Source: an uncultured Ruminococcus sp.
GTDB lineage: Bacteria; Bacillota; Clostridia; Oscillospirales; Ruminococcaceae
Length of the DNA stretch: 64,000 nt
NCBI RefSeq assembly: GCF_947301925.1
Contig: NZ_CAMYUE010000001.1
Span: 310,001 to 374,000 of the forward strand
Reading direction: 5' to 3'
In this document: positions 1 through 64,000 of the stretch, in pieces
Layout of the letters: each line of letters begins with the position of its first letter
Position numbering within the stretch: position 1 is the first letter of the stretch
Translations under genes and position numbers: made by a program
The notes under the pieces: generated by a model
Seen by the model: the letters and a program-made list of their open reading frames with translations, nothing else
Told to the model about the DNA's origin: nothing
Databases searched by the model: none

Positions 1-2764
1 CCTCCTCAGCGAAGGCGATATCCATAGTTTCCGCCGATTTCACAAGCTTAAAGGAGATACTGTGCAGATCAAGTCCGTTCTGAGCAAAATACAGCCTTAT
101 GGACGAGAATTTCGAGAACAGCGGCATTTCGCTGCTGAATGACACAGGCTTGCCGTCCGTACCGTTCCATGTAAATGTACCGCTTGCAGTTCCCATTGAG
201 AAAATGGTGATCGGTATCTGAGCCAGCGAGCTCTGAGTCGAGGAAGCTGTTATAGTTACATTATATAATCCGGGATTATTGATGACGAGGGCAAATGAAT
301 AATTCCTGCCCTTTTCGCTTTTTACACCCGACAGATCAAGTGTGAACTCCTTGTCAACGTCGTAGAATACAACGGGTTCATCGTCAATTCCGTCACCGTC
401 GGGGCGGTTTATGATCTCTACTGTATCCTCACAGCCTGTAATGCGCTTCATGGCGTGAGTGTCAAGGAGCATACCGAGCACATTTGCTGCATTTCTCTGG
501 AGCTCACCTCTTGTGAGCTGCCCGGAGCTGAGTGCAGCAGTTATCTTCTCATCAACACAGGAACTGTCCGCACAGACCATATATACGTCATTCTGCGCCA
601 TTGCCATAGGAACATAGCTGCTTCTTTCGGGAGCTTCCCCGCGGAAATTGACATTTGCCCACCAGTCCGTCATGGTGAATCCGTCAAATCCCCATTCATT
701 TCGTAGAATAACGGTATTAAGGTCATAGCTGCCTGCTGTCCAGAGCCCGTTGACGGAACCGTAGGTGGTCATTACAGTCTTTGCATTGCCTTCCTTCACA
801 GCCATCTCAAAGCCTTTAAGGTATATCTCGCGCAGTGCTCTTTCCGAAACTACCGAATCAAGAAAATGGCGGTTAGTCTCCTGATTGTTTGCGCAGAAAT
901 GCTTTATTGTACCTGTAACGCCTGCGCTGTGAAGTCCTTTGAGCTCTGCCGAAGCCATTTTACCTGTAAGGAAAGGATCCTCGGAAAAATACTCAAAGTT
1001 TCTGCCGTTAAGAGGATGACGATGTATATTCATACCCGGACCGAGAAGACAATCTACCTTGTTAGCCACCATTTCAATGCCGACAAGACCGAAAAGCTCC
1101 CGGGCAAGTTCTTTATTGAATGTCGAAGCGATAAGCGTTCCGTTGGGAAGGCTGAAGGCCTTTGTTCCGCAGTCAAGGCGCATTCCCGAGGGGCCGTCGG
1201 AGCAGCAGCCTGCGGGTATGCCGAACCCTACAAGTTCGTCGGATACACCGCCGAACGCAGAAGCAGTACCCGCTGTAACACGGGGGCTGCCCATTCCTTC
1301 GCCTCTGATGATACATGAGAGATCATGGTCTGAGAGCTGAGCAATAAACTCTTCCATTGTATTTTTTCCGTTTTTTACATCAGCCAGCTTTATGCCCTTG
1401 TCGCCTGTGTAAGCTGTCTCTGCGGGGAGTTTCTCGCTCCTGCGTTTTTTCTCGTCAATCCTGTTCAACGGAGCCTTTTCCATGACATAGGTTGTGCCTT
1501 TATCTGATGAAACAGCCTTTATCCTGTCAAATTCCACAACGGGAGCAAGCGCCTGAGAGCACTGTTCGATAATCCTGTCGTTTTCCACCTCATAAGTGCA
1601 TTGTATACTGCAATTCCTTACGCTGTTTCCGACATGAAAGATATATTTTCCTTTTTCAAGCACCCAGCAGTTTCTTCCCTCACTGTCATCATATGAAGCT
1701 ATATCTCTGTGAGAGACCTTTATTTTCAGCGATTGTGACTCATCAGGAGCAAGCTCCTTTGTTTTTTCAAATCCGCAAAGTACTCTCTTTGCCTTACCGA
1801 GTATGCCCTGCGGAGCTTCGCAGTATACCTGAACGACTTCTTTCCCTTTGAATTTGCCTGTATTTGTAACTCTGACACTTATTATAGTTTCATCTTCAGT
1901 ACTTTTTACGCCTTCCAGCTCAATATCAAATGTAGTATATGACAGTCCGAAACCGAAAGGATAACGGACCTTATCCTTTGCAAAAGTTTCAAACCAGCGG
2001 TAACCCACAAAAATATCCTCTGTATACATATCCTGATCTTTATTGCCGAAATACGGATCAGATGGATAATCAGTGACATTATATGCGATAGTATCCGGAA
2101 GTTTGCCCGAGGGGCTGACTTTTCCAGTAAGTACATCGGCAATTCCCGTACCGCCTGTCATTCCGCCCTGCCACACATACAGCAGAGCGTCGGGATAACA
2201 GTCCTCGATCTCGTTCAGATCAATAAGACCTCCCACATTAAGGAGAACGATCACCCGACCGAAGTATTTTCTAACCTTACGGAGCATATCAGCTTCGGTA
2301 TCGGTAAGAAGATAAGAACCGGCCTCCACACGGGCGTCCTGTTCCTCTCCTGCTGTCCTTCCGATTATAACTATAGCTGTTCCGCTTAATGAAGCAGCTT
2401 TTTCAACAACTTCATCACTGACAGGCATTTCCTTCTGCGACCAGGGCTCACCGCCCCAGCCGCTTCCCTGATCAAAGGGATTTTCCTCGTCCCAGCGGCG
2501 GTATATGTCAAGTAGCTCTTCATTTATCTTTACACCTGCATCAATAAGGCCGTCAAGTATTCCTGTGACCTTGGAGACATTAACCATTCCGCCCGAACCT
2601 GTACCGCTTTTATAATAATGAAGTTGTATGCGGCCGAAAACAGAGATCATTTCGTTTTTGTCCAGCGGAAGTGTATTATTGTCGTTTTTCAGCATAACTA
2701 TACCTTCGGATACAGTCTGTGCTGCTTTTTCAAGATATTTATTCCAGTCAAGTATTATTTTCAT
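1..2764 (-). CDS. Glycoside hydrolase family 3 beta-glucosidase, inverted domain order (5' part, cut by window edge)
   Basis: Open on the minus strand from ATG at 2764 to the window edge (at least 921 residues); AGAGGAGG lies 6-7 nt upstream. It is missing from the ORF track because its stop is outside the window. The first ~250 residues carry motifs normally found in the second GH3 domain (VMLKNDNNTLPL, then GRTAGEEQD). A fibronectin-III-like stretch lies around residues 280-390. The TIM-barrel signatures come late: KHFCANNQETNR near residue 620 and GFTMTDWWANV near residue 700, where the Asp of TDW is the expected nucleophile. This domain order is known from R. albus and B. fibrisolvens beta-glucosidases. 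The protein should cleave terminal beta-glucosyl residues from cello-oligosaccharides. No signal peptide is visible, so it is probably cytoplasmic. The exact substrate is not determined. Confidence 0.93.
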   Translation of the reverse strand, partial: MKIILDWNKYLEKAAQTVSEGIVMLKNDNNTLPLDKNEMISVFGRIQLHYYKSGTGSGGMVNVSKVTGILDGLIDAGVKINEELLDIYRRWDEENPFDQGSGWGGEPWSQKEMPVSDEVVEKAASLSGTAIVIIGRTAGEEQDARVEAGSYLLTDTEADMLRKVRKYFGRVIVLLNVGGLIDLNEIEDCYPDALLYVWQGGMTGGTGIADVLTGKVSPSGKLPDTIAYNVTDYPSDPYFGNKDQDMYTEDIFVGYRWFETFAKDKVRYPFGFGLSYTTFDIELEGVKSTEDETIISVRVTNTGKFKGKEVVQVYCEAPQGILGKAKRVLCGFEKTKELAPDESQSLKIKVSHRDIASYDDSEGRNCWVLEKGKYIFHVGNSVRNCSIQCTYEVENDRIIEQCSQALAPVVEFDRIKAVSSDKGTTYVMEKAPLNRIDEKKRRSEKLPAETAYTGDKGIKLADVKNGKNTMEEFIAQLSDHDLSCIIRGEGMGSPRVTAGTASAFGGVSDELVGFGIPAGCCSDGPSGMRLDCGTKAFSLPNGTLIASTFNKELARELFGLVGIEMVANKVDCLLGPGMNIHRHPLNGRNFEYFSEDPFLTGKMASAELKGLHSAGVTGTIKHFCANNQETNRHFLDSVVSERALREIYLKGFEMAVKEGNAKTVMTTYGSVNGLWTAGSYDLNTVILRNEWGFDGFTMTDWWANVNFRGEAPERSSYVPMAMAQNDVYMVCADSSCVDEKITAALSSGQLTRGELQRNAANVLGMLLDTHAMKRITGCEDTVEIINRPDGDGIDDEPVVFYDVDKEFTLDLSGVKSEKGRNYSFALVINNPGLYNVTITASSTQSSLAQIPITIFSMGTASGTFTWNGTDGKPVSFSSEMPLFSKFSSIRLYFAQNGLDLHSISFKLVKSAETMDIAFAEE

Positions 2765-2798
2765 ATCATATTCCTCCTCTACAGGGTATTATGAATAT

Positions 2799-2827
2799 AT
2801 TATATCAAATCGCCTCCGTTATTGCAA
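2799..2827 (-). promoter_or_regulatory. Sigma-A-type promoter of the GH3 gene
   Basis: On the minus strand TTGCAA and TATAAT are separated by exactly 17 bp. The -10 box lies about 35 nt upstream of the GH3 start codon. Confidence 0.7.
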
Positions 2828-2850
2828 GTGTTTTGTGTAAATTAACAGAA

Positions 2851-2881
2851 AAATAAAAAACGGCGGAGCATAAGCTCCGCC
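2851..2881 (-). terminator. Rho-independent terminator after rubrerythrin gene
   Basis: The stem GGCGGAGC / GCTCCGCC has a 4-nt loop and is followed on the minus strand by G and six T. It lies just downstream of the rubrerythrin stop codon. Confidence 0.85.
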
Positions 2882-2896
2882 ATTTAATATGTATCA

Positions 2897-3448
2897 TTAA
2901 CCAAAATATCTCTTGAGAAGTCCCTCAAATGCCTTGCCGTGACGAGCCTCATCTTTTGCCATTTCATGAACTGTATCATGGATAGCGTCAAGGTTGAGCT
3001 CCTTGGCTCTCTTTGCAAGCTTGAGCTTGCCCTCTGTAGCACCGTGCTCGGCAGCAACTCTCTTTTCAAGGTTCTCCTTTGTGGAAGAAGAAAGAACCTC
3101 ACCGAGAAGCTCTGCAAACTTGGCAGCGTGCTCAGCCTCCTCAAAAGCAGCCTTTTCCCAGTAAGCACCTATTTCCGCATAGCCTTCACGATAAGCAACT
3201 CTTGCCATTGCAAGGTACATACCGACCTCTGTACATTCGCCGCTGAAATTAGCTCTGAGTCCGTCCAGAATCTCCTGATCCGTTACAGCCTTTGCAACTC
3301 CGAGCTCGTGCTCGCAGGCAAAAACAAGCTTCTCGCCTGCTTCCTTTTCGATAAACTTAGATCCGGGAACTCCGCACTGAGGGCACTTCTCAGGCGGTGC
3401 ATCTCCTTCGTGAACATATCCGCATACGGGACATACATACTTTTTCAT
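2897..3448 (-). CDS. Reverse rubrerythrin (N-terminal rubredoxin, C-terminal ferritin-like domain)
   Basis: Starts at ATG 3448 behind CGGAGGT, not at the upstream in-frame ATG of the ORF track, giving 183 residues. Residues 1-40 form a rubredoxin-type iron site (CPVCGY and CPQCG). The rest is a ferritin-like four-helix domain with diiron ligand motifs ([28 protein letters not shown]). Classical rubrerythrins carry these domains in the opposite order; this order matches the reverse rubrerythrins of Clostridium, which reduce hydrogen peroxide and oxygen with electrons from NADH-dependent partners. It lies 70 bp downstream of the small NrdD-like gene on the same strand and is divergent from a Crp/Fnr regulator. 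A role in oxygen and peroxide detoxification in the cytoplasm is well supported by family; regulation is inferred from context. Confidence 0.93.
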
Positions 3449-3518
3449 GATTGAATACCTCCGTTTTTTGATAATATCTGAGTCCGTACAGTCAGAAATA
3501 TCCTCCTGCATCAGACTG

Positions 3519-3785
3519 TCATACTGAATGCTTTACTCTATCGTGTTCCTCAGCTCGTTTTCCGTTGTTGAAACGATCAAGTGTACCGACAAGATAGCCT
3601 GTGATCCTTCTGATCCTGTCAAAAGGGATATCCTTTGCAAAATCATACTGGAGATCAACGTAGTCTCCGTCAGTCTTAACAGTCATACCGATGATCTCAC
3701 GGTCGCTGTATTTTTGTCTGCCGTAGTCGATGTATGCGTCGATCTCATTCTGAGAAAGCTGCTCGCCAATTACATTTACTTTCAT
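3519..3785 (-). CDS. Small NrdD-like protein (similar to the C-terminus of anaerobic ribonucleotide reductase)
   Basis: Translation most likely begins at ATG 3785, preceded by GGAGGTC, giving 88 residues; the ORF-track start reaches into the promoter region. The last ~35 residues ([19 protein letters not shown], then RVKHS) resemble the extreme C-terminus of class III ribonucleotide reductases, but no glycyl-radical segment or zinc cysteines are present. Small proteins of this kind in Clostridia are often labelled as anaerobic ribonucleoside-triphosphate reductase; whether they act on NrdD is unknown. It is co-oriented with rubrerythrin, 70 bp upstream, and divergent from the Crp/Fnr gene, so a shared redox response is plausible. 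Confidence 0.75.
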
Positions 3786-3812
3786 GATGATTGACCTCCA
3801 ATTAGAATAGTA

Positions 3813-3841
3813 TTGACTTTTGTCTGAATATATTGTATCAT
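3813..3841 (+). promoter_or_regulatory. Promoter of the Crp/Fnr gene
   Basis: TTGACT and TATCAT are 17 bp apart, about 49 bp upstream of the start codon. The predicted transcription start precedes the palindrome at 3859-3874. Confidence 0.6.
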
Positions 3842-3858
3842 AAAGAATGTGAAAAATC

Positions 3859-3874
3859 TGTTGCATATGCAACA
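3859..3874. promoter_or_regulatory. 16-bp perfect palindrome, candidate Crp/Fnr operator
   Basis: TGTTGCATATGCAACA is a perfect dyad between the predicted transcription start and the ribosome binding site of the Crp/Fnr-type gene. The position suits autorepression. Which protein binds it is inferred. Confidence 0.55.
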
Positions 3875-3889
3875 CAGGAGGAGTTTTTT

Positions 3890-4558
3890 ATGTTACCCGA
3901 GAATAACATATTGTTCAAAGGCATAGATGAAAGCGACTGCCGTCGCATGATAAGCTGCTTTAATGCGGATATAAAGAAGTTCAAGTCAGGCAGCAGGATA
4001 ATGGACTACTCCGATAATCCCGATAAGCTCGGCATTGTTCTCTGCGGTACGGCGGTTATGGTAAGATATGATATAAACGGAGTGCGTTCTATAATGGAAT
4101 CTCTGGAGGAGCAGAGTGTTTTCGGCGTTTACTTCACATTTACTGCCTCACAGAGAAGCGGTATTGAGATCATGGCAGAGACAGACTGCGAGATCATGTT
4201 TGTAAGACGCTCCGAAATAACCAAAAGATGTGAAAATGCTTGTCAGTGCCACTCAAAAGTCGTTGAAAACTTACTTGAACTTATGTCTGAAAAAGCAATT
4301 TCGCTCAATGAAAGGATAGAGGTCCTCAGCCAGCGTTCCATAGAGGAAAAGCTTATAAGCTGCCTGCGTATAATAGAGGAAAAGACTCCCGACGGAAAAT
4401 CTCCTCAGATACCGTTTTCAACTACAGCGCTGTCCGATTACCTCTGCGTCAACCGAAGTGCTTTACAGCGAGAGATAACCAGACTGAAAAAATCAGGAAT
4501 CCTCACTATTTCAAAAAGGAAATTCAAGCTTATAAGATATCATGACGCCGATAATTGA
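3890..4558 (+). CDS. Crp/Fnr family transcriptional regulator
   Basis: Starts at ATG 3890 behind AGGAGG (222 residues); the upstream ATG in the ORF track lies within the promoter. Residues ~10-130 look like a cyclic-nucleotide-binding-like beta-barrel. A long dimerisation helix follows (ENLLELMSEKAISLNERIEV), then a C-terminal winged helix-turn-helix (TTALSDYLCVNRSALQREI) and a basic tail. The N-terminus has no four-cysteine FNR cluster arrangement, so an iron-sulfur sensor of the E. coli FNR type is not supported; the effector is unknown. It is divergent from the NrdD-like/rubrerythrin pair, and a 16-bp palindrome sits in its leader, suggesting autoregulation and control of the redox genes. 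The uppP promoter overlaps its stop codon. Confidence 0.88.
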   Translation: MLPENNILFKGIDESDCRRMISCFNADIKKFKSGSRIMDYSDNPDKLGIVLCGTAVMVRYDINGVRSIMESLEEQSVFGVYFTFTASQRSGIEIMAETDCEIMFVRRSEITKRCENACQCHSKVVENLLELMSEKAISLNERIEVLSQRSIEEKLISCLRIIEEKTPDGKSPQIPFSTTALSDYLCVNRSALQREITRLKKSGILTISKRKFKLIRYHDADN

Positions 4559-4583
4559 CACATCAGCTCAGATGTGATATAAT
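4555..4583 (+). promoter_or_regulatory. Consensus sigma-A promoter of uppP
   Basis: TTGACA and TATAAT match consensus exactly and are separated by 17 bp. The -35 box overlaps the stop codon of the Crp/Fnr gene. The start codon of uppP follows 37 bp after the -10 box. Confidence 0.85.
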
Positions 4584-4619
4584 GAAGTTTGTATTTTAAC
4601 TGAAAGGAACATAATACAT

Positions 4620-5483
4620 ATGATCTGGGAGATAATCAAAACAATAATACTCGGAATAGTTGAAGGTATAACCGAGTGGCTTCCCATTAGCAGCACAGGA
4701 CATCTTATTCTTGTAGGAGAGTTCCTTGATCTCGATAAATCCGACGAATTCAAGGAAATGTTCGATGTTGTGATTCAGCTCGGCGCAATTCTTGCGGTAG
4801 TCGTTATATTCTGGAAGAAGCTGTGGCCCTTCGGCAAAAAGAACAATGCTCATCCGCTGAACAAATCGCCTTTTGGACAGATGATAAAGAAGGATATATT
4901 CATCATGTGGTTCAAGGTCCTTGTTGCCTGTCTTCCCGCAGCAGTCATAGGCCTTATTCTTGATGACTGGATAGACGAACATCTCTACAACCCGTGGACT
5001 GTTGCAATTGCACTTATAGTATTCGGTATGGCATTTATTATCGTTGAAAACTGGAACAAGGGCAAAAAGCCCAAGATCAACACCATTGCGGAGCTCACGT
5101 TCAATACGGCTTTCATTATCGGTGTATTCCAGCTTATCGCAGCTATATTCCCGGGCACCTCACGTTCAGGCGCAACAATAGTAGGCGCTCTTATTATAGG
5201 AGTATCAAGGACTGTTGCTGCTGAATTCACATTCTATCTTGCTGTCCCCGTTATGTTCGGTGCAAGTCTGCTGAAGCTGGTAAAGTTCGGCTTTGACTTC
5301 ACAGGCAGCGAGCTTGCAGTTCTGCTGACAGGCATGGTTGTTGCCTTCCTTGTATCGATCTTTGTTATAAAATTTCTTATGGATTACATCAAAAAGCATG
5401 ATTTCAAGGTGTTCGGCTGGTACAGGATAGTGCTTGGCGTTCTTGTACTTATATACTTTGGCGTAAAAGCAGCAATAAAATAG
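4620..5483 (+). CDS. uppP: Undecaprenyl-diphosphatase UppP (BacA family)
   Basis: Integral membrane protein of 287 residues with about eight hydrophobic segments. It has both family signatures: [17 protein letters not shown] near the N-terminus and [10 protein letters not shown] near residue 180. It dephosphorylates undecaprenyl diphosphate to recycle the lipid carrier for peptidoglycan and other wall polymers, and overexpression confers bacitracin resistance in other bacteria. GAAAGGA precedes the ATG. It is monocistronic: its own consensus promoter upstream and a strong terminator directly after the stop. Confidence 0.96.
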
Positions 5484-5484
5484 C

Positions 5485-5513
5485 AAAAAGCAGCTCTATG
5501 AGCTGCTTTTTTA
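5485..5513. terminator. Bidirectional terminator between uppP and the YdbC-type gene
   Basis: The hairpin AAAAAGCAGCTC-TAT-GAGCTGCTTTTT has A and T tracts on both sides, so it can stop both convergent genes. Confidence 0.85.
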
Positions 5514-5519
5514 TTATTA

Positions 5520-5753
5520 TTATTCAAACGAATCAAGATCTATGCCCGCAAGAAGCTCCTTGAGCTCGGCAAGCTCATCGGCAGAAAGGGTCACGCCCTT
5601 TCCCATTCTCGAATGATCGGGCGACCATTCTCTTATATCATACTTAGGCTCGTGCTCGTTCCAGCTTACCATGTTGAGCTCCTTGGTCCAGCCCTTTGCG
5701 TTTTCTGAGAGCACTCCTATTTTTTCGGTAATTTCATATTTTAATTCTGCCAT
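5520..5753 (-). CDS. PC4/YdbC-type ssDNA-binding protein
   Basis: 77 residues preceded by AAAGGAGCT. The segment KYDIREWSPDHSRMGKGVTL followed by an acidic helix (ELAELKELL) matches the YdbC family, a bacterial PC4-like fold that binds single-stranded DNA or RNA as a dimer. The N-terminus (KYEITEKIGVLS) forms the expected beta strands. Its role is thought to be in transcription or nucleic-acid transactions; a specific function is not known. It is convergent with uppP and shares the terminator. Confidence 0.85.
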   Translation of the reverse strand: MAELKYEITEKIGVLSENAKGWTKELNMVSWNEHEPKYDIREWSPDHSRMGKGVTLSADELAELKELLAGIDLDSFE

Positions 5754-5892
5754 TTCCCATAGCTCCTTTCAAAAAATCGGCTTATCAGCCATTACAAGTC
5801 ATTATTATAACATATTATTTTAAAAAAAGCAAGCAGAAACAGGAAAAATACATCATCCGCATACAAAATCCCCCCCGCACCTGCTCCGTATA

Positions 5893-6195
5893 TCATATTG
5901 ATACGCTGAGATAACCGAGAGCTCTGCTGTAAAGCTGCCTCGGACAGCTCCTGTTGTTTATCAGCGATTCCGCAAAAGCCACCGCTTCTTCGATATTTGT
6001 TGAAAAATCAGCAATACATTCTCTTTGGCCGCTTTTATGGTCATATACCTCAATTCCGTATGTAATGACCTCATCTCCGAAAAGCGTCATTCTGCTGCTC
6101 AGAACCCTGTATGCCACCTTGTTGTCGCCGAATATTTCCATATACAGCGTTCTGTCAAGCACCTCCCGCTTGTTTCTTTTAACGATCCCGAACAT
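5893..6195 (-). CDS. Conserved hypothetical protein, about 100 aa (possibly DUF6514-like)
   Basis: Well-formed gene with AAAGGAGA before the ATG. The predicted fold is small alpha/beta: strands around VTYGIEVYDHKSG and a C-terminal helical end reading CPRQLYSRALGYL. No transmembrane segment or signal peptide is visible. The pattern of a YGIE strand, a sentence-like acidic middle and a conserved C-terminal helix resembles DUF6514-type proteins of Clostridia, but I cannot confirm this. The flanking genes (PC4-like protein and small alarmone synthetase) do not define a function. Confidence 0.7.
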   Translation of the reverse strand: MFGIVKRNKREVLDRTLYMEIFGDNKVAYRVLSSRMTLFGDEVITYGIEVYDHKSGQRECIADFSTNIEEAVAFAESLINNRSCPRQLYSRALGYLSVSI

Positions 6196-6303
6196 TTTAT
6201 TTCTCCTTTCAGCTTTTGTATTACATATATTATATCACTGCGCAGCAGCCGTGTGAACGGGGATTTTTTTGTAAAAACAAAGAATTTGAGTAATAATATG
6301 ACG

Positions 6304-6332
6304 AAAAAGCTCACCTGTAAAGGTGAGCTTTT
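6304..6332 (-). terminator. Terminator of the alarmone synthetase transcript
   Basis: The stem AAAAGCTCACCT / AGGTGAGCTTTT with a 4-nt loop ends in a T run on the minus strand, immediately after the stop codon. Confidence 0.85.
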
Positions 6333-6333
6333 C

Positions 6334-7026
6334 TTATTCGATATCATTTATCTGCATATAAATCCTCTGCATTCGCATATCCGTCTCGGCAATGCGTTCG
6401 GCACACTCACGAAGCTCCTCCGATATGTCGGGACTGAGCTCTGCAGATGTTTTGTATCTGAGCTGATGTTCAAGACTTGCCCAGAAATCCATTGCTATAG
6501 TTCTTATCTGTATCTCAACGGGAGCGTATTCCTTGTGAGTAGAAAGATATACAGGCACATTCAGTATCATATGATAGCTTCTGTATCCGCTCGGCTTGGG
6601 AGACTTTATATAGTCCTTGCGTTTGATGACAGTAAAATCATCGCGCCTGCTGAGCATTTCCGCAATTGCGTATATGTCGCTTATATAGTAGCAGGTCACT
6701 CGTATCCCCGCAAGATCAAGCAGGTTTTTCCTTGCAGCCTCCGTCGAAAGAGGCAGCCCCTTTTTCTGGAGCTTTCCGATTATGGACTGTGGGGATTTCA
6801 GTCTGCTTTCAATGTTGTGTATGGGATTTCGCTGAAACTTCACACTGAATTCGTTATCGAGTATGTTCAGGTATGTCTTCACGACCTCTATGGCCGAGTC
6901 ATATAAATGCGACAGCTGAAGAAAATCATAAAAAACATGAGAGAACGTTTCCTTGACCGACTCGTTGTTGTCTGCCAGTGCAGGCAGATTGTCGAATGCT
7001 TCCATGTAAAATTCCTTTTCGTCCAT
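6334..7026 (-). CDS. Small alarmone synthetase (RelQ/YjbM-type GTP pyrophosphokinase)
   Basis: The likely start is ATG 7026 behind AAGGAAGG (230 residues). It is a single-domain RelA/SpoT synthetase: GIRVTCYYISDIY, the substrate loop KSPKPSGYRSYHMIL and VEIQIRTIAMDFWASLEH are all present. There is no HD hydrolase, TGS or ACT domain, as expected for RelQ/RelP proteins, which transfer pyrophosphate from ATP to GDP or GTP to make (p)ppGpp. It lies 35 nt downstream of the ABC exporter gene, likely in the same transcript. RelQ versus RelP cannot be decided by eye. Confidence 0.9.
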   Translation of the reverse strand: MDEKEFYMEAFDNLPALADNNESVKETFSHVFYDFLQLSHLYDSAIEVVKTYLNILDNEFSVKFQRNPIHNIESRLKSPQSIIGKLQKKGLPLSTEAARKNLLDLAGIRVTCYYISDIYAIAEMLSRRDDFTVIKRKDYIKSPKPSGYRSYHMILNVPVYLSTHKEYAPVEIQIRTIAMDFWASLEHQLRYKTSAELSPDISEELRECAERIAETDMRMQRIYMQINDIE

Positions 7027-7061
7027 ATATGTATCCTTCCTTTCTGTATTATTGGCGGCGA

Positions 7062-8918
7062 TCAATCCTCGCCTTCCGTATAATCAAAGCGTTCCGTATC
7101 ATTTCCCGCCTTGCTGAACTGGGTCTTGTAAAGCTCCGAATAAACACCGCCCTTATTGACAAGTTCACTGTGCGTTCCTCTTTCCGAAATAACGCCGTCC
7201 TTGATGACAAGTATCTCATCTGCGGCAAGGATGGTCGAAAGACGGTGAGCTATAAGAATACTTGTACGGGAAGAGATAAGCGGCTCGATGGCGTCCTGTA
7301 TCTTCTGCTCGGATATGGAGTCAAGGGCAGATGTTGCCTCGTCAAATATCATGAGGGCAGGGTCCTTCAGCAGTACCCTTGCTATGGAGATACGCTGTTT
7401 TTCGCCGCCGGAAAGCTTCAGACCTCTGTTTCCTACAACTGTGTCAAGGCCTGTTTCCTGCTTTTCAATAAATTCGTAGATATTAGCCTGTTTGCAGGCC
7501 TCGATAAGCTCCTGCTCCGTCGCGTCAGGCTTTGCATATAGTAGGTTTTCACGTATAGTACCGTTAAACAGATATGTTTCCTGACTGACTATACCGATAT
7601 GCTTTCTGAGATACTCAAGATCCAGCTTTCTTACGTCCGTACCGTCAAAAAGCACACTTCCAGCAGTCACATCGTATAGTCTTGGGATAAGATTTACAAG
7701 GGTACTCTTACCTGAGCCGGATGGTCCTACGACCGCAATACATTTGCCGCTGTCAAGCTTGAAGTTGATATCGCTGAGTATCTGGCGCTCCTTATCGTAA
7801 TAGAAGCCTACGTTCCTGAACTCTACCTCGCCTTCGGGAGCTTTCGCGGGCGTTATGGCATCGGGTGCGTTCTCGATCTCAACGGGCATATCATAATACT
7901 CGAATATTCTTGTGAACATGGCCATTGAGCGTATCCAGTCCACCTGTATATTCAGAAGCTGGTTCACGGGGCCGTACATCCTGCCGAGAAGTGCAACGAG
8001 CACGGTTATATCACCGACTGTCAGGCTTGAATCGTACTTCATCATAAGAATACCGCCTGCAAGGTAAATAAGCATGGGGCCTATGCTGGAAAAAGTCGTC
8101 AGAGCGACTCTGAACCAACGTCCTGCCATACCCTCACGGATATTCAGCTTTATCATCTTATGATTGACCTTTTCGTACTTTTCGTACTCGGTCTGTTCCA
8201 TGCCGAAAAGCTTAACAAGGAGCTGTCCGCTCACGGACATGGTCTCGTTGAGTATGCCGTTTATCTCGTCGCTGCAGGCCTGAGACTCCTTTGTGATCGA
8301 CCAGCGGGTCTTTCCGGCGCTTCTTGTTGGTATGGCGAAAAGCGGCACAACAAGCACGCCAACGATAGCAAGTATCCAGTTCTGACGGAACATTACTATC
8401 ATTGCAACAATAAGGGTTATCGAGTTTGACAGTATGCTTGTAAGAGTATTGGTGATTATCTGCTGGACTCCCGAGATATCGCTGGTCATTCGGGTTATGA
8501 TATCGCCCTGATTGTTTGAAGTGAAGAACCTCTGGGACATTTTCTGAAGATGCAGGTACATTTTATTGCGCATATCATATGTGATATGCTGAGCTATCCA
8601 TGTATTCATGTAGCTCTCGAGCACACCGATAAGATTTGCTCCGAGAGTCACGGCAAGGGACAGAACTATGAAAAATATCAGTTTTTTAAGGCTTCTGCCG
8701 ATAAGGCCTTCGTCTATGATCTTTCCGGTCAGAACCGACGGAAGAAGTGAGAGTGTGGAAGAAATTATAATGGCGATAAGCACCACGATCATCTGCTTCC
8801 AGTACGGTTTCAGATAGGAAAAAATCCTTTTCAGAAGGGCTTTGGTCACCTTAGGGCGGTTCTTTTTCTCCTCATCGGTAAGATAGCCCATTCCTCTCGG
8901 TCCACCTACAGGCGGCAT
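7062..8918 (-). CDS. ABC exporter, fused permease and ATPase (multidrug/lipid type)
   Basis: Half-transporter of about 618 residues. I prefer ATG 8918 (nine bases after AAGGAG) to the ATG at 8927, which abuts the Shine-Dalgarno sequence. The N-terminal half is a six-helix ABC transmembrane domain. The C-terminal nucleotide-binding domain has Walker A GPSGSGKST, signature LSGGEKQR, Walker B ALMIFDEATSALD and the switch histidine in ILIAHRLS. It should function as a homodimer exporting lipids, drugs or peptides; the substrate is not deducible. A lipoprotein gene with a TPM domain lies 26 bp upstream and the alarmone synthetase follows, suggesting one operon. Confidence 0.93.
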   Translation of the reverse strand: MPPVGGPRGMGYLTDEEKKNRPKVTKALLKRIFSYLKPYWKQMIVVLIAIIISSTLSLLPSVLTGKIIDEGLIGRSLKKLIFFIVLSLAVTLGANLIGVLESYMNTWIAQHITYDMRNKMYLHLQKMSQRFFTSNNQGDIITRMTSDISGVQQIITNTLTSILSNSITLIVAMIVMFRQNWILAIVGVLVVPLFAIPTRSAGKTRWSITKESQACSDEINGILNETMSVSGQLLVKLFGMEQTEYEKYEKVNHKMIKLNIREGMAGRWFRVALTTFSSIGPMLIYLAGGILMMKYDSSLTVGDITVLVALLGRMYGPVNQLLNIQVDWIRSMAMFTRIFEYYDMPVEIENAPDAITPAKAPEGEVEFRNVGFYYDKERQILSDINFKLDSGKCIAVVGPSGSGKSTLVNLIPRLYDVTAGSVLFDGTDVRKLDLEYLRKHIGIVSQETYLFNGTIRENLLYAKPDATEQELIEACKQANIYEFIEKQETGLDTVVGNRGLKLSGGEKQRISIARVLLKDPALMIFDEATSALDSISEQKIQDAIEPLISSRTSILIAHRLSTILAADEILVIKDGVISERGTHSELVNKGGVYSELYKTQFSKAGNDTERFDYTEGED

Positions 8919-8944
8919 AGAGATCATCTCCTTAATAAAGATTA

Positions 8945-9841
8945 TTATGTCTTCTTCAAAGATGCAGCTTTTCCGTCAAGCGCTTCTATTACCTTATTGA
9001 CTGCACCGGAGTAATCCTCCTTTGCCGCCAGTTCGTTTGCCGGCTTCAGAGCCTTCTCCAGTTCCCACGGAAGCTTGTCACCGGAATACGCGATCATATT
9101 CTTTTTGTTGGCGTCTATCATCAGCATGATGCCGCTGCCGTCACTGTATTTTCGCGTATAATACGATTTCAGTATATCCTCGTTCGGCGTATCGGAACCG
9201 TTCCTCGAAGCAAGTAAAGTCAGATCGTATTTACATGAACCCATTGCCTTATCCAGGACAGTCAGCTCATCGAACTCAAATACCTGAGCGTTATCAACGA
9301 TATGATCGCCGCACAGCTCTCCAAGCTGAAGCAGACGCATTATACCGCGTCTGTAGCTGCCGCCGATGATCTCTTTTGTAGACCAGTATATCGCGTTGCT
9401 CTCTGACGCCTGGCTTATTTCCGACAGACATGAGCCGGTTCTCCAGATAAAGTCTTCGTTTGTGTCGTTATTTATGAGAACAAGCAGGCCGCTGCCCTTG
9501 CCCTCATATATCCTGTTGTACTCGTCGAGGGCAAAATCCGAAGGAGACTTTCCGCCAAGGTCATTTGTAGTGACAACTGCGGCGTTTATAAGCTTCTCGG
9601 TATAGAGCCAGCCCGCATAATCATTGCAGGCTTTCAGATCGTCTGCGTTCAGCAGACCTGCCTTGTCATATACATAACTGCCGTCAGCCGTATCAACAAC
9701 GCGCTCGGTAAAGGGCTGACTTGTGGCCTCCACCGATTCGTCATGCTTCTTACCGTCGTTTTTTGCCGTACAACCACACAATATCATTGCCAAAGCAGTT
9801 ACTGCTGCTGTAAAAGATATGAATTTTTTCAAAAAAATCAT
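8945..9841 (-). CDS. Lipoprotein with TPM domain
   Basis: The N-terminus (KKFISFTAAVTALAM, then ILCGC) is a lipoprotein signal with a lipobox cysteine, so the protein should be anchored outside the membrane. Residues ~50-150 form a TPM domain (YVYDKAGLLNADDL, then GSGLLVLINND), a fold described in TLP18.3/Psb32/MOLO-1 proteins and linked to phosphatase or membrane-complex repair roles. The rest is less conserved. The start is uncertain: ATG 9841 sits right after AGCAGGGA, while an in-frame TTG a few codons later has better spacing. It leads into the ABC exporter gene 26 bp downstream. The function is unknown. Confidence 0.82.
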   Translation of the reverse strand: MIFLKKFISFTAAVTALAMILCGCTAKNDGKKHDESVEATSQPFTERVVDTADGSYVYDKAGLLNADDLKACNDYAGWLYTEKLINAAVVTTNDLGGKSPSDFALDEYNRIYEGKGSGLLVLINNDTNEDFIWRTGSCLSEISQASESNAIYWSTKEIIGGSYRRGIMRLLQLGELCGDHIVDNAQVFEFDELTVLDKAMGSCKYDLTLLASRNGSDTPNEDILKSYYTRKYSDGSGIMLMIDANKKNMIAYSGDKLPWELEKALKPANELAAKEDYSGAVNKVIEALDGKAASLKKT

Positions 9842-9942
9842 TCCCTGCTCTTGTATTTACTATTATATTTTAGTATAATTTAATTGAAAAATCAAGTGCA
9901 GTCACATATTTCTTACATAATTTTCAGAAAAGGAGCGCCAAT

Positions 9943-10752
9943 ATGGATTACAGAGTTCAGGGAAATGATATTATTGTTTACGAGCCTGACCTTGATCTGG
10001 ATGAGACCCTCGACTGCGGACAGGCATTCCGCTGGAAAAAGATCCCATCGGATCATATCTCCACCTATGAGGGAGCTTACCTGAATGACAGCCTCAGGAT
10101 ATCACAGACTGATAAAGGCAGCTTTATATTCCACGATACCGACGAAAACGATTTCATATCAAAGTGGATAGATTATTTCGACTTTGAAACGGACTATTCG
10201 GAACTGAAACGCTGTTTCTCCGAGGACGAGACCCTTGCAAAGGCCTGCAGCTTCGCAGGCGGTATAAGACTGCTCCGTCAGAACAGCTGGGAGTGCCTTA
10301 TTTCCTTCATTATTTCCCAGAACAATAATATACCGCGTATCAAAGGCATAATCGACCGCCTTTGCGAGCATTATAACGGCTGCTTTCCCGACGCTGATGC
10401 ACTCGCAGAAGAGACTGCCGATTCACTTGGATATCTCCGCAGCGGTTTCCGAGCAAAATACCTTGCCGACGCTGCCGACAAGGTTCACAGCGGCATTACA
10501 AAGCTCGATGAGATAGCAAAACTGCCCATAGATGACGCACGGAACGAACTGAAAAAGATAAAGGGCGTGGGACCGAAAGTGGCAGAATGTGTGCTATTGT
10601 TCGGTATGTACAGAACGGATGCATTTCCCAAGGATGTTTGGATAAAGAGAGTCCTCGCAGAGTACTACCCCGACGGTTTCCCCGAATTTGCCGCCGAAAA
10701 AGCAGGCATTGCCCAGCAATACCTGTTCCATTACATAAGAAATCTTCATTGA
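9943..10752 (+). CDS. OGG1-type 8-oxoguanine/alkylpurine DNA glycosylase
   Basis: 269 residues with AAGGAG before the ATG. The N-terminal OGG_N-like part includes DLDLDETLDCGQAFRW. The HhH-GPD part includes SFIISQNNNIPRIKGII, the hairpin LKKIKGVGPKVAECVLLF, which contains the expected catalytic lysine, and the downstream aspartate in FPKDVW. It removes damaged purines, mainly 8-oxoguanine, in base excision repair. No C-terminal iron-sulfur cysteines are present, as in OGG1 and unlike MutY/Nth. The gene is divergent from the TPM lipoprotein gene. Confidence 0.9.
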   Translation: MDYRVQGNDIIVYEPDLDLDETLDCGQAFRWKKIPSDHISTYEGAYLNDSLRISQTDKGSFIFHDTDENDFISKWIDYFDFETDYSELKRCFSEDETLAKACSFAGGIRLLRQNSWECLISFIISQNNNIPRIKGIIDRLCEHYNGCFPDADALAEETADSLGYLRSGFRAKYLADAADKVHSGITKLDEIAKLPIDDARNELKKIKGVGPKVAECVLLFGMYRTDAFPKDVWIKRVLAEYYPDGFPEFAAEKAGIAQQYLFHYIRNLH

Positions 10753-10814
10753 CATGCTGAATAAACGCCGCCGAACAGGCAATACTCCCGATAAATAAGT
10801 TTTTGGGAGGCATT

Positions 10815-11066
10815 ATGTTAAAAGGTGTAAACAAAAGAATAGTAGAAGTCAACGATCCGAACAGTATCTATTTCGAGAGAGCTGTATTCTATCTGAGACC
10901 GGAGGTAACGATTGTTCCCGACCTTGTTTCCCACAGGGAAGCGGAAAGACTTTATTCCGCTGTCACACCTCAGAACAGCAGTACCCGGAAAAGGTCTGCA
11001 AAGAAAATTATCATAGTTATAACAGCTGCTGCCGCTGCAGTGGCAGCCTTCATACGCATATTTTGA
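10815..11066 (+). CDS. Small conserved hypothetical with C-terminal membrane anchor
   Basis: The start is ATG 10815 behind GGGAGG (83 residues); the ORF-track start at 10803 has no ribosome binding site. The N-terminal ~50 residues (MLKGVNKRIVEVND, then YFERAVFYLRP) are soluble and patterned. A basic stretch STRKRSAKK precedes one hydrophobic helix ending at the C-terminus, so the protein is a tail-anchored candidate with its N-terminus in the cytoplasm. I recognise the style from other Clostridia but know no function. It sits between the glycosylase and the AraC gene, 38 bp before the latter. Confidence 0.8.
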   Translation: MLKGVNKRIVEVNDPNSIYFERAVFYLRPEVTIVPDLVSHREAERLYSAVTPQNSSTRKRSAKKIIIVITAAAAAVAAFIRIF

Positions 11067-11104
11067 TACAATAACAGCAATATGCTGTTTGTCAGGAGTT
11101 TTAT

Positions 11105-11968
11105 ATGGATAAGCATGAGACCAACGGCTTCAGGAACAGGCTGTCAAAGCGCTTGATATGCACTCCGAGTCCTGCCGCCAAGAATACATTCTTTTATATA
11201 CAGGAGACAGGCTGCCTGAAAACCGAAGACGCAGCCGCAACTCAGCGTCACAACCTTGAATCCTTCCTCATCGCTGCTGTAATAAGCGGCAGAGGCGAGG
11301 TAACTGTGGGAAACGAGACATATCCTCTCGGAAAGGGCGACTGCTTCTTCCTTGACTGCCGTATTTCCCATTATTACAAGAGCTCCGCAAACGACCCCTG
11401 GGAGCTTATGTGGATACATTTTAACGGCAGCACCTCTCAGCAGTATTACGATTATTTCATATCGCAGTCAAAAAATGTGTTCAGGCCGCCGTTTTTCGAC
11501 AAAGTCATCTCGGCAATATCCGAGATAATCGATATAAACGACAGAAAGCTCCCCGATGCGGAGATCACCACTTCCAAGCTCATCGTGGATCTTCTCACCC
11601 TTTCCCTGACCGTTAACAACACTGCGCAGCAGTACGATTCTGCACTGAAACAGAAGCTTGCGGCTGTACACAACTACATCGACGACCATTTCAACGAGGA
11701 TCTGTCTCTTGAAAAGCTGTCATCGGAATTCTACATAAGCAAATACTATCTGACCCGTGAATACAAGAAGATCTACGGTAAGACCATTTTCCAGCATATA
11801 ATAACCGCCCGCATCAACTACGGAAAGAAACTGCTGCGCTTTTCGGACAAGTCCGTTGAGGAGATAGCGCATCTTTGCGGATTCAACGATCAGAGCTATT
11901 TTGCAAGGCAGTTCAAAAAGACCGAGAATCTCACTTGCTTTTCATACAGAAAAATGTGGAGAGACTGA
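11105..11968 (+). CDS. AraC family transcriptional regulator with cupin sensor domain
   Basis: 287 residues. The N-terminal half is a cupin-like ligand-binding domain (VGNETYPLGKGDCFFLD, then WELMWIHFNG). The C-terminal ~100 residues hold two helix-turn-helix motifs: LSLEKLSSEFYISKYYLTRE and SVEEIAHLCGFNDQSYFARQ. AraC regulators of this layout usually respond to sugars and activate glycoside-utilisation genes. The target here is not adjacent and the effector is unknown. CAGGAG stands before the ATG. The gene ends in a terminator shared with the convergent rnpB. Confidence 0.92.
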   Translation: MDKHETNGFRNRLSKRLICTPSPAAKNTFFYIQETGCLKTEDAAATQRHNLESFLIAAVISGRGEVTVGNETYPLGKGDCFFLDCRISHYYKSSANDPWELMWIHFNGSTSQQYYDYFISQSKNVFRPPFFDKVISAISEIIDINDRKLPDAEITTSKLIVDLLTLSLTVNNTAQQYDSALKQKLAAVHNYIDDHFNEDLSLEKLSSEFYISKYYLTREYKKIYGKTIFQHIITARINYGKKLLRFSDKSVEEIAHLCGFNDQSYFARQFKKTENLTCFSYRKMWRD

Positions 11969-11979
11969 CATATAAAGAA

Positions 11980-12007
11980 AAAAGAGAGCATAAGCTCTCT
12001 TTTTTTA
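11980..12007. terminator. Bidirectional terminator between araC-type gene and rnpB
   Basis: The hairpin AGAGAGC-ATAA-GCTCTCT is flanked by A and T runs on both sides, so it can end both converging transcripts. Confidence 0.85.
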
Positions 12008-12008
12008 T

Positions 12009-12352
12009 GACCAGACCGATAAGCCGGGTTCTGTCGTGTGCGGTAATTTATCTACGCTTATCGTCGCCGATAAGCTGAAGCCGTCATTACCTGTTATCCG
12101 CCGAGCCGACGTTGAGATAACAGGCACCAATAGACGTTGCATCGGATAGGGTTTACATAGCAGCGCTGTCTCCAGCACTCTGGTGAGCTCTTACCTCGCC
12201 TTTCCACCATCGCCGCCGTAAAGACGGCAGTATATCTCTGTTGCACTTGCCCTAAGGTCGCCCTCGGCTGCCGTTAGCAGCTACCCTGCTCTGTGATGCC
12301 CGGACTTTCCTCGTAAACTAAAGCGTTTCCGCTACCGCATAGTCTGCTCACC
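12009..12352 (-). ncRNA. rnpB: RNase P RNA (class A)
   Basis: Read on the minus strand, the transcript has the hallmark core elements: GAGGAAAGTCCGGGC near the 5' side, AGGGCAAGTGCAACAGAGA in the middle, GGTGGAAAGGCGAGG, and ACAGAACCCGGCTTAT close to the 3' end. This is the catalytic RNA that trims tRNA 5' leaders. Ends are approximate: the 5' end is set from the promoter at 12358-12386 and the 3' end from the terminator at 11980-12007. Confidence 0.95.
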
Positions 12353-12357
12353 TGATA

Positions 12358-12386
12358 ATGATATCATTTTTTTGATAAAAAGTCAA
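12358..12386 (-). promoter_or_regulatory. rnpB: Promoter of rnpB
   Basis: TTGACT and TATCAT are 17 bp apart on the minus strand. The -35 box overlaps the stop codon of the upstream bPH2 gene. Confidence 0.7.
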
Positions 12387-13846
12387 GCTCTGACCTTCTC
12401 TGCCAGCTTATACCCAAGTATATCCGCTATTTTCCGTACTTCATCAGCCTTCATGGCCTTGATTTTGAACCGCTTGTGCTCCTCCCCCTCGAACCATATG
12501 CTCATGGCGCAGCGTCCGCTGAGAGCCTGAAGAAGATTCTGCTCAAGCTCCATTTTCACGATCTTTCTGCGATCGGATACTACAGTATGGAAACGTGTCC
12601 ACGCGGAACACCTTATCATTATCTTATCGTCGTAAAGCGCTACGCCGCTTGTCAGGAGAGCCACGAACTTTACGATTATAAACCACACAGCCGGTATCTC
12701 AAACATGACGGCAGCAAAGAATGAGAGCTCTGCAAATCGTGGAAAAAGTCTTGCGACCCAATCGTGGGAAGGTACTATCAGCGCTGCTACCAGCAGCGGT
12801 ATCATCAGATATGAGCCGATACCCGCAGGCTGAGCACAGAAATTGTTCCGTATACCGCTGTATATGCCTATAACCTGTAGGTTCTTGCCGAGGCTCTTTT
12901 CATGCTTAACGGGCAGAAGCACGGGAAGCCTGTTTTTGGACGAACCATAACCCGCGCAGCTTATATTGACGGCTACGGCGCCGAAAAGCTTCATTATCAG
13001 ATTCTGTCTGAGATCGGTATAATTGATATGGGAGTTCTTTATGCGGTATTCCTTACGGTCGAGTATGCCGTATCCGACCTTCATGCAGTGCTTATCGCAC
13101 TCTATGGAGAATTTGCCGTATCTGAAAAGATTGACAAGGAAGGATACGAACCAGGAGGCTATGAAGAATACACCCATGAATATAGCGGCCGTAGGTATTT
13201 TCAGTACCAGCTTCTCCGTTATCTTTGCCGTTTCGGCAGTAATGATATTGAGCGATCTGCTGATAATGTCATAGGCAATGTCGCCGCCTTTGAGGAAAAA
13301 AGTGGCAAGATAGACCGTTCCCGAAAAACCGCTCGAAAAGAAAACGGAGAAAAGCAGTATCGAAAGCGCCGTAGGCTGAGGTATACCCTCTATTTTCTGC
13401 TGATCGTTGATATCGGGCATACGTTCCATTATGGCTTTTCTTGTTTTATTGCTTACAAGAAGCTTCAGGTCTACGGTCTTGAATATGCCTGCGCGTGTAT
13501 CGCACCTGAATCTCATCGCTCTTACAGGCACCATGTACAAAGGCCGCTCCACAGTTACGGAGCTGATATTCCTGAAGGGAATATAGGTATTAACTCTTAC
13601 AAACACGCCGTCTCTGTGGACAAGCTCATCATTGGTAAAATCGATCCTTGAAAAGAACCACCTGACCAGTCCGAATATAATGATGGCTCCGAGAACGGCT
13701 ATATCGAACCATGCGCCCCTGACCCAGCTGTAAAACCAGTTCTTGTCAAAATGATAGGTGTATATGCCTCTTAACAGAGGAAAAATAAGGAGCCAGATGT
13801 TCTTTGCGGAATACTTCAGTATTTTCAGAGGGTGTTCATGGTACAT
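12383..13846 (-). CDS. Membrane protein with repeated bPH2 (bacterial PH) domains, YdbT-like
   Basis: 487 residues with several paired hydrophobic helices alternating with soluble segments. The segments FTNDELVHRDGVFVRVNTYI, followed by PFRNISSVTVERP, and KEYRIKNSHINYTDLRQNL are typical bPH2 (YdbT/YdbS family) blocks; a third degenerate block lies near the C-terminus. Its start overlaps the end of the shorter bPH2 gene by 11 bp, the usual YdbS-YdbT pairing. The pair is membrane-bound. In Bacillus, YdbS/YdbT contribute to resistance to some bacteriocins; the biochemical role is unknown. Confidence 0.85.
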   Translation of the reverse strand: MYHEHPLKILKYSAKNIWLLIFPLLRGIYTYHFDKNWFYSWVRGAWFDIAVLGAIIIFGLVRWFFSRIDFTNDELVHRDGVFVRVNTYIPFRNISSVTVERPLYMVPVRAMRFRCDTRAGIFKTVDLKLLVSNKTRKAIMERMPDINDQQKIEGIPQPTALSILLFSVFFSSGFSGTVYLATFFLKGGDIAYDIISRSLNIITAETAKITEKLVLKIPTAAIFMGVFFIASWFVSFLVNLFRYGKFSIECDKHCMKVGYGILDRKEYRIKNSHINYTDLRQNLIMKLFGAVAVNISCAGYGSSKNRLPVLLPVKHEKSLGKNLQVIGIYSGIRNNFCAQPAGIGSYLMIPLLVAALIVPSHDWVARLFPRFAELSFFAAVMFEIPAVWFIIVKFVALLTSGVALYDDKIMIRCSAWTRFHTVVSDRRKIVKMELEQNLLQALSGRCAMSIWFEGEEHKRFKIKAMKADEVRKIADILGYKLAEKVRA

Positions 13847-14288
13847 ACTTATCCCCCTTTATGTCTATACTGCCTGATATCTTGATTATCTCCTTTGCGT
13901 CCGACTGTTTGAGGAAAAGCAGTCTGAGCTGTCCGCCGTAGACAAAGAATATTATAAAATTAAAGCCTGTATACTGTGAGAACGGGCTGCTGATTATGGT
14001 TGTATACTGTATTGACGAGTATCTCACCGACTGGTGGACTTTTATAAATACACCGCTGCTCTTGGTTACCTCCGTCCTTGTGACGGTATAGCTGATGGAT
14101 GAAAAAAACAGGGGGAGATGTACGAACATCTCGATACAGGCGACAGCGATAACACCGACCGTCGTATATATAACGACTTTTTCTATCGGAATAAAATATC
14201 TGACAGCTGAAAGTATAATGATAACAGCAGCTGTTATCATAAGTCTCAGCGTAGTGAGACAATGTCTGTCAGGATAATATTGTTTCAT
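13836..14288 (-). CDS. Small bPH2 domain membrane protein, YdbS-like
   Basis: I start it at ATG 14288 after a GGGGGCGGAG stretch (150 residues). The ORF-track start at 14318 overlaps the -10 box and cannot be transcribed. Two N-terminal transmembrane helices are followed by one bPH2 domain (SYTVTRTEVTKSSGVFIKVH, then SIQYTTIISSPF). It is translationally coupled to the longer bPH2 protein by an 11-bp overlap. The function is as uncertain as for its partner. Confidence 0.83.
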   Translation of the reverse strand: MKQYYPDRHCLTTLRLMITAAVIIILSAVRYFIPIEKVVIYTTVGVIAVACIEMFVHLPLFFSSISYTVTRTEVTKSSGVFIKVHQSVRYSSIQYTTIISSPFSQYTGFNFIIFFVYGGQLRLLFLKQSDAKEIIKISGSIDIKGDKYVP

Positions 14289-14316
14289 TCTCCGCCCCCT
14301 TTCCCAGTATATTTTC

Positions 14317-14345
14317 ATTATAGCACAAATATCATTTAATGTAAA
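14317..14345 (-). promoter_or_regulatory. Promoter of the bPH2 operon
   Basis: TTTACA and TATAAT are separated by 17 bp on the minus strand, 29 bp upstream of the chosen start codon. Confidence 0.7.
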
Positions 14346-14405
14346 ACATAATTTAAAGACAAATTGTAAACTTTATAGCAGAAAAATCGCGGAAAGAGTG
14401 TGTTT

Positions 14406-15647
14406 ATGCTGGAAAAGGCAGCTTCACTGATATGGGGCAGAACGACAGTATTGCTTCTGCTTGTGACGGGAGTAGTGTATACGATCAGATATCGTTTCAT
14501 ACAGTTCAGGATGTTCGGTTATATATTTAAGAACCTGAAAAAAGGAAGAAATATCGGTCCCCAGGTGCGTACAATGTGTATGTCCCTTGGAGCTGCCATG
14601 GGCACGGGCAACATCACAGGAGTAGCGGCTGCAATTGCGTCAGGCGGAGCAGGTGCCGTATTCTGGATGTGGGTCTCGGCTTTTTTGGGAATGGCTACTG
14701 TATATGTGGAAAACTCTCTTTCGGCAAAATACAGCGATGCAACGTTAAAAGGCCCTATGGCCTATCTGAAAAAGGGCTTGGGAAGCCCTGCGCTTGCCGC
14801 TGTATTCGCAATATGCTGCATCTTCACCTCGTTCGGTATGGGCGGAATGATACAGATCAACTGTATGAGCGAAAGCATAAGAGAATGTATCTCCGTCGAT
14901 TCGTTTACCCTTTCCGCGATCCTTTTCATAGTGATATATCTTGTAATAAGCGGCGGCAAGGAACGTATCGGCAAAACCGCTCAGCTGGCACTGCCGGCAG
15001 CTTCAATAATCTACGGAGCACTGTGCCTTGCGGTGATATACACTGAAAAAGGTCGGCTTTCCGACGTTTTTTCGAACATTATATGCGGAGCGTTCGGCAT
15101 AAAACAGGCAGCAGGCGGAGCGATGGGCTATACTGTTTCACAGGCGGTCTCCACAGGCATAAGACGAGGCATATTTTCAAACGAAGCAGGTCTCGGAAGC
15201 TCTCCTCTGCTCCACAGCTCCGCAGAAAAATGCAATTCAGCGCAATTGCAGGGTATGAGCAGCATGATAGAGGTTTTTATCGACACAATGCTGTGCTGTT
15301 CGCTCACCGCAGTAACTCTGCTGTGCAGCGTGAATTGCAGCGATATATCGGAAGCTCTCGGTATTGTATCGGGCAGAGCTTCAGAACCTCTGCTGGCGGC
15401 TGTGCTGACCGTTTTTGCCTTTTGTACGGTCATAGGCTGGTATTATGCGGGAGAATCCGCATTTCTGTATCTGATGCCGAAAGCTCCGCGGAAGCTCTTT
15501 GTATGTGTATTTGCGCTTATCGCCTCTTTCGGCGCTCTTTTCAAATCTGATATGCTCTGGAATCTTTCGGATATCTTCAATGGCACTATGATGATACCCA
15601 ACCTTATAGGACTGATATTCCTGTTCAGGCACACCGCAAACGAATAA
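14406..15647 (+). CDS. Alanine/glycine:cation symporter (AGCS family)
   Basis: Polytopic membrane protein of 413 residues when begun at ATG 14406, nine bases after GGAAAG; the GTG at 14400 is too close to that site. AGCS signatures are clear: MGTGNITGVAAAIASGGAGA near residue 75, and GIRRGIFSNEAGLGSSPLLH near residue 255. The family imports alanine or glycine with sodium or protons. It is about 30-50 residues shorter than many relatives, with a short C-terminus. It is followed by an imperfect inverted repeat and the rnj promoter. Confidence 0.93.
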   Translation: MLEKAASLIWGRTTVLLLLVTGVVYTIRYRFIQFRMFGYIFKNLKKGRNIGPQVRTMCMSLGAAMGTGNITGVAAAIASGGAGAVFWMWVSAFLGMATVYVENSLSAKYSDATLKGPMAYLKKGLGSPALAAVFAICCIFTSFGMGGMIQINCMSESIRECISVDSFTLSAILFIVIYLVISGGKERIGKTAQLALPAASIIYGALCLAVIYTEKGRLSDVFSNIICGAFGIKQAAGGAMGYTVSQAVSTGIRRGIFSNEAGLGSSPLLHSSAEKCNSAQLQGMSSMIEVFIDTMLCCSLTAVTLLCSVNCSDISEALGIVSGRASEPLLAAVLTVFAFCTVIGWYYAGESAFLYLMPKAPRKLFVCVFALIASFGALFKSDMLWNLSDIFNGTMMIPNLIGLIFLFRHTANE

Positions 15648-15649
15648 AA

Positions 15650-15746
15650 GGCATTAAAACTGTCAATAAATCATATGTGGAAAGAAAAAAGGCGATTCGT
15701 CCCCTACTTTTATTTCAACGGTTACAAAAAATTTATTGATAATGCC
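15650..15746. repeat. Imperfect long inverted repeat downstream of the AGCS gene
   Basis: The right arm ATTTATTGATAATGCC (15731-15746) is fully complementary to two blocks of the left arm, GGCATTA and TCAATAAAT (15650-15671), which are separated by a 6-nt bulge. The 59 bp between the arms shows no gene. No T run follows, so it is a poor terminator; it may be an mRNA 3' structure or a degenerate element. Confidence 0.45.
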
Positions 15747-15773
15747 AAATGTTAAAAACAGCCCCTTTCCCTA

Positions 15774-15802
15774 TTGACATTGAGCTCCTGTTTTTGTATA
15801 AT
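15774..15802 (+). promoter_or_regulatory. Consensus promoter of the rnj-gdpP-rplI-dnaB-tilS-ftsH run
   Basis: TTGACA and TATAAT match consensus with a 17-bp spacer. The predicted start near 15809 leaves about 330 nt before the rnj start codon. Confidence 0.85.
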
Positions 15803-15808
15803 TATAGT

Positions 15809-16141
15809 GTGAATTATTATGCCTGTGCATATATAAACTATCAGTATTTTTATGCAGGATTATTACGGCTTTTATGGTGAGTCATCGCCATTAAGATACA
15901 GGAACGTGCGGCGATATGCGTTCCATCGGTTTCGGATCAGTTATTCTCGGGATCACATTGATAATAAAACAGGATATGCTCATCGAAAGAGCTTGTACGT
16001 TTGCCTGTTTTCTGTGTGGTCAGTCTTTTTATCGCCTTTTTAAGTTCAGGATCATCAATTCCGAAGCCCTTTTACATACTTTTTCAGGCTTCCGCAGCGT
16101 TCATACGGAAGTCTTGTGATTTTTGAAAGTGAGGTCATATA
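15809..16141 (+). promoter_or_regulatory. Long structured 5' leader of rnj
   Basis: No supported gene lies in this 330-nt stretch; the 63-aa and 67-aa ORFs have no ribosome binding site. It can fold locally: GGAACG/CGTTCC near 15900-15925; AAAACAGG (15966-15973) with CCTGTTTT (16004-16011) enclosing a GCTC/GAGC hairpin; and CTTCCG/CGGAAG just before the ribosome binding site. It does not match a riboswitch class I recognise. An autoregulatory role for the ribonuclease is a hypothesis. Confidence 0.5.
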
Positions 16142-17977
16142 GTGAACGAAAAAGATAAAAATACAAAGGCTAAGAAGAATACATCGGATACGCCTAAAAG
16201 AACTTACAGAAAGAGAACTGCGCCAAAGGAGAAAACAGTAAAGGAAACTGTTTCCAAGAACGAAAAAACAAGCGCAGCAAAGCCTGCTGCCCGCACAAGA
16301 AAGCCCAAGGAAGTCAAAAAGACTCCCGTAAAGATCATACCACTCGGCGGACTTAATGAGATAGGTAAGAATATGACGCTCTTTGAGTGTTCAAACGATA
16401 TATTCATTCTTGACTGCGGACTTGCATTCCCTGACGCGGATATGCCCGGCGTAGATATAGTTATCCCCGATTTCACATATGTTGAGCGCAATCAGGACAA
16501 GATAAGAGGTATCGTCATTACACACGGCCACGAGGATCATATAGGCGGTCTTGCATATCTGCTCAAGAAGATAAATGTTCCCGTATATGCCACAAGGCTC
16601 ACCATAGGCCTTATTGAGGGCAAGCTCAAGGAACAGGGTCTCAGCGGAAAGGTGAACCTCAATATCGTTGAGCCTAAAAAGACCGTTAAAATGGGCTGTA
16701 TGGCTGTTGAATTCATCAAGGTGAATCACTCTATCCCCGATTCGGTTGGTATGGCTATACACACCCCCGCAGGTGTTATCGTACACACAGGCGACTTCAA
16801 GGTGGACTATTCCCCTATTGACGGCAAGATAATAGACCTTGCACGCTTCGGCGAACTCGGAAGCCGCGGCGTACTTGCTCTTATGGCAGATTCGACCAAT
16901 GCTGAGCGGCCCGGATATACCCATTCCGAAAGAACTGTCGGCGATTCCTTCGACAAGCTCTTCCAGAAGGGCGAGGGCAAGCGTATCATAATCGCTACAT
17001 TCTCCTCGAATATCCACCGCGTCCAGCAGATCATAAACTGCGCTGTCAGATACAACCGTAAGGTCGCTGTATTCGGCAGGAGCATGATAAACGTTATCAA
17101 TACCGCTATCGAGATCGGATATCTCGATGTTCCTGACGGTATTATCATCGATATCGAAATGATGAACCGATATGAGAGCGAGCGCATCGTCCTCATAACT
17201 ACGGGAAGCCAGGGCGAGCCTATGTCGGCTCTTACAAGAATGGCCATGAACGACCACAAAAAGGTCAACATTACGCCTATGGATTTCATCATCATATCGG
17301 CTACTCCCATTCCCGGAAACGAGAAATTCGTTACCAGAGTGGTAAACGAGCTGATGAAATCGGGCGCAGAAGTCGTATATGAGGCCATGTACGAGGTTCA
17401 CGTTTCGGGACACGCCTGTCAGGAGGAGCTCAAGCTCATGCAGGCTCTTACAAAGCCGAAGTTCTTTATTCCCGTTCACGGTGAATACAAGCATCTGAAG
17501 AAACACGCCGATCTTGCGCTGCAGATGGGTATGCCAAAGGAAAACGTCATCATCGCCGAGATAGGCAATGTCATCGAGACTGACGGAGCTACCATGAAGG
17601 TCGTTTCACAGGTCCCCGCAGGCAGAGTACTGGTCGACGGCCTTGGCGTCGGAGATGTGGGCTCCATCGTTCTCAGGGACAGGAAGCATCTGGCTCAGGA
17701 CGGTCTGATAATCATCGTTATCGGTATCGAAAAGAACAGCAACGAGATCGTTGCGGGCCCGGATATCATATCACGAGGCTTCGTTTACGTTCGTGAATCC
17801 GAGGAACTCATGGTCGAAGCACGTGGACTTCTGTCAGATACCCTTGCAAACTGCTCTTCAAGCGAGCTGAGAGAGTGGAATTCTCTCAAGGGCAAGCTTC
17901 GTGACGCTCTTTCTGATTACATCTATCAGAAAACAAAGCGCAGTCCCATGATCCTCCCGATCATTATGGAGACATGA
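16142..17977 (+). CDS. rnj: Ribonuclease J
   Basis: Starts with GTG 16142 behind GTGAGGT; 611 residues. The first ~60 residues are a lysine- and alanine-rich basic tail (KRTYRKRTAPKEKTVK), probably disordered and RNA-binding. The metallo-beta-lactamase/beta-CASP core follows: VITHGHEDHIGGL zinc site, HTGDFKVDYSP, GSQGEPMSALTRM, then HVSGHACQEEL and the FIPVHGEYKHL region. The family degrades and matures RNA as a 5'-3' exonuclease and endonuclease in the degradosome. It heads the gdpP-rplI-dnaB-tilS-ftsH run and has an unusually long leader. Confidence 0.95.
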   Translation: MNEKDKNTKAKKNTSDTPKRTYRKRTAPKEKTVKETVSKNEKTSAAKPAARTRKPKEVKKTPVKIIPLGGLNEIGKNMTLFECSNDIFILDCGLAFPDADMPGVDIVIPDFTYVERNQDKIRGIVITHGHEDHIGGLAYLLKKINVPVYATRLTIGLIEGKLKEQGLSGKVNLNIVEPKKTVKMGCMAVEFIKVNHSIPDSVGMAIHTPAGVIVHTGDFKVDYSPIDGKIIDLARFGELGSRGVLALMADSTNAERPGYTHSERTVGDSFDKLFQKGEGKRIIIATFSSNIHRVQQIINCAVRYNRKVAVFGRSMINVINTAIEIGYLDVPDGIIIDIEMMNRYESERIVLITTGSQGEPMSALTRMAMNDHKKVNITPMDFIIISATPIPGNEKFVTRVVNELMKSGAEVVYEAMYEVHVSGHACQEELKLMQALTKPKFFIPVHGEYKHLKKHADLALQMGMPKENVIIAEIGNVIETDGATMKVVSQVPAGRVLVDGLGVGDVGSIVLRDRKHLAQDGLIIIVIGIEKNSNEIVAGPDIISRGFVYVRESEELMVEARGLLSDTLANCSSSELREWNSLKGKLRDALSDYIYQKTKRSPMILPIIMET

Positions 17978-17999
17978 ACCTTCCGAAAGGAGCTTTAAG

Positions 18000-19967
18000 G
18001 TGAAAAAGAAATACCCGGCAGTCCTGATGATCCTGCATCTGCTGGCTCTCGGCACAATGATAGCTTCCTATCTGCTGATAGGTCACGCCGACAGAACAGT
18101 AAATGTACTGTTTCTCGCGTCTGCCGTTATAATATTCATTTGTATCATTTATACTATCTTTTATTCAAGGAACTCAATGCGGCACATATCAAAAATGAAT
18201 CAGCATCTTGAAAGCTCTGCCGCTGAGTTCATGAATTCACTGCCCGCTCCCGTTGCCGTTATCGACGACCACAGGCAGTTCGTCTGGTATAACCGGATAT
18301 TTGCCGAGAAGATAGGCCTCGGACAGGATGTATACGGCCATGATTTTGAAGGCTTCGTCAAGATCGATATAGATTCGCTCATTTCCAACGGCAGAGCTAT
18401 CTGCCCCGTAAACGGATGTATATACGACGTTACTTCCGAAAAATTCGACAAGAACGATATGTCCTTCCTCGTTCTCTATTTCCATGACGAAACAAGCTAT
18501 TACGCCATGAAGAAGTCAATGGACGAGTCACACCCCAACGTGGTGGTCATCACTATAGATAATTACGACGATATAATGCAGAACGCCAAGGAAAGCGAAA
18601 AGGCTCAGACCTCTGTCGAGACCGAGAAGCTCATCGAAAATTTCATGAGCAAGACAAACGGCTTCATAAAAAAGACCTCGTCCAACACCTTCTTCGCTAT
18701 AATCGAGAACCGTCATCTCAATTCCATTATCGAAGGCAGGTTCAAGATTCTTGATGCCGCAAGAAATATCAAGATCGCAGGAAAATACCCCCTCACCTTC
18801 TCTATCGGTGTAGGTCAGGGCGCTTCTTCGCTCTCCGAAAGCGAGAGCATCGCAAGACAATGTCTTGATATGGCTCTGGGACGCGGAGGCGATCAGGCTG
18901 TCATCAAGACCGACAGCGGATACCGCTTCTTCGGTGGTGTTTCAAAGGGCGTCGAAAAGCGTTCAAGGTCAAAGACAAGGATAATTGCAAATGCCATGCA
19001 GGATCTCATTATGAGCTCTGACAGGGTGTTCATTATGGGCCACCGTTTCAGCGATCTGGATTCCGTGGGAGCTGCCTGCGGTATGGCCGGTGCGCTGAAA
19101 ATACTGGGCAAACAGGCGTACATCGTTGTTGACCGCTCAAAAAGTCTTGCTTCCAACCTTATAGATATTGTAGATTCCGAGACGGAGGGAGAGCTTTTCA
19201 TCACTCCCGTCGAGGCCGAGGAAAACATCGGTCAGAACGATATGCTCATAGTTGTTGATACTCACAATAAGGACTATGTGGAAAGCCGCGAACTCTATGA
19301 AAATGCGAGATCTGTAGTTGTCATAGATCACCACAGAAAGACTGTCAACTTCATTGATGACGCCGTTATTTTCCACCACGAGCCCTACGCTTCTTCCGCT
19401 TCGGAAATGGTGACCGAGATCATACAGTACTTCAACTACGGTACAGACGAAAAGATCGCAAGCTGTCATGCCGACGCTCTCCTTGCCGGTATAATGCTCG
19501 ATACAAAGAACTTTGTTATGAGAACAGGCGTAAGGACCTTTGAGGCCGCTGCGTTCCTGAAAAAACTGGGAGCTGACACCATAGCCGTAAAGCTCCTGTT
19601 CTCAAATTCCATCGACTCCTACAGAAGAAAAACTCAGATAGTTGCTTCTGCAAAGATACATAACAACTGCGCTATTGCCGCAGCGGATTTCAAATCCGAT
19701 GATATACGCCTCGTTGCTCCCCAGGCAGCAGATGAGCTGCTGGGAATTACCGATGTGGACGCTTCATTCGTAATATACAGAACGGGAAGCGCTGTAAATA
19801 TTTCGGCGAGATCTTTAGGTGCGCTGAACGTACAGGTGATCATGGAACAGCTTGGCGGCGGCGGACACCAGACAATGGCGGCAACGCAGCTTGAAGGCTT
19901 CACAGTGGAGGAAGCCGTGAAGGCACTTATATTCGCAATAGACGAGTGCCGTAAGAATTCACAGTAA
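18000..19967 (+). CDS. gdpP: Cyclic-di-AMP phosphodiesterase GdpP (DHH family)
   Basis: GTG start at 18000 after GAAAGGAG; 655 residues. Order of domains: two N-terminal transmembrane helices (residues ~5-55), a PAS-like domain (~70-150, [19 protein letters not shown]), a degenerate GGDEF-like domain (~170-300), then DHH ([36 protein letters not shown]) and DHHA1 ([12 protein letters not shown]). This is the standard GdpP/YybT layout. It hydrolyses c-di-AMP to pApA and so affects wall stress and potassium homeostasis. The gdpP-rplI-dnaB order is widely conserved in Firmicutes. It lies 22 bp after rnj. Confidence 0.95.
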
Positions 19968-19993
19968 AAACAGACCGAAAGGCAGGTATAAAT

Positions 19994-20440
19994 ATGAAAG
20001 TAATTTTCTTAAAGGACGTAAAAGGTTCGGGAAAAAAGGGTGAACTGAAAAACGTTGCGGACGGATATGCACGCAATATGCTGCTCCCCAAGGGACTGGC
20101 GGTTGAGGCTACTCCCGAGAACATGAACAAACTGGAAGGCGCTCAGGCGTCCGCTCAGCACAAGATCGACGTTGATATACAGAACGCTAAGGACGCGGCT
20201 GCCAGGATCAAGGGCAAAAAAGTTCTTATCAAGGCAAAAGCAGGCTCTAACGGCAAGCTTTTCGGTTCTGTAACCGGCGCAAATGTCGCTGCTGCAATTT
20301 CGGAACAGCTCGGCGTCAGCGTAGACAAGAAAAAAATCGTTTTAAGTACAGATATCAAGAACTTCGGCTCCTACACCGCAGCGGTCAAGCTGTATAACGG
20401 CATTTCCGAGACTGTGGACGTGGAAGTTACCGAAGGCTGA
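19994..20440 (+). CDS. rplI: 50S ribosomal protein L9
   Basis: 148 residues, the normal length. The N-terminal rRNA-binding domain is typical ([18 protein letters not shown], then [16 protein letters not shown]). A helix links it to the C-terminal domain, which ends [23 protein letters not shown] precedes the ATG. It lies between gdpP and dnaB in the expected order. Confidence 0.97.
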
Positions 20441-20443
20441 TCG

Positions 20444-21808
20444 GTGAACAATATGGATGAAAATGATATCCTGCTCTCCGCCCGCGAACTGCCGCACAGT
20501 ATCGAGGCGGAGCAGTCCGTTTTAGGAGCTATAATCTCCGATCCGACTGTTCTGTCGGATGTTATCGAGCTCATCAAGCCCGAGTATTTCTATAACGAGC
20601 AGCATAAAGCTCTTTATTCCATAATGCTGCAAATGAACTCCATGAGCCTGCCTGTTGATATCGTGACTGTTCTCAACGAGGCGGAAAAACAGCATATTTT
20701 TGAAAGTCCTGCCGAGGGCAGACGTTACCTTGCGGAAATAGGCAATCTTCTTCCTTCAACAGCGAATATCGAGAGCTATTGCAGGATAGTAGCTGATAAA
20801 TACTTCCTCAGAAGTCTCAGCTACGTTGCAAGAACTATCCTTGAAGAAGTCCAGTCGGGCGAGCAGAATGCTCAGCTGCTTCTGGATTCCGCAGAACAGA
20901 AGATATACGATATCAGGCAGGGACGGGACGTCCGCGGACTCGTTCCCCTTTCGGAGGCCATTGCCGAAGCATATGACAGGCTCGGAAAGATATCGGGTCC
21001 CGACAAGGAAAAATATGTGGGCGCAAGGACAGGCTTTACGCTGCTGGACAGTATTACTTCCGGTCTCAACAAATCGGACCTTATCATAATAGCTGCCCGT
21101 CCCGGTATGGGTAAGACCTCTTTTGCTATGAATATCGCCACAAACGTGGCAAGACGCGCTGAAAAGGAAGTCGTTACCTTCAATCTGGAAATGTCAAAAG
21201 AGCAGCTTGCCACAAGAATTCTTTCCACGGAGGCCCTCGTTGAATCAAACACTCTGAGAAACGGACGTATTTCAGGCGATGACTGGGTAAAACTGGCAAC
21301 AAGCGCAGGATATCTGAGCTCTCTGCCGCTATTCATTGACGACACCGCAAGTATGACTGTACAGCAGATGAAAGCAAAGCTGAGACGTACAAAAAATCTC
21401 GGCCTTGTCATAATCGACTATCTTCAGCTCATGGAATCTACCTCGCGATCCGATAACCGTGTTACGATCATCAGTGAGATAACCCGTCAGCTGAAGGTCA
21501 TGGCAAAAGAGCTGAATGTGCCTGTAATACTGCTTTCTCAGCTATCCCGTGCTGTCGAGAGCAGAACAGACAAGCGCCCTATGCTGTCAGACCTGCGTGA
21601 ATCAGGTTCCATCGAGCAGGATGCCGATATCGTTCTGTTCCTTTACCGCGACGCTTATTATAATAAGGAAAGCCAGAACCAGAACATATCCGAGTGTATC
21701 GTTGCCAAGAACCGTCACGGCGAAACGGGCACGGTAAAGCTCATATGGGACGGTCAGTATACACGTTTCTCGAATCCCGACTATAATGAGCCCCCCGAAA
21801 GCCTATGA
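20444..21808 (+). CDS. dnaB: Replicative DNA helicase DnaB
   Basis: 454 residues from GTG 20444; ATG 20453 is an in-frame alternative, and neither has a strong ribosome binding site, so coupling to rplI (stop at 20440) is likely. The N-terminal domain has LPHSIEAEQSVLGAIISD. The RecA-like ATPase has Walker A ARPGMGKTSFAMNIA, Walker B LGLVIIDYLQLM and the H4 loop SDLRESGSIEQDAD. It is the hexameric 5'-3' helicase that unwinds DNA at the replication fork. It overlaps tilS by 4 bp (ATGA). Confidence 0.97.
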   Translation: MNNMDENDILLSARELPHSIEAEQSVLGAIISDPTVLSDVIELIKPEYFYNEQHKALYSIMLQMNSMSLPVDIVTVLNEAEKQHIFESPAEGRRYLAEIGNLLPSTANIESYCRIVADKYFLRSLSYVARTILEEVQSGEQNAQLLLDSAEQKIYDIRQGRDVRGLVPLSEAIAEAYDRLGKISGPDKEKYVGARTGFTLLDSITSGLNKSDLIIIAARPGMGKTSFAMNIATNVARRAEKEVVTFNLEMSKEQLATRILSTEALVESNTLRNGRISGDDWVKLATSAGYLSSLPLFIDDTASMTVQQMKAKLRRTKNLGLVIIDYLQLMESTSRSDNRVTIISEITRQLKVMAKELNVPVILLSQLSRAVESRTDKRPMLSDLRESGSIEQDADIVLFLYRDAYYNKESQNQNISECIVAKNRHGETGTVKLIWDGQYTRFSNPDYNEPPESL

Positions 21809-23145
21809 CAATTCTTGATAAGATCTGCAGATTCATCTGCGAAAACAATATGCTGTCCCGTGGTGATACCGTTGTATGCGGTCTCTCCGGCGGAGCCGAC
21901 AGCGTCGCTCTGCTGCTGTCTTTGTTTCAGCTCAGCGAAAAGCTGGAAATAAACGTGGAAGCCGTCCATGTAAACCACTGTATACGCGGAGAAGAAAGCG
22001 ACAGGGACGAAGAGTTCTGTCGCGGTCTGTGTGCGGAAAACGGTATCCCCTTCCATGCGGTTCGCTGTAATGTGCCAAAGGAGGCGGAACGGTTGCAGAG
22101 ATCACTGGAGGAAACCGCAAGAATAATGCGATATGACTGCTTTTCCAGATATTCCGCAGGCAAAAAACTGGCTACCGCTCACAATGCAAACGACAATCTA
22201 GAGACCCTAATCCTGAATCTTGCAAGAGGTTCGGGCGTAAAAGGTCTTGCAGGGATCCCCTGCACCAGGGATAATATAATTAGACCCCTGCTGACAGTCA
22301 CAAGAAGTGAGATCGAGGATTTCCTCAGGGATATGGATCAGCCTTATGTAACAGACAGTACAAACCTTTCCGACGATTATACAAGAAACAGGATCCGCCA
22401 CAGGATAATCCCGCTTCTTCAGGAAATAAACAGCTCTGTTATCGAGACATCCGTTAACAGTATCGCTGCATTACGAGAGGAAAACAACGCACTGGAGGCT
22501 ATTGCCGACTCTGCCATGGAGCAGTGCCGAAAGGGACAGAAACTCGCGGGACTTGCTTCATATGACTCTGTTAACCGTAAGCGCTGTATATCGAGGCTGC
22601 TTGCAGAGAATCAGCTTCCTTACTCCCATAAAAGGCTCGAGGAGGCGGACGATATACTCCTCCACGGCGGAAAGATCAATATATCAGGCAAATATTTCCT
22701 TGTCGGGAGCAAAGGTTCCATTGAACTGAAAGCCATCGGCAACAAGGAAGAGATTGTTATTGATCAGCCGCTGACAATCGGAGATAATACTGTCAGTGAT
22801 ATATGTACAGTAAAATGTGAAATTGTCGAATGTGATAATTTGAAGAAAATTGAAGCTGTTCACAAAAAATCCACATTTTATGTCCTTGATTATGATAAAA
22901 TAAGAGGAAGGCTTTTTTTAAAGACCCGTAAATACGGCGACAAAATCAAGCTAAAAGGAAGAAATTTCACTTCTTCCGTGAAAAAGCTGATCAATGAAAG
23001 GATCCCTGCCGAAAAAAGAAATGATCTTCTTTTCGCAGCGGATGATGAAGGAACTATCCTGGCGGAGGGCATAGGCATAGCCGACAGAGTTGCCCCCGAT
23101 GATGATACAGCCAGATTTCTGACAATTTCATTTATACGATCATAA
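21805..23145 (+). CDS. tilS: tRNA(Ile) lysidine synthase TilS
   Basis: 446 residues. The N-terminal PP-loop is [18 protein letters not shown], followed by [20 protein letters not shown] and [20 protein letters not shown], all diagnostic for TilS. The linker and TilS_C domain are present ([20 protein letters not shown]). It converts the wobble cytidine of tRNA-Ile(CAU) to lysidine using ATP, an essential step. Its ATG overlaps the dnaB stop, and ftsH follows after 17 bp, the common tilS-ftsH pairing. Confidence 0.95.
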
Positions 23146-23162
23146 AGAATGGAGAGGATAAT

Positions 23163-25064
23163 TTGACACCAAAGAAAAGCAAAGGCATTATCACCTATCT
23201 GCTTCTTATCGTTATTGCGGTATTCTGCCTTGTATTTATCAGCTCAAGGATAAACGCAAATACCGATAAGACCGAGTATTCAAAGATTATCAGTTATTTC
23301 GATGAGTACAAGGTATGTTACTATGAACTTGATCTCGGTACAGGCGATCTGACCTATAAGCTTATAGACGATGATACCGAAAAGCATTATACCGTTCCCA
23401 ATGTAAATATATTCCTTACAGATACGGAGAACTACCGTCAGGAGTATAAAGAGAATAATCCAAAAGGTCCTGAGCTTGAGCTTGACTATATCAAGGTAAC
23501 AGACAGAACATGGCTCTATTCCCTTATCCCGGTTCTTCTGACAATAATCCTCGGTATCGCCATACTCTACTTCATGATGAAGCAGAGCGGCGGCGGCGGT
23601 AAGTATACCACCTTCGGCAAAGCAAACCTGAAGAACGGCGCAAGCGCACGAAAGGCCACCTTCAAGGACGTTGCAGGTGCCGACGAGGAAAAGCAGGAGC
23701 TCGTCGAGATAGTTGACTACCTCAAGAACCCCAAAAAGTATACAGAACTGGGCGCTAAAGTGCCCAAGGGCGTTCTCCTTCTGGGACCTCCCGGTACAGG
23801 TAAGACACTTCTTGCCCGTGCTGTAGCAGGTGAGGCAGGCTGCCCATTCTTCCCTATCTCCGGTTCTGATTTCGTTGAAATGTTCGTAGGTGTCGGTGCT
23901 TCAAGAGTCCGTGACCTTTTTGAACAGGCAAAGAAACACGCACCCGCTATCATTTTCATTGATGAGATAGACGCTGTAGGACGTCACAGAGGCGCAGGTC
24001 TCGGCGGCGGACACGACGAGCGTGAGCAGACTCTTAACCAGCTCCTTGTTGAAATGGACGGCTTTACAGGAAATGAAAGCGTTATCGTTATTGCTGCTAC
24101 AAACAGGCGCGATATCCTCGATCCTGCTCTGCTCAGACCCGGACGTTTTGACAGACAGATCGTTGTAGGCTATCCCGATGTAAAGGGACGTGAGGAGATA
24201 CTCAGAGTTCACGCTAAGAACAAGCCCCTTGCTCCCGATGTTGATATACAGCGTATCGCAAGAACTACTCAGGGCTTTACAGGCGCTGACCTCGAAAATG
24301 TACTCAATGAGGCGGCTCTCCTCGCTGCAAGAAACGAGCGTCTTGCCATCACTGAGGCTGATATCGAGGAAGCCACTCTCAAGGTCATTGCAGGTCCCGA
24401 GAAAAAATCAAGGATCGTTACCGAAAGCGATAAGAAGATCACAGCTTATCACGAGGCAGGTCACGCTATTGCTGCATATATACTTCCTACTCAGGATAAA
24501 GTTCATCAGGTTACTATTATCCAGAGAGGCATGGCAGCAGGTATGACCATTCACCGTCCCGATACCGACGATCAGCACGTTTCACGCAATCAGATGCGCG
24601 AGCGTATAATCGTTCTTCTGGGCGGAAGATGCAGCGAGGAGATCTTCCTTGACGATATCTGCACAGGAGCTTCAAACGATATCGAGCGTGCAACTGCTAC
24701 TGCAAGAAATATGGTCACAAAGTACGGCTTCTCGTCAAAGCTCGGCGCTGTTGCTTACGGCTCTGATAACGATGAGGTATTCCTCGGCAAGGACTACGGC
24801 CATACCAAGAATTACAGCGAGGCAGTGGCTGCACAGATCGACGAAGAGATAAGAGTTATCATCAACAAGGCTTACGCCGATTGTTTACAGCTCCTCAAAG
24901 AAAACGCTGACAAGATCCATTTACTTGCCAGGTATCTGCTCAAGTACGAGAAGATCGACGGCGACGATTTTGAAAAGCTCATGACAGGCGAGTTAGTTCC
25001 CGATCTTTCAGATGATACTACCGAAACAACTTCGTCTGAAGGCGTTGAAGATAATACTATCTGA
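23163..25064 (+). CDS. ftsH: ATP-dependent zinc metalloprotease FtsH
   Basis: TTG start at 23163 after GAGAGGA; 633 residues. One N-terminal transmembrane helix (~10-28), an extracytoplasmic FtsH_ext segment and a second helix (~118-138). The AAA domain has Walker A GPPGTGKT at residues 208-215, Walker [13 protein letters not shown] and the SRH arginines in [11 protein letters not shown]. The zinc protease motif HEAGH is near residue 435. It degrades misfolded membrane proteins and short-lived regulators. A strong terminator follows. Confidence 0.97.
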
Positions 25065-25080
25065 TATCTTTGATAAATGT

Positions 25081-25110
25081 CCCGAAGAAGCTTTTTCTTC
25101 GGGATTTTTA
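25081..25110 (+). terminator. Terminator after ftsH
   Basis: The stem CCCGAAGAA / TTCTTCGGG is followed by TTTTTATT, 17 bp after the ftsH stop. Confidence 0.9.
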
Positions 25111-25137
25111 TTGCTAAAACGCTCCTCATATCCCAAG

Positions 25138-25166
25138 TTGAAATAATTATCTCTTTATGATATAAT
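25138..25166 (+). promoter_or_regulatory. Promoter of the FHA-SEDS-PBP operon
   Basis: TTGAAA and TATAAT with a 17-bp spacer lie 31 bp before the TTG start of the FHA gene. Confidence 0.75.
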
Positions 25167-25197
25167 ATAATAAGCATTTTTATACGGAGGTGTTTAT

Positions 25198-25617
25198 TTG
25201 AATTCTCTGAATCTTATATTATGTGCCGTAGCAGCTGCCGCACTTGATATTTGTATACTTGTGCTTATCCTCACGGCTTACCGTGAGAAGAAGTCGTCAA
25301 GAATAAACTGGCACAGAGTCTCAAATGATATGGAGCTGGCCGAACAGGATAAAACCTACGAGCTCGGCTGCGACGAGGTGCTTATCGGCCGTCATGCATC
25401 GGCAGATATAAGGCTCCCCGATCTTTCTGTATCAAGATATCACGCTATGCTGACTGTTGCAGACGGAGTATGGACAATAAAGGATATCGGCTCAAAGTCA
25501 GGTATCTTTGTTAACGGTGAGCTTACACGAGAGACCGTTCTCCACGAGAATGACATCATAAAGCTTGGCAACCGCCGCCTTTTGTTCAGAAAAAGGAGGG
25601 ACGGAAATGTACGCTAA
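25198..25617 (+). CDS. FHA domain membrane protein
   Basis: TTG start at 25198 behind GGAGG; 139 residues. One N-terminal transmembrane helix (residues ~3-25), then a basic linker and a C-terminal forkhead-associated domain with its conserved sequence: VLIGRHASADIRLPD, LSVSRYHAML, GSKSGIFVNG. FHA domains bind phosphothreonine peptides, so a Ser/Thr kinase is expected elsewhere in the genome. It overlaps the SEDS gene by 11 bp and so resembles the actinobacterial fhaB-rodA-pbpA set, suggesting that phosphorylation gates wall synthesis. Confidence 0.9.
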   Translation: MNSLNLILCAVAAAALDICILVLILTAYREKKSSRINWHRVSNDMELAEQDKTYELGCDEVLIGRHASADIRLPDLSVSRYHAMLTVADGVWTIKDIGSKSGIFVNGELTRETVLHENDIIKLGNRRLLFRKRRDGNVR

Positions 25618-26902
25618 TCCTGTGGCCTATGTATTCTCATGTTTCTTCGTCCTCATCGCACATTCGGCTATGCTTTGCAATATCTTCTTTAACGGACGCT
25701 ATGATGACGTCCACCAGATAGCCGTTATCGGCGCTGCTGTCATAATACTGGATATCGCATATTTTGTGGCTATCGTTGCATTCAGGCAGACCTCATACGC
25801 ACTTGATTTCCTGCTAATACTCATAATAGGAATGAGCGTCATATTCCAGTCCTGCTTCGGACAGATCCATTTGGACGTAAAGCACTACATAACCTGTATC
25901 GTATGCCTTGCCGCAAGCAAGGGTGCCTATATTCTTTGCCGCAATCATAAGCTGCTTCAGGATAAGAAAATGTACTTCTACGGCGCTATAGGCGTGTTGA
26001 TTCTCATAACTCTTATTTTCACAAGCGCTGAGAATATGTGGATAGAGCTCGGCAGCTTCACCATTCAACCCTCAGAGTTCATCAAACCGCTGTTTGTACT
26101 GGCCTGCGCTACATCTATCGCCGATCAGCAGAAGAAACACAAGATACTCTTTATTAATGTAGTGTATGAAAATATCGCATTATTCGGTCTGATGGCCGCT
26201 ATATGCCTTTTACAGGTAAAATCACATGACTACGGAAGCCTTCCCACATTCCTCAGTATTTACGCTGTGGGCTTCCTTCTGAGAATATGCTATCCAAAGG
26301 CGAAATTCTCCAAGAAAAAGCTTATCGCTGTGGGAGCTGTGATACTTGTTTTTGTTATCATAGGTCTGAAGTACGCTCCCGATTACGTTCAGCACAGACT
26401 TCACGTTGACATCTGGAGTGACAAGACGGGCGACGGCTATCAACAGTCACAGGCACTTATAGGAGTAGCCAACGGCGGCTGGTTCGGTGTAGGCCCTGGT
26501 TTCGGAGCCCTTGCAAAGATACCCGCATACGACAATGATATTGTTTTTACCACTATAAGTGAAGAATGGGGCCTTCTCTACGCTCTCATGACTGTTCTGA
26601 CTATTATAATCATAACTGCAATCCCCCTTATCAATCCTGCACGTTCATATTTTCATGGCACCATGTCAACCTGCATATGTGCTGCATTTCTTGTACAGAT
26701 GGCGCTGAATATCTGGGGTTCATGCAACCTTATCCCCTTTACAGGCGTAACTATCCCCTTTATATCAACGGGAGGAAGCTCACTCATGGTAAGCGGACTT
26801 ATGATAGGTATGCTTATGGCCTGCCAGTCCCCTGTATTCAAGGAGCCTGCACATAAAAAGAAGCAGGAAGCTCCGGAGCCTGCATGGAGGTGGAAGGAAT
26901 GA
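25607..26902 (+). CDS. SEDS family glycosyltransferase (FtsW/RodA/SpoVE)
   Basis: I start it at ATG 25607 behind AAAAGGAGG (431 residues); the ORF-track start at 25565 lies inside the FHA gene without a ribosome binding site. Around ten transmembrane segments are visible. Family signatures: TIQPSEFIKPLFVLACA, LLQVKSHDYGS, NGGWFGVGPGFGAL, FTTISEEWGLL and PFISTGGSSLMVSGLMIGML. SEDS proteins polymerise lipid II into glycan strands with a cognate class B PBP, which follows with a 4-bp overlap. Division, elongation or spore type cannot be told apart here. Confidence 0.93.
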   Translation: MYANPVAYVFSCFFVLIAHSAMLCNIFFNGRYDDVHQIAVIGAAVIILDIAYFVAIVAFRQTSYALDFLLILIIGMSVIFQSCFGQIHLDVKHYITCIVCLAASKGAYILCRNHKLLQDKKMYFYGAIGVLILITLIFTSAENMWIELGSFTIQPSEFIKPLFVLACATSIADQQKKHKILFINVVYENIALFGLMAAICLLQVKSHDYGSLPTFLSIYAVGFLLRICYPKAKFSKKKLIAVGAVILVFVIIGLKYAPDYVQHRLHVDIWSDKTGDGYQQSQALIGVANGGWFGVGPGFGALAKIPAYDNDIVFTTISEEWGLLYALMTVLTIIIITAIPLINPARSYFHGTMSTCICAAFLVQMALNIWGSCNLIPFTGVTIPFISTGGSSLMVSGLMIGMLMACQSPVFKEPAHKKKQEAPEPAWRWKE

Positions 26903-28260
26903 AAAGCATAAAACGAACACAGAGGCTGATAAGCCTGATAATCACCCTTTTTATTCTCGGCATGGCTGTGCTTATCTTCAAGATAATACATGAATCTTCA
27001 TTCTATATGATGAACTCTGACAAGCATGAGCTTGGATTTGTGTATGACAGAACGGGCGATGTACTCTTTGACGGTACGGGCGAAGGCTCATATCCGGATA
27101 ATTATTTCCTCGATGTGGGAAATATAATCGGCGATGACAAGGGACAGATGGAAAACACCCTGGTTGCAAGAAATATCGAAAAGCTCAACAACTACGATTT
27201 CTCCAACGGACTTATGCAGGAGGGCGGCAAAGCTGCCATATACACAACTCTCGACCATGCTTCAAACCGTGCTGTTTTCAATGCCTTCGGCAATATGGAC
27301 GGCTGTGTATCCGCATACAACTACAAGACAGGCGAAATGCTTGTCTGCGCCAGCCTTCCGTCTCTCGATGTTACAAAAGGCTATGATAATCTGCCGAACT
27401 TCAGATCGGGTACTCTCCTGTCAAAGAATCTTTACGGTACCGTTCCCGGCTCTACACAGAAAGTCTCGACGGTAATAACCGCTCTTGAAATAATGGGAAC
27501 AACTCAGCTCTATTCCAAGAGCTACACCTGTACAGGCAAATACATTAACAGAACAGGCGACGAAATAGATTGCCATAACATCTACGGACACGGTACTCTG
27601 AATATACAGGAGGCCGTAGAAAACAGCTGCAACCCCTTCTTCGCCCAGCTCATCGAAGACGATGATATGCCTCTTGACAGAGTTATGAAGCAGTACGAAA
27701 AGCTCGGCTATGTTCTCAACGGCGGTAAGCCCACATATATCGACATAGACGGTATACAGTGCGAGACCGCCTCCACTACACTCGAGGACTCTTATCAGTT
27801 CAAGACTCAGTGGGGCTGTATCGGACAGGGAGATACGCTTGTAAGTCCCATACAGCTCATGATGTGGGAAAGCGCCATCGCAAACGAAACAGGCAGAATG
27901 ACAATGCCCTACTTTATCGATCATGTCACTGACCTGAAAGGCAATATAAAGAACAAAGCCAAAACCAGATACAGTGATAAGCTGTTTTCCGAGAGCACTG
28001 CGTCAGCTGCCAAACAGATACTTCTTACCAACGGCGCCGACAGATACACTTATTCCATTGCCGGCTACACGGTGGGAGTTAAGAGCGGTACTGCTCAGGT
28101 AGACGAGGGTGCGCATGAAAACTCACTTCTTGTGGGCTTTGTGGACGATCCGTCCTTCCCTATCGCCTTCTGTATCCTTATCGAGGATAAAAACAGCGGA
28201 TATCTTACTACAGAGCAGATTGCCCAGGTGCTTCTTGATAATTTAAAAAACAATTATTGA
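26899..28260 (+). CDS. Penicillin-binding protein, transpeptidase (PbpA-like, class B)
   Basis: Start ATG 26899 overlaps the SEDS stop (ATGA); GGAGG lies upstream; 453 residues. One N-terminal transmembrane helix (~10-32), then the transpeptidase domain with active-site S185-T-Q-K (PGSTQK), S240-C-N, and K392-S-G-T. The usual large PBP dimerisation domain of class B enzymes is reduced to ~130 residues, as in actinobacterial PbpA. It cross-links peptidoglycan with the preceding SEDS enzyme. The FHA-SEDS-PBP order is informative. The gene is followed by the hpf promoter. Confidence 0.93.
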   Translation: MKSIKRTQRLISLIITLFILGMAVLIFKIIHESSFYMMNSDKHELGFVYDRTGDVLFDGTGEGSYPDNYFLDVGNIIGDDKGQMENTLVARNIEKLNNYDFSNGLMQEGGKAAIYTTLDHASNRAVFNAFGNMDGCVSAYNYKTGEMLVCASLPSLDVTKGYDNLPNFRSGTLLSKNLYGTVPGSTQKVSTVITALEIMGTTQLYSKSYTCTGKYINRTGDEIDCHNIYGHGTLNIQEAVENSCNPFFAQLIEDDDMPLDRVMKQYEKLGYVLNGGKPTYIDIDGIQCETASTTLEDSYQFKTQWGCIGQGDTLVSPIQLMMWESAIANETGRMTMPYFIDHVTDLKGNIKNKAKTRYSDKLFSESTASAAKQILLTNGADRYTYSIAGYTVGVKSGTAQVDEGAHENSLLVGFVDDPSFPIAFCILIEDKNSGYLTTEQIAQVLLDNLKNNY

Positions 28261-28322
28261 TGTCAGATTAAACAAATTATGTTTTTCTCTTTGTGCATTT
28301 AAACGAATTTAACAAAAATATA

Positions 28323-28351
28323 TTGTAAACGCTATAATATTATGGTATAAT
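28323..28351 (+). promoter_or_regulatory. Promoter of hpf
   Basis: TTGTAA and TATAAT with a 17-bp spacer lie 48 bp before the hpf start. The 62 bp between the PBP stop and the -35 box holds no gene. Confidence 0.7.
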
Positions 28352-28365
28352 ATAACCATAAACTT

Positions 28366-28393
28366 AGCTATGTTTTACATAGCTTAAAGGAGG
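28366..28393 (+). promoter_or_regulatory. Leader hairpin abutting the hpf ribosome binding site
   Basis: AGCTATG (28366-28372) pairs with CATAGCT (28378-28384) around a 5-nt loop; the Shine-Dalgarno AAAGGAGG starts three bases later. It could influence initiation or mRNA stability. Confidence 0.4.
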
Positions 28394-28399
28394 ACTAAT

Positions 28400-28927
28400 A
28401 TGAAAACTACTATCACAGCTAAAAAAATGCAGATCCCGACAAACTTTACAGAATATGCTGAGAAGAGAATCGATACCCGACTCGGTAAGTTTTTCGGCGA
28501 CGACGCCGACGCAAAGATCGTGATCTCCGAGATCAGAGGTCAGATCATACTTGAGCTTACTGTTAAATACAACAGCATCATTTTCCGTGCAGAGCGCTCT
28601 GCCGAGGATAAATATGTTGCCCTTGACGACGCTATCGACAAGATAATCAGACAGATCCGCAAGAATAAAACAAAGGTCGAAAAGAAGCTGAAGGATACAG
28701 CCTTCAAGGAGGCCTTCGCTTATCCCGTTCCCGATTCGGTTGATTATGAAGTAATCAAGCATAAGAAGTTCAAGATGAGACCCATGGATATCGATGAGGC
28801 TATCCTCCAGATGAATATGCTGGATCACGAGTTCTTTATGTTCACAAACGCTGATACAGGTCTTATCAACGTCGTTTATAAGCGTGCGGACGGCAATTAC
28901 GCTGTTCTCGAACCTGACAACGACTGA
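28400..28927 (+). CDS. hpf: Ribosome hibernation-promoting factor, long form
   Basis: 175 residues with AAAGGAGG before the ATG. The N-terminal ~95 residues form the HPF/RaiA RNA-binding domain (FTEYAEKRIDTRLGKFF, then ALDDAIDKIIRQIRK). The C-terminal ~55 residues carry the long-form dimerisation domain (KHKKFKMRPMDIDEAIL, then LDHEFFMFTNADTG). Long HPF binds the 30S subunit and pairs ribosomes into inactive 100S dimers in stationary phase. The gene has its own promoter and a leader hairpin. Confidence 0.95.
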   Translation: MKTTITAKKMQIPTNFTEYAEKRIDTRLGKFFGDDADAKIVISEIRGQIILELTVKYNSIIFRAERSAEDKYVALDDAIDKIIRQIRKNKTKVEKKLKDTAFKEAFAYPVPDSVDYEVIKHKKFKMRPMDIDEAILQMNMLDHEFFMFTNADTGLINVVYKRADGNYAVLEPDND

Positions 28928-28996
28928 TAAACAGTTTATTACAGTATGCGGGGCTTCATGTCCCGCATATTGATTTTATACAAAAGGAGAATACCT

Positions 28997-29665
28997 ATGG
29001 ATAACAATAAGAAAACTATAATCGAAAAGCGAATAATGAATGTTGGCGAGAAGCTCCGCAGAAACAATATGGAATTCTATTATGCGGAGAACCGCAGCGA
29101 TGTTGCAGATATCGTCAAATCGCTTATCAATAAGGGAGACGTTATCACCAACGGCGGAACAATGACCATGGCTGAATGTGGCCTCAGCGAGCTGCTCTCC
29201 TCCCCTGATTACAATTACCTTGACCGCTCGAAGATGACTCCCGAGGAAGTGAAAGAGTTGTATATCAAGGCTTTCTCTGCCGACGTTTACATTTCCAGCT
29301 CAAATGCTGTCACTGAAGACGGAGTCCTCTACAACGTGGACGGAAACAGCAATCGTATCGCAGCAATTGCATACGGTCCGAAGTCGGTTATTATCATTGC
29401 AGGCTACAATAAAATAGTCAAGGACCTCACCGAAGCTGAGATAAGAGTCAAAAGAGAAGCTGCTCCCCCGAATTGCGTTCGTCTCGACTGCGATACATAC
29501 TGCAAGGAAAAGGGCGAATGTGTATCACTTTCAAAGGCAGACAGACAGATGAGCGACGGCTGCGGCGGTGACGGAAGGATATGCTGCAATTACCTCATAT
29601 CTGCCCACCAGAGACATAAGGGAAGGATAAAGGTAATAATCGTCGGTGAGGAACTGGGTTATTGA
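28997..29665 (+). CDS. LUD domain protein (LutC/YkgG-like)
   Basis: Start ATG 28997 after AAAAGGAG; 222 residues. It has the LUD fold signature: MNVGEKLRRNNMEFYYAEN, GDVITNGGTMTMAECGL, VDGNSNRIAAIAYGPKSVI and AAPPNCVRLDCDTYC. A cysteine cluster near the C-terminus (CDTYCKEKGECV, then GRICCNY) might bind a metal or iron-sulfur cluster. Related LutC proteins act in lactate oxidation, but no lutA or lutB is next to it, so the substrate remains open. It may be cotranscribed with hpf: the 69-bp gap holds a GC hairpin (TATGCGGG/CCCGCATA) with a weak T tract. Confidence 0.85.
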   Translation: MDNNKKTIIEKRIMNVGEKLRRNNMEFYYAENRSDVADIVKSLINKGDVITNGGTMTMAECGLSELLSSPDYNYLDRSKMTPEEVKELYIKAFSADVYISSSNAVTEDGVLYNVDGNSNRIAAIAYGPKSVIIIAGYNKIVKDLTEAEIRVKREAAPPNCVRLDCDTYCKEKGECVSLSKADRQMSDGCGGDGRICCNYLISAHQRHKGRIKVIIVGEELGY

Positions 29666-29744
29666 TATTTATTACAGCGATTCTCATAAAAAATACTGTT
29701 TGATCCCGCTTTTTTGATACATTTCGTGAAATTTCCGAAAACGT

Positions 29745-29773
29745 TTGACAAATCTGTATTAGTGTGATATACT
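29745..29773 (+). promoter_or_regulatory. Promoter of the HMGL-like aldolase gene
   Basis: TTGACA and TATACT are 17 bp apart; the expected transcription start is near 29780, directly before the large hairpin at 29786. Confidence 0.75.
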
Positions 29774-29785
29774 ATATAAAGAAAC

Positions 29786-29821
29786 GCAGCGCTTTAAAGC
29801 TTAAAAGCTTCAAAGCGCTGC
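29786..29821 (+). promoter_or_regulatory. Strong 5'-terminal leader hairpin
   Basis: GCAGCGCTTT (29786-29795) pairs perfectly with AAAGCGCTGC (29812-29821), and an inner AAGCTT/AAGCTT stem extends it. It starts a few bases after the predicted transcription start and has no T run, so it is not a terminator. Confidence 0.6.
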
Positions 29822-29846
29822 AGTATCAAATGAAAGAGGAATACTT

Positions 29847-30821
29847 ATGAAAGAGATAGCCAAGCTTATGAATTACAGATCAGATGTCAGAGTTGTAGAC
29901 GCTACTCTGAGAGACGGCGGATTGGTAAACGAGTTCAGATTCACCGACGAATTTGTAAAGGATCTTTACATTGCCAATATCAAGGCAGGAGTAGATTATA
30001 TGGAATTCGGCTACCGTGCCGACAAGGAAATGTTCAAGGTAGAGGATTTCGGTCCCTGTAAGTTCTGCGATGACGAATACATCCGCTCCATTGTAGGTGA
30101 GAACAATACAGATCTCAAGATAGCTATAATGGCTGATGTCGGACGCTGCAACTATAAGCAGGATATCTCCGAGCGCGTAAACAGTCCTGTTGATCTTATA
30201 CGTGTAGCTACATACACACACCAGATACCTACGGCTGTTGATATGATTGAAGACGCCAAGAAAAAGGGCTATGAGGTAAGCTGCAACATAATGGCTATAT
30301 CCAATGCTCAGGAATCCGATATAAAGGTTGCTCTCGACATTCTCGGCCAGACCCCTGTTGACGTTATATATATCGTTGACAGCTTCGGTTCAATATACCC
30401 CGAGCAGATGGCAAGGATAGCTTCACTTTACCTTGAATATGCTGAAAAATACGGCAAAAAGATCGGTATCCATGCTCACAACAATCAGCAGCTTGCATTC
30501 GCAAACACCATTGAAGCTGTGGGCGACGGAGTGGACTGGCTGGACGCTACATACTCGGCAATGGGCAGAGGCGCAGGAAACTGTGCCATGGAACTCCTTC
30601 TCGGATTCCTCAAAAATCCCAAGTATAATGTATACCCCGTATTCCAGTTCATAGAAAAGCATATGACCAGGCTCCGTGAAGAAGGTGCAGTATGGGGCTA
30701 CGATCTTCAGTATCTGCTCACAGGCCTCTTTAATCAGCACCCAAGAACCGCTATACAGTTCACAAAGGATAACCGCAAGGATTATTCCGAATTCTACAAG
30801 GAGATAATCTCTCAGGAATAA
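29847..30821 (+). CDS. HMGL-like aldolase domain protein
   Basis: 324 residues with GAAAGAGGA before the ATG. It is a TIM-barrel DRE-metallolyase-like protein: the start RVVDATLRDGGLVNEFRF carries the Arg-Asp metal-site motif, GIHAHNNQQLAFANTIEAV gives the His-x-His metal ligands, and VIYIVDSFGSIYPEQ is a conserved strand. The family includes isopropylmalate synthase and 4-hydroxy-2-oxovalerate aldolase. There is no LeuA regulatory domain and no acetaldehyde dehydrogenase neighbour, so the substrate is unknown. A strong promoter with a 5'-terminal hairpin precedes it and a terminator follows. Confidence 0.87.
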   Translation: MKEIAKLMNYRSDVRVVDATLRDGGLVNEFRFTDEFVKDLYIANIKAGVDYMEFGYRADKEMFKVEDFGPCKFCDDEYIRSIVGENNTDLKIAIMADVGRCNYKQDISERVNSPVDLIRVATYTHQIPTAVDMIEDAKKKGYEVSCNIMAISNAQESDIKVALDILGQTPVDVIYIVDSFGSIYPEQMARIASLYLEYAEKYGKKIGIHAHNNQQLAFANTIEAVGDGVDWLDATYSAMGRGAGNCAMELLLGFLKNPKYNVYPVFQFIEKHMTRLREEGAVWGYDLQYLLTGLFNQHPRTAIQFTKDNRKDYSEFYKEIISQE

Positions 30822-30828
30822 AAAAATC

Positions 30829-30855
30829 AAGGACTGCTGTAAAGCAGTCCTTTTT
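30829..30855. terminator. Bidirectional terminator between the aldolase and topoisomerase genes
   Basis: AAGGACTGCT and AGCAGTCCTT form a 10-bp stem with a GTAA loop, flanked by A and T runs, between two convergent genes. Confidence 0.87.
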
Positions 30856-30859
30856 GTTC

Positions 30860-33100
30860 TCAGAATGTAAGCTGATTGCTGTCGCCAAGTTCCTTTGCAG
30901 GCTTGCCTGCGGCGGGAACGCTTTTAGCTCTGTATTTTTCGAGTTCGGGCATATCCTCGGGGATAATGATATCCGCAGAGGATAGCACAGCCTTCTTCCT
31001 CAGATTGATCACCTGAACGCCCTGTGAGTCTCTGGTAGACTTGGGAAGGATCATACCTGTATTGAACACAAGTGCATGACCGCTGGAAGTCCTGAGAAGA
31101 ATATCCGCATCCTCTCCCACAAACAGAGCAGACACAAGTGACGACTTGGCTGAATAGGCGTTTGCAAGCTTCTTGCGGTTGGTCTTTGTCTCGTATGACT
31201 TCATGGGAACCTTTGCAGCCTTGCCGTTCTCGAAGAAGAACACGATATATCCGCTGTAATCTGTAGTGGGGACCAGAGTTTTCAGGCCCTCTCCCTCGTC
31301 AAAGCTCAGCTTTGCAGGGATATAGTCGCCCATTACACTGGCCTTTGTGTCGTCAAATGCGCTTGCTTTAGACTTGTACGCCTGGGCTTTATCAGAGAAG
31401 AATACAAGATCAGTCTTATTGGTAGCCTCAAAGCTCTGGCTGATGAAGTCACCTTCCTTCAGCTTCTGCTCACCGCTCATGCGCAGAGACTGAGGTGTTA
31501 TCTTCTTGAAATAGCCGCTGTCTGACACAAAGATATTTACCGCATAATCAGGAGTATCGTCTATATCCTCGGCTTCCTCAATATCGGACTGGTAATAGAA
31601 CATTGTCTTTCTGGGCTTTGCGTAGTTCTTTATGACATCGCGGAGCTCATTGATGATGATCTTTCTTATCTTCTTCTTATCGCGGAGGATATCCTCCATT
31701 TCGGCAATATCCTTTTTCAGCTGGTCGACCTCCTCAATGCGGCGGAGGATATACTGCTTATTGATATTGCGGAGCTTGATCTCGGCAACATACTCTGCCT
31801 GTATTTCGTCAATACCGAAGCCGATCATAAGGTTGGGAACAACGTCTGCCTCATTTTCAGTCTCGCGTATTATCTTTATAGCCTTGTCTATATCGAGAAG
31901 GATCTTGGACAGAGCCTCCAGCAGGTGGAGCTTTTCCTTCTTTTTCTGTAGATCATGGTATGTTCTGCGCTGGATACATTCCTCGCGGAAGGCAGTCCAC
32001 TCTGTCAGTATCTCTCTGACGCCCATTACCTTCGGAGTACCTGCTATGAGGATATTGAAATTGCAGGGGTAACTGTCCTGTAAAGGAGTAAGACGGTAAA
32101 GCTTCTGCATGAGTTTATCGGGATCAGTGCCGCGCTTCAGGTCGATAGCGATCTTCAGACCTTCTATATCCGTTTCGTCACGGATATAGGATATCTCCCT
32201 GATCTTGCCCTGCTTTACAAGGTCGATTATCTTCTCGATAATAGCCTCGATAGTTGTGGTATAAGGGATCTCGGTAACTTCTATGCAGTTGGCGCTCTTG
32301 TCGTAGCTGTACTTAGCCCGCACCTTAATGCTTCCTCTGCCGGTCTCGTAGACCTTGTTAAGCTCGGCTTCATCATAGAGCATAAGGCCTCCGCCGGGAA
32401 AATCAGGCCCTTTCAGAGTGCTTATAATATCATGGTCGGGATCCTTCATGAGAGCGATGGTGGTCTCACAGACCTCCTCCAGATTAAAAGGGCAGACATT
32501 GCTTGCCATAGATACGGCAATACCCGTATTGGAGTTAACAAGCACGGTGGGGAATGTGGCAGGCAGCAGAGTGGGCTCCTGCATCGTATTATCGTAGTTC
32601 GGTACGAAGTCTATGGTCTCCTTGTCGATATCGCGAAAAAGCTCGTTGCATATCTTTTCAAGCTTTACCTCGGTGTATCGCGGAGCCGCAAAGTGCATCT
32701 TGCTGGAATACTGCTTTCCGAAGTTGCCTTTGCTGTCGATATAGGGGTGGAGCAACGCCTCGTTGCCCCTCGTCATACGCACAAGAGTCTCATATATAGC
32801 CTGATCTCCGTGAGGATTGAGCTTCATGGTCTCTCCCACCACGTTTGCAGACTTTGAACGCTCCTTGTCGGGACTGAGCAGTCCCCTTTTGTACATCATG
32901 TAAAGGAGCTTCCTGTGTGAGGGCTTGAAGCCGTCTATCTCCGGAAGAGCTCTGGAGATGATAACGCTCATAGCGTAAGGCATATAATTCTTTTTCAGCG
33001 TATCGGTGATCTTCTCGTCGACTACGCTTCCGGAACCCTCTATATAAGCCTCGTGCTTGAAAACAGGCTGTTTTTTCGGAGTTTCCTTCTTCCTTGGCAT
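30860..33100 (-). CDS. Type II topoisomerase subunit A (ParC/GyrA-like)
   Basis: 746 residues. The N-terminal breakage-reunion domain is complete: YMPYAMSVIISRALPEIDGF, HRKLLYMMYKRG, and the catalytic tyrosine in FAAPRYTEVKL. A coiled-coil stretch follows (residues ~400-470). The C-terminal beta-pinwheel is present but lacks the GyrA-box QRRGGKG, arguing for a topoisomerase IV-like decatenase rather than a gyrase. Its ATG is directly adjacent to the stop of the small zinc-ribbon gene. Together with the subunit B gene upstream it forms a three-gene operon on the minus strand. Confidence 0.92.
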   Translation of the reverse strand: MPRKKETPKKQPVFKHEAYIEGSGSVVDEKITDTLKKNYMPYAMSVIISRALPEIDGFKPSHRKLLYMMYKRGLLSPDKERSKSANVVGETMKLNPHGDQAIYETLVRMTRGNEALLHPYIDSKGNFGKQYSSKMHFAAPRYTEVKLEKICNELFRDIDKETIDFVPNYDNTMQEPTLLPATFPTVLVNSNTGIAVSMASNVCPFNLEEVCETTIALMKDPDHDIISTLKGPDFPGGGLMLYDEAELNKVYETGRGSIKVRAKYSYDKSANCIEVTEIPYTTTIEAIIEKIIDLVKQGKIREISYIRDETDIEGLKIAIDLKRGTDPDKLMQKLYRLTPLQDSYPCNFNILIAGTPKVMGVREILTEWTAFREECIQRRTYHDLQKKKEKLHLLEALSKILLDIDKAIKIIRETENEADVVPNLMIGFGIDEIQAEYVAEIKLRNINKQYILRRIEEVDQLKKDIAEMEDILRDKKKIRKIIINELRDVIKNYAKPRKTMFYYQSDIEEAEDIDDTPDYAVNIFVSDSGYFKKITPQSLRMSGEQKLKEGDFISQSFEATNKTDLVFFSDKAQAYKSKASAFDDTKASVMGDYIPAKLSFDEGEGLKTLVPTTDYSGYIVFFFENGKAAKVPMKSYETKTNRKKLANAYSAKSSLVSALFVGEDADILLRTSSGHALVFNTGMILPKSTRDSQGVQVINLRKKAVLSSADIIIPEDMPELEKYRAKSVPAAGKPAKELGDSNQLTF

Positions 33101-33325
33101 TTATTCTTCTCCTTCTTTACGTCGTTCGCTCTTTTTAACAAGCTTTTCGGGATCCTTAACGTAGGTCCTTATAACGCTGCCGCAGTCGCGGCAGATAGTA
33201 TGATAAAGCGATGTAGAGCGCAGCAGGCTGTCAGCGCTGTACACTGCACCGTAAAAATTCTGGTATCCTGTTATGAATTCGGTACCGCCGCAGAAGCGGC
33301 ACTTTGTCATCTTTACCCTTTTCAT
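33101..33325 (-). CDS. Small zinc-ribbon protein between topoisomerase subunits
   Basis: 74 residues, GAGGTGAAG before the ATG. It has two CxxC pairs, CRFCGG and ICRDCGS, about 35 residues apart, consistent with one zinc ribbon, and a lysine- and glutamate-rich tail. It begins 12 bp after the subunit B stop and ends exactly where the subunit A start begins. The tight placement suggests co-translation. No named function is known to me; a DNA- or topoisomerase-associated role is inference. Confidence 0.8.
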   Translation of the reverse strand: MKRVKMTKCRFCGGTEFITGYQNFYGAVYSADSLLRSTSLYHTICRDCGSVIRTYVKDPEKLVKKSERRKEGEE

Positions 33326-33337
33326 AGCTTCACCTCA

Positions 33338-35317
33338 TCAGCTAATATCAGCAAGCTCAAGATAGTCGGCACCGTACTCGGAGATATAGTCCTTACGTCC
33401 CTGAAGGTCATCGCCCAGGAGCATCTCGAATACCTCAGCCGATTCCGTGATATCATCGGCCGTAACCTTGATAAGACGTCTGGTATCAGGATTCATGGTA
33501 GTAAGGCTCATCATGTCCGGCTCGTTCTCACCGAGACCTTTCGAGCGCTGAATGGTGTACTTCTTTTCGCCGATCATATCAAGTATGCGCTGCTTTTCCT
33601 GCTCAGTATAGGCAAAATATGTCTTTTCCTTGGTATTTATCTCAAAAAGCGGAGACTCAGCTATATAGACATATCCCTGCTCGATAAGTGTTGGAGTAAG
33701 ACGATACAGCATAGAGAGTATCAGTGTTCTTATCTGGAAGCCGTCAACGTCCGCATCGGTGCATATTACTATCTTGCTCCAGCGGAAATTATTGATATCA
33801 AAATTTGAAAGCTCCTTGTTTGCCTTGGTAGTTACTTCAACTCCGCAGCCCAGTACTTTGATAAGATCGGTGATGATCTCGCTTTTGAATATCTTTGCAT
33901 ACTCAGCTTTAAGGCAGTTGAGTATCTTTCCGCGGACAGGTATTATTGCCTGGAACTCTGCGTTTCTCGCAAGCTTTACGGAACCGAGAGCCGAATCGCC
34001 CTCCACTATATAGATCTCGCGGCGTGAAACGTCCTTTGTACGGCAGTCTACGAACTTCTCTACCATATTGGCAAGATCAATAGTGCCTGTAAGCTTTTTC
34101 TTGACATTGAGTCGAACCTTTTCGGCATTCTCGCGGCTGCGCTTGTTTATGAGCACCTGCTCGGCGATCTTCTGGGCTTCATCGGGATTTTCGATAAAGT
34201 ATACCTCCAGCTGGTGACGAAGGAATTCCGTCATTGCCTCGCGGATAAATTTATTCGTAATAGCCTTTTTAGTCTGATTTGCATATGAAGTCTGAGTGGA
34301 GAACGATGAAGAAACCAGCACAAGACATTCCTCGACATCTGCATAGGTGATCTTGCTCTCGTTTTTCTGGTAGCCGTTAATAGACTTTATATAGCTGTCG
34401 ATCTGAGCCTGAAAAGCTCTTTTCACCGCCTCGGCAGGAGAACCGCCGTGCTCAAGGAAGCTGGAATTGTGATAATACTCGGTGAGCTTTGCCTTATTTG
34501 AGAAAGTAAGCGCAACGTCAAGCTTTACCTTGTATTCGGGTTTATCCTCGCGGTCTCTTCCCTTCTTCTCGGCCGTCCAGTGCTGTATGGAGGACAGTGT
34601 GCCTTCCCCTGCTATCTCCTGAACATACTCTGTTATACCTGATTCATAGAAGAATTCCTGCTCATTGAAGCCGCCTGCTTCGTTCTCTGAACGGAAAACA
34701 AAAAGAATATTGGGGTTAACTATCGCCTGACGCTTCAGTATATCACAGAAGAACTCGTCCGATACATTGATATCGGTAAACACTTCCAGATCGGGACGCC
34801 AGCGTGTCTTGGTACCTGTCTGCTTTTTCTTGCATGGCTCCTTTTTCAGACCGCCTACATTGTTACCCTTTTCAAAGTGCAGATCGTACTTGTAACCGTC
34901 ACGAATAACTTCAACGTCCATGAACTCCGAGGAATACTGTGTAGAGCACAGACCGAGTCCGTTGAGTCCGAGTGAGTACTCATAGGATTCCGCAGCCGAA
35001 TCATACTTACCGCCTGCGTAGAGCTCGCAGTACACAAGCTCCCAGTTATAGCGTTTTTCGTTGTTATTATAGTCAACGGGACAGCCGCGGCCGAAGTCCT
35101 CCACCTCTATCTCGTTGTTTCTGAAATGAGTTATGATTATCTTATTGCCATAGCCCTCACGAGCCTCGTCGATGGAATTAGAGATGACTTCAAAAATAGA
35201 ATGCTCACAGCCGTCAAGACCGTCTGAGCCGAATATAACAGCAGGACGCTTGCGGACTCTGTCCGCGCCCTTCAGCATTGAGATACTGTCATTGCCGTAA
35301 TCTTGTTTCTTAGCCAT
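33338..35317 (-). CDS. Type II topoisomerase subunit B (ParE/GyrB-like)
   Basis: Start ATG 35317 behind AAAGGCAG (659 residues). GHKL ATPase motifs: ISNSIDEAREGYGN, EVEDFGRGCPVDYNN and LGLNGLGLCSTQYSS. The transducer domain follows. The TOPRIM domain has YIVEGDSALGSVKLARN and CTDADVDGFQIRTLIL with the acidic metal ligands. Its length and sequence style differ from standard GyrB (~640 residues), and some motifs are divergent, as in the second topoisomerase pair of Clostridia. A sigma-A promoter lies 42-70 bp upstream. It pairs with the subunit A gene downstream. Confidence 0.92.
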   Translation of the reverse strand: MAKKQDYGNDSISMLKGADRVRKRPAVIFGSDGLDGCEHSIFEVISNSIDEAREGYGNKIIITHFRNNEIEVEDFGRGCPVDYNNNEKRYNWELVYCELYAGGKYDSAAESYEYSLGLNGLGLCSTQYSSEFMDVEVIRDGYKYDLHFEKGNNVGGLKKEPCKKKQTGTKTRWRPDLEVFTDINVSDEFFCDILKRQAIVNPNILFVFRSENEAGGFNEQEFFYESGITEYVQEIAGEGTLSSIQHWTAEKKGRDREDKPEYKVKLDVALTFSNKAKLTEYYHNSSFLEHGGSPAEAVKRAFQAQIDSYIKSINGYQKNESKITYADVEECLVLVSSSFSTQTSYANQTKKAITNKFIREAMTEFLRHQLEVYFIENPDEAQKIAEQVLINKRSRENAEKVRLNVKKKLTGTIDLANMVEKFVDCRTKDVSRREIYIVEGDSALGSVKLARNAEFQAIIPVRGKILNCLKAEYAKIFKSEIITDLIKVLGCGVEVTTKANKELSNFDINNFRWSKIVICTDADVDGFQIRTLILSMLYRLTPTLIEQGYVYIAESPLFEINTKEKTYFAYTEQEKQRILDMIGEKKYTIQRSKGLGENEPDMMSLTTMNPDTRRLIKVTADDITESAEVFEMLLGDDLQGRKDYISEYGADYLELADIS

Positions 35318-35358
35318 AATCCACTGCCTTTCAGTCACGTTTTTATGCATACTTGATA

Positions 35359-35387
35359 ATTATAACACATCTGAAACATTTTTGCAA
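35359..35387 (-). promoter_or_regulatory. Promoter of the topoisomerase operon
   Basis: TTGCAA and TATAAT are 17 bp apart on the minus strand, upstream of the subunit B start at 35317. Confidence 0.75.
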
Positions 35388-35415
35388 GTGCGCAGCAAAA
35401 ATCTCCCGATATACT

Positions 35416-35442
35416 GAAAAAGCAGCCGTAATGACTGCTTTT
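35416..35442 (-). terminator. Terminator after copA
   Basis: AAAAGCAG pairs with CTGCTTTT around a 9-nt loop and is followed by T on the minus strand, just after the copA stop. Confidence 0.6.
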
Positions 35443-35445
35443 CTC

Positions 35446-37953
35446 TTATTTTACGCCAAGATATTTATATCCCGCATCGGTAACTGCCTTTTTCACGGCA
35501 TTCTCATCGAAACTGCCCGATATACTAAGCTCCGCAGTTCCGTTTTCGTGACTTGGTGAAGCTTCATCAACAAACGGGAGTTCTTCAAGTGCTTTTTTCA
35601 CTCTTGCCTCACAGTGTCCGCACATCATACCTTTGACTTTTATAACCGCCGAACCTGTCTCAGCTTGCGACGGCGGAGGGCTGCTGCGCTTTTTATCGCG
35701 GCGGCTGTCGTATATCTTCAGCAGATTCAGTCTAAGGGCATTAGATACCACAAAGAAGCTGGAAAGGCTCATTGCCGCCGCACCGAACATGGGATTCATC
35801 TGCCAGCCGAAAAGCTTATAGTATACGCCTGCCGCAAGAGGTATACCGATTATGTTATATATGAACGCCCAGAACAGATTCTGTTTTATATTCCGCAGTG
35901 TGGCACGGCTCAGTCTCACAGCGGCAGGAACGTCTCTCAGGCTGCTTTTCATTAATACTATATCCGCAGCGTCTATAGCAACATCCGTGCCTGCCCCGAC
36001 TGCTATGCCCATATCAGCAGCAGTAAGCGCAGGGGCGTCGTTTATGCCGTCGCCCACCATAGCTACTCTGCCCTTTTTCCTCAGACTCCGTATAGCAGCC
36101 TCCTTGCCCTCGGGAAGAACTCCGGCTATGACCTCATCAACGCCTGCCTGCTGCCCCACAGCCTGTGCCGTTCTCTCATTATCTCCTGTAAGCATAACAA
36201 CATGGATGCCCATGTCGCGAAGCTCCTTTATGGCGGCAGGACTTTCCTCCTTTATTACATCGGCAACAGCGATAATGCCTGTCAGCGTACTGTCCTTTGC
36301 AAAGAACAAAGGAGTCTTCCCCTCTTCTGCCAGTTTATCGGCGGCAGCTCTCATATCATCGGGGATATCAGCTCTGCTACTGATAAAGCTATAGTTGCCC
36401 CCCGATAAAACACTGCTGCCATAGCTGCCTGTAAGGCCGTTTCCGGCAACAGCCCTGAAATCGGTCACCTCAAATGCTGATATGCCATTTTCACTGCCGT
36501 ATGCAACGATCGCCGCCGCAAGTGGATGTTCGCTTTTTACTTCAAGTGAATACGCCATTTCAAGGAGCTGACTGCGTTCAGTCCCGTCGGCTGTTATTAT
36601 ATCCGTGACCTGCGGCTGTCCTTTTGTTATTGTACCCGTTTTGTCAAGAGCGACAATATTCACCTTCCCCGTCTCCTCAAGAGATACGGCAGTTTTGAAA
36701 AGAAGCCCGTTTTTTGCTCCCACACCGCTGCCAACCATAATGGCAACGGGAGTTGCAAGTCCAAGCGCACAGGGACAGCTTATTACAAGAACCGATATAG
36801 CCCTTGCCAGTGAATACCCCAGCGGTCTGCCTGCAAGAAGCCATACAACAAACGTTATTATGGCCAAAGCTATGACTACAGGCACAAATACACCCGAAAC
36901 CCTGTCGGCGATCTTGGCAATAGGCGCTTTTGTAGCAGCTGCATCGCTGACCATTTTTATTATCTGAGAGAGCGTGGTATCCTCGCCCACTCTTGTTGCC
37001 TCGCATCTGAGAAATCCCGACTGATTGATCGTTGCAGCAGATACAGTATCTCCAACGGTCTTATCAACCGGTATGCTCTCGCCTGTTAGGGCAGATTCAT
37101 TCACTGCGCTTTCGCCCTCGGTTATGACGCCGTCCACAGGTATGCTCTCTCCCGGTCTTACAACGAATATATCTCCTTTTCTGACCTGTTCAACAGGAAC
37201 TCTGACCTCCTCGCTGTCGCGGATAACTACCGCTTCATCGGGCGAGAGCTTCATAAGCCCCTTTATAGCGTCGGTAGTCTTTCCTTTAGAACGTGCTTCA
37301 AGCATCTTTCCTATTGTTATGAGCGTCAGTATCATGGCAGCCGACTCAAAATAGAAGCTGTGCATATAAGCTGCCGCTGCTTCGGTGTTCCCCTTCATCT
37401 GCGAATCGGTCATAGCCAGCAGAGCAACAGTACTGTAGATGAAAGCCGCTCCCGAACCAAGAGCAACAAGAGTATCCATATTCGGTGAACGGTGTATGAC
37501 GCCCTTAAATCCGTTAATGAAGAACTTCTGATTGATTATCATAACTATAGCCGCGAGCAGAAGCTGTATTATGCCGATCATTACATGATTTTCAGCCATA
37601 AATGACGGAAGGGGCAGTCCCAGCATATTATGTCCCATTGAGATATACATGAGAACAAGGAGGAATCCAAGTGACGCAATTAGTCTGCGCTTCAGCAACG
37701 GAGTCTCGGTGTCCTTCAGGCTGTCATCAGCACCTTTTGAAGCAGAAGACGCCCCGCCCTTCACGGAAGCGCCGTAGCCTGCTTTGGTGACAGCTGCTAT
37801 GATATCGGAATCGGATGCGCTGCCTTCGACTCCCATTGAATTCGTAAGAAGGCTCACTGAGCATGATGTTACTCCGTCCAATGATGAAACAGCCTTCTCG
37901 ACCCTTGCGCTGCAGGCTGCACAGCTCATTCCCGTTACGTTGTACTGCTTCAT
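35446..37953 (-). CDS. copA: Copper-exporting P-type ATPase with N- and C-terminal HMA domains
   Basis: 835 residues, GGAGGTGT before the ATG. The N-terminal HMA domain has [15 protein letters not shown]. Eight predicted membrane helices carry the ion motif [14 protein letters not shown]. The phosphorylation site is [13 protein letters not shown] and the hinge is [14 protein letters not shown]. After the last helix, a proline-rich linker leads to a second HMA domain with [16 protein letters not shown]. CopA normally has its HMA domains only at the N-terminus, so the C-terminal one looks like a fused CopZ-type chaperone. It exports Cu(I) from the cytoplasm. No copper regulator gene is adjacent. 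Confidence 0.95.
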
Positions 37954-37981
37954 TCATACACCTCCGTCTTTTCTTAGGATA

Positions 37982-38010
37982 ATTATACCAGATACGGAAA
38001 AAGCTGTCAA
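37982..38010 (-). promoter_or_regulatory. Consensus promoter of copA
   Basis: TTGACA and TATAAT are separated by 17 bp on the minus strand, 29 bp upstream of the copA start codon. I see no clear CopY- or CsoR-type operator. Confidence 0.8.
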
Positions 38011-38027
38011 TTAGCCTTGGTTAACAC

Positions 38028-38055
38028 AAAAAGCGGACGAAGGGGTCCGCTTTTT
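38028..38055 (-). terminator. Terminator after the ArsC/Spx-like gene
   Basis: GCGGAC and GTCCGC form a stem continued by A/T pairs, ending in a T run on the minus strand directly after the stop codon. Confidence 0.85.
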
Positions 38056-38406
38056 TCATCTGATATTCTCCTCGTAATCCTTTTCTCTGAATCCTACGAG
38101 CACCTTACTGTCGGTTATGAGCAGAGGCCGCTTCACAAGCATACCGTCGGAAGCAAGCAGTCTGAGCTGCTCCTCCTCTGACATTTCGGGAAGTTTATTC
38201 TTGAGATCCATTGATCTGTAGATAAGTCCGCTTGTATTGAAGAAACGCCTCAGAGGAAGACCGCTGAGCTTATGCCATTCCCTGAGCTCATCAAGTGAAG
38301 GATTATACTCCTTGATATCCCTGAGCTCATAGGACATTCCTTTGTCGTCAAGCCACTTTTTTGCCTTCTGGCAGGTTGTACATTTAGGATAGCATATAAA
38401 TTTCAT
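38056..38406 (-). CDS. ArsC/Spx family thioredoxin-fold protein
   Basis: 116 residues. The N-terminal CxxC active site is in CYPKCTTCQKAKKWL. The core is ArsC-like: DIKEYNPSLDELREWHKLSG, FFNTSGLIYRSMDLK and MLVKRPLLITDSKVLVGF. The family covers arsenate reductase-like proteins and the redox regulator Spx. The RPLL/VGF segment fits both; the C-terminal helix (REKDYEENI) is closer to the YffB/arsenate reductase-like group. No ars operon is adjacent. GGAGGT precedes the ATG. Confidence 0.88.
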   Translation of the reverse strand: MKFICYPKCTTCQKAKKWLDDKGMSYELRDIKEYNPSLDELREWHKLSGLPLRRFFNTSGLIYRSMDLKNKLPEMSEEEQLRLLASDGMLVKRPLLITDSKVLVGFREKDYEENIR

Positions 38407-38500
38407 ATTATACCTCCGTTTTTTTCAAAAAAATGTTACATTTCAGCCTTCTGTGTCGTTTATATATATGGTGAGCAAATACAGTTTGCATTACTCTGAA

Positions 38501-38529
38501 ATTATATCATATTTCCGATACAAAATCAA
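38501..38529 (-). promoter_or_regulatory. Promoter of the ArsC/Spx-like gene
   Basis: TTGATT and TATAAT with a 17-bp spacer on the minus strand, leaving a leader of about 90 nt. Confidence 0.6.
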
Positions 38530-38543
38530 CCCGCTGCCGATAA

Positions 38544-38573
38544 CAAAAAACAGCCGGCAGTACGCCGACTGTA
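38544..38573 (-). terminator. Terminator after the wall hydrolase gene
   Basis: ACAG-T-CGGC and GCCG-G-CTGT pair with one wobble, followed by six T on the minus strand, a few bases after the stop codon. Confidence 0.75.
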
Positions 38574-38578
38574 ATTTC

Positions 38579-39565
38579 TTATTTGTAGAAGTGGTTGCTG
38601 TATCCGTCACCCCAGAAACCAACGTAACCCTGAGTAAAGGATTCGGGTTCTGTAAAGTAAAGTGTTACTGCGTCCTTGACGCTCTGAGTGACTGTCTGTG
38701 AATATGTGCCCAAATTTACATATCCATATGCTCCCGAGAACTGATACGGCTGAGTAAGAACGCCGTAAATCGTGTTCGGGAATCTTGGTGAATTAACTCT
38801 ATTCATGATCACCTCTACGACATACGCCTTGTCAGTAGTGCTTATCCAATTGCAGCCTGCTTCGTGTGCGACTGCGTTACAGAGCATGATATACTCCTCA
38901 TCGGTAATAGGCAGTGACTCATTCTCGGAAACTACTTCAACATCTGTTACTACAGGCTCTTCCACTACTTCGACGTATGCGGTGGTCGTTTCGGGAGCAG
39001 CTTCTGTAGTCTCAACTGCTGTTGTAGTTGTCACGATCGTGGTGGTCGTTGTTGTCGTAGCGATAGTTGTCGTCGTTGTTGCAGCAGGCTGTGTAGCCGT
39101 GCTTGCAGCCTTTGCAGGCGCTGAAGATGTTACCTTAGCGACGATCTTTGCCGCTGTGGTGGCCTGTGTTGAAGGCTGTGTAAGTGCAGCCGGCGCGTGA
39201 GCCGGTGCAGGCACCGATCTTGAAATCTGTGAAGCTGCTGTAGCGGCCTCTGTACTGTACACGGAAGTTGTGCCTTCCTGCTTGTACACTGAGAATGTGC
39301 TGGCAGCCGTTGTATTTTCGGCTGTATAAGATTTCTTGGTGGTTGTTCTGTTATATGTAGTAGACTTCTCGTTATCAGCAGCAAATGTAGTATTAGCGGC
39401 TGTTGAAGCGGCAAAACTGGGGACGACAGGGTCGTCTGCGTTTTCCTCAGTAACGAGATCAGCTGTGCTTACGGTTGAAGAAGTAAGATATGCAACTCCG
39501 AAACCTCCGCCCAGAACTGAAGCAACTACTCCGCAAGCTAACGCTGCGGCTCTGAGATTACCCAT
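38579..39565 (-). CDS. Exported SleB-like cell wall hydrolase with Thr-rich linker
   Basis: Start ATG 39565 behind GGAAAGGA (328 residues). An N-terminal hydrophobic segment (~5-28) acts as signal or anchor. Residues ~35-225 are a low-complexity Thr/Ala/Ser linker, including long Thr runs, typical of wall-spanning spacers. The C-terminal ~110 residues form a Hydrolase_2 (SleB) domain: MLCNAVAHEAGCNW with the expected catalytic glutamate, YVVEVIMNRVNSPRFP and YGVLTQPYQFSGAYG. SleB relatives are lytic transglycosylases in spore germination or wall turnover. Its own promoter lies upstream. Confidence 0.9.
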   Translation of the reverse strand: MGNLRAAALACGVVASVLGGGFGVAYLTSSTVSTADLVTEENADDPVVPSFAASTAANTTFAADNEKSTTYNRTTTKKSYTAENTTAASTFSVYKQEGTTSVYSTEAATAASQISRSVPAPAHAPAALTQPSTQATTAAKIVAKVTSSAPAKAASTATQPAATTTTTIATTTTTTTIVTTTTAVETTEAAPETTTAYVEVVEEPVVTDVEVVSENESLPITDEEYIMLCNAVAHEAGCNWISTTDKAYVVEVIMNRVNSPRFPNTIYGVLTQPYQFSGAYGYVNLGTYSQTVTQSVKDAVTLYFTEPESFTQGYVGFWGDGYSNHFYK

Positions 39566-39613
39566 CAACTCATCCTTTCCTGAAAAAGTATTTCTTTTTT
39601 TCGGGCTGATGAT

Positions 39614-39642
39614 ATGATAACACATATCCTACGAAATATCAA
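39614..39642 (-). promoter_or_regulatory. Promoter of the SleB-like gene
   Basis: TTGATA and TATCAT are 17 bp apart on the minus strand, about 48 bp upstream of the start codon. Confidence 0.65.
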
Positions 39643-39944
39643 TACTTTCAGGATTTTTTCCATTTTGTGGCTTGTTTTTTCCACATAAATCGCGACGCCG
39701 AAGTAAATCTGCACAGTTTAGATGGCTTTTTTATGTCTTAAATATGAACGCGCAGTTAACGCGGTATCTTTTTTAACATCAATTTATTACAAAATAGTAA
39801 CATCGGGCAGCACCCACACAAGGGTTCCGCCGATACAAAATGCCTATTTATCGTTAATATCTCATTTCCCGACAAAGGGATTCAAGTGCAAAAAAAGTAA
39901 CTGAATAATTACATAGGCATATTGCAAAAATATACAGATAGCTA
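39643..39944. other. Gene-free 300-bp stretch with an imperfect hairpin
   Basis: No supported gene. The 60-aa ORF at 39722-39904 lacks a ribosome binding site. An interrupted inverted repeat lies at about 39803-39834 (ATCGG...CCGAT flanking CACCC/GGGT) and another at 39749-39763 (CGCG...CGCG). It does not match a riboswitch class I can name, and it lies upstream of both divergent promoters rather than in either leader. Confidence 0.4.
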
Positions 39945-39973
39945 TTGCAATAATCAGCCGTTAATGTTATAAT
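39945..39973 (+). promoter_or_regulatory. Promoter of the MoxR operon
   Basis: TTGCAA and TATAAT with a 17-bp spacer, 35 bp before the moxR start codon. Confidence 0.75.
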
Positions 39974-40008
39974 ATAATAGTATAAACAAAATTTACAGGA
40001 GTAGCAAT

Positions 40009-40962
40009 ATGAACAAGACGTATTATACAAATCAAATCAATTCAGTCATTGCCGAGGTTAAAAAAGCCGTCATAGGCAAGGACGCGATCATCATCAAGGC
40101 TCTTCTCGCTATGCTGTGCAAGGGCCACATCCTCATCGAGGATATCCCCGGCGTGGGCAAGACCACTCTTGCTCTTGCATTTTCAAAAGCTCTTTCTCTT
40201 GAGCATAACCGTATGCAGTTCACGCCCGATGTCCTCCCCTCAGACGTAACCGGTTTTTCTGTTTACAACAAGAGCAACGGAAAGTTCGAGTTCCGTCCAG
40301 GTGTTGCATTCTGCAATCTCTTCCTCGCCGACGAGATAAACCGTACCTCCAGCAAGACTCAGTCTGCTCTTCTGGAGCTCATGGAGGAAAAGAGCATTAC
40401 TGTTGACGGCAACACATACAAGCTCCCCGAGCCTTACACCGTTATAGCTACCCAGAACCCCATCGGATCCGCAGGTACTCATAACCTTCCCGATTCTCAG
40501 CTGGACCGTTTTATGATAAAGCTCAGCATGGGCTATCCTGATTTCGACGGCGAGGTAACTATCCTGAAGGCTAAGCACAACGATAACCCCCTCGAAAGCG
40601 TACAGCCTGTCGCGGACGCTTCGTTCATTACAGAGCTTCAGGAGTATATTTCCGGCATTTATGTTGACGACAGGATTTATGAGTACATAGTTTCTCTTTC
40701 GGCTGCTACAAGAAAGCACCCCATGCTCAAGCTCGGCGTCAGCCCCAGAGGCACTCTGGCGCTCATGCAGCTCTCAAAGGGTATTGCGGTAGCTATGGGA
40801 AGAGACTATGTTATCCCCGAGGATATCTCTTATATATGCAACGATGTATTCGAGCACAGGATCATGCTCAACTCAAAGGCAAAGCTTTCCGATACAAGCG
40901 CATCGGATATCATAACCGAGATACTGAAGACCGTTCCCGTCCCCGGTATCGGTGAAAAATAA
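40009..40962 (+). CDS. MoxR family AAA+ ATPase
   Basis: 317 residues, ACAGGAG before the ATG. Walker A is GVGKTTLALAFSKAL, Walker B NLFLADEINRTSSKTQSALL, sensor 1 VIATQNPIGSAGTHNLPDSQ, and the lid domain follows. MoxR ATPases act as chaperones that activate partner complexes, usually through VWA or DUF58 proteins. It is the first gene of a MoxR-DUF58-transglutaminase operon, the classic arrangement. The partner complex is unknown. Confidence 0.93.
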   Translation: MNKTYYTNQINSVIAEVKKAVIGKDAIIIKALLAMLCKGHILIEDIPGVGKTTLALAFSKALSLEHNRMQFTPDVLPSDVTGFSVYNKSNGKFEFRPGVAFCNLFLADEINRTSSKTQSALLELMEEKSITVDGNTYKLPEPYTVIATQNPIGSAGTHNLPDSQLDRFMIKLSMGYPDFDGEVTILKAKHNDNPLESVQPVADASFITELQEYISGIYVDDRIYEYIVSLSAATRKHPMLKLGVSPRGTLALMQLSKGIAVAMGRDYVIPEDISYICNDVFEHRIMLNSKAKLSDTSASDIITEILKTVPVPGIGEK

Positions 40963-40971
40963 GGCTGTATC

Positions 40972-42165
40972 ATGATTCTGACAAAAATTCTGTTTATTAT
41001 ACTTATAATAGTATGTCTGTGCTTCTATGTTCTTTATGTCTGGGATTTTTCACTCATACTGCTCATAATCATAGCGGCACTGCCTGTTATAATGTTCATA
41101 ATAACCTATATCGCCAAACGTAATATTACTGTGGAGTTCGCCGTCAAGGACAAGAACGTGCCCAAGAACAAGGACTTCCCTGTTCAGCTGGTGGTCACCA
41201 ATGACAGCATTTTCCCCATCGGCAAGGCAGAGGCTCACATAGAATATTATAATGTATTCAGCAACCAGGTCTCGGCTTTCGATCTTTATCTGCCCATACA
41301 GGCAAATAATTCCCAGAGGATCACATTCCAGCTCAGTTCTAAGTTCTGCGGTATAATCAAGATACGCTCCGCTTATCTCAATCTCTACGATCCCCTGAGG
41401 ATATTCCGCTTCAGGACAGCAAAAAACATCCGCACAGACGTTGCGGTAATGCCCGAAGGTCACGAGATAAGCGGTATAGTACATTATACCGACAGAGTAA
41501 ACGAGGAAAGCGACGTTTTCTCGGAGTATAAGCCGGGTGACGATCCGTCCGAGGTCTTCGACCTGAGAGAATACAATCAGGGTGACAAGCTCAACCGTAT
41601 ACACTGGAAGCTGAGTTCCAAAAAGGACGATTTCATCGTCAAGGACTACAGTCTTCCCATAGATGTGCCCTGTTCGATCTTCCTCGACCTGAAATGCTAC
41701 AAGGACGGCGAAATGACTCTCCCGATCTTTGATACTCTTATAGAGACCGTGCTCTCTCTTTCGCAGTTCCTGCTGGAAAATGAACGAGGTCATTCAGTTG
41801 TTTTCTTTAATGCTTCCGTCAGCAGATTCGTGGAGCATACCATCACCGACAATTCGGACCTCATCGCTGTTATCCATGAGATAATCACCTCCTTCAAGGA
41901 CGATCTTTTCTGTCAGTCCCCCGAGATGTATTTCATGGAAAAAACATCGCTTTCATTTGCTTCCTTTACTCTGATCACTTCTTCAAGCGATCAGAAGATA
42001 CTTGATCATATCGACGAAAACATTGAAGCGGACTTCAAAAACGCTATTCTTGTCACAAACTCGGCAGATACAATTACAGAAGGGATGGGAGGCTTTCAGT
42101 CTCTTAACATCATCCCTGTTGCTGTTGGCAAGATATCTGCCTCGATAAAGGACATAGATATATAA
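40972..42165 (+). CDS. DUF58 domain membrane protein
   Basis: 397 residues. Two N-terminal transmembrane helices (~3-20 and 24-43) are followed by a beta-rich segment and the DUF58 signature YNQGDKLNRIHWKLSSKKDD. The C-terminal ~150 residues are a divergent VWA-like fold (PCSIFLDLKCYKDGE). It is 9 bp after the MoxR gene and its stop overlaps the next start by one base (TAATG), so the three proteins are co-translated. Confidence 0.9.
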   Translation: MILTKILFIILIIVCLCFYVLYVWDFSLILLIIIAALPVIMFIITYIAKRNITVEFAVKDKNVPKNKDFPVQLVVTNDSIFPIGKAEAHIEYYNVFSNQVSAFDLYLPIQANNSQRITFQLSSKFCGIIKIRSAYLNLYDPLRIFRFRTAKNIRTDVAVMPEGHEISGIVHYTDRVNEESDVFSEYKPGDDPSEVFDLREYNQGDKLNRIHWKLSSKKDDFIVKDYSLPIDVPCSIFLDLKCYKDGEMTLPIFDTLIETVLSLSQFLLENERGHSVVFFNASVSRFVEHTITDNSDLIAVIHEIITSFKDDLFCQSPEMYFMEKTSLSFASFTLITSSSDQKILDHIDENIEADFKNAILVTNSADTITEGMGGFQSLNIIPVAVGKISASIKDIDI

Positions 42166-44858
42166 TGAAAAGAAAGAACATACAAAACAAAAACGGTATT
42201 ACTATCAGTGACAGCATTGTAATGTCTGTCAAGAAGAAGCACGACAATTACCGCAAGCCTTTTTCGGCCGCTATTGCGCTGATAGGCTATATATCCATTA
42301 TCATGGCATTCCTCGGAATGTTCTCATTCAATTATGATAAGGACACTCTGGTTTTTGTTGTACTCGGCTTCGGAGCGATATACCTTACCATGGCTCTGGT
42401 GTCAGGAAAAGCGCTATGGGGCTACGCAGCCTCTGTGGTGCTGTTTGTACTGTCCGCCTACAGAAAATCCGAAAAGATTGCCATGGGCTTCAAATTCATA
42501 TACAATATTATATATAAAGACGCTTATCATTCAAATATAGATTACTACAAGGGGCTGAAATCGACTCTTGAAGTCTCATCGGTAAACACGCTGTTCTTCT
42601 TCTATATATGGCTGCTTGCCATAGTGATATTCTTCTTCACTATCTGCCGGCCCAATCCCGTGCTGCCGCTCATGGTGACCTTCCCCGTCCTCGAGATAGG
42701 AATGTACAACGGTATAAGCGTTCCTGTTTTCTGGGGCGTGCTGTGTATCGCCTTCTGGCTGGCACTTCTTGCCATGTCCACCATCGATGTGGGCGAATAC
42801 TCCGGCGGACAAAGCGGATTTGTGCGAAAAAACGACCTGTTTTTCCCGAAACGGCATATGAAGCTGAAGGTCACGGAAAAATGCGGTATGCTCATCATAG
42901 CCTCTGTTGTGGCTATTGCTGCCGTATCGACCTGCTTCCTGAAGATCACCAACTATAAGAGAAGCGAAAAGCTCGATCAGAAGCGCAAGGATATCACAGA
43001 GGCGCTCAATGATTTCTCCTTTGAGAATCTTGCGGAAAGCCTTTCAAATCTCACCAATGCCATCGGTCTGGATTTTGAGTACGAAAACCACAAGCTGGGC
43101 ACAAACGACCATGTAAGATACAAGAACGTTACAGATGTTACCGTTACACTTGAAAATCCCGTACAAGGAGCCATCTACCTGAAGGATTACTCAGGCTCCA
43201 TATACAAGAAGAATGAATGGTTCGAGCTGCCTGCGTCAGCCTATAAAAACAAGGTATTCGACGATTTCAAGGACTATGAGATATATCCTCAGGACTTTCC
43301 GGCGACCTTCATCAAAATGCTTGGCAACAGCTCAATGGAAACCACTATATGGATAAAGCCGAGCTCCAAGAAAAGCAAGCATCTTTACGCCCCATACGGC
43401 ACCGTAAATGTGGGCGACATGAACTATAACAAGGATCTGACGGTCTCAGGCAAAAACCCTAAAAAGGGTGAGTGCTCCTACAAATTCATCAACACCGACA
43501 CCGATGCCATTGCCTCTGCGCTGCTCTCAGTATCCCAGAGCACAAACGGACAGTCTTCACGCGCTGTATACTCTGCGTCTGATATCAGGGACAGGTTTTA
43601 TCGTGAAAAGATACTGAAATACTGCACCGACAATGACCTTATAACATATGAGGATTATTTCCCCGTAGATTACGGTATCCCCGCTTCTCCTGATTATATG
43701 GCATACAACGGCGACGCCCTGCTGTCGGAGCTGCTTCAGAACAGCTACAGAGACTTTGTATATCAGAACTATCTCGAAGTCCCAGATACCGACGCAATGG
43801 CCGAGGTCAAAGACGCCTATTCGGATATACTTTCCTATAACGACGGCTCACTCGAAGGCGAGCTGGCTACTCTTTATGCAATACGCGACCGTATGTCCGT
43901 GGAGTGCACCTATTCGCTCTATCCGAGAAAGACTCCTTCAAACCGTGATTTTGTGAATTATTTCCTGCTTGAGAACAAGAAGGGCTACTGTACCCATTAC
44001 GCCACATCAGGTGTAATGCTTGCAAGAATGGCTGGTATCCCCGCTCGTTACGCAACAGGCTATGTCATAGTTGAAAAGGATCAGCTTAACGGTGAGCAGC
44101 GTTCAGACGGTTCCATAAAGATCGAGGTCAAGGACAACAGGAGCCACGCATGGGCAGAGATATATCTGGACAGCATAGGCTGGATCCCCTTTGAGTTCAC
44201 AGCAGGCTATTCTGCTCAGGAAGTAAATACCCAGCCCTCCACGTCAGCTGAGTCAACTACCACTATTGTATCCGAAACAACGACCACTGAGGCTGCCATA
44301 ACCACAACATCCGGCACAAGAGTTCAGTCTGCCACATCAACTGCCCCGGCATCTACATCTCAAAAGACAACTACCGTAAACAGGAGCGGTCCCGGCAAAG
44401 GAAAGGGTACAGGCATACATATCCCCAGGTTCCTGAAAAATCTTCTGATAACACTGTTTATTTTTGCGCTTATCATATGCCTCATTATTCTCAGAAGATA
44501 TCTTATACTAAAAACAAGAAACATGAGGTTTACTACCGGCAAGGCCGAAACAAAGGTAAGAAGTATGTACGCTTACGCAGAAAAGCTGCTGAAAGTACTG
44601 GAAATGCGAAGCGAGAACGGCAACTTCAAGGTATTTGCAAAAGACGTTGAAAAATCCTACGGAGGCGTTTACTTTGAAGAAGGCGGATTTGAAAAGCTGA
44701 CAGATGTTGCTCTCAGAGCAAGCTTCAGTCAGGAAACACCCACTGCCGAAGAGATAGAAGAGTGCAAAAAGACAGTCGAGTCGATCTCACAGACCATATA
44801 TGATAAGTCAAACTTCTTTGACAGACTGATGTTCACATATATCAATGTACTGAGATAG
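42165..44858 (+). CDS. Transglutaminase-like membrane protein
   Basis: 897 residues. The N-terminal region has about six transmembrane helices, then an extracytoplasmic part with a transglutaminase core. The catalytic Cys is in KKGYCTHYATSGVML, His in NRSHAWAEIYL and the acidic residue in GWIPFEFTAGY. A Thr/Ser-rich linker (residues ~690-745) leads to another transmembrane helix and a C-terminal DUF4129-like cytoplasmic tail. Such TgpA-type proteins accompany MoxR-DUF58 pairs. Whether it is a protease, transamidase or wall-modifying enzyme is not known. Confidence 0.92.
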   Translation: MKRKNIQNKNGITISDSIVMSVKKKHDNYRKPFSAAIALIGYISIIMAFLGMFSFNYDKDTLVFVVLGFGAIYLTMALVSGKALWGYAASVVLFVLSAYRKSEKIAMGFKFIYNIIYKDAYHSNIDYYKGLKSTLEVSSVNTLFFFYIWLLAIVIFFFTICRPNPVLPLMVTFPVLEIGMYNGISVPVFWGVLCIAFWLALLAMSTIDVGEYSGGQSGFVRKNDLFFPKRHMKLKVTEKCGMLIIASVVAIAAVSTCFLKITNYKRSEKLDQKRKDITEALNDFSFENLAESLSNLTNAIGLDFEYENHKLGTNDHVRYKNVTDVTVTLENPVQGAIYLKDYSGSIYKKNEWFELPASAYKNKVFDDFKDYEIYPQDFPATFIKMLGNSSMETTIWIKPSSKKSKHLYAPYGTVNVGDMNYNKDLTVSGKNPKKGECSYKFINTDTDAIASALLSVSQSTNGQSSRAVYSASDIRDRFYREKILKYCTDNDLITYEDYFPVDYGIPASPDYMAYNGDALLSELLQNSYRDFVYQNYLEVPDTDAMAEVKDAYSDILSYNDGSLEGELATLYAIRDRMSVECTYSLYPRKTPSNRDFVNYFLLENKKGYCTHYATSGVMLARMAGIPARYATGYVIVEKDQLNGEQRSDGSIKIEVKDNRSHAWAEIYLDSIGWIPFEFTAGYSAQEVNTQPSTSAESTTTIVSETTTTEAAITTTSGTRVQSATSTAPASTSQKTTTVNRSGPGKGKGTGIHIPRFLKNLLITLFIFALIICLIILRRYLILKTRNMRFTTGKAETKVRSMYAYAEKLLKVLEMRSENGNFKVFAKDVEKSYGGVYFEEGGFEKLTDVALRASFSQETPTAEEIEECKKTVESISQTIYDKSNFFDRLMFTYINVLR

Positions 44859-44868
44859 GAGTGAGTCA

Positions 44869-45450
44869 ATGAAAATCGATAATTCAGGTTATCTGTTCAA
44901 AGCAATACTGTTTACAGTCTGCGGTATACTCCTCGCATTCTTTCCCGGAGTCCTTGCATGGGCCTTCTACATCGTAGGCGGTATCATAATTATCGGAAGT
45001 CTTCTGACCGGTCTTGGCGGAGGCGAAGGCTCATCTCTCTTTTCCATAGGACTGGTGGGCGCAGGCATAGGTCTTTTCATTATGTATCTGCCGAAGCTTA
45101 TAAGCTCACACATTTCGCTGATTGCAGGTCTTGTGCTGGTAATATTCGCCATAATCCAGATCGTAAAGTCAAGAAAAAAGGATTTCACCAACGGTATGAA
45201 AAACGTACAGCTGGTATTCGGTATACTTCTCCTTGTTGCAGGACTGTTCTTCATGTTCAATCCATTTGATACTGGCAAGCTTGTACGAATACTCACAGGT
45301 GTTATCATGCTTCTGTACGCTGCTTTCAATTACTATGTGGTCTATGTTATCGGACAGAGAAACGAAGGCCATTCAGGAAGCGGCTCCCCTGACGTGATCG
45401 ACACATCGGGAGTCGAAAAGAACGAAAACGATACAAAACGATTAGAATAA
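44869..45450 (+). CDS. DUF308/HdeD-like membrane protein
   Basis: 193 residues with about six transmembrane helices arranged in pairs: residues ~10-55, 60-95 and 110-160 (FPGVLAWAFYIVGGIIIIG is typical). The C-terminal ~25 residues are polar and acidic. It resembles the DUF308 (HdeD) family of small membrane proteins. It starts 10 bp after the transglutaminase gene, so it is the last gene of the MoxR operon, followed by a strong terminator. The function is unknown. Confidence 0.85.
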   Translation: MKIDNSGYLFKAILFTVCGILLAFFPGVLAWAFYIVGGIIIIGSLLTGLGGGEGSSLFSIGLVGAGIGLFIMYLPKLISSHISLIAGLVLVIFAIIQIVKSRKKDFTNGMKNVQLVFGILLLVAGLFFMFNPFDTGKLVRILTGVIMLLYAAFNYYVVYVIGQRNEGHSGSGSPDVIDTSGVEKNENDTKRLE

Positions 45451-45454
45451 CGAA

Positions 45455-45485
45455 AATACTGCCGAGTGATCGGCAGTATTTTTTT
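45455..45485 (+). terminator. Terminator of the MoxR operon
   Basis: AATACTGCCG pairs with CGGCAGTATT around a 6-nt loop and is followed by a T run. Confidence 0.9.
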
Positions 45486-45490
45486 CTTCA

Positions 45491-45526
45491 ACAAAAAGAA
45501 CAAGTGTTTGACATTGTTCTTTTTGT
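45491..45526. promoter_or_regulatory. Perfect 13-bp inverted repeat over the triad promoter, candidate operator
   Basis: ACAAAAAGAACAA (45491-45503) and TTGTTCTTTTTGT (45514-45526) are exact inverted copies with a 10-bp spacer. The -35 box TTGACA (45508-45513) lies in the spacer. A repressor dimer bound here would block the promoter. No candidate repressor gene is adjacent. Confidence 0.65.
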
Positions 45527-45536
45527 ATGCTATAAT
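45508..45536 (+). promoter_or_regulatory. Consensus promoter of the TerB-BrxD-helicase operon
   Basis: TTGACA and TATAAT match consensus with a 17-bp spacer, 34 bp before the GTG start of the first gene. The -35 box sits within the inverted repeat at 45491-45526. Confidence 0.85.
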
Positions 45537-45570
45537 AAAGGTTGAACACCGGAAAAAGGAGGCGTGAACT

Positions 45571-47082
45571 GTGTCGGATACCAAAGAGATATTGAACATG
45601 ATACTGCATGATGAGAAGCTTCTGAACAGCCGCGCTCTCCGTGACAGGATATATACCGATGAGCCCATATTAAGGCCTGCTTCCCAGCTTCGGCGTCCTG
45701 CTGCTCCCGAGAGAATAAAGGAGATGAAGGGGCTCGCATTCACTCCGGAGGCCTACTGGAAAACCTCGGCCTGGCTGTTTTATACGCAGGGGAAGTTCAT
45801 GGAGGACTATGAGGACAGCTTTTCCTATGACACGGACTTCGTTAAATACTATCCCTCATACAGAGAGCTCAGCACAGAGCAGCTCAGAGGTTATTTTTCG
45901 TGGCGCACCGATGTGCGCAGAGGCAATATAAAAAAAGCTCCCTCCCCCTTTGTTTTTATTTATCTGTATGAGCTGGTGAACTGCATCGGCTCTGATGATC
46001 CGAATGAATGCTTTTCACGAATGAAAAGCTTCTGCGACAGCTATCGCGCTATTGACGACTCCATTGTAAAATACACGGACGTATGGCTTGCTGATATGAT
46101 CGTTTACTACGGACTTGATGCCGCCCTTGCCGATGAGCTGAATGATATAAAATACGACAAAATGCTTCTCACACTTATCAACTGGGAAAGCTACAGCAAC
46201 GACGAACTGTTCGAGGCCATAGATTTCCTTTCAGCATATCAGCTGAAAAAATCTCTCTACTACAGCGCAGCCCCTGAGGAGCTGAAGACCGTTCTCGTCA
46301 GAAGCTTTGTCAGCCTTTCACGTTTCTTCCGCGATAAGCGCAAGAACTCACTGATCGACAAGCTTTTCGGCAATATGGTGGAGTGCTCCTGCAATATGTT
46401 CGCCTCGGCTGTTTTTTACGACAGACAGCCTATGCGAAGCTGTGAATACTCCCTCAATGATATCCATTCATTTACCTGTACAAACGGCAAATGGAAATGC
46501 AGGAAGTATTTCGGAAACAGAGGCCGCAACGGCCGGCTTGGCGACCTTGTCAGGGCTGTGGACAGTCTTATGCGTGATAAGGCTGATTTCAAACACAAAA
46601 TAAGCTTCACAGGCGTATCAAAATCCGCGGTAAAGCTCATACAATCTGAGATAGACAGTTTTTACGAGGAAAAACGCCGAAAGGAAGCCGCAAAAATTGA
46701 AATTGATCTTTCTAAACTGGCCGGTATAAGAAGATCTGCCGATATCATCAGAGAAAAGCTTATAGTTGATGAGGAGGAGATCTCTGAACTCAGACAGTCC
46801 GAAGAAAACGTATGCGAAGATGAAAAAAGCTGTGAAAGCTGCTGTGAGCTTCCACTCGATAATGACGAGATATGCTTCATGAAGGCTCTGCTGTATAACG
46901 GAAATATTGCAGATATTGCAAAAAGCTGCGGAAAAATGGTATCTATTCTTGCCGATTCGGTAAACGAGAAGCTCTTTGACCGCTTCGGAGATACCGTTAT
47001 AGAATTTACAGGCGACCTTCCCGCACTTATTGAAGATTATACCGAAGAATTAATGGAAATGATACCTGATAACAAGGAGTAA
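45571..47082 (+). CDS. TerB_N/TerB_C domain protein, first gene of a BREX-like triad
   Basis: GTG start at 45571 behind AAAGGAGG; 503 residues. Residues ~50-250 match the TerB_N type (WLFYTQGKFMEDYEDSF, RGYFSWRTDVRRG, FVFIYLYELVNCIG). A middle part carries a basic surface (FGNRGRNGR). Residues ~365-500 match TerB_C (EIDLSKLAGIRRSADIIREK, then LIVDEEEISELRQ). No canonical small TerB metal-binding domain is obvious between them. TerB-containing systems are predicted stress or DNA-processing modules. The two downstream genes, spaced 4 and 11 bp, encode a BrxD-like ATPase and a helicase, so the three should act together. The biochemical role is unknown. Confidence 0.85.
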   Translation: MSDTKEILNMILHDEKLLNSRALRDRIYTDEPILRPASQLRRPAAPERIKEMKGLAFTPEAYWKTSAWLFYTQGKFMEDYEDSFSYDTDFVKYYPSYRELSTEQLRGYFSWRTDVRRGNIKKAPSPFVFIYLYELVNCIGSDDPNECFSRMKSFCDSYRAIDDSIVKYTDVWLADMIVYYGLDAALADELNDIKYDKMLLTLINWESYSNDELFEAIDFLSAYQLKKSLYYSAAPEELKTVLVRSFVSLSRFFRDKRKNSLIDKLFGNMVECSCNMFASAVFYDRQPMRSCEYSLNDIHSFTCTNGKWKCRKYFGNRGRNGRLGDLVRAVDSLMRDKADFKHKISFTGVSKSAVKLIQSEIDSFYEEKRRKEAAKIEIDLSKLAGIRRSADIIREKLIVDEEEISELRQSEENVCEDEKSCESCCELPLDNDEICFMKALLYNGNIADIAKSCGKMVSILADSVNEKLFDRFGDTVIEFTGDLPALIEDYTEELMEMIPDNKE

Positions 47083-47086
47083 ACCT

Positions 47087-48406
47087 ATGAAAATACCTAA
47101 AAGGATAGCTTCGTCCGTTATAAATTCCCTTAAAGGCGGCGTTGTTCCCCGCACGGGACTGCCCTACATCACAGTGGGACGAGAGACAGAGATCAATGCC
47201 CTGCTGCACGATGTGGATATTATCGCTGACGGAGGCGCTGCATTCCGCTTCATCTCAGGAAAATACGGAAGCGGAAAAAGCTTTCTGCTCCAGACTATAC
47301 GCAGCCACGTTATGGACAGGAATTTCGTTGTGGTCGACGCCGACCTTTCTCCCGAGAGAAGGCTCCAGGGCACAAAAGGTCAGGGACTTGCAACATATAA
47401 GGAGCTTATACGCAATATGTCAACAAAGACCCGTCCCGACGGCGGCGCTCTTACCCTTATACTTGACAGGTGGATAAGCGGTATCCGGACAGAAACAGCC
47501 GCAGAAAGCGGACTTCCCCCCGATCAGCCCGAATTCGGCAAAGCTGTTGAAAAGAAGATATACGAGGTCATAAACACGCTGAACGAAATGGTACACGGCT
47601 TTGATTTCGCAAAGCTGCTTACAATATATTATCATGCCTCCGTGGACGGCAATGACGAGGAAAAAGCCAAGGTGGTCAAGTGGTTCAGGGGCGAGTATAT
47701 CAACAAGACCGAGGCAAGATCTGAGCTTGGCGTCAATATTGTTATCAGCGATGATGACTGGTACGAATATATCAAGCTTTTCGCAATGTTCCTGAAAATG
47801 GCAGGCTACAGCGGTCTGCTCGTGCTCGTTGATGAGCTCGTCAATATATATAAGATACCAAACAGCATTACAAGGCAGTATAACTACGAGAAAATACTGA
47901 CTATGTATAATGATACACTTCAGGGCAAAGCAAAGTATATGGGTATCATCATGGGCGGAACTCCTCAGTGTATCGAGGATACGCGCCGCGGAGTGTACAG
48001 CTATGAGGCACTGCGCTCGCGTCTCTCGGAAGGCAGATTCGGCCGTGAGGGCATAAGGGATATGCTGGCTCCCGTCATACATCTCACCCCTCTCACATAC
48101 GAGGAAATGCTTGTACTTACCGAAAAACTGGCCGATATCCACGCACAGCTCTTTGATTACACACAGAAGATATCCCAGGAGGATATGATACACTTCATAC
48201 AGCTTGAATTCGGACGTATAGGCTCGGACAGCCATATAACTCCCCGTGAGGTCATAAGGGACTTTATTGAGCTGCTTGATATAATATACCAGAATCCACA
48301 GATAAATGTAAGTGAATTCATCGGCTCAGAGGCCATGAGCTTCTCAAAGCCCGATATGGGACAGGAACCATCAGATAACGAGGAATACGCAGAATTTGAG
48401 ATATAA
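47087..48406 (+). CDS. BrxD-like (DUF2791) P-loop ATPase
   Basis: 439 residues, AAGGAG before the ATG. Walker A is GKYGSGKS at residues 58-65 and Walker B LLVLVDE at 244-250; IIMGGTPQCIEDTRRGVYSY holds a probable sensor region. The N-terminus (RIASSVINSLKGGVVPRTG) and the GRETEIN block are typical for DUF2791/BrxD ATP-binding proteins, known from BREX type 2 loci. It probably couples ATP binding to loading of the downstream helicase on DNA; this is inference. No PglX, PglY, PglZ or other BREX gene is near. Confidence 0.88.
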   Translation: MKIPKRIASSVINSLKGGVVPRTGLPYITVGRETEINALLHDVDIIADGGAAFRFISGKYGSGKSFLLQTIRSHVMDRNFVVVDADLSPERRLQGTKGQGLATYKELIRNMSTKTRPDGGALTLILDRWISGIRTETAAESGLPPDQPEFGKAVEKKIYEVINTLNEMVHGFDFAKLLTIYYHASVDGNDEEKAKVVKWFRGEYINKTEARSELGVNIVISDDDWYEYIKLFAMFLKMAGYSGLLVLVDELVNIYKIPNSITRQYNYEKILTMYNDTLQGKAKYMGIIMGGTPQCIEDTRRGVYSYEALRSRLSEGRFGREGIRDMLAPVIHLTPLTYEEMLVLTEKLADIHAQLFDYTQKISQEDMIHFIQLEFGRIGSDSHITPREVIRDFIELLDIIYQNPQINVSEFIGSEAMSFSKPDMGQEPSDNEEYAEFEI

Positions 48407-48417
48407 GGACTTTTTCT

Positions 48418-50652
48418 ATGAGTATTTTTGAAAGGTATGCTCCCTTTATACAGGACTTTATATACCGAAACAACTGGGAATCCCTGCGCGCTATACAGGC
48501 TGCCGCAGGGGACGCTATTTTCAACACAGATGAAAACGTGCTGCTGACGGCTTCGACGGCCTCCGGAAAGACTGAAGCTGCTTTCTTCCCTATTCTTACC
48601 TTTTTCAGCGAGGATATGCCGAAAACAGTGGGAGCAATTTACATCGGTCCGCTGAAGGCCCTCATAAACGATCAGTTCACAAGACTGAACGATCTATGCG
48701 AGGAAGCGGATATACCTGTGTGGCACTGGCACGGTGATGTTGCACAGTCCCACAAGAGTCGTATGTTGAAATCTCCCTCCGGTATACTTCAGATAACGCC
48801 AGAATCCCTTGAGGCCATGATGATACGCAAACACGCGCTTATCCCTAAGCTTTTCGGCGATCTCAGATTCATCGTGATAGATGAGATACACTCGCTCATG
48901 CGCGGAGACCGCGGCGGTCAGACCATATGCCTGATAGAGCGGCTATGCAGAATGGCAGGCGTCAACCCCAGAAGGATAGGTCTGTCCGCAACCATCGGCG
49001 ATCCTGCTGCCGCAGGCGAATTTCTTGCCTATGGTACCGGCAGGGGCACCATAATCCCACGTATAGAAAGCAAGGGCGTAAAATGGCGCCTGTCAATGGA
49101 GCATTTCTATATAAGCCAGCAGGAACAGACAGATGAAATCAAAGCCGACGACGCACTTCCTGCCCTCGATATAAAAACAGATACGGCTCCGGAGCACGCA
49201 GACGCAGGCATGGGTTATATCTTTGAACATACAAGAGGCAAAAAGTGTCTCGTTTTTGTAAACTCACGGGAGGAATGCGAGGCTGTCACCACAACGCTCC
49301 GCTCCTACTGTGAGGCTAATCACGAGCCCGACCGTTTTCTCATACACCATGGCAATCTGTCGGCGGCATACCGCGAGACTGCCGAGGAAGCCATGAAGGA
49401 CGAGGACGTTTATATGACTACCTGTACTACTGCGACGCTTGAGCTTGGCATAGATATAGGCAGGCTTGAACGTGCGTTCCAGATCGAAGCTCCGTTTACG
49501 GTCTCCTCCTTCCTTCAGAGAATGGGCAGAACAGGAAGACGCGATCTTCCGCCTGAAATGTGGTTCGTTATCCGCGAGGAGCTTCCCGAACCGCGCTCCA
49601 TGCTACCCGAGACCATACCATGGTCGCTGATACAGGGTATAGCGCTCATACAGGTATATGCTGAAGAAAAATGGGTAGAGCCGCCTATGCTTGACAGACT
49701 TCCGTTCAGTCTGCTGTATCATCAGACCATGAGCACCCTTGCCTCCTGCGGTGAGCTGAGTCCCGCTGCTCTTGCGTCAAGGGTATTATCGCTGAAATAC
49801 TTCCATCGCATATCACAGGATGATTACAGGTGCCTTCTCAGACATCTGCTTGAAACAGATCATATTCAGCGCACCGACGAGGGCGGCCTTATAATCGGTC
49901 TTGCAGGCGAACGGATAGTCAACAGCTTCAAGTTCTATGCGGTTTTCCAGGAAAATGAAGAATATACCGTCCGCTGGGGCTCTCAGGAGCTTGGTACTCT
50001 TGTCAAACCGCCGCCGGCAGGTGAAAAGATAGCAATTGCCGGTCATGTATGGGTGGTGGAAGAGGTAGACCACAAGCGGAGACTTGTTTACTGTGAGCAG
50101 ATAAAGGGCAAAGTCCCCGCATACTTCGGAGACTGTCCCGGAGATATAAACACAAAGATACTTCTCCGTATGCGTCAGGTACTTGCGGAGGATAAAAGCT
50201 ATCCCTATCTCATGAAAAACGCTGCTGCAAGACTTTTGCAGGCAAGGAACACCGCACAGAACTCCGGCGTCACTGAAACTCCCCTCATATGTCTCGGCGG
50301 CAGTATGTGGTGTCTCTTTCCGTGGCTGGGCTCATACGCTTTTCTTGCTCTGGAACGCTTCCTGAAGCTGAAATGCGGTGAACGACTGGGACTTCGCGGT
50401 CTGGATTCATGCAGACCGTATTATATGCAGTTCACCATGAAGGTCACACCAGAGGAGTTTTTCGCCATAGTTTCCGAAGAAGCTGAAAAGAACTTCGATC
50501 CTCTGGAGCTGGTTTATCAGGGAGAAGTGCCTGTTTTTGAGAAATACGACGAATTCGTACCTCCTGAGCTGGTAAGAAAAGGCTTCGCTTACGGTATACT
50601 GAATATCGACGAAATGAGGTCGAGGATCAGAGAATGGAAAGAATTAATTTAA
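48418..50652 (+). CDS. BrxHI/Lhr-like superfamily 2 helicase
   Basis: 744 residues. Motif I TASTASGKTEAA (44-55), motif II DEIH (155-158), motif III GLSATIGDP (188-196) and motif VI QRMGRTGRRD are intact. The C-terminal ~350 residues are not a standard Lhr tail; they include a winged-helix-like stretch and a beta-rich part (VWVVEEVDHKRRLVYCEQIK). It belongs with the DEAD/DEAH helicases paired with BrxD-type ATPases. It should translocate on single-stranded DNA. It closes the triad, with 11 bp after the ATPase gene. No terminator is obvious before the lysR promoter. Confidence 0.9.
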   Translation: MSIFERYAPFIQDFIYRNNWESLRAIQAAAGDAIFNTDENVLLTASTASGKTEAAFFPILTFFSEDMPKTVGAIYIGPLKALINDQFTRLNDLCEEADIPVWHWHGDVAQSHKSRMLKSPSGILQITPESLEAMMIRKHALIPKLFGDLRFIVIDEIHSLMRGDRGGQTICLIERLCRMAGVNPRRIGLSATIGDPAAAGEFLAYGTGRGTIIPRIESKGVKWRLSMEHFYISQQEQTDEIKADDALPALDIKTDTAPEHADAGMGYIFEHTRGKKCLVFVNSREECEAVTTTLRSYCEANHEPDRFLIHHGNLSAAYRETAEEAMKDEDVYMTTCTTATLELGIDIGRLERAFQIEAPFTVSSFLQRMGRTGRRDLPPEMWFVIREELPEPRSMLPETIPWSLIQGIALIQVYAEEKWVEPPMLDRLPFSLLYHQTMSTLASCGELSPAALASRVLSLKYFHRISQDDYRCLLRHLLETDHIQRTDEGGLIIGLAGERIVNSFKFYAVFQENEEYTVRWGSQELGTLVKPPPAGEKIAIAGHVWVVEEVDHKRRLVYCEQIKGKVPAYFGDCPGDINTKILLRMRQVLAEDKSYPYLMKNAAARLLQARNTAQNSGVTETPLICLGGSMWCLFPWLGSYAFLALERFLKLKCGERLGLRGLDSCRPYYMQFTMKVTPEEFFAIVSEEAEKNFDPLELVYQGEVPVFEKYDEFVPPELVRKGFAYGILNIDEMRSRIREWKELI

Positions 50653-50669
50653 TAATCGCAATTTTTATC

Positions 50670-50698
50670 TTGATTTTTTCTCTTAAAAGTGATATAAT
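50670..50698 (+). promoter_or_regulatory. Promoter of the lysR-type gene
   Basis: TTGATT and TATAAT with a 17-bp spacer, 42 bp before the ATG. Confidence 0.65.
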
Positions 50699-50740
50699 AT
50701 TAAGCACAAAAATGACATAAGGACAAAGGTAGGATGTTTT

Positions 50741-51679
50741 ATGAAAATACAACAGCTTGAATATGTGATCGCTGTGGCAAGAGAAGGTAGTATTACCAAA
50801 GCGGCAAAGAAGTTATATCAGGCTCAGCCTAATATAAGTATTGCCCTTAAAGAGCTTGAAGCGTCTCTTGGCATACAGATCTTTAACCGCTCTCCCAACG
50901 GAATGATCCTCACGCCTGAGGGTGAGGAGTTCCTTGCAAGAGCTCAGACCATTGTGGACGAAATGCAGAGTCTCGAAAGAGATTATGCCCAGACTCCCGA
51001 AAACGAACTGAAGCTGAAGGTCGCAGCCGCCCGTTCAACATATGCTACATCTGCTATGGGCAAGCTCATAAGCGACTACTCAGAAAGAACCGACAAGATC
51101 GAAGTACACGTTATGGAGACCAGCACTGCAAAGGTCATGGAGGATATCTGTGCCGGCAAATACGATATAGGCTTCATAAGGGTCCCCAGTACATACTCCG
51201 AAATGATCGAGAGCAGACTCAAGACCCGTAATCTTGTGGGAAAGACCGTTATGGAATTCCCGCTGCAGATCGTCATGGCTATGGATCATCCTCTCGCAAA
51301 GTATGAGGATATCCCCTATGAGCTCCTGTTTGAATATCCCGAGATCATACACGGCGACGACGAACCCGAAATGATCAGGCGTGCGTCGATCAACCAGGAC
51401 TACGATGACAAACGTTCAACCAAGCGCATATTCATCTATGACCGCGGCACACAGATCAGTATGCTCAAAACGGTTAAGAACGCATATATGTGGGTTCCTC
51501 CCATGTCACAGAAGCTTCTGAAGTACAATGATCTCGTTACAAGAAAATGCTCATATGCAAACAATCTTAACAGGGATATGATAATCTACCGCAGAGCAAG
51601 CGAAAACAGCTCACTCATTGCGGACTGTATAAGAGCGGTTTACGAATACGCTGATAAGGTCGAAGGCCTTGAAATATAA
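50741..51679 (+). CDS. LysR family transcriptional regulator
   Basis: 312 residues. The N-terminal winged helix-turn-helix is classical (MKIQQLEYVIAVAREGSITK, then AAKKLYQAQPNISIALKELE, LGIQIFNRSPNGMILTPEG). The C-terminal periplasmic-binding-like effector domain follows. LysR genes are usually divergent from their target, but here the upstream operon is co-directional and the neighbour downstream convergent, so the regulon is not evident. The effector is unknown. A strong terminator follows. Confidence 0.93.
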   Translation: MKIQQLEYVIAVAREGSITKAAKKLYQAQPNISIALKELEASLGIQIFNRSPNGMILTPEGEEFLARAQTIVDEMQSLERDYAQTPENELKLKVAAARSTYATSAMGKLISDYSERTDKIEVHVMETSTAKVMEDICAGKYDIGFIRVPSTYSEMIESRLKTRNLVGKTVMEFPLQIVMAMDHPLAKYEDIPYELLFEYPEIIHGDDEPEMIRRASINQDYDDKRSTKRIFIYDRGTQISMLKTVKNAYMWVPPMSQKLLKYNDLVTRKCSYANNLNRDMIIYRRASENSSLIADCIRAVYEYADKVEGLEI

Positions 51680-51683
51680 TAAT

Positions 51684-51726
51684 ACCCCGATCAGACGGCT
51701 TTCCGTCTTTGATCGGGGCTTTTTTT
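51684..51726 (+). terminator. Terminator after the lysR-type gene
   Basis: CCCCGATCA pairs with TGATCGGGG around an inner GACGG/CCGTC hairpin, then seven T. Confidence 0.9.
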
Positions 51727-51730
51727 GGCG

Positions 51731-51817
51731 AAAAAAAGAATGAGAGCCATTAGGGGGGAGGTTCTCATTCTTAATAAGGGGATATGAGATTGTCATTTAT
51801 GAAAGAATGACTTTCCA
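51731..51817 (-). ncRNA. Candidate small regulatory RNA with C-rich loop
   Basis: The minus strand has its own promoter (51824-51852), then ~87 nt without a supported ORF and an ideal terminator. The predicted RNA folds as: a first hairpin GUCAUU/AAUGAC, a single-stranded linker containing AUCCCCUU, and a 13-bp terminator stem AAGAAUGAGAACC / GGCUCUCAUUCUU with one G-U pair and seven U at the end. The terminator loop reads UCCCCCC, and with the adjacent stem end it is complementary to Shine-Dalgarno sequences. Firmicute sRNAs such as RsaE use similar C-rich motifs. The alternative is that this is only a terminator of the GNAT gene 135 bp upstream. Confidence 0.55.
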
Positions 51818-51823
51818 TAAATT

Positions 51824-51852
51824 ATTATAGCATAATGCAACCTTTAATGCAA
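51824..51852 (-). promoter_or_regulatory. Promoter of the candidate small RNA
   Basis: TTGCAT and TATAAT are separated by 17 bp on the minus strand, placing the transcription start near 51817. Confidence 0.6.
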
Positions 51853-51952
51853 ATATAAAAAATTAATCCCTTTATATGTATTCTTTATCATAGATTATTT
51901 AAGTAAGCAATTTACATTTCATTAATATTTGCACTGATTTTTCTTCATAATA

Positions 51953-52423
51953 TCAGTCGCGGCTGATTATTTCAGTTCTTGTTATCACAAATCCTGCGCT
52001 TTCATACAGCTTTACTGCCTTGTAATTCCATTGTGCAGTGCTCAGAGTTATAGGCTTATCCGTATAACTTCGTATATAGTTTATAGCCCATAGAAGCAGT
52101 TTTCTGCCGTATCCCCTGCCCTGATAGGAACTGTTGACTATAAGGTCGTCGATCTCTGTACCGAAGCAACCAACGCTGCCAATGATAATATCACCATCGG
52201 TAAGCAGGTATATGTTATCGGCTTTTTCTACCAGCTGATTTATATCATTATAATAATCAAAGGGCTTAACATCAAGTGCCTTCCTCATATCATAGAAACA
52301 ATCGTTATATATCCGCTCATACTGAGGATAATACTCCTTACTGAAAGGTATCATTCTAATCTCAGGAGCAGCTGTTATCTCTCCCCTGTATTCCATTTCA
52401 TATATCTTAAAGCTGTTCATCAT
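51953..52423 (-). CDS. GNAT family N-acetyltransferase
   Basis: 156 residues. The acetyl-CoA binding loop is VNSSYQGRGYGRKLLLWAI, followed by LSTAQWNYKAVKLYESAGF, both diagnostic of GNAT. The N-terminal ~40 residues are an extension with a patterned strand (ITAAPEIRMIPFSKEYY). The ribosome binding site is weak (AGAGA before ATGATG). The acetyl acceptor is unknown. No strong terminator follows for at least 130 bp unless the candidate small-RNA terminator serves it. Confidence 0.88.
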   Translation of the reverse strand: MMNSFKIYEMEYRGEITAAPEIRMIPFSKEYYPQYERIYNDCFYDMRKALDVKPFDYYNDINQLVEKADNIYLLTDGDIIIGSVGCFGTEIDDLIVNSSYQGRGYGRKLLLWAINYIRSYTDKPITLSTAQWNYKAVKLYESAGFVITRTEIISRD

Positions 52424-52478
52424 TCTCTACGTAAAAATTATTGTATCAATTATATATTATAAATCATATCAGGTCAAC

Positions 52479-52520
52479 AAAAAAGCCATAGTACTCCCGA
52501 ACGGGAAAACTATGGCTTTT
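52479..52520 (-). terminator. Terminator after the M18 aminopeptidase gene
   Basis: AAAGCCATAGT and ACTATGGCTTT pair with an inner CCCG/CGGG hairpin and end in T on the minus strand. Confidence 0.87.
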
Positions 52521-52537
52521 ATCATTAAAAATACAGC

Positions 52538-53941
52538 TTAGTCAGCCATGAAAACCTCAAATGCCTTATAGGCCATATAGGTATCCACCTTAGATACTAT
52601 CTCATATGGAGCGTGCATTGAAAGCACGGGAACTCCCAGATCAATGGTATCAACGTTGAGATTGGCAATATAAGCTGCAACGGTTCCGCCGCCGCCTTCG
52701 TCAACCTTGCCAAGCTCGCCTGTCTGCCAGATAACGCCCTTTGCGTCCATAAGACGTCTGATTCTTCCTGTAAACTCAGCGGATGCATCGGAAGTGCCTG
52801 CCTTGCCTCTTGCACCCGTATACTTGGTAACAACAACACCGTGATTGATGTATGCAGCATTATTGCGCTCATTGACCTCGGGGAATGTGGGATCATATGC
52901 AGCATTTACATCTGCTGAAAGGCACTCTGAAGCTGAAAGCACAGTTCTGCCGTCCGAGCCAAGAGCCTCAGCGATATCTGCTACAAAATACTCAAGATAT
53001 GATGAGCTGAGTCCTGTGTTTCCGTCACTGCCTGTCTCCTCCTTGTCGGTAAGTACAGTAACTACTGTATGCTTAGGCTTTTTGCACTCCGCTGTAGCCA
53101 TAAGAGCAGGATATGCACATACCTTGTCATCGTGGCCATAGGCGCCTATCAAGCTTCTGTCAAAACCGATATCCTTTGCCTTGAATGCAGGAACTGCCTC
53201 AAGCTCTGAGGAAATGAAATCAGCCTCGGTAATACCGTACTTTTCAAAGAGAATATTCATTATTGCAAGCTTTACAGAGCCACTTTCCTCATCGTCCTTG
53301 AAAGGACGTGAACCGATAACGATATTGAGCTGCTCGCCTGTTATTCCCTTGCCCATAGGCTTCTGCATCTGAGCTGCTGCAAGATGAGGCAGAAGATCGG
53401 TCACTACAAAAACGGGATCGTTTTCATCCTCGCCGATATTTACCGGAATGCTTGTTCCGTCGGACTTTATTATAACACCGTGAAGTGCAAGAGGAATAGT
53501 AGTCCACTGATACTTCTTGATGCCGCCGTAGTAATGAGTCTTGAACAGAGCCATCTCCGTATCCTCATAAAGAGGATTCTGCTTCAGATCAAGTCTGGGA
53601 GAATCGATATGAGCTGCACAGAGCCTTACTCCCTCTTCGATGGGGGCTGTACCGATAACAGCTGCAAGAACGGCTTTTCCGCGGTTGTTGCGATATATCC
53701 TGTCCCCTGCTCTGAGCTTCATGCCTGCCTTGTATTCAACAAAGCCCTTCTTTTTCAGGAGCTCTATGGAATAAATTACTGCTTCACGCTCTATCTTAGC
53801 CTTGTTCATGAAATCCTTATAGCCCTCGCAGAACTTGTCGCAGGCCTTCAGTTCCTTGTCAGAGATAAGATGATAAGCGTTTTTGCGCTGCATAAGGAGC
53901 TTTTCTTTGAGCTTCTTTGCTGAGTCTTTTTTTTCTGCCAT
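52538..53941 (-). CDS. M18 family aminopeptidase
   Basis: 467 residues, GAAAGGAG before the ATG. The M18 dizinc site residues are in CAAHIDSPRLDLKQNPLYED, DKEETGSDGNTGLSSSYLEY and INHGVVVTKYTGARGKAG, and the substrate-loop motif is IGAYGHDDKVCAYP. The family removes N-terminal residues, often acidic or neutral ones, from peptides in the cytoplasm as a dodecamer. It is the last gene of the minus-strand block DUF951-prfA-tsaC-coaE-this gene, 55 bp after coaE, and has its own terminator. Confidence 0.94.
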   Translation of the reverse strand: MAEKKDSAKKLKEKLLMQRKNAYHLISDKELKACDKFCEGYKDFMNKAKIEREAVIYSIELLKKKGFVEYKAGMKLRAGDRIYRNNRGKAVLAAVIGTAPIEEGVRLCAAHIDSPRLDLKQNPLYEDTEMALFKTHYYGGIKKYQWTTIPLALHGVIIKSDGTSIPVNIGEDENDPVFVVTDLLPHLAAAQMQKPMGKGITGEQLNIVIGSRPFKDDEESGSVKLAIMNILFEKYGITEADFISSELEAVPAFKAKDIGFDRSLIGAYGHDDKVCAYPALMATAECKKPKHTVVTVLTDKEETGSDGNTGLSSSYLEYFVADIAEALGSDGRTVLSASECLSADVNAAYDPTFPEVNERNNAAYINHGVVVTKYTGARGKAGTSDASAEFTGRIRRLMDAKGVIWQTGELGKVDEGGGGTVAAYIANLNVDTIDLGVPVLSMHAPYEIVSKVDTYMAYKAFEVFMAD

Positions 53942-53996
53942 TAAATGTATTCTCCTTTCGCAGAAAATATATATAGCACAGCCATTTACGGCTGAG

Positions 53997-54644
53997 TTAC
54001 TGCACTGCTACGGGAGCCTGCTTTCTTCTGAAAAGCTCCCTGATCTTTCCTGATACCTCCCACGAGATACCGTTAACGGTGTCGATACTGCCGTTATTAT
54101 GGATAATATAGTCCGAATGGCTGCGGAAGAATTCCTCATTGAACTGTGAATTCATTCTCTTTCTCGCCTGCTCGGAGGTAAGGCCGTCTCTTGCGATTAT
54201 ACGCTTTTCCCGTATATCAGCGTCAGCAAGTACGGATATGATTATCTCACAGAAATCATCAGCCCTGCTCTCAAAAAGTGTGGGAGCGTCAAGAAGAATG
54301 AGCTTCTCCCCTTTCATTGAGTGAACTCTGATCTGTCTGAGTATCTCTCCTGTGATATAAGGATATGAGATAGTATTCAACATCTCAAGCTTTGATCTGT
54401 CCGAGAAAACTATAGCTGCAAGAGCCTTGCGGTTAAGTGTGCCGTCCTCATTGATAACGCCCTTACCGAAGAAATCAGCTATCTCGTCAAGGCATTTCGT
54501 GCCTTTTTCAACTATCTTTCTGGCTACCTGGTCAGCGTCGATTACAGCAAAGCCGTTGGAAGCAAATATCTTTGAGACTGTGCTCTTGCCTGCCCCTGTC
54601 TGGCCTGTGAGACCCACTACCATGACTCCGTTGAGACTGTTCAT
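53997..54644 (-). CDS. coaE: Dephospho-CoA kinase
   Basis: 215 residues. The P-loop is VGLTGQTGAGKSTVSK; VIDADQVARKIVEKG and DAPTLFESRADDFCE follow as in CoaE. It phosphorylates the 3'-OH of dephospho-CoA, the last step of coenzyme A synthesis. The start codon overlaps the tsaC stop (ATGA), with GAGGTG inside tsaC as ribosome binding site. The usual length is ~200 residues, so it is complete. Confidence 0.95.
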   Translation of the reverse strand: MNSLNGVMVVGLTGQTGAGKSTVSKIFASNGFAVIDADQVARKIVEKGTKCLDEIADFFGKGVINEDGTLNRKALAAIVFSDRSKLEMLNTISYPYITGEILRQIRVHSMKGEKLILLDAPTLFESRADDFCEIIISVLADADIREKRIIARDGLTSEQARKRMNSQFNEEFFRSHSDYIIHNNGSIDTVNGISWEVSGKIRELFRRKQAPVAVQ

Positions 54645-55654
54645 ATCCTTATCACCTCGAATCCTGCCGCCCTGATAAGGCGGTTATATACTGCAAGTCC
54701 CACTCCTTCGGGACTGGGAGCGCGTACATAGACTTTTTTAGCGCCTGCGTCGTCAAGCTCGCGGAGGCGCTGGAAAAGCTGATGCGCCTGCTGGGAACTA
54801 TCCTTGCCGTAGGTCATATATCTGTAGGGATAATTCTCCCTGTCAGTGTCAAAAATGAGCGAATATACGCCATCGCCATTATGGCTGCCGACAAAGCCGA
54901 TAAAATCCTCAAGCTTCCCCTCCACCATAACGATATCCGCTCTCGGTGAATAGTGCTTGTACTTCATACCCGGTGAAGCTGCCTTCTGGCCTGCTTCAAG
55001 CTCATGAAGGATAGCATGGTCGATAACGACCTCGCTGCATATCTCCGCAAGCATCTCCCTTGTAACACAGCCGGGGCGAAGTATCCTTACGCTGTTATCA
55101 CCTTCAATTGAGATAACCGTGGATTCAACGCCGAATTCTGAGCTTCCGCCGTCAACTACAGCCGCGATCTTTCCGTCCATATCACGCATGACATGGTCTG
55201 CCGATGTAGGACTGGGATAGCCCGAGGTATTAGCAGACGGAGCAGCTATAGGTCTGCCCGAAAGCTGTATTATCCTGTGCATTACGGGGTGTGAAGGCAC
55301 TCTGATACCTACCGTATCAAGCCCTCCTGAAGTAATCATTGGTATTTTATCATTTTTAGGCAGGACCATAGTAAGAGGTCCGGGACAGAATCTCTCCGCA
55401 AGCCTGTAAGCAAGCGCGGGGATAGCTGCCGTGAACTCCTCTGCCTGTGAAAAATCAGCCAGATGAACTATCAGCGGATTATCGGCAGGTCTGCCTTTAG
55501 CCTCAAAGACTTTGCGGACCGCCTCCTCATTGGAAGCGTCTGCTCCGAGACCGTATACCGTCTCGGTAGGTATGCCGACAATTTCGCCGCTTTTTATAAG
55601 TTCAGCCGCCTTCAGAAGGTCGGTCTCACTGTCGCTGAGTAAAACTGTATCCAT
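54641..55654 (-). CDS. Threonylcarbamoyl-AMP synthase (Sua5/YwlC type)
   Basis: 337 residues: the N-terminal YrdC domain (GEIVGIPTETVYGLGADA, KGRPADNPLIVHL, SGRPIAAPSANTSGYPSPT) and a C-terminal Sua5 domain. It makes threonylcarbamoyl-AMP for t6A37 modification of ANN-decoding tRNAs. It starts 5 bp after prfA, a common neighbour, and overlaps coaE by 4 bp. The start is ATG 55654. Confidence 0.95.
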   Translation of the reverse strand: MDTVLLSDSETDLLKAAELIKSGEIVGIPTETVYGLGADASNEEAVRKVFEAKGRPADNPLIVHLADFSQAEEFTAAIPALAYRLAERFCPGPLTMVLPKNDKIPMITSGGLDTVGIRVPSHPVMHRIIQLSGRPIAAPSANTSGYPSPTSADHVMRDMDGKIAAVVDGGSSEFGVESTVISIEGDNSVRILRPGCVTREMLAEICSEVVIDHAILHELEAGQKAASPGMKYKHYSPRADIVMVEGKLEDFIGFVGSHNGDGVYSLIFDTDRENYPYRYMTYGKDSSQQAHQLFQRLRELDDAGAKKVYVRAPSPEGVGLAVYNRLIRAAGFEVIRI

Positions 55655-55659
55655 AAAAA

Positions 55660-56733
55660 CTACGCTTCCTGATTTGCGAGCTTGGCAGCCTGATCGGCAG
55701 TGGCAAGCGCATCAAATACTTCATCAAGATTTCCGTTAAGGATATCCTCGAGTCTGTATATGGTCAGACCTATACGATGATCCGTAAGACGTCCCTGCGG
55801 ATAGTTGTAAGTTCTGATCCGCTCGGAGCGGTCGCCTGTACCGACCTGCATTTTTCTCTCCGATGCGATCTTTGCGTCGTGCTCCTCCTGCATAGCTTCG
55901 TAGATCCTTGAGCGCAGAATTTTCATTGCTTTATCTTTGTTCTTATGCTGGCTTCTTTCGTCCTGACACTCTACCACAACATTTGTGGGCAGATATGTTA
56001 TTCTTACAGCGGACTCCGTTTTATTTATATGCTGTCCGCCTGCACCGCTTGCGCGGAAATAGTCTATTTTCAGATCCGTGGGATTTATTTCCAGCTCGAC
56101 CTCGTCTGCCTCGACAAGGACGGCCACGGTAACTGTTGATGTGTGGATGCGTCCCTGGGACTCAGTCTCGGGAACGCGCTGTACGCGGTGTACACCGCTC
56201 TCATACTTCAGGCGTGAATATGCACCCTCGCCCTCGATAGAGAAACTTATCTCCTTGAAGCCGCCCAGTTCGGTAGGATTGGCGCTGAGCACCTCCTGCT
56301 TCCAGCCGTTGGCTTCCGCGTACATTGTATACATACGGTACAGTGAATTGGCAAAGAGTGAAGCCTCCTCGCCGCCTGCGCCGCCTCGTATCTCAATAAT
56401 AACGTTTTTGTCGTCGTTGGGATCCTTTGGCAGAAGAAGGACTTTAAGCTCCTGAGTTACAGTCTCCATAGATTCCCTGGACTCATCATATTCCATCTGA
56501 GCCATTTCCTTGAAGTCCTTATCCAGACCGCCTCCGTCAAGAAGCTCTTTTGCCTCGTTGAAGGAAGCCTCTGCCTTCTTGTATTCCCTGTACTTTTCAA
56601 TAATAGGAGTAAGGTTCTTGAACTCCTTCATAAGCTGCGCATACAGCTTATTGTCGCTGACTACCTGGGGATTGGCAAGTTTTTCGCTGATCTCCTCATA
56701 TCTCTGCTCCATCAGTGCAAGCTTTTCAAACAT
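55660..56733 (-). CDS. prfA: Peptide chain release factor 1
   Basis: 357 residues, the normal length. The peptidyl-tRNA hydrolysis motif is [16 protein letters not shown]. The stop-codon recognition loop contains the RF1-type PxT-like tripeptide within the domain 2 segment ([19 protein letters not shown]). It terminates translation at UAA and UAG. It lies between DUF951 and tsaC in a minus-strand operon. GGAGAGTACCCG precedes the ATG. Confidence 0.97.
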
Positions 56734-56782
56734 CGGGTACTCTCCTTAATGCTAAAAATATTACAGATATTGTTGCAGCAGG

Positions 56783-56971
56783 CTAACCCTCGTCAGCGTG
56801 TTTTACGTTGCGGATACTCTTTTCTATCTTATTGCGTGCTACCATAAACTCCCTGTCACAGGTGGTACATCTGAGTCGGAAGTCCATTCCCGAGCGTATT
56901 ACATACATCTCGTTTCCGCCGCAGGGGTGTTTCTTTTTCATAGTCAAAACATCTCCCGGTCTGATATCCAA
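56783..56971 (-). CDS. DUF951 family protein
   Basis: The best start is TTG 56971, eight bases after AAGGAGG, which gives 62 residues beginning (M)DIRPGDVLTMKK. The ORF-track start at 57010 lies close to the -10 box. Two cysteine sites (KKHPCGGNE and RLRCTTCDREFM) could bind zinc. The basic C-terminus matches the DUF951 family. The function is unknown, but the family is widespread in Firmicutes. It is the first gene of the prfA operon. Confidence 0.9.
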   Translation of the reverse strand: MDIRPGDVLTMKKKHPCGGNEMYVIRSGMDFRLRCTTCDREFMVARNKIEKSIRNVKHADEG

Positions 56972-57015
56972 AGTAGTATCCTCCTTCCGCAAAAACCAAA
57001 AATCGTACATTTTTC

Positions 57016-57044
57016 ATTATACCCTAAATAAGCTCTCAAATCAA
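57016..57044 (-). promoter_or_regulatory. Promoter of the DUF951-prfA-tsaC-coaE operon
   Basis: TTGATT and TATAAT with a 17-bp spacer on the minus strand, 45 bp upstream of the TTG start of DUF951. Confidence 0.7.
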
Positions 57045-57141
57045 TATTTTAGAAGTATATTTTTTTCATTTTGGTGAAAAATAATAAAAACCCCCACACA
57101 AACATATTGAACCCGTACAAAAAAACAGAAAGGATATTTAT

Positions 57142-57498
57142 ATGATATCAAGAGTAACTGCTGAATTTGAAACACCTGAGCTTGCGGAATACGCAATGAA
57201 ACGTATAAGGGAAAGCGTTGAATATGTATATTCCGCTAAAATGATCCACGATCATTATGCAGAACATACTGCCCGTCTTGGAAGAAGAACCACTTTCACC
57301 GTTATCCCTACCTATTATAATACGCATACTAATTTTCTAACTGCGGTAATGGAGTCCCCTGCCTCAAAAGATATAATCCCCGAGCCAAGACGGAACAGAA
57401 AAACAACTGCCTGCATAATCTGCGGAAGCGCCGCTGTGGATAATGTTATAGCTGTTCTTAATGCTATGGGCGGACTGAATATCAGGTTCGCTCAGTGA
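57142..57498 (+). CDS. Hypothetical protein, 118 aa
   Basis: GAAAGGA stands before the ATG. The sequence begins MISRVTAEFETPELAEYAMKR, compatible with a beta-alpha-beta ferredoxin-like start, and ends with a helix around SAAVDNVIAVLNAMGG after a CIICGS segment. The middle is basic and Tyr/His-rich. I recognise no family. No signal peptide or membrane helix is seen. It lies 63 bp before the S1-domain gene, co-directional, perhaps as an operon. No promoter of quality was found in the ~100 bp upstream. Confidence 0.7.
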   Translation: MISRVTAEFETPELAEYAMKRIRESVEYVYSAKMIHDHYAEHTARLGRRTTFTVIPTYYNTHTNFLTAVMESPASKDIIPEPRRNRKTTACIICGSAAVDNVIAVLNAMGGLNIRFAQ

Positions 57499-57561
57499 AT
57501 ATTCCGTAACGCCTCCGCATATAATCAACTACAAAGTTTTTATGATAACGGAGGTACAAAC

Positions 57562-58482
57562 ATGAACTACAGACCTGAAGGCTGCATTTACGATTCACCG
57601 AAAAATCAAAGGTATATCTCATCGCAGGAGGGCCTTTCGGAAGCAATGAACAGCGGTATCATACTTGAAGCAAGAGTGAAACTCTGCACCAGTTCCCATG
57701 ATCTGATCGTTGATCTCCCCTGCGCAAGGGGGATCATTCCGCGGGAGGAAGGAGCAATAGGCGTAAAGGAAGGAAATACCCGTGATATCGCCCTGATATC
57801 ACGGGTAAACAGGATAGTCTGCTTCAAGGTCACAGAGCTTGTACTCGGCGACAACGATGAACTGACAGCAATACTCTCCCGCAGAGAGGCTCAGCTTGAA
57901 TGTACCCGCAATTACATATCAACTCTGTCAGCAGGAGAAATAATAGAGGCAAGAGTTACTCATCTTGAGAAATTCGGCAGTTTTGTGGATATAGGCTGCG
58001 GTATTCCGTCGCTCATACCTATAGACGCGCTGTCAGTATCGCGTATATCCCACCCTTCGGATCGCTTCACTACCGGTCAGCTGATAAAGGCTGTGGTCAC
58101 AGGCAGAGAAGACGGACGTATTTTACTCTCACATAAGGAGCTTCTTGGCACATGGGAGGAAAATGCAGCCTGCTTCGGTACAGGAGAGACAGTTCCGGGA
58201 ATAGTACGCTCCACAGAGGATTACGGCATATTCGTCGAGCTGACGCCGAATCTTGCAGGTCTCGCCGAGCCCCGCGAGGGTATAAAAGCCGGTCAGAGCG
58301 TAAGTGTATATATAAAGGCTATACTGCCTGATAAAATGAAAATAAAGCTGATAATCGTCGATGTCTGCTGCCAGCACTCCGAGCCTATGCCATTCAGGTA
58401 CTTCAAGGACAGCGGAAAACTTGACGTCTGGAGATATTCCACTGAATCATCGGGCAAGGATATAAAGACCGTCTTTACATAA
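57562..58482 (+). CDS. S1 RNA-binding domain protein, RpsA-like
   Basis: 306 residues, ACGGAGGT before the ATG. Three S1-like OB-fold repeats can be recognised: a divergent one (~25-110), a clear one (~125-190, IIEARVTHLEKFGSFVDIGC) and another (~205-270, VPGIVRSTEDYGIFVELTPN). The C-terminal ~35 residues (HSEPMPFRYFKDSGKLDVW) are outside the repeats. In many Clostridia S1 repeats are fused to IspH; here the protein is stand-alone and short compared with E. coli S1. It probably binds mRNA or ribosomes. Confidence 0.87.
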   Translation: MNYRPEGCIYDSPKNQRYISSQEGLSEAMNSGIILEARVKLCTSSHDLIVDLPCARGIIPREEGAIGVKEGNTRDIALISRVNRIVCFKVTELVLGDNDELTAILSRREAQLECTRNYISTLSAGEIIEARVTHLEKFGSFVDIGCGIPSLIPIDALSVSRISHPSDRFTTGQLIKAVVTGREDGRILLSHKELLGTWEENAACFGTGETVPGIVRSTEDYGIFVELTPNLAGLAEPREGIKAGQSVSVYIKAILPDKMKIKLIIVDVCCQHSEPMPFRYFKDSGKLDVWRYSTESSGKDIKTVFT

Positions 58483-58509
58483 AAAATGCACCTGTAATAC
58501 AGGTGCATT
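58481..58509 (-). terminator. Terminator after pfkA
   Basis: AATGCACCTG and CAGGTGCATT pair around a 5-nt loop; on the minus strand six T follow. It may also slow transcription on the plus strand after the S1 gene. Confidence 0.87.
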
Positions 58510-58523
58510 CTTGTAATATTCTC

Positions 58524-59486
58524 TTAGAAAGCGATCTCTTCAGCAATATGATGAAGCTTTTCATCATATTCCTTGTGCATGGAAAGTGCCTCCTGGATAT
58601 CGTAATCAACGATCTTGCTGTCCTTGATACCAACAACACGGTTTCCGATGCCCTGCTCAAGAAGCTCAACAGCGTAATAGCCCATTCTTGTAGCTTCAAC
58701 TCTGTCTCTTACTGTAGGCGAACCGCCTCTCTGTACATGACCGAGGATAGTAGCTCTTGCGTCGATGCCTGTCTTTTCCTGAAGCATATTGGCGATCTCC
58801 TGTGAGTGGCCGACGCTCTCGGCTACGATAACAACGAAGTTCTGCTTACCCTTTGCCTTCTTAGCCAGCATTGTGTTAGCAATAGCGTTGATATCATAAG
58901 GAACTTCCTTTGTGATGATATCAGTAGCACCGCAGGCAATACCTGTATTTACTGCGATATGACCTGCGCCTCTGCCCATTACTTCAACAACAGAGATTCT
59001 GTCATGGGACTGAGATGTATCACGAAGCTTGTCAACAAGCTCCATAGCTGTATTCATAGCTGTATCAAAACCGATGGTATAATCTGTGCAGGCAATATCG
59101 TTGTCGATAGTACCGGGAAGACCGATACAAAGAACGCCCATTGCCGAAAGATCGGCAGCTCCTCTGAAGGAACCGTCACCGCCGATAACTACAAGGCCCT
59201 CGATACCGAGCTCGTCACACTTAGCCTTGCCCTTGGCAACGCCCTCAGCTGTTCTGAACTCGGGACATCTTGCAGTATAAAGAACTGTACCGCCTGTGTG
59301 TATAATATCAGAAACGCTTCTTTCGTCCATCTTGAAAATGTCACCGTTCAAAAGGCCAACATATCCTCTGCGTATACCATAGACCTCCATGCCCTTGCTG
59401 AGAGCAGTTCTTACAACTGCTCTTACTGCGGCATTCATACCCGGAGCGTCTCCGCCGCTTGTTAAAACACCGATTTTCTTGATCAT
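58524..59486 (-). CDS. pfkA: ATP-dependent 6-phosphofructokinase
   Basis: Start ATG 59486 behind GGAGAA (320 residues, typical length). Motifs: IGVLTSGGDAPGMNAAVRAV, VVIGGDGSFRGAADLS, LPGTIDNDIACTDYTIGFDT and VEVMGRGAGHIAVN. The Gly after GGDG indicates the ATP- rather than pyrophosphate-dependent type. It catalyses the committed step of glycolysis. It has its own promoter and terminator, though it follows dnaE in the same direction, a pairing common in Firmicutes. Confidence 0.96.
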   Translation of the reverse strand: MIKKIGVLTSGGDAPGMNAAVRAVVRTALSKGMEVYGIRRGYVGLLNGDIFKMDERSVSDIIHTGGTVLYTARCPEFRTAEGVAKGKAKCDELGIEGLVVIGGDGSFRGAADLSAMGVLCIGLPGTIDNDIACTDYTIGFDTAMNTAMELVDKLRDTSQSHDRISVVEVMGRGAGHIAVNTGIACGATDIITKEVPYDINAIANTMLAKKAKGKQNFVVIVAESVGHSQEIANMLQEKTGIDARATILGHVQRGGSPTVRDRVEATRMGYYAVELLEQGIGNRVVGIKDSKIVDYDIQEALSMHKEYDEKLHHIAEEIAF

Positions 59487-59561
59487 ACATATTCTCCATT
59501 CTGCACTAAGCATATATTGTTTAACCCACAGAAAAACTGCGGCATAATTCCATACTATTAT

Positions 59562-59590
59562 ATTTTACTACTTTGCGGAAAAAAAGTCAA
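59562..59590 (-). promoter_or_regulatory. Promoter of pfkA
   Basis: TTGACT and TAAAAT with a 17-bp spacer on the minus strand between dnaE and pfkA. Confidence 0.6.
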
Positions 59591-59635
59591 GTATATTCCG
59601 TATTTTTTCATTTTAAAGCTGTAAAACAAGCTTTT

Positions 59636-62600
59636 TCAGTTTATAAGCCCGATATTATCGCTGCCCAGAAGCTCCCTGAGCTCTGCAAAAGAGGATTCAT
59701 TTACCTCCAGAGTGAGCCGCTGACGCGGGGAAACTGTCTTTTTCAGGTCGGTAAGATAAAAACAAACCGATGTATCTCCCCTGTGTCTGCCGCAAAGCTC
59801 TATAAGTTGCGGACTTACGGACGCTTCGGAAGATGTGGTCTTTATGCAAAGCTTCATGTTCGAGACGAGCCTCGAAAACTCCGTCTCTGCACTGATAACA
59901 CCGCAGATGACCGTTTTTCTGTCGTCTTTTACGGATATCTTCCCCTTTACGAGAACTACCGCCTCTGGTATCAGCTTGGAGCCGCTTACCATGAACAGGT
60001 CGGGAAAAACCACGCCCTCCAGCTCTCCTGTATCATCCGAAAACGTAACAAAGCTCATCTTGTCGCCGTTTTTGGTCATATGCAGTTTGGAACTTTCAAC
60101 GGAGCAGATAAGCTTTACGGCGGCGCCGTCTCCAAGTGACGTATCAGACAGTATATCCCCTATCTTCCTTGCGTGCATAAGCTCCATCAGCCAGCTGTGC
60201 GGCGAAAGAGGATGTCCGCTGAGATACATACCTGTGGCGTCCTTTTCAAGAGTCAGCAGCGTCTTGTGGTCATACTCCTGCTTGTAGGGGATCCTTATCT
60301 CCATATCTGTAGTATCGGCTCCGTCAAGGAAATTGAGCTGCCCCTCGATAACGCCTCTGCTGCCTGCTCCCACCATGTCCAGTATAGACTCATAGCTCTC
60401 CAGCATCTGTCTGCGGTTATAGCCGAGACCGTCAAAGGCCCCTGCCTTTATGAGGTTTTCAAGAGCCTTTTTATTAAGCTCTCTGCCCTCAACTCTCTCG
60501 CAGAAGTCCTGAATACTTCTGAAACTGCCGTTTTCTTCTCTTTCGGCGATTATCCTGTCAGCAAGCCCGCTGCCTATGTTCTTTATTGCCAGCAGGCCGA
60601 AATACATACTTCCGTCCACAAAAGCAAAGCCTCTGCCGCTCTTGTTTACGTCAGGACGAAGTATCCCGATACCGTAATCACGGCAGGAATTGATATATTC
60701 CGCCAGTTTTCCGCTGGTACCCATGACGCTGGACATAAGAGCTGCCATGTATATGCCACGGTAGTGACATTTGAGATATGCGGTCTGATAAGCAAGGTAA
60801 GCATAAGCTGCCGCGTGGGACTTGTTGAAGGCGTAGGAGGCAAAGCTTACCATTTCGTCAAAAACAGAGTTGGCGATCTCCTCTGAGACTCCGTTTTCGG
60901 AGGCGCCCTTTACAAAGCTCTCGCGCTCTTTCAGCATAACATCATGCTTTTTCTTAGCCATAGCCCTGCGGACTATATCTGCGTGACCGTAGGAATAGCC
61001 TGCAAGCTTGCGGCATATCTCCATTACCTGCTCCTGATAGACCATACAGCCGTAGGTATCCTCAAGTATATCCTTCAGCAGCGGGTGCTTGTAGGTAACT
61101 CTTTCGGGGTGCTTCTTGTTCTCGATATACAGCGGTATGGACTTCATCGGTCCCGGACGGTAAAGTGATATTATAACTATAAGATCTTCAAGCCTTTCGG
61201 GACAAAGCTCCATAACACGGGCAGTCATGCCCTCGCTTTCAAACTGGAACACGCCCTCTGTATCGCCCTCTGACATCATACGGTAAACCTCCGCATCATC
61301 GGCGGGGATATTGCTGATGTCGAAATCCGGCTCTGTCCTGTGTATCTCTTTGACCGTATCTCTTATAATTGTAAGATTGCGCAGTCCGAGGAAGTCCATT
61401 TTCAGAAGTCCCAGTGATTCAAGAACTCCCATAGTGTACTGCGTCACGATAGTATCATCGTTTTTCTGCAATGGCACAAGGTCACTTAGCGGAACCGCCG
61501 ATATAACAACTCCTGCCGCATGAGTAGATGCATGGCGCGGCATCCCTTCAAGCTGCCTTGCCATGTCAATGAGCCTGCGCATATCCCTGTCGGTATGATA
61601 CAGTGAATCCAGCTCTTCAGAGGCCTTCAACGCTTCGTCAAGAGTGGCGCGAGGATCTATTTCCTTGGCTGCCTTATCGCAGAGCTGGTATGACAGTCCG
61701 AGAACTCTGCCCACATCGCGGACTGCCGCCCTTGCTTTAAGAGTATCGAAGGCGATTATCTCGGAAACTCTGTCAGCTCCGTATCTGCGCACAACATAGT
61801 CCTTAACGCTCTGACGGCCTTCGATACAGAAATCAATATCGAAATCAGGCATACTTACTCTTTCAGGGTTGAGAAAACGCTCAAAGAGCAGATTGAACTT
61901 TATGGGATCGATACCTGTGATACCTATACAATATGCACAGAGACTTCCTGCTCCGGAGCCTCGTCCAGGACCGACGGGAACATTGTGTTCACGGGCATAG
62001 CGTATAAAATCCCATACAATGAGGTAGTAGTCAGTATATCCCATTTTTGTGATAACATCAAGCTCATAATCCATGCGCTCGACCACATTCTGCGGCGGCT
62101 CAGAGCCGTATTTCTCATACATTCCCTTACGGCACAGCTCGCGGAAGTACGCTTTATTATCGCTTACGCCCTCAACTGTGAATTTTGGAAGCTTTATATT
62201 GCCGAATTCAAATTCAACATTGCAGCGATCTGCTATTTCAGCAGTATTGCTGACAGCCTCCTCATGGCCCTTGAAAAGCTCCGCCATCTCATCGGCTGAC
62301 TTCACATAGAACTCGTCCGTTTCAAAGCGAAGCGCATTGGGATCGTCAAGAGTTTTTCCCGTCTGTATGCACATAAGAACGCTCTGCATCTCAGCGTCGC
62401 TCTTATTTATGTAATGGCAGTCATTAGTTGCCGCAAGGGGGATCCCTGTCTCGGCTGAAAGCCTGTACAGAAGCGGAAGTATCCTGAGCTCGTCCTTTAT
62501 ACCGTGATTCTGTATCTCGATAAAATAGTTGCCCTTTCCGAATATCTCCTGATACTTCAGCGCAACTGACTTTGCCTCGTCATAGCTTCCGTCAACAAGC

Positions 62601-63043
62601 AGTCGGTCGATCTCTCCGGCAAGACAGGCAGACATACAGATAAGTCCCTTGTTATACTTTTTCAGGAGCTCAACATCAACTCTCGGCCTGTTATAAAAGC
62701 CCTCTATGCTTGCCGCAGAGACAAGCTTTACAAGATTCCTGTAGCCCTCGTTATTCTCGCAGAGGAGGATAAGATGATAGGGAGACGAATCCAGCCTGGG
62801 TTCCCTGTCGTGGCGTGTCCTTCTTGCAACGTAGACCTCACAGCCGATTATGGGCTTTATGCCTTCGGCTCTTGCTGCGTTCCAGAACTCCACCGCACCG
62901 TACATATTACCGTGGTCGGTTATGGCAACAGCAGTCTGTCCCAGCTCCTTTACTCTTGCGATAAGCTTCTTTATACGACAGGCGCCGTCCAGAAGACTGT
63001 ACTCGGTATGGACATGGAGATTAACGAAAGCGTCACTTTTCAC
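59636..63043 (-). CDS. dnaE: DNA polymerase III subunit alpha (DnaE type)
   Basis: I prefer GTG 63043, eight bases after GGAGG, to the GTG at 63052 of the ORF track (1135 residues). The N-terminal PHP domain has VNLHVHTEYSLLDGACR. The polymerase core has GPGRGSGAGSLCAYCIGIT and the catalytic aspartates in MPDFDIDFCIEGR. HhH and OB domains follow towards the C-terminus. No proofreading exonuclease domain is inserted, so it is DnaE and not PolC. Its start lies within the end of whiA. Confidence 0.96.
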   Translation of the reverse strand: MKSDAFVNLHVHTEYSLLDGACRIKKLIARVKELGQTAVAITDHGNMYGAVEFWNAARAEGIKPIIGCEVYVARRTRHDREPRLDSSPYHLILLCENNEGYRNLVKLVSAASIEGFYNRPRVDVELLKKYNKGLICMSACLAGEIDRLLVDGSYDEAKSVALKYQEIFGKGNYFIEIQNHGIKDELRILPLLYRLSAETGIPLAATNDCHYINKSDAEMQSVLMCIQTGKTLDDPNALRFETDEFYVKSADEMAELFKGHEEAVSNTAEIADRCNVEFEFGNIKLPKFTVEGVSDNKAYFRELCRKGMYEKYGSEPPQNVVERMDYELDVITKMGYTDYYLIVWDFIRYAREHNVPVGPGRGSGAGSLCAYCIGITGIDPIKFNLLFERFLNPERVSMPDFDIDFCIEGRQSVKDYVVRRYGADRVSEIIAFDTLKARAAVRDVGRVLGLSYQLCDKAAKEIDPRATLDEALKASEELDSLYHTDRDMRRLIDMARQLEGMPRHASTHAAGVVISAVPLSDLVPLQKNDDTIVTQYTMGVLESLGLLKMDFLGLRNLTIIRDTVKEIHRTEPDFDISNIPADDAEVYRMMSEGDTEGVFQFESEGMTARVMELCPERLEDLIVIISLYRPGPMKSIPLYIENKKHPERVTYKHPLLKDILEDTYGCMVYQEQVMEICRKLAGYSYGHADIVRRAMAKKKHDVMLKERESFVKGASENGVSEEIANSVFDEMVSFASYAFNKSHAAAYAYLAYQTAYLKCHYRGIYMAALMSSVMGTSGKLAEYINSCRDYGIGILRPDVNKSGRGFAFVDGSMYFGLLAIKNIGSGLADRIIAEREENGSFRSIQDFCERVEGRELNKKALENLIKAGAFDGLGYNRRQMLESYESILDMVGAGSRGVIEGQLNFLDGADTTDMEIRIPYKQEYDHKTLLTLEKDATGMYLSGHPLSPHSWLMELMHARKIGDILSDTSLGDGAAVKLICSVESSKLHMTKNGDKMSFVTFSDDTGELEGVVFPDLFMVSGSKLIPEAVVLVKGKISVKDDRKTVICGVISAETEFSRLVSNMKLCIKTTSSEASVSPQLIELCGRHRGDTSVCFYLTDLKKTVSPRQRLTLEVNESSFAELRELLGSDNIGLIN

Positions 63044-63947
63044 GTCCTGCACCTCCGCCCCTGATCTCGTCCGCCATTTTTGCCAGCTTCTTGAAACGGT
63101 GATTAACTCCCGAACGGCTTATGGGCTCGCTGAGAGTCTCACCTATCTCCTGAAGGCTCATATCAATATTGTCAAGACGCAGCTGGGCTACCTCGCGGAG
63201 CTCGTCGGACAGATTATCAAGTCCCACAGCCTTGTCTATAAGCTTTATATCCTCGATCTGCTTCATAGCAGCCTTTACGACCTTGTCTATATTGGCAGCG
63301 TCACAGTTGGCGAGCCTGTTGGCTTTATTCCTGATATCCTTGTATATCTTCATATTCATGAGTTCAAGGGTACACTGGGGCGCACCGATAAAGGTCAGCG
63401 TATCCTCTATGGATTCACTGCCCTTGATGTAAACTATATGCTGTCCGCGGCGAAGCATGGTCTTTGCGGTTACTCCTATATCACGAAGCAGAGTCGCAAG
63501 CTGCTCCGCAAGCTGCTCCTCGGGACAGGCAAATTCAAGATGATATTCCTTTGCGGGATCGTTTACACTTCCGCAGGCCAGAAAAACTCCTGCTGTAAAA
63601 ACTCCGAGACTATTGGTGGCAATAATCTCGGAATCTATGGCTCTAATATTTTCGGATAGCCTGTATTTCCTGAATACTTCCGCAGCTGCATCGTCCCTTA
63701 TATCACAGCAGTGAAGGACGGTGCCGTTTTTCCTTGTGTGCTCTTCCATCGCAGGTTCGGAGCCGAAAACCGCACCAAAGAGACTTCGGAACAGCTCTGC
63801 TGATGTCCTGCTCTCGCTCTGGAAGCATATACTGTGTTCCGTGAGAGTCCTGCAAAAAAGCAGCATACCATACAGGCAGGCAAATCGTTTTTCTTTATCG
63901 TTGACCGAGGAACATATCTCTCTTCTGACATCATTTGAGAATGAAAT
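63033..63947 (-). CDS. whiA: WhiA family DNA-binding regulator, apparent AUU start
   Basis: The ORF-track ATG at 63866 is internal: the reading frame upstream continues with the typical N-terminus SFSNDVRREICSSVNDKEKR. No ATG, GTG or TTG exists between the in-frame stop TGA and this segment. An ATT at 63947 stands seven bases after GGAGTG and would give 304 residues, the family length. The protein has a LAGLIDADG-like domain (GVFTAGVFLACGSVNDPAKE) and a C-terminal helix-turn-helix (SLQEIGETLSEPISRSGVNH). WhiA controls division and sporulation genes. Its 3' end overlaps dnaE by 11 bp. Confidence 0.9.
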   Translation of the reverse strand: MSFSNDVRREICSSVNDKEKRFACLYGMLLFCRTLTEHSICFQSESRTSAELFRSLFGAVFGSEPAMEEHTRKNGTVLHCCDIRDDAAAEVFRKYRLSENIRAIDSEIIATNSLGVFTAGVFLACGSVNDPAKEYHLEFACPEEQLAEQLATLLRDIGVTAKTMLRRGQHIVYIKGSESIEDTLTFIGAPQCTLELMNMKIYKDIRNKANRLANCDAANIDKVVKAAMKQIEDIKLIDKAVGLDNLSDELREVAQLRLDNIDMSLQEIGETLSEPISRSGVNHRFKKLAKMADEIRGGGAGREK

Positions 63948-63965
63948 TTCAACTCACTCCAATAC

Positions 63966-64000
63966 TCAGAATTTTTTGTCCTTGGTTATATCACGATGAT
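63966..64000 (-). CDS. 3' end of a probable rapZ-type gene (partial)
   Basis: The last ten codons read HRDITKDKKF and then TGA. His-Arg-Asp followed by lysines at the extreme C-terminus is typical of RapZ/YvcJ nucleotide-binding proteins, and rapZ is commonly upstream of whiA. The stop lies just before the whiA ribosome binding site. The piece is too short for certainty. Confidence 0.45.
   Translation of the reverse strand, partial: HRDITKDKKF

Follow-up and report, generated by a model that had tools for sequence, protein, structure and literature searches.

A predicted LexA box over the -35 element of a Shango anti-phage operon in an uncultured Ruminococcus

Background

How defence systems stay quiet until they are needed is an open question. 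Most of the answers known so far are damage-sensing regulators dedicated to the operon that they adjoin. CapW/BrxR, CapH+CapP and CapK+CapS are DNA-damage-responsive regulators of immune operons (PMC13373217, PMC9122601). The evidence presented here points to the cell's own SOS repressor. The likeness would be a defence operon that is repressed until DNA damage is sensed. The difference is that the regulators above are dedicated and encoded beside the operon, whereas here a global SOS repressor would serve. Local control of the CapW/BrxR type does not describe this locus, since a regulator gene was not found beside the operon promoter.

The Gram-positive LexA/SOS regulon is another point of comparison. 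The LexA box of B. subtilis is GAAC-N4-GTTC. In C. difficile LexA sites read GAAC-N4-GTTT or GAAC-N4-GTTC, and the GTTT form is the one at lexA, recA and ruvC (PMC4234289). The locus described here resembles this regulon in its half-sites, their spacing, their position over promoter elements, and a LexA with cleavage and catalytic motifs in the genome. It differs in its cargo: an anti-phage operon takes the place of a repair, recombination or prophage gene.

The operon itself also has described counterparts. Shango (SngABC) has been shown in E. coli and P. aeruginosa, and phage protection has been shown for the system of P. aeruginosa PA14 (PMC10250203). Our operon encodes the same parts in the same order: a TerB-domain protein, a BrxC/D-like ATPase and a DEAD/DEAH helicase. 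We found no report of LexA control of Shango in the literature searched, which is weak evidence of novelty.

The operon and its promoter

The window, meaning the whole 64-kb stretch of DNA that was analysed, comes from a rumen Ruminococcus and carries three adjacent and collinear genes on the forward strand. sngA (45571-47082) matches TerB_N (8.5e-27), TerB_C (1.9e-20) and SngA (4.4e-73), and has a GTG start behind AAGGAGG (45556-45562). sngB (47087-48406) encodes a BrxC/BrxD-like ATPase (BrxC_BrxD 1e-170; SngB 6.4e-192). sngC (48418-50652) encodes a DEAD/DEAH helicase (SngC 1.6e-279). Judged by these profile matches the triad is Shango (SngA-SngB-SngC), a known anti-phage system, and they bear out the preliminary description, which had taken it for a defence-type operon. 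Across the operon (45571-50652) SngA diverges faster than its partners, with 62-72% identity in close relatives against 84-91% for SngB and SngC, as might be expected if SngA made the contact with phage.

The promoter matches the sigma-70 consensus at 12 of 12 positions. The -35 hexamer TTGACA (45508-45513, + strand) is followed after 17 bp by TATAAT (45531-45536), with TG before it. This extended -10 element, TGCTATAAT (45528-45536, + strand), is found in most orthologous promoters. The upstream neighbour of the operon encodes a DUF308 membrane protein. Its probable terminator (45453-45482, + strand), a 13-bp stem with a T-run, stands between it and the Shango promoter. At its downstream end the operon is followed directly by a gene for a LysR-type regulator (50741-51679). 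The earlier statement that no regulator is encoded beside the operon therefore holds at the promoter but not at the other end. The closest relatives are Ruminococcus flavefaciens strains, and in this group the LysR gene lies next to Shango at 89-95% identity. Most of the closest relatives have both neighbours around Shango as well, and this suggests that the system has been inherited vertically at one fixed spot in the chromosome. A search of the window for Rfam elements found RNase P alone (bacterial class A RNA, 12004-12350, minus strand).

The inverted repeat

A perfect 13-bp inverted repeat around the -35 box had been reported, and it is present exactly as noted. The left arm is ACAAAAAGAACAA (45491-45503) and the right arm is TTGTTCTTTTTGT (45514-45526), which falls between -35 and -10. 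The arms are complementary at 13 of 13 positions, and their 10-nt spacer contains the -35 hexamer. As a single strand the dyad folds at -11.9 kcal/mol (z -5.1), with extra TGT/ACA pairing within the spacer.

This dyad is more than a trivial coincidence. When the 200-bp upstream region is shuffled by dinucleotides, perfect arms of 13 bp or more with a spacer of up to 20 turn up in 5e-5 of cases. Under a model that draws on the columns of 15 orthologous promoters the probability is 8.5e-6 per promoter. In the whole window 0.035 such dyads are expected versus 3 found, one of which is the terminator of the DUF308 gene. Another perfect 13-bp inverted repeat (TACCCGTGATATC, loop of 5 nt) lies at 57777-57807.

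The dyad is not shared with relatives. Own-genome counts in this work are pattern searches, and they find it once in the 3.49-Mb genome. There is no match at 0-1 mismatch in the 124 other genomes of the genus. In the 15 orthologous promoters the stretch that corresponds to the right arm varies freely: against the left arm it pairs at only 2-7 of 13 positions, close to the chance level. Only the inner GAACAA of the left arm is kept among relatives, as part of the box described below. The conservation of the dyad among orthologous triads had been proposed as a check. When it was run, the orthologous operons turned out to keep the promoter without the dyad, which speaks against the dyad as the operator. 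This comparison and the genus-wide search rule out the dyad as a conserved operator. It looks specific to this one strain.

The improbability of the dyad is not accounted for by the LexA site. Our guess is that a template switch, primed by the conserved mini-palindrome TGT-TTG-ACA, may have copied one arm onto the other. TGTTTGACA is kept in most close relatives, so a template switch there could have made the second arm.

The predicted LexA box in the window

The conserved element is offset from the dyad. It is a predicted LexA/SOS box, GAACAAGTGTTT (45498-45509, + strand), which draws on the spacer and, of the left arm, on the inner half only. Its right half enters the -35 box, as seen in GTTTGACA. 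The sequence fits the Gram-positive LexA/SOS box GAAC-N4-GTTC/T. It has an A before GAAC where close relatives have a C, and GTTT instead of GTTC.

A matrix was built from 21 sites outside Shango, taken from the lexA and error-prone polymerase promoters of relatives; these training sites were chosen by eye from SOS promoters. With this matrix the window box ranks first in the 64 kb at 14.2 bits, and the next site scores 9.2. The training sites themselves score 4.3-20.2 when each is left out in turn, mostly 13-20. A matrix from the lexA-promoter sites alone again puts the window box first. With one made only from six R. flavefaciens polymerase sites it drops to second place in the window, where a coding site outranks it. 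The pattern GAACRNRYGTTY occurs 8 times forward and 4 times reverse in the strain's own genome versus 35 and 40 for the reversed control, as if stray LexA boxes were avoided.

The box across related Shango promoters

Shango loci were gathered from 299 genomes of the family, 80 named genome contigs and 125 genomes of the genus, and 86 nonredundant sngA upstream regions were retained. Fifteen nonredundant Shango promoters, the window included, have GAACNNNN[GC]TTTGACA between -73 and -106 relative to the sngA start. The spacer is free to vary in these promoters. R. flavefaciens relatives, for example, have TCGAACAAGTGTTTGACA, which they keep together with the extended -10 when aligned on the promoter. 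If the alignment is anchored on TTGACA and not on the box, GAAC is found 10 bases before it in 15 of 30 consensus promoters.

At a threshold of 14 bits, 15.9 kb of Shango upstreams hold 25 sites and 934 kb of flanking DNA hold 5, which makes the sites about 290-fold denser in the upstreams. Sites of at least 12 bits are found in 33 of the 86 upstreams, versus 0.54 expected from shuffles. The right half of these 33 sites falls in the -35 for 15, in the -10 for 7 (e.g. GTTATAAT) and elsewhere for 11. The box lies over the -10 (CGAACATATGTTATAAT) in L106, L116, L123, L124 and L127, and elsewhere upstream (GAACAAATGTTC) in L162 and L164. If a common repressor acted while its operators turned over, one would expect just this: half-sites that stay constant and a position that shifts. 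Four genomes of the R. flavefaciens group each have a single copy of the strict pattern CGAACRNRYGTTYG, located at the Shango promoter, although its reversed version is found 1 to 5 times in each.

It must be said that this conservation at orthologous promoters is lineage-restricted. A good box is missing in R. flavefaciens YAD2003 (L105), in R. albus and in about half of the sampled upstreams; the box is predicted in roughly 40-50% of the sampled relatives. Among 20 Bacillota genomes drawn from across the phylum, an upstream near-match with the palindrome kept was found in only 1. The Shango of a Paenibacillus cellulositrophicus megaplasmid (L266) has a perfect GAACGTGCGTTC that runs into the -10 TATAAT, about 160 bp before the TerB gene. 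A search for CTGT-N8-ACAG (at most 1 mismatch, within 300 bp) found none at two enterobacterial Shango upstreams (Klebsiella variicola and Pantoea). Universal SOS control of Shango is unsupported, both phylum-wide and in Klebsiella variicola, Pantoea and Pseudoalteromonas.

SOS genes and LexA of the lineage

The same site is found at known SOS genes of the lineage. In the strain's own genome an error-prone polymerase gene has AAGAACGAATGTTCGA just after its -10. Relatives show AAGAACAGATGTTCGA and similar sites at their error-prone polymerase promoters, and in more distant relatives AAACAAATGTTTGC is found at the lexA promoters. In R. flavefaciens lexA lies directly behind murC, and a box was not seen there. 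Upstream of the error-prone polymerase -35 in L202, L203, L205 and L208 there is a second conserved element, AAAAAGAAAACATATTTTCTTTTT, which may be another LexA box in degenerate form. Near position 1501 of L305, and also in L291, a promoter with two strong LexA boxes (AGAACAGATGTTCTATAAT and TAGAACAATAGTTCGC) precedes a short open frame, called at 93 aa. Going by these boxes, the frame is an unnamed SOS gene of R. flavefaciens, among the strict-box matches listed.

The strain's genome has one LexA (TIGR00498, 182.9 bits against a cut-off of 110.95). Its motifs are in the right order: the Ala-Gly cleavage site in TAGRP, the serine in GESM and the lysine in VKRF. By these motifs it is a cleavable LexA.

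Proposed LexA control and its alternatives

Very probably, we argue, the Shango promoter carries a LexA operator, LexA represses Shango, and DNA damage derepresses it. LexA bound at GAACAAGTGTTT would cover the -35 hexamer and hold a strong promoter shut. Phage attack or other DNA damage would produce single-stranded DNA. LexA self-cleavage, stimulated by RecA, would then free the promoter and Shango would be made. We infer these steps of repression and release from the established SOS circuit. Tight repression by a trans-acting protein over the -35, as first proposed, is still the most likely arrangement, but the operator would be the 12-bp LexA box and not the 13-bp dyad. The idea that one of the triad proteins could be the repressor was not borne out: since the conserved element is a LexA/SOS box, the repressor would be the global LexA. 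Control by the SOS repressor would also explain why a regulator is not encoded at the promoter.

One can imagine a dedicated or phage-like repressor that uses the dyad itself as its operator. It is perfect, it is improbable at this spot by both estimates above, and it is ideally placed over the -35. We nevertheless give this little credence. The dyad is missing from all 15 related promoters that are built alike around the -35, it is without a second match in its own genome or a near one in the 124 other genomes of the genus, and the promoter has no repressor gene beside it. It is likewise improbable that the dyad strengthens the LexA site, a scenario we rate slightly lower still. Here the dyad would add a third half-site, GTTC (45516-45519), and LexA would bind more strongly in this strain. 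The resulting GAAC-N4-GTTT-N6-GTTC does put the extra GTTC exactly 10 bp after the GTTT half, which is one helical turn, and chance is a poor explanation for the dyad. The extra half-site is missing, however, in close relatives with the same GTTT half, and LexA is known to bind palindromic pairs, not tandem half-sites. The least probable scenario by some way is a transcribed hairpin or terminator. The dyad folds well as a single strand, but it lies upstream of the -10, which means it is not transcribed from its own promoter, and on this position we reject the scenario. It is also A/T-rich, a T-run does not follow it, and the gene before it is already served by a terminator of its own.

The last scenario accepts the GAAC-N4-GTTT box and gives it to another regulator, such as the downstream LysR protein or a phage-type repressor. 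The conservation of the LysR gene beside Shango in the R. flavefaciens group speaks for it. This too is improbable, on a par with a dedicated repressor at the dyad. The LysR gene is also present in L105, where the box is missing. LysR sites have the form T-N11-A. In several other genomes, some of them only distant relatives, the promoters of lexA and error-prone polymerase genes carry this box too.

Implications

The eye-catching perfect dyad invites a natural misreading, and the comparison with relatives corrects it: the dyad is not the conserved operator. For the lineage we lean towards a scenario in which these gut and rumen Ruminococcus wired a chromosomal, vertically kept Shango into the SOS regulon. 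The box would have re-evolved repeatedly at different promoter spots (the -35, the -10 and elsewhere upstream), and DNA damage would arm the defence. P. cellulositrophicus would be a separate case. LexA control would link Shango to DNA damage, and would hint at a system that is costly or that acts on damaged or replicating DNA.

Follow-up and report, generated by a model that had tools for sequence, protein, structure and literature searches.

We found that a stretch of 64,000 nt from an uncultured Ruminococcus (hereafter the window), which belongs to the Ruminococcus flavefaciens group, contains a small RNA (sRNA) gene between a lysR-type regulator gene and a GNAT gene. An initial annotation had placed here an independent gene for an sRNA whose C-rich motifs are accessible, and the proposal is strongly supported, since the promoter is conserved and since sequence conservation, synteny and covariation also point to a separate gene. 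On these sequence grounds, and with its expression inferred, we conclude that the locus is a real, independently transcribed sRNA gene. The joint explanation that fits best, and that we hold to be probable, is a Ruminococcus sRNA gene unlisted in Rfam that has its own promoter, acts in trans on ribosome binding sites, and is probably controlled by a specific regulator.

The elements of the gene are listed in Table 1. On the minus strand, the initial annotation had described a -35/-10 pair with a 17-bp spacer, a short hairpin, a UCCCC linker and a C-rich terminator loop; all of these were recovered, with the promoter elements reading TTGCAT and TGC-TATAAT (an extended -10). The proposed length of 87 nt also fits the 87-89 nt found here, and the terminator stem, given there as 13 bp, in fact comprises 12 pairs (10 + 2) around one A/C mismatch. 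The transcript folds with a z-score of -4.5, an equal stability being reached in none of 200 shuffles. Since lysR has a terminator-like hairpin of its own, lysR and the sRNA are separately terminated. The promoter and its upstream boxes had a matrix score of 52-62 bits in the window genome and two related genomes, and all other sites in the sequence scanned (450, 400 and 400 kb for the three genomes) scored 16 bits or less. Elsewhere in the genome, the promoter pattern matched at one site only (L168, G000:C5:113698-113732, +), which was rejected as a second sRNA promoter because what follows it is a predicted ferredoxin-NADP reductase-like gene and no sRNA. This site lies downstream (~240 nt) of the gene for a LysR paralogue with 32% identity; the stretch preceding the site has ATCGATAT/ATATCGAT inverted repeats.

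Table 1. Features of the sRNA gene and its neighbors, in window coordinates
Feature	Position	Strand	Description
lysR-type regulator gene	50741..51679	+	Convergent with the sRNA gene; Pfam HTH_1, LysR_substrate
Terminator-like hairpin of lysR itself	51686..51726	+	CCCCGATCAGACGG...CCGTCTTTGATCGGGG, then a T-run; read from sequence
T7 run after terminator hairpin	51737-51731	-	
Intrinsic terminator hairpin	51736..51772	-	12 pairs; stem arms AAGAAUGAGAACC / GGCUCUCAUUCUU; from folding
Terminator loop	51759-51749	-	UCCCCCCUAAU; C6 run in the window clade
Unpaired linker, putative seed	51773..51783	-	AUCCCCUUAUU; unpaired probability 0.99 in the window
5' hairpin	51784..51818	-	AUGGAAAGUCAUUCUUUCAUAAAUGACAAUCUCAU; from folding; sequence lineage-variable, hairpin kept in most
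sRNA transcript	51818-51731	-	~87-89 nt; start inferred from the onset of between-species identity
Extended -10	51824..51832	-	TGC TATAAT (TGCTATAAT); TG and TATAAT nearly invariant in homologues
-35 hexamer	51852-51847	-	TTGCAT; 17-bp spacer to the extended -10
-35 region box	51847..51859	-	TTTATATTTG (family form TATATATTTG); ATATTTG invariant in 26/26 homologues
Upstream promoter box	51873..51878	-	CATATA (family consensus TATATA); ~-60 from the transcription start
GNAT gene	51953-52423	-	

We compared the locus with 13 other members of the clade. Named relatives with the same lysR are R. flavefaciens ND2009, SAb67, 007c, ATCC 19208, YL228, MA2007, YAD2003, Y1 and FD-1, to which MAGs are added. 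Over 86 nt, the sRNA of 11 relatives showed no substitution, and that of a twelfth had a single extra C; in the same comparisons, lysR diverged at 14-22.5% of all nucleotides and at 43-66% of four-fold sites. The thirteenth relative (L045, G010:C117) has no sRNA beside lysR and carries it on another contig, probably as the result of an insertion between the two genes. In this assembly, a mobile-element-like gene is seen beyond lysR at the contig end, and the sRNA sits at the edge of the other contig. The spacer between the -35 and -10, as well as the nucleotides from the -10 to the start, differ among the clade genomes; recent transfer is therefore not the reason for the identity of the transcript, which reflects selection, and the onset of identity after the variable pre-start nucleotides places the transcription start close to 51818. 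We also rejected a mobile element as the origin of the signal, given that the sRNA gene is single copy and syntenic and that its promoter spacer diverges. Judging from these alignments, the sRNA is under very strong selection, being invariant where neutral sites are near saturation. The conserved gene is borne by the cultured fiber-degrading strains ATCC 19208, 007c and FD-1, and a strictly conserved sRNA in cultured strains is an entry point to post-transcriptional control in cellulolytic bacteria of the rumen and gut.

The same transcript might instead be an mRNA, or a dual-function RNA, for a leaderless tiny peptide (MESHSFINDNLISPY) in the window clade. An ATG is indeed present at the inferred 5' end and opens a 15-codon frame in this clade, and a 14-codon frame that looks unrelated, preceded by a Shine-Dalgarno (SD) sequence, occurs in L052, L055 and L056. 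However, the invariance extends to synonymous positions just as to other parts of the transcript; a frame of at least 8 codons opening with ATG, GTG or TTG is absent from approximately half of the homologues in the alignment; and the corresponding ATG is missing in the L139 copy of the L052 type. We rejected a peptide-coding transcript, for which the chance appears very small, because no frame is conserved across the homologues.

Diverged homologues of the sRNA gene were collected by reading the DNA 3' of lysR orthologues across the genus, and the LysR proteins of these syntenic loci are just ~46-59% identical. The homologues have in common the TATATATTTG box, a fixed-length spacer, TGnTATAAT, the linker motif UUCCAUCC(CC)UUU and a terminator hairpin; their 5' part is variable and usually hairpin-forming. 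Promoter, linker and terminator are kept despite different upstream genes. In the terminator stem, changes on both sides (covariation) were observed at 8 of 11 aligned pairs, and 94.4% of stem cells were paired; shuffles reached 82%, and slid controls did not exceed 55%. We consider it highly improbable that no independent RNA gene exists and that the hairpin is only a bidirectional terminator shared by lysR and the gene on the 5' side of the sRNA: the region from promoter to T-run is wholly invariant in the clade, the promoter boxes are conserved genus-wide, the genes upstream are not the same, lysR is served by a terminator of its own in the window, and copies of the sRNA exist away from lysR. 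Nevertheless, the hairpin of several relatives, which ends 9-30 nt from the lysR stop and has A- and T-runs on its sides, may serve to terminate lysR transcription as well.

A covariance model (R1) built from the syntenic, diverged homologues matched the window sRNA in its genome with an E value of 3.1e-10. The covariance search of related genomes that the initial annotation had named as a check showed that 52 of 125 Ruminococcus genomes carry a strong match (E <= 1.4e-8), usually in single copy. Among 199 genomes drawn from the bacterial family, the window's own locus was the sole strong match; the best other match (E 4.7e-4) itself came from a member of the genus, and the family-level matches L148-L150 were without the promoter pattern. 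As far as the model reaches, the sRNA is therefore restricted to Ruminococcus and found essentially nowhere else in the bacterial family. Neither a genome search nor the R1 model detected a second copy in the window genome. By the same model, tandem pairs occur only in G095, G104, G122 and G143, which represent four species. At L128 and L133 (also G104 and G143), the tandem copies are ~325-350 nt apart. The second copy was read at L128 and L133, where both copies have a nearly identical body, AAAGGACAAAUGCUGCUUGUCUUUUAUAAUGAUUUUUUCAAUUCCAUCCUUUAA, with differences in the terminator stem or loop. Copies with the same body and different terminators indicate that the conserved working part is separable from the terminator.

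The initial annotation had stressed the C-rich terminator loop as the anti-SD element, and had taken conservation of this loop and of the promoter in relatives as a mark of the gene. The promoter is indeed conserved everywhere, but conservation of the C-rich loop holds for the R. flavefaciens clade and several lineages only. The loop has C6 in the window clade, C4 in L053, L054 and L057, C5 in L067, L069-L071, L074-L076 and L079, and a partial run (CCUCC) in L086; it is without a C-run in 11 of the 26 aligned homologues (L052, L055, L056, L058, L062-L066, L068 and L072). A UCC-containing linker, with UCC(CC)UU as the universal motif, was found in all aligned homologues, and its unpaired probability is 0.84-1.0 in nearly all of them (0.40 in L064; L065, whose motif reads AUCCUAU, was excluded from this scoring). 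Since the linker persists where the C-run of the loop is missing, the linker is the core element, and the loop is a lineage-specific accessory. Homologues with and without a C-rich loop allow the roles of linker and loop to be tested separately.

The sRNA travels with lysR. When 100 genomes were searched, 57 had a LysR orthologue; all 43 sRNA-bearing genomes were among them, and the sRNA was present in none of the 43 genomes without the orthologue (Fisher p 3e-16, a value that ignores shared ancestry and is not to be taken at face value). The two genes are convergent in 36 of the 43, with 9-178 nt between the model match and lysR; in two genomes they are ~920 nt apart on the same strand, and in four genomes (five counting the contig-edge case G010) they are apart yet co-occurring. 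A TATATA box lies ~44-49 nt 5' of the -10 and ~20 nt 5' of the TATATATTTG box that overlies the -35, with a conservation of 0.69-0.92 at positions -49 to -44 before the -10 in the 26 diverged homologues. A LysR-type activator would be compatible with boxes placed and spaced in this way. The conserved second box upstream of TATATATTTG suggests a dedicated activator, perhaps the neighboring LysR. Overall, synteny, co-occurrence and the promoter boxes make control of the sRNA by the adjacent LysR plausible, and shared ancestry may explain part of this association. More tentatively, the two might form a genus-specific regulatory pair, in which LysR would activate the neighboring sRNA through paired AT boxes (~-60 and -35), with the anti-SD linker fixed and the number of extra C-rich sites varying by lineage; we regard this fuller scheme as possible but doubtful. 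If it were true, the LysR regulon would gain a post-transcriptional arm in fiber-degrading bacteria of the rumen and gut.

In agreement with the claim of the initial annotation that no known family matches, no Rfam 15 family, RsaE/RoxS included, was reached at its gathering score by the sRNA of the window and 13 homologous loci. Permissive E-values gave only weak, chance-level matches. Among these, a match to Streptomyces Scr3920 was rejected, being on the opposite strand and far below threshold, and LhrC of Listeria (RF00616) matched weakly in structure, its 25.8 bits (E 0.081) staying far under the gathering threshold of 110 bits. LhrC binds the SD region of lapB (PMC4132741). It differs from the Ruminococcus sRNA in having five copies, whereas the latter is usually single copy (one in the window genome), in having three C-rich sites instead of two, and in its regulator, which is LisRK rather than, possibly, a LysR-type protein. 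The two C-rich sites of the window sRNA are the linker and the terminator loop, and its 5' loop carries none. The binding of SD sequences by UCCC motifs is established for LhrC, RsaE, RNAIII, SprD and FsrA (PMC4132741), and the window sRNA has the structural features of this C-rich, SD-blocking class, namely an unpaired UCCC, its own promoter and a terminator end. Like RsaE/RoxS of Staphylococcus and Bacillus, it is a Firmicute RNA with an exposed C-rich UCCC, which RsaE uses on ribosome binding sites (PMC4132741), although it lacks a gathering-score match to this family. FsrA of Bacillus subtilis, which acts on ribosome binding sites (PMC4132741), resembles it in being C-rich, but we found no sequence match between the two. 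A search of the open-access literature returned no paper on small RNAs in Ruminococcus and no description of this sRNA. The sRNA family is thus new and unlisted in Rfam, and its kind, the C-rich sRNA, is already known. The sole Rfam gathering-level match in the window is a bacterial class A RNase P RNA at 12004-12350 (-).

In the mechanism that we propose, transcription from an extended -10 promoter preceded by two AT-rich boxes would yield an ~88-nt RNA that ends at the intrinsic terminator, and would probably be tuned by a specific regulator, plausibly the adjacent LysR. Acting in trans, the single-stranded UCC(CC)UU linker would pair with target mRNAs at their G-rich ribosome binding sites, as might the C6 terminator loop in the window clade. 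Pairing would then block translation of the target mRNAs, possibly aided by Hfq, which is encoded in the genome (E 1.2e-30). The most likely mode of action is base pairing at ribosome binding sites, with both the pairing and the use of Hfq inferred.

Target prediction covered 258 genes from 450 kb of the genome, with orthologues in up to two relatives. Linker pairing at or below -12 kcal/mol was predicted for 35 of 258 start regions versus 4 of 258 internal coding windows, and loop pairing for 92 start regions versus 42 internal windows of the same genes. As to the earlier claim that such C-rich motifs pair with ribosome binding sites, predicted pairing favors start regions over internal coding regions, but the predictions were no better than shuffles: composition-matched shuffled seeds matched the real ones in 9-30% of trials. 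As shuffled seeds do equally well, linker and loop are generically anti-SD-like, and no target is singled out.

This result, together with an invariance of the whole transcript in the clade that is stricter than a 7-nt seed needs, would also suit a real sRNA that mainly titrates a protein (Hfq- or CsrA-like) or another RNA instead of covering ribosome binding sites. Against such titration, which we judge unlikely, the most widely kept unpaired element is the UCC-rich, anti-SD-like stretch, and the loops of the window transcript contain no repeated protein-binding motif such as GGA.

Returning to pairing at ribosome binding sites, the top target candidates include two genes, asrA-like and frdA, from a single iron-sulfur/fumarate-reductase operon located at 196-204 kb of contig C1, and the sites in these genes pair well with the invariant sRNA throughout the clade. 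We did not observe any co-variation of the asrA-like and frdA sites with the linker; in relatives whose linker has changed, the SD stays the same and the pairing is nearly always weaker. Because of this, and because the scores do not exceed those of shuffles, the operon is a weak lead only. The predicted operon (G000:C1:196173-203717, +) encodes HdrA-like, hydrogenase/sulfite-reductase-like and fumarate-reductase-like iron-sulfur proteins, as named by reading the proteins, and two of its genes carry unusual SD sequences of the AAGGGG(G) type.
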